Shown here one piece after another: positions 1 to 5,709 of a stretch of 5,709 bases of DNA. Both the position numbers and the translations under genes were made by a program. The stretch covers positions 1-5,709 of the forward strand of contig JAMORM010000106.1 of the NCBI GenBank assembly GCA_027063585.1, written 5' to 3'. This stretch comes from Sulfurimonas sp. (GTDB taxonomy: Bacteria; Campylobacterota; Campylobacteria; Campylobacterales; Sulfurimonadaceae). The notes below the pieces were generated by a model. That model saw only the letters and a list, made by a program, of their open reading frames with translations. It ran no database searches and had not been told where the DNA came from. Each line of letters opens with the position of its first letter. Position 1 is the first letter of the stretch.

Positions 1-518
1 TCATTTTCACTGATTACAAAAACATTTTTTTTGCTGTATCCCATCATATTTGCCATCATATTTGTAGGAATCTGCTCTAAGGCATTGTTATAATCCGTAA
101 CAGCTTGGTTGTATGCCCGACGTGCCGCAGAGATTTGTGCTTCAACTTCATTCAACGAATGTTGCAGGTGCAGAACATTTTCATTTGCTTTAAGCTCTGG
201 GTAGTTCTCAACCGCAATCATAATTGAGCCAAGAGCAGAACTCATTTTTTCATCTAAATCAATTTTCTCTTTGTCACTTAAATTTGTTTTATTTGCCTGT
301 GCACGCAGTTTGGTTATATCTTGAAGGATGGACTTTTCATGCTGCATATATTTACTGACAGACGCAACAAGATTGGGTATCAAATCATAACGTTTCTTTA
401 AGAGTGTATCTACTGAAGCAAAAATATTTTCAACCTGATTTTTCTTTGCTACGAGTGAATTGTACATAAGCACTAAAATTATAGTAAGTACAATGAGAAT
501 GATAAGTGGTGTGGACAT
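1..518 (-). CDS. lemA: LemA family membrane-anchored protein, 3' end cut by window edge
   Basis: The minus-strand frame from ATG at 518-516 stays open to the left edge: 172 complete codons, with the last ones missing. Residues 4-18 form one hydrophobic N-terminal membrane helix. The rest is a helical soluble domain, probably outside the cytoplasmic membrane. Diagnostic LemA features are an Asn-Ser-Leu-Val segment after the helix, the stretch RYDLIPNLV at residues 43-51, a His-Glu pair at 60-61, and a late RRAYNQAVTDYN segment followed by Ile-Pro and a Met-rich stretch. LemA proteins are usually about 185-200 residues, so little is lost. The start is fixed by a strong AAGGAGA six bases upstream. 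The gene follows the FAD oxidoreductase gene by 37 bases with no visible terminator, so it is probably cotranscribed. The biochemical role of LemA is not established. Family assignment is confident; function is not inferred. Confidence 0.9.
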   Translation of the reverse strand, partial: MSTPLIILIVLTIILVLMYNSLVAKKNQVENIFASVDTLLKKRYDLIPNLVASVSKYMQHEKSILQDITKLRAQANKTNLSDKEKIDLDEKMSSALGSIMIAVENYPELKANENVLHLQHSLNEVEAQISAARRAYNQAVTDYNNALEQIPTNMMANMMGYSKKNVFVISEN

Positions 519-524
519 AAAAGC

Positions 525-531
525 TCTCCTT
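525..531 (-). promoter_or_regulatory. Shine-Dalgarno site for lemA
   Basis: AAGGAGA on the minus strand lies six bases before the ATG at 518. It is the strongest ribosome-binding site in the window and decides the lemA start. It suggests independent ribosome loading rather than coupling to the upstream gene. Confidence 0.85.
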
Positions 532-555
532 TAAGATAGTTTATCTGTTTATGTT

Positions 556-1743
556 TTAATCTGTGCTTATAGCTTTTGCAGCGGCATATCCGCTTGCCCA
601 GGCAAAAGCAAAATTATAACCCCCGCGTTTGCCGACAACATCCAGACATTCACCGATAAAGTAGAGATTTTTCTTCTTTTTTGACTCAAAAGTTTTTTCA
701 TTTACTTCAAGAGTATTTATGCCGCCGCCGCTTACTTCGGCATGACGAAATCCATGTGTATCTGTCACTTCAAATCGCCAGTTAAGCATAAGATTTGCTA
801 TTTTTTTTGAAAATTTTGTATCTATGTTTTTACTCTCAGGGTTTACATGTAACTCCTGCAAAATACCGTGCGCTATTTTTAAGGGAACCAAGCCGACGAG
901 TATGTCTAAAAGAGTAAAGGCAGGCATATTTTTCTTTACATGTAATAGATGGGCAGAGAGCTTTTGTGCTGTAAATTCAGGAAGCAGATTGATGGAGATA
1001 TCAACGGCCCCATACTCTAAAAGTGCTTGAGCGGCACGCTGGGAAATATCTAAAATGGCAAAACCCGAAACTCCGTAGTTTGTAAAGAGAACATCTCCGC
1101 TTATTGTTGTCTCTTTTTGATGGTTAATCAACAGCGTAACTTCGGCATTGAGTTTGGCTCCGCTCATTTTATGGGCTGTTTTTGATGAGAGATGTAGTTG
1201 TACCAAAGAAGGATAAGCCTCAATAACAGTGTGTCCGAAAGTTTTGGCAAACTCTTCGGCATCGGCATTGCCTCCCAAATGAGACGCAGCACGTGAACCG
1301 CTCGCGACTACGACACTGTCATAGCTGTTTGTCAGTTTTTTTATATCTGTAATTTTATGTTCCGTATGAAAAATGACACCGAGAGTGTGCGCATATTCTT
1401 GGAAAATTTTGGCAACACTTTTGGCTTCATTGCTCAGTGGGTAGGCTCTGCCGTCATCTGTTACATGTAACAGCAGCCCGATAGATGCCGTGAATTTTTC
1501 AAACTCTTTAAATCCGAAGGTATTGATGGCGTACTCTACAAAGCTTGGATTTTGAGAGAAAAAATCATTGGCACTGATATTTTTATTTGTAATATTACAG
1601 CGTCCGTTTCCTGAGACGAGAATCTTTTTTGCCGGTTTTGTATTTTGTTCATAGAGCGTTACATGTAAGCCTGCTTTTGCACAAAAGATGGCACATAAAA
1701 GCCCCGAAGCTCCACCGCCGATAATAGCTACCGTTTTTGCCAT
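556..1743 (-). CDS. NAD(P)/FAD-dependent oxidoreductase, HI0933/BaiN (YhiN) family
   Basis: A complete 395-residue cytoplasmic flavoprotein of normal family length. The N-terminal Rossmann motif GGGASG is at residues 9-14, with the acidic residue E32 at the end of the second strand, as expected for FAD ribose binding. The family signature SGNGRCNITN is at 44-53. A YPLS segment at 101-104, LFTNYGVSG at 219-227, SGGG at 338-341 and a C-terminal IGECLDVVGKRGGYN at 363-377 complete the FAD fold of the PF03486 family. The ATG shares one base with the mutS2 stop codon (TGATG) and has no clear Shine-Dalgarno sequence, so translation is probably coupled to mutS2. The substrate is unknown: a clostridial member (BaiN) is linked to bile-acid reduction, but that role should not be carried over to this organism. 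The gene carries four identical TTACATGTAA palindromes, all encoding Leu-His-Val. Confidence 0.92.
   Translation of the reverse strand: MAKTVAIIGGGASGLLCAIFCAKAGLHVTLYEQNTKPAKKILVSGNGRCNITNKNISANDFFSQNPSFVEYAINTFGFKEFEKFTASIGLLLHVTDDGRAYPLSNEAKSVAKIFQEYAHTLGVIFHTEHKITDIKKLTNSYDSVVVASGSRAASHLGGNADAEEFAKTFGHTVIEAYPSLVQLHLSSKTAHKMSGAKLNAEVTLLINHQKETTISGDVLFTNYGVSGFAILDISQRAAQALLEYGAVDISINLLPEFTAQKLSAHLLHVKKNMPAFTLLDILVGLVPLKIAHGILQELHVNPESKNIDTKFSKKIANLMLNWRFEVTDTHGFRHAEVSGGGINTLEVNEKTFESKKKKNLYFIGECLDVVGKRGGYNFAFAWASGYAAAKAISTD
843..852. repeat. TTACATGTAA palindrome, copy 1
   Basis: Perfect 10-bp palindrome inside the FAD oxidoreductase gene. It encodes L298-H299-V300 plus the first base of the Asn codon. 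Confidence 0.85.
936..945. repeat. TTACATGTAA palindrome, copy 2
   Basis: Perfect 10-bp palindrome inside the FAD oxidoreductase gene. It encodes L267-H268-V269 plus the first base of the Lys codon, 93 bases from copy 1. Confidence 0.85.
1458..1473. repeat. TTACATGTAA palindrome, copy 3, extended to 16 bp
   Basis: The 10-bp core is at 1461-1470. Flanking CTG and CAG extend it to a perfect 16-bp palindrome. It encodes L92-H93-V94 and the start of a Thr codon in the oxidoreductase. Confidence 0.85.
1659..1668. repeat. TTACATGTAA palindrome, copy 4
   Basis: Perfect 10-bp palindrome encoding L26-H27-V28 and the start of a Thr codon, close to the 5' end of the oxidoreductase gene. Confidence 0.85.
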
Positions 1744-3962
1744 CAGAGTGTCACAATCTTAGCCCCGAATCCGCCGAGGTGTTGGGGTGCATCTTCAAAC
1801 TTTTTGACACGCGGGTGTTGTTTTAAAAACTCTTTGACGGCATAAGAGAGTTTTCCCGTGCCTATACCGTGATAGACAATGACTTCATCCCAGCCGTTTA
1901 TCAGGGCATCACTTAAAAATTTGTCTAAAACCTCACAGGCTTCATCGGCCCGTAATCCGTGCAAGTCGCATTTGAGTCCTGCTTTTTTCTCTACCTGTAC
2001 GTTGAGGTTTGTTGTGGGCTTTTGCTTGATGATTTGTGTATGTTTGAGATGTTTTGTTTTGACACGTACTCGCATACCGTCAACTTCTATAGTTGCCTCG
2101 TTTTTGCCTTTCATGGAGACTATCGTCCCTTTTTGAGAGTGGTATTTTACTTTGTCTCCGATTTTGAATTCTATATCTCTTTTGTCTTCTTTTTGTGTCT
2201 GTTTCGGCAGTTTTTTGTTTGCTTTGTTCATCGCCCGATGAATTGCTTTTATATCGCCTGCGCGTGCCGCATTTTTTGCTTCGTTGATAGCTACATCATA
2301 AGAGTGTTTCAGTAGTGCTTTTTGCTCTTCTAATTCACGTAAAAGTTGCTCTTTTTGTTCTTTAAGGGCATGCTCTTTTTTATGGATTTCATCAAGCTTT
2401 TCGTCAACTTTTTTATGTTTTTGCTTGAGTTCACGCTCAAGCTGTGAGCCGCGTTCAATCAAGAGTGAAAGTTTTTCGGAATTATCGCCGTAGACTTTTT
2501 TTGCTTCATTTACGATAGTATTTGAGATGCCGTAACGGCTTGCCGTCTCAAAAGCATAACTCTTTCCTATGATGCCTTGCATAAATTCATAGGTGGGTTT
2601 TCGTTGTTCTTCATCATAAATCGCAGCCATCAGTTCTACATCATCTCTATCTGCCATCAGTGCTGCAAGGCGTTTATGGTGGGTTGTTACGACTACTTTC
2701 TGCCCGCGTTTGATTAAATCGTCAAGTATGACTTTAAAAAGCGCTGCCGCTTCATCGGAGTCCGTACCGAGTTCTATTTCATCCACACCGATAAGTGCTG
2801 ATTTATACTCAAATATACGTGAAAATTGCTGCATTCTTCCCGCAAAAGTAGAGATGTCGTTTTTGACATTTTGAGGGTCGTCTATAATGGCTTGTATTGC
2901 TTTAAAACTGCCTATATGGGATTTCGTCTCATTGAGCTTCATCGGTATAATGTACTTTGCCATAAATGCAGAAGCCAATATGGATTTTAAAAGCATCGTT
3001 TTTCCGCCGGCATTGACACCCGTAACCATTAAAATATTTTTAGAAAAGTCAACATTGATTGGTTTTGCATGGTGCAGGGCAGGGTGTATGAAATCACTCA
3101 GTACTATTTTTGAATCTTTTTTACTTTTGATTAGCTGTAAATCTTTACTTTTTGCAAAGAGTACACGTGCCTGATAGTTGTCAAACTTTGTAAATTCTTT
3201 ATCTATAAAGTTGATAAAAGGCTGCAATTCATAGAGCTTTTTTGAAAACTCTTTTGCATATTCGTAAAATATTGTTTCGCGTTCTTGCTCTATATAGCGT
3301 ATCTGTTCTTTTGATTTTAAGACACTGTCGGGAGCAACATAGAAAAAACCACCCGTACTTCTACCGAGAATTGCCCCTTTGAGTACATGGTTAAATCCCC
3401 CACGCACAAGCAGACACTCTTCATTATTCATAAAGTGAATTTGTGTATCTACTAGATAACCGGCTAGTTTGGAGCTAGACATCATTCTTTTAAGTGCACC
3501 TGAGATGTTGTTTTTATGTTCGGCTATTCTTTGTGAGAGTCTAAAAAGATTTTCATCTAAATTCTCCTCAAATTTTCCGTCATGCGTAAAATACTTTTCT
3601 ATCTCTAAAAAAGTTTCGGGAATAATGAACCTCTCCATCCATTCCCCGATTAAGCCCTCAAGTTCTCGGTTTTTAAAATAACGAAAATAGCGCACAATTT
3701 TTACTATTTCAAATATTTGTTCAAAGTTCAAAACACCGTGTTTTTTCAGATGCCCTTTAATGTCAAAAAAATCGACAACTTTAGGCGGTGCTTTAAACTC
3801 AAGCTTGTCCAGCTCTTTTATATAGCGAAAATGAAGTTCCTGATCGCCTTCGATATACAAAGAGTGCACACGGGAAAAGAAGCTTTGAAACTGTTCTATA
3901 TGAGCATCTAAGTCAAGCTGATGAATGAGTGTTTGGATTTTTGAGATTTTATCTGTTTTCAT
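1743..3962 (-). CDS. mutS2: Endonuclease MutS2
   Basis: A complete 739-residue protein with the whole MutS2 domain order. Residues 1-300 are the MutS-like core and lever region. The ABC-type ATPase has Walker A GVNAGGKT at 315-322, the STFAGRMQQ segment at 371-379, Walker B with D394-E395 followed by LGTDSDEAAAL, and the H-loop TTHH at 426-429. A charged coiled-coil linker spans about 490-580. A small KOW-like beta segment lies at 602-640. The C-terminal Smr domain (662-739) has D666-L-H-G and HGIGTG at 698-703. MutS2 lacks the mismatch-recognition domain of MutS. In Helicobacter pylori it limits recombination and acts in oxidative DNA damage; in Bacillus subtilis it acts on collided ribosomes. 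Which role applies here cannot be told from the sequence. The start is the first in-frame ATG after a good promoter, although its Shine-Dalgarno sequence is weak. The stop overlaps the next gene by one base. Confidence 0.96.
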   Translation of the reverse strand: MKTDKISKIQTLIHQLDLDAHIEQFQSFFSRVHSLYIEGDQELHFRYIKELDKLEFKAPPKVVDFFDIKGHLKKHGVLNFEQIFEIVKIVRYFRYFKNRELEGLIGEWMERFIIPETFLEIEKYFTHDGKFEENLDENLFRLSQRIAEHKNNISGALKRMMSSSKLAGYLVDTQIHFMNNEECLLVRGGFNHVLKGAILGRSTGGFFYVAPDSVLKSKEQIRYIEQERETIFYEYAKEFSKKLYELQPFINFIDKEFTKFDNYQARVLFAKSKDLQLIKSKKDSKIVLSDFIHPALHHAKPINVDFSKNILMVTGVNAGGKTMLLKSILASAFMAKYIIPMKLNETKSHIGSFKAIQAIIDDPQNVKNDISTFAGRMQQFSRIFEYKSALIGVDEIELGTDSDEAAALFKVILDDLIKRGQKVVVTTHHKRLAALMADRDDVELMAAIYDEEQRKPTYEFMQGIIGKSYAFETASRYGISNTIVNEAKKVYGDNSEKLSLLIERGSQLERELKQKHKKVDEKLDEIHKKEHALKEQKEQLLRELEEQKALLKHSYDVAINEAKNAARAGDIKAIHRAMNKANKKLPKQTQKEDKRDIEFKIGDKVKYHSQKGTIVSMKGKNEATIEVDGMRVRVKTKHLKHTQIIKQKPTTNLNVQVEKKAGLKCDLHGLRADEACEVLDKFLSDALINGWDEVIVYHGIGTGKLSYAVKEFLKQHPRVKKFEDAPQHLGGFGAKIVTL

Positions 3963-4030
3963 ATCTGTTAATTATTCTTTGATTTTAGTGTAAGTGTAAT
4001 AATGTGTATAAATTATTAAAAATTAAGTAG

Positions 4031-4039
4031 ATTATAACA
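4031..4039 (-). promoter_or_regulatory. Candidate extended -10 promoter for mutS2
   Basis: The minus strand reads TGTTATAAT, a perfect extended -10 element (TGnTATAAT). No TTGACA-like -35 lies 16-18 bases upstream; that position is an A-run. This fits Campylobacterota housekeeping promoters, which often lack a recognisable -35. Transcription would start near 4024, giving a leader of about 60 bases before the mutS2 ATG. The element lies about 20 bases outside the repeat array, so mutS2 can be expressed independently of the murC part of the cluster. Confidence 0.55.
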
Positions 4040-4060
4040 TAAAAATTATGATGTTTTTTC

Positions 4061-4084
4061 GGAACCCAGGTTTTAACCTGGGCT
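4061..4084 (+). repeat. REP-like unit 1
   Basis: GGAA at 4061-4064, then a perfect 8-bp stem (4065-4072 with 4075-4082) and a TT loop, ending in CT. First half of an inverted pair with unit 2. Confidence 0.85.
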
Positions 4085-4105
4085 GAATTGCTTGAAAGCT
4101 TAAGA

Positions 4106-4128
4106 GGCAAGGTTAAAACCTTGCTTCC
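4106..4128 (-). repeat. REP-like unit 2 (inverted)
   Basis: Read on the minus strand, this is GGAA followed by arm GCAAGGTT, a TT loop and a perfect return arm (4107-4114 with 4117-4124). Two stem pairs differ from unit 1 in a compensated way. Confidence 0.82.
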
Positions 4129-4155
4129 GAAGAGCAAGAAACCTGTACTGTTTGA

Positions 4156-4177
4156 GGAACCCAGGTTTCAACCTCAA
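4156..4177 (+). repeat. REP-like unit 3, return arm truncated
   Basis: GGAA and arm CCCAGGTT match units 1 and 6, and the loop is TC as in unit 6. The return arm stops after AACCT and continues as CAA instead of GGG, leaving five inner base pairs. An alternative outer pairing TGAGG/CCTCA (4153-4157 with 4172-4176) is possible. Confidence 0.7.
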
Positions 4178-4202
4178 TGCCATTAAGTTAAACGGCTTTT
4201 TC

Positions 4203-4226
4203 GGAACCCGTACTTTAGTGCGGGCT
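4203..4226 (+). repeat. REP-like unit 4, divergent stem
   Basis: GGAA and the outer CCC/GGG pairs are kept. The inner stem is GTACT with AGTGC instead of AGGTT with AACCT. Eight pairs form, one a G-T wobble (4207-4214 with 4217-4224), with a TT loop. This is the clearest compensatory change in the array. Confidence 0.82.
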
Positions 4227-4230
4227 TTGT

Positions 4231-4242
4231 GTCTTTAAAGAC
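4231..4242. repeat. 12-bp palindrome between units 4 and 5
   Basis: GTCTTTAAAGAC is a perfect palindrome at the centre of the unit 4/unit 5 inverted pair, so the pair can fold as a longer cruciform. The unit 1/2 spacer has only an imperfect counterpart around AAGCTT. Confidence 0.75.
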
Positions 4243-4245
4243 GAA

Positions 4246-4269
4246 GGCCTAGGTTAAAACCTAGGTTCC
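4246..4269 (-). repeat. REP-like unit 5 (inverted)
   Basis: Read on the minus strand, this is GGAA, arm CCTAGGTT, TT loop and a perfect 8-bp return arm (4248-4255 with 4258-4265). Inverted partner of unit 4. Confidence 0.83.
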
Positions 4270-4301
4270 GAGAAAACATCAAGCTTTTTTCTTAACTTAA
4301 T

Positions 4302-4325
4302 GGAACCCAGGTTTCAATCTGGGCT
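4302..4325 (+). repeat. REP-like unit 6, overlapping the 5' end of the regulator frame
   Basis: GGAA, arm CCCAGGTT, TC loop and return arm AATCTGGG give eight pairs with one G-T wobble (4306-4313 with 4316-4323). It lies inside the longest version of the XRE reading frame, directly upstream of the preferred start at 4330. Confidence 0.82.
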
Positions 4326-4329
4326 GAGA

Positions 4330-4566
4330 ATGGCAATAAGTTGCGTTTTAGCGTTAAAAACCTATAAAAATGTTGCTGAAAATGTCAAAAGAATTAGAAA
4401 AGAGATGGGTGTTACACAGTTGGATTTAGCACTGACAATCGGTCATAAATCTATGAGTACGATTGCAAAAATAGAAGCTTCTTTGGAAAATAAACATTAT
4501 AATTTAGAACATATTTATAAAATAAGTAAAGCCTTAAATGTTGATATTTGCGAGTTTTTTAAATAG
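4330..4566 (+). CDS. Small XRE/Cro-CI-type helix-turn-helix regulator
   Basis: The preferred product is 78 residues, nearly all one HTH_3 domain. Helix 1 is in VAENVKRIRKEMG, helix 2 in TQLDLALTIG, the recognition region is HKSMSTIAKIEA, and helices 4-5 are in HYNLEHIYKISKALNVDICEFF. This is a DNA-binding protein, presumably a dimeric repressor; its target is unknown. The frame also opens at an ATG at 4300, but the ten extra residues are a translation of repeat unit 6, so 4330 is preferred. Neither start has a good Shine-Dalgarno sequence and no convincing promoter was found. The domain seems to begin about ten residues after the 4330 start, so the natural 5' end may have been lost to the repeats. 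It is the only plus-strand gene here, convergent with the membrane protein gene and ending seven bases from it. No toxin, methylase or other partner adjoins it. Confidence 0.78.
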   Translation: MAISCVLALKTYKNVAENVKRIRKEMGVTQLDLALTIGHKSMSTIAKIEASLENKHYNLEHIYKISKALNVDICEFFK

Positions 4567-4573
4567 TAACAAT

Positions 4574-4903
4574 CTATTCACAAGTAGCTGCACTAATCAT
4601 CTCCGCATAGTGCGGCGTATTTTCTTTGCCTATAAAGGTATACGTTCCTACACTTAATGAATATATGCTTGAATTAACATCGACACCGTTACATGTAACC
4701 GTTTTACCTTGTTCATATTTTATTATCGTTTTGAGCATTTTTTCTCTTTGAGTCTGATTGTATTTGTTGTATGCTACTGCACCGAGTATAATTACCAAAA
4801 GTATAATCCCAATAAAAAATTTTTGAGATTTGTTCAGTTCCGTAAAATAATGCAGGGCTGCAAATAACAGTGCTACAATAACTAAACCGTATATGTAGGC
4901 CAT
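4574..4903 (-). CDS. Small two-helix membrane protein, function unknown
   Basis: A complete 109-residue protein that I do not recognise as a named family. Two hydrophobic helices lie at about residues 2-20 and 29-46, joined by a short polar loop with two lysines. A basic stretch (K47, R53, K55, K58) follows, then a soluble tail of about 50 residues with cysteines C71 and C108. The positive charges after helix 2 suggest both ends are cytoplasmic, but the signal is not strong. The ATG shares its A with the murC TAA stop (TAATG), and an AGAGGA lies eight bases upstream inside murC, so it is translated directly after murC. The position suggests an envelope-related role; this is inference only. 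It carries one TTACATGTAA palindrome (4689-4698). Confidence 0.85.
   Translation of the reverse strand: MAYIYGLVIVALLFAALHYFTELNKSQKFFIGIILLVIILGAVAYNKYNQTQREKMLKTIIKYEQGKTVTCNGVDVNSSIYSLSVGTYTFIGKENTPHYAEMISAATCE
4688..4699. repeat. TTACATGTAA palindrome, copy 5, extended to 12 bp
   Basis: The core at 4689-4698 is flanked by G and C, giving a perfect 12-bp palindrome. Here it lies across Val-Thr-Cys-Asn codons, a different frame from the four copies in the oxidoreductase gene. Confidence 0.85.
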
Positions 4904-5709
4904 TATGCGGTTCCTCTGATTTGGTAGGTAATGTCACCGGCACCAAAACCGATAATAAGTCCTTTATCAAGTGTTTCTAAGTCTTTGTCGTCTTTTATAA
5001 CTGTTATGGTATTGTTAGCGCGTGAGATTTTATCTGCCATTGTAAGGTTATAGTCTTTAAAGCTCTCTTTGAAATCTATATCACGCGGTGTCTCTCCGGC
5101 GGACCAAACAGGTAAAATTATGAGTTCGGCTGCTCCGTCAAAACATTTTATAAATTCTTCTAAATTATCAATGGTTCTTGAGTATTTGTGTGGTTGCCAA
5201 ATAGCTGTAATCTTGTCAAAACCTTTGAGCAAGGCATACTCTTTGAGCGATTCAAAAGTGGCTTTTATTTCGGTAGGGTGATGACCGTAGTCATCAATAA
5301 TGACGCTGTCATGCTCAAAACCGACAATATCAAAACGTTTTTTAATCCCTTTAAAGTTTAAAATATTTTTTCGTATATCTTCAATACACATAGACTCATG
5401 GGCTGCAAGTATAGCAAGGGCAGCGTCAATGGCAATGTGTTTGCCGAATCCCCAAACATCAAAACTGCCAAAATCACGAAATGTAAACCGTGTATGCGGT
5501 TCATTGTTAATGAGTACAAATTCAATGTCTTGAATATCTCTGCTCGGATAAAGCCATTCGGCATCCACCTTATCAACAAGGGTAGATAAAAAAGGGTCTT
5601 CTGCATTGAGAACTTTATGCGTAGCAAGATTTATAAAAGTTTTGTAAGAGTCATAAAATCTTTCATAATTATAATCATAATACTCCATATGTTCGGGTTC
5701 TGCATTGAT
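4903..5709 (-). CDS. murC: UDP-N-acetylmuramate--L-alanine ligase, N-terminus cut by window edge
   Basis: The frame is open from the right edge to the TAA at 4905-4903, giving 268 residues. The ATG at 5688 is internal: the seven codons before it read INAEPEH and belong to the conserved EPEHMEYYD segment. MurC is usually about 430-440 residues, so roughly the first 170 are missing, including the Rossmann domain and the ATP P-loop. Counting from that internal Met, the visible parts are GKHIAIDAALAILAA at 82-96 (end of the central ATPase domain), KKRFDIVG at 116-123, DDYGHHPTEI at 132-141, QPHKYSRT at 165-172, SAGE at 196-199 and GAGDI at 249-253. These are ligase C-terminal domain motifs specific to MurC. 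The enzyme adds L-Ala to UDP-MurNAc in the cytoplasm, the first step of peptidoglycan stem-peptide synthesis. Downstream it is coupled to a small membrane protein by a one-base overlap. Confidence 0.96.
   Translation of the reverse strand: MNAEPEHMEYYDYNYERFYDSYKTFINLATHKVLNAEDPFLSTLVDKVDAEWLYPSRDIQDIEFVLINNEPHTRFTFRDFGSFDVWGFGKHIAIDAALAILAAHESMCIEDIRKNILNFKGIKKRFDIVGFEHDSVIIDDYGHHPTEIKATFESLKEYALLKGFDKITAIWQPHKYSRTIDNLEEFIKCFDGAAELIILPVWSAGETPRDIDFKESFKDYNLTMADKISRANNTITVIKDDKDLETLDKGLIIGFGAGDITYQIRGTA
4912..4917 (-). promoter_or_regulatory. Shine-Dalgarno site for the small membrane protein, inside murC
   Basis: AGAGGA on the minus strand, eight bases before the ATG at 4903, lies within the last codons of murC. 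It supports the overlapping start and reinitiation after murC. Confidence 0.7.

Follow-up and report, generated by a model that had tools for sequence, protein, structure and literature searches.

GGAA-headed hairpins in a Sulfurimonas genome as probable members of a dispersed REP family, with a 134-bp element inserted among them

REPs headed by GTAG or GTGG, for example those of Haemophilus influenzae, combine the tetranucleotide with an 8-bp palindrome and a TY loop, are dispersed, flank a RAYT gene and form alternating BIMEs (PMC2817692), and each of these features apart from the letters of the tetranucleotide is shared by the hairpins described here. The H. influenzae unit, GTAG GGTGGGCT TC AGCCCACC (Nunvar 2010, PMC2817692), has the same geometry. 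Guide-directed cleavage by a RAYT has been worked out on GTAG repeats, as far as the literature examined goes; the repeats of class 3 TnpA_Y1 proteins are described with CnGA (PMC6006769). REPs also serve as targets of other elements: all copies of ISRm22 of S. meliloti, a member of the IS4 family, lie in REPs (Tobes and Pareja 2006, PMC1525189).

The DNA analysed here, called the window throughout, is a stretch of 5,709 nucleotides of a Sulfurimonas sp. (assembly GCA_027063585.1, contig JAMORM010000106.1). In the initial annotation six of its hairpins were assigned to a REP family with GGAA as guide, moved by a RAYT encoded elsewhere in the genome. The dispersal of the family and its linkage to RAYT genes were borne out; no intact RAYT was found in this genome, and movement by a RAYT is kept below as a conditional step. 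The six hairpins are very probably members of a dispersed REP family whose units consist of a GGAA guide, a stem of 8 bp and a pyrimidine loop of 2 nt and are arranged in REPIN pairs; a cognate RAYT likely copies them in the form of single-stranded DNA.

Hairpin units and their dispersal

All six GGAA hairpins, each with an 8-base arm and a 2-base loop, were found where they had been placed (Table 1). Full pairing at 8/8 positions was obtained for five of the six (G-T counted as a pair), with TT or TC as the loop, and 93.8% of the cells were paired in the named-structure count over the six units. Comparable hairpins numbered 0.31 on average and 2 at most in 500 first-order Markov windows, versus five fully paired ones here. 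Six of the eight stem positions had been said to change while staying paired, and two-sided change was indeed counted in 6/8 stem pairs across the six units, against 1.2 in shuffles (0/500 as high); the innermost T-A pair was invariant. When folded as single-stranded DNA, the hairpin region was 7.85 standard deviations better than its shuffles. Units 1 and 2 form an inverted pair (REPIN) with 46 nt from start to start. An Rfam search of the window gave 0 matches.

Table 1. Coordinates of the hairpin units, the inserted element and the bounding genes in the window.
Feature	Position	Strand	Sequence or remark
mutS2-like gene (presumed, read from its translation)	1743-3962	-	start bounds the hairpin cluster on one side
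Unit 1	4061-4082	+	GGAA guide, 8-bp stem CCCAGGTT/AACCTGGG, loop TT
Unit 2	4107-4128	-	GGAA GCAAGGTT-TT-AACCTTGC
Unit 3	4156-4177	+	return arm broken; 4156-4174 is the target hairpin's guide, left arm and loop plus 5 nt of its return arm
Left 12-bp direct repeat (target duplication)	4163-4174	+	AGGTTTCAACCT, hairpin tip
MITE	4175-4308		134 bp; 18-bp terminal repeats, IS4-like ends
MITE left terminal repeat	4175-4192		CAATGCCATTAAGTTAAA
Unit 4	4203-4224	+	GGAA CCCGTACT-TT-AGTGCGGG; within the MITE
Unit 5	4248-4269	-	GGAA CCTAGGTT-TT-AACCTAGG
MITE right terminal repeat	4291-4308		CTTAACTTAATGGAACCC; last bases differ from the family's GGCATTG
Small helix-turn-helix-like ORF (presumed, read from its translation)	4300-4566	+	bounds the cluster on the other side
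Unit 6	4302-4323	+	GGAA CCCAGGTT-TC-AATCTGGG; right half of the target hairpin
Right 12-bp direct repeat	4309-4320	+	AGGTTTCAATCT; 1 mismatch to 4163-4174

Two side observations concern the surroundings. The first ATG of the small ORF stands just ahead of unit 6, so that its N-terminus would be encoded by the repeat, and its true start may be further in. The palindrome TTACATGTAA occurs five times in the window (843, 936, 1461, 1659, 4689), four of them inside the ORF 556-1743 on the minus strand.

The assembly of the window's genome (1.53 Mb, 247 contigs, 73.4% complete) was searched with a generic hairpin pattern, which gave 70 exact matches on 34 contigs and 0 in the reversed control; the copies are thus not confined to this locus. 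A covariance model, which had been proposed as a check for many intergenic copies, returned at least 105 matches (150 of 650 candidates scored). Units of fixed geometry in the examined loci numbered 95 with GGAA, 0 in the reversed sequence and 0-2 with each of 13 other tetranucleotides; GTAG and GTGG were counted once each, so that the canonical GTAG/GTGG definition of a REP does not describe these units, in a comparison made on loci chosen by a GGAA pattern. Since these loci were picked for carrying the pattern, the density of units is uninformative and their position within the loci informative: 92/95 lie outside ORFs of at least 120 aa, although such ORFs cover 82% of the sequence. Neighbours at most 250 nt apart were inverted in 50/52 cases, and 28/30 "+-" pairs had a start-to-start distance of 45 or 46 nt, corresponding to a REPIN of about 68 nt; on one contig the pairs form a tandem array with an 89-nt period. 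The family was accordingly found to be a dispersed extragenic palindrome with regular inverted pairs and a conserved 5' tetranucleotide, as REPs, BIMEs and REPINs are defined when any letters are admitted in the tetranucleotide.

GC-rich stems in AT-rich surroundings, together with two terminator-like matches in 3960-4420 (0.3 in shuffles), would also suit RNA structures, that is, terminators or mRNA stabilisers kept for that function. This explanation is highly unlikely: among 43 hairpin clusters (8 at locus edges), the 35 with genes on both sides showed no preference for gene ends of the kind that marks terminators (14 same-strand, 12 divergent, 9 convergent). Units next to each other are oppositely oriented, a terminator has no need of a one-sided conserved GGAA at its foot, and the hairpins are strongly linked to RAYT genes at the level of the single locus.

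A 134-bp element in hairpin tips

Six units had been counted in the initial annotation, and all six are present; they are not six equal units. Units 3 and 6 belong to a single hairpin, of which they form the left and right halves; a MITE inserted between them carries units 4 and 5, themselves a REPIN with a spacing of 45 nt. The arm of unit 3 is broken because the 134-bp element was inserted there, the break being a junction and not chance decay: the arm continues into CAATGCCATTAAG, and this junction was counted 15 times (as ends, not as elements) in the examined loci of the window's genome. The guide and the first three stem bases of unit 6 fall in the altered end of the MITE.

The consensus of the 18-bp terminal repeat, CAATGCCATTAAGTTAAG, was found at 23 ends in the window's genome; in S. 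sediminis 59 ends were counted. Ten copies of the element were delimited there, of which eight are exactly 134 bp long. A 12-bp direct repeat (at most 1 mismatch) flanks 6/10 copies; in the remaining ones the flank is inverted (2/10), cut by a contig end (1) or offset by 4 nt (1). Of the 21 MITE ends listed for this genome, 19 are flanked by a hairpin tip in which 4/5 pairs or more are formed. In the related genome G138, a 134-bp copy lies outside any hairpin and is bordered by an 11-bp direct repeat (AACCACCCCTT / AACAACCCCTT), which speaks for true transposition of the element. An IS4 subgroup is described with ends of the form -AATR--------WTW---- and with duplications of 10-13 bp (PMC2266710, Table 1), and both the ends CAATGCCATTAAGTTAAG and the length of the repeat match this pattern. 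An autonomous parent with the same ends was found neither among the 23 ends of the window's genome nor among the ends listed for relatives; a DDE transposase would act on the 134-bp element in trans. Inserted in the tip of a GGAA hairpin with a 12-bp duplication and carrying a further REPIN, the element forms a second mobile layer.

A further small insert was seen in REP stems: a short sequence bearing GAAAAAAATTTAG interrupts CCTAGGTT or GCAAGGTT hairpins that are intact in all other respects (L061, G000:C6, at about 6196-6245 and 2716-2740; L069 at about 880-930).

The element raises the question of whether all six units could be parts of MITEs moved by an IS4-like DDE transposase, the hairpins being merely ends and no RAYT being involved. 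The 134-bp MITE with its 18-bp terminal repeats and 12-bp duplications is real, it carries two of the units, and ends and 10-13 bp repeats of this kind are on record for the IS4 subgroup (PMC2266710). This explanation is nevertheless very improbable, given that 23 MITE ends stand against at least 105 hairpins, that hairpins with widely differing stems and guides flank a Y1 gene in many species, and that a MITE has no need of stem covariation; it is contradicted by REPINs that stand beside RAYT genes without MITE ends (e.g. at L110).

The partner RAYT and its guide letters

A Y1_Tnp gene flanked by the same hairpin, which had been predicted, was found in related genomes, and the window's own genome holds only an N-terminal piece of it. 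The PF01797 search of this genome gave 0 matches because the RAYT piece comprises only residues 1-79 and most of the Y1 domain would lie beyond it; the PF01797 match on the RAYT begins at residue 60. The piece is 82% identical to the query, the protein of G053 (E 1.3e-41), and a GGAA hairpin ends about 35 nt before its start codon. The gene upstream, which we take from its sequence to be mqnE-like, is the same neighbour as in G053. The frame stops after about 80 residues, where it meets a sequence that also occurs on three other contigs; this point lies no more than about 120 nt from the end of the contig. Judged from this arrangement, the piece is the orthologue in place, cut in this assembly. 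The cutting DNA (L071, G000:C181, 1-122) begins with AAGTGCCAGACC, is repeated at C112, C170 and C162, with a palindrome at C162, and is probably another MITE or IS.

Among 151 genomes of the family, a Y1_Tnp match was obtained in 80 and the hairpin pattern in 22, in many of these once only and with chance-like letters. RAYT genes flanked by GGAA hairpins were found in the relatives G053, G069, G117, G138 and G103 and at L149; the proteins of the relatives have 168-172 aa. The hairpins stand on both sides of the 172-aa Y1 gene in G069 and beside the 168-aa gene in G053, and those at the RAYT in G117, G138 and L149 include the stem CCCGTACT, which is that of unit 4 in the window.

The RAYT scored 46 and 39.6 bits with PF01797 (cut-off 23), and H89-x-H91 and Y147 are conserved. 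NCBIfam NF047646 (REP_Tyr_transpos) was still the best family hit, at 68.9 and 64.6 bits and thus below its cut-off of 80; the protein is a diverged relative by that model, and its assignment as a RAYT therefore rests on linkage and fold. The predicted fold was matched best by the REP-bound RAYT 4er8, above the IS200/IS605-type chains listed, with 13% identity over the aligned part. A profile of the RAYT alignment A2 against the PDB gave 4er8 at 1.2e-4 and IS200 2f4f at 2.7e-8; a single RAYT protein gave no match among PDB sequences, and one unnamed transposase family was matched in PHROGs. Structure matches to Thg1 and to ribosomal protein S6 reflect a shared arrangement of strands and helices, and these proteins were not taken as relatives.

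Ordinary IS200/IS605 elements belong to the same transposase superfamily (PF01797) and follow the same logic of a hairpin with a guide (PMC6006769). That the hairpins are ends of such elements is most improbable: the structural match is best to 4er8, more than 100 short copies per genome face one RAYT of this family per RAYT-bearing genome, and inverted pairs of about 68 nt are not the left and right ends of a gene-bearing element.

Two other proteins were rejected as partners. The 252-aa Y1 gene at L044 (G069:C94) stands among GGGTGTCAGGCAC repeats and is of another RAYT type; its protein has a C-terminal extension and resembles RAYTs that are said to have terminal inverted repeats and no REPs (PMC6006769), and a pair of GGAA hairpins was seen about 0.9 kb beyond the gene. 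The MGRSRYKI... proteins (176-177 aa, L120-L128, in other genomes of the family) represent a different RAYT type with other hairpins nearby, mostly of the form CGTTCCCAC...GGGAATG.

A scan of the contig collection gave 86 RAYT relatives, of which the best 80 were kept and combined with 11 earlier ones to 91 loci, 84 of them distinct (7 duplicates dropped). Their hosts are Sulfurimonas, Sulfurovum, Malaciobacter, Sulfuricurvum, methanotrophs, Psychromonas, Mariprofundus and others. Hairpins were searched at these loci without fixing the guide (8-nt arm, YY loop, inner 7 pairs; other geometries would escape). At most 400 nt from the RAYT gene, 160 hairpins were found at the 84 distinct loci, and the guide started with GG in 151 of them: GGAA 69, GGGG 25, GGAG 24, GGAT 12, GGGT 9, GGTA 6 and few others. 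Counted by locus, a hairpin of this geometry was present at 51/84, with a majority of GG guides at 49/51, and hairpins stood on both sides of the RAYT within 600 nt at 25/84 loci. No hairpin of this geometry was found within 400 nt of the gene at the other 33/84, where some genes are near contig ends. At L265 (G500:C91), also a RAYT relative, 11 hairpins have the guide GTAA, which differs from both GTAG and GGAA in a single letter. GGAA is one of a set of mostly GGNN guides that is distinct from GTAG/GTGG. The hairpins at L182, L184, L186, L208, L211, L216 and L218 differ in guide (GGAA and GGAG), the two kinds being possibly the halves of a single REPIN.

Subclasses 2.6 and 2.4 of the RAYTs are presumably groups 5 and 4, respectively, in the Bertels grouping. 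It is conceivable, and considered unlikely, that the present family is one of these described subclasses (Quentin et al. 2018), with a GGAA head in the supplementary table and only the host range new. The repeats of classes 2.6 and 3 are without GT[AG]G and atypical in structure, and subclass 2.6 has a median of 179 aa and the motif NH[LIV]H (PMC6006769). In the present family W is followed mostly by A, E, D or Q (Q in 4/50), against WQ as listed for 2.4 and 2.6, and the Y motif is mostly YIKNN[AP] (alignment A2), against YIH[QN]NP for 2.6; set against the published descriptions, the motifs fit neither subclass fully. Subclass 2.6 is mostly from Bacteroidetes, whereas this RAYT family belongs to Campylobacterota, Gamma- and Zetaproteobacteria. 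As a word start, GGAA is absent from the main texts of the REP/RAYT papers searched (PMC6006769, PMC3733652, PMC8266576, PMC12306157, PMC2817692), a search that GGAA inside longer strings would escape.

Co-occurrence was counted in 60 same-genus genomes, RAYT presence comprising strong family matches, the cut copy of the window's genome and the fragments in G507: RAYT with at least five hairpins in 4, hairpins alone in 5, RAYT alone in 5 and neither in 46 (Fisher p 0.022). One of the five RAYT genomes with fewer than five hairpins has fragments only, and another has a stop in the gene. At least one genome that counts as RAYT-only, G502, does have GGAA hairpins at its RAYT; the covariance model misses them, probably because its T-A tip was held constant. 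Among the five hairpin-only genomes, three reach no more than 80% completeness; a RAYT of this family was not found in G127 (99% complete, 7 hairpins) or G517 (96%, 22 hairpins). The hairpins track the RAYT only loosely genome by genome, and the local linkage is strong.

Among 376 column-by-class tests for a link between residues and guide, the column next after the conserved W ranked first, in the comparison of G with A as guide base 3. Its residue is acidic at 10/11 loci with G and at 2/39 with A (50 loci, p 6.7e-8, not corrected for kinship); a tree-aware test had 1-2 informative pairs and was not significant. Of four further loci, L242 (Q, GGAA) agrees with this association, L229 and L230 (acidic, mostly GGAG) contradict it, and L238 is without such a hairpin. 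A residue-guide code was rejected beyond a lead, there being too few independent changes and two of three new hairpin loci contrary. The published guide rule predicts a TT cut for GGAA (PMC8266576). The flanks were searched for the dinucleotide that is the reverse complement of guide bases 3-4 (18 offsets, 57 locus-guide groups, 500 shuffles). Offset -9 was above all 500 shuffles, and the values at -5 and +7 were reached by 16/500 and 39/500, respectively; the offsets nearest guide and foot (-2 and 0) were below chance, and the dinucleotide was not generally enriched. L188 (GGAT, with ATC in front) is as the rule predicts, as a single locus. A cleavage-site code in the flanks is not supported in general by this 18-offset test.

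Proposed mechanism and comparison with known systems

The sequences themselves show that the family is dispersed and extragenic, that its units form inverted pairs and covary in their stems, that it is linked to the RAYT, and that guides near relatives of this RAYT mostly begin with GG. In the proposed mechanism, the hairpin, folded on one strand (the lagging-strand template), would be bound by the RAYT, which would read GG and the last two guide bases beside the foot; its tyrosine would cut nearby, and the inverted pair would then be moved or copied. The stems would drift freely so long as they are paired, because fold and guide would be what is read.

A wider scenario is possible but doubtful: a RAYT lineage of Campylobacterota, Gamma- and Zetaproteobacteria may have rewritten its guides to a GGNN series (GGAA, GGAT, GGAG, GGAC, GGGG, GGGT, GGTA; GTAA as the link to GTAG) with stem length and loop fixed; the W-adjacent residues would co-vary and set the new cleavage dinucleotide; and REP-targeting MITEs of the IS4 type would carry the repeats as cargo, so that two unrelated transposases would spread one hairpin.

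Searches for literature on RAYTs in Epsilonproteobacteria or REPs in Campylobacterota found none. As far as the searches of main texts reach, the guide letters and a REPIN-carrying, REP-targeting MITE are new. A natural series of guides at fixed stem and loop offers ready enzyme-substrate pairs for asking which residues recognise the guide and whether the cut site depends on it alone. With its REPIN cargo and its place in REP tips, the MITE illustrates the stacking of two mobile systems and the origin of the broken unit. Annotators of Campylobacterota genomes gain a named repeat, and the known guide tags are apparently widened beyond the usual GTAG.

Compared with GTAG/GTGG REPs, the difference lies in the guide, which is GGAA here and mostly GGNN in relatives. 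With TnpA_REP of E. coli (4er8) and TnpA_REP groups 2 and 3 (PMC8266576), the RAYT has in common the HUH Y1 fold and a gene tied to a guide-plus-hairpin repeat; unlike in the E. coli protein, where it is Q95 by count, the residue after W is A in 29/50 members with a guide call. TnpA_Y1 proteins of subclass 2.6 and class 3 resemble this system in that their RAYT repeats are also without GT[AG]G and recur at other places in the genome; motif and phylum differ, and no GG head is named in the text examined (PMC6006769). ISRm22 and the 134-bp MITE are both of the IS4 family, insert at the axis of a REP palindrome and have direct repeats; unlike ISRm22 with its 6-bp repeats, the element described here is gene-less and 134 bp long, has 12-bp repeats and carries a REPIN (PMC1525189).
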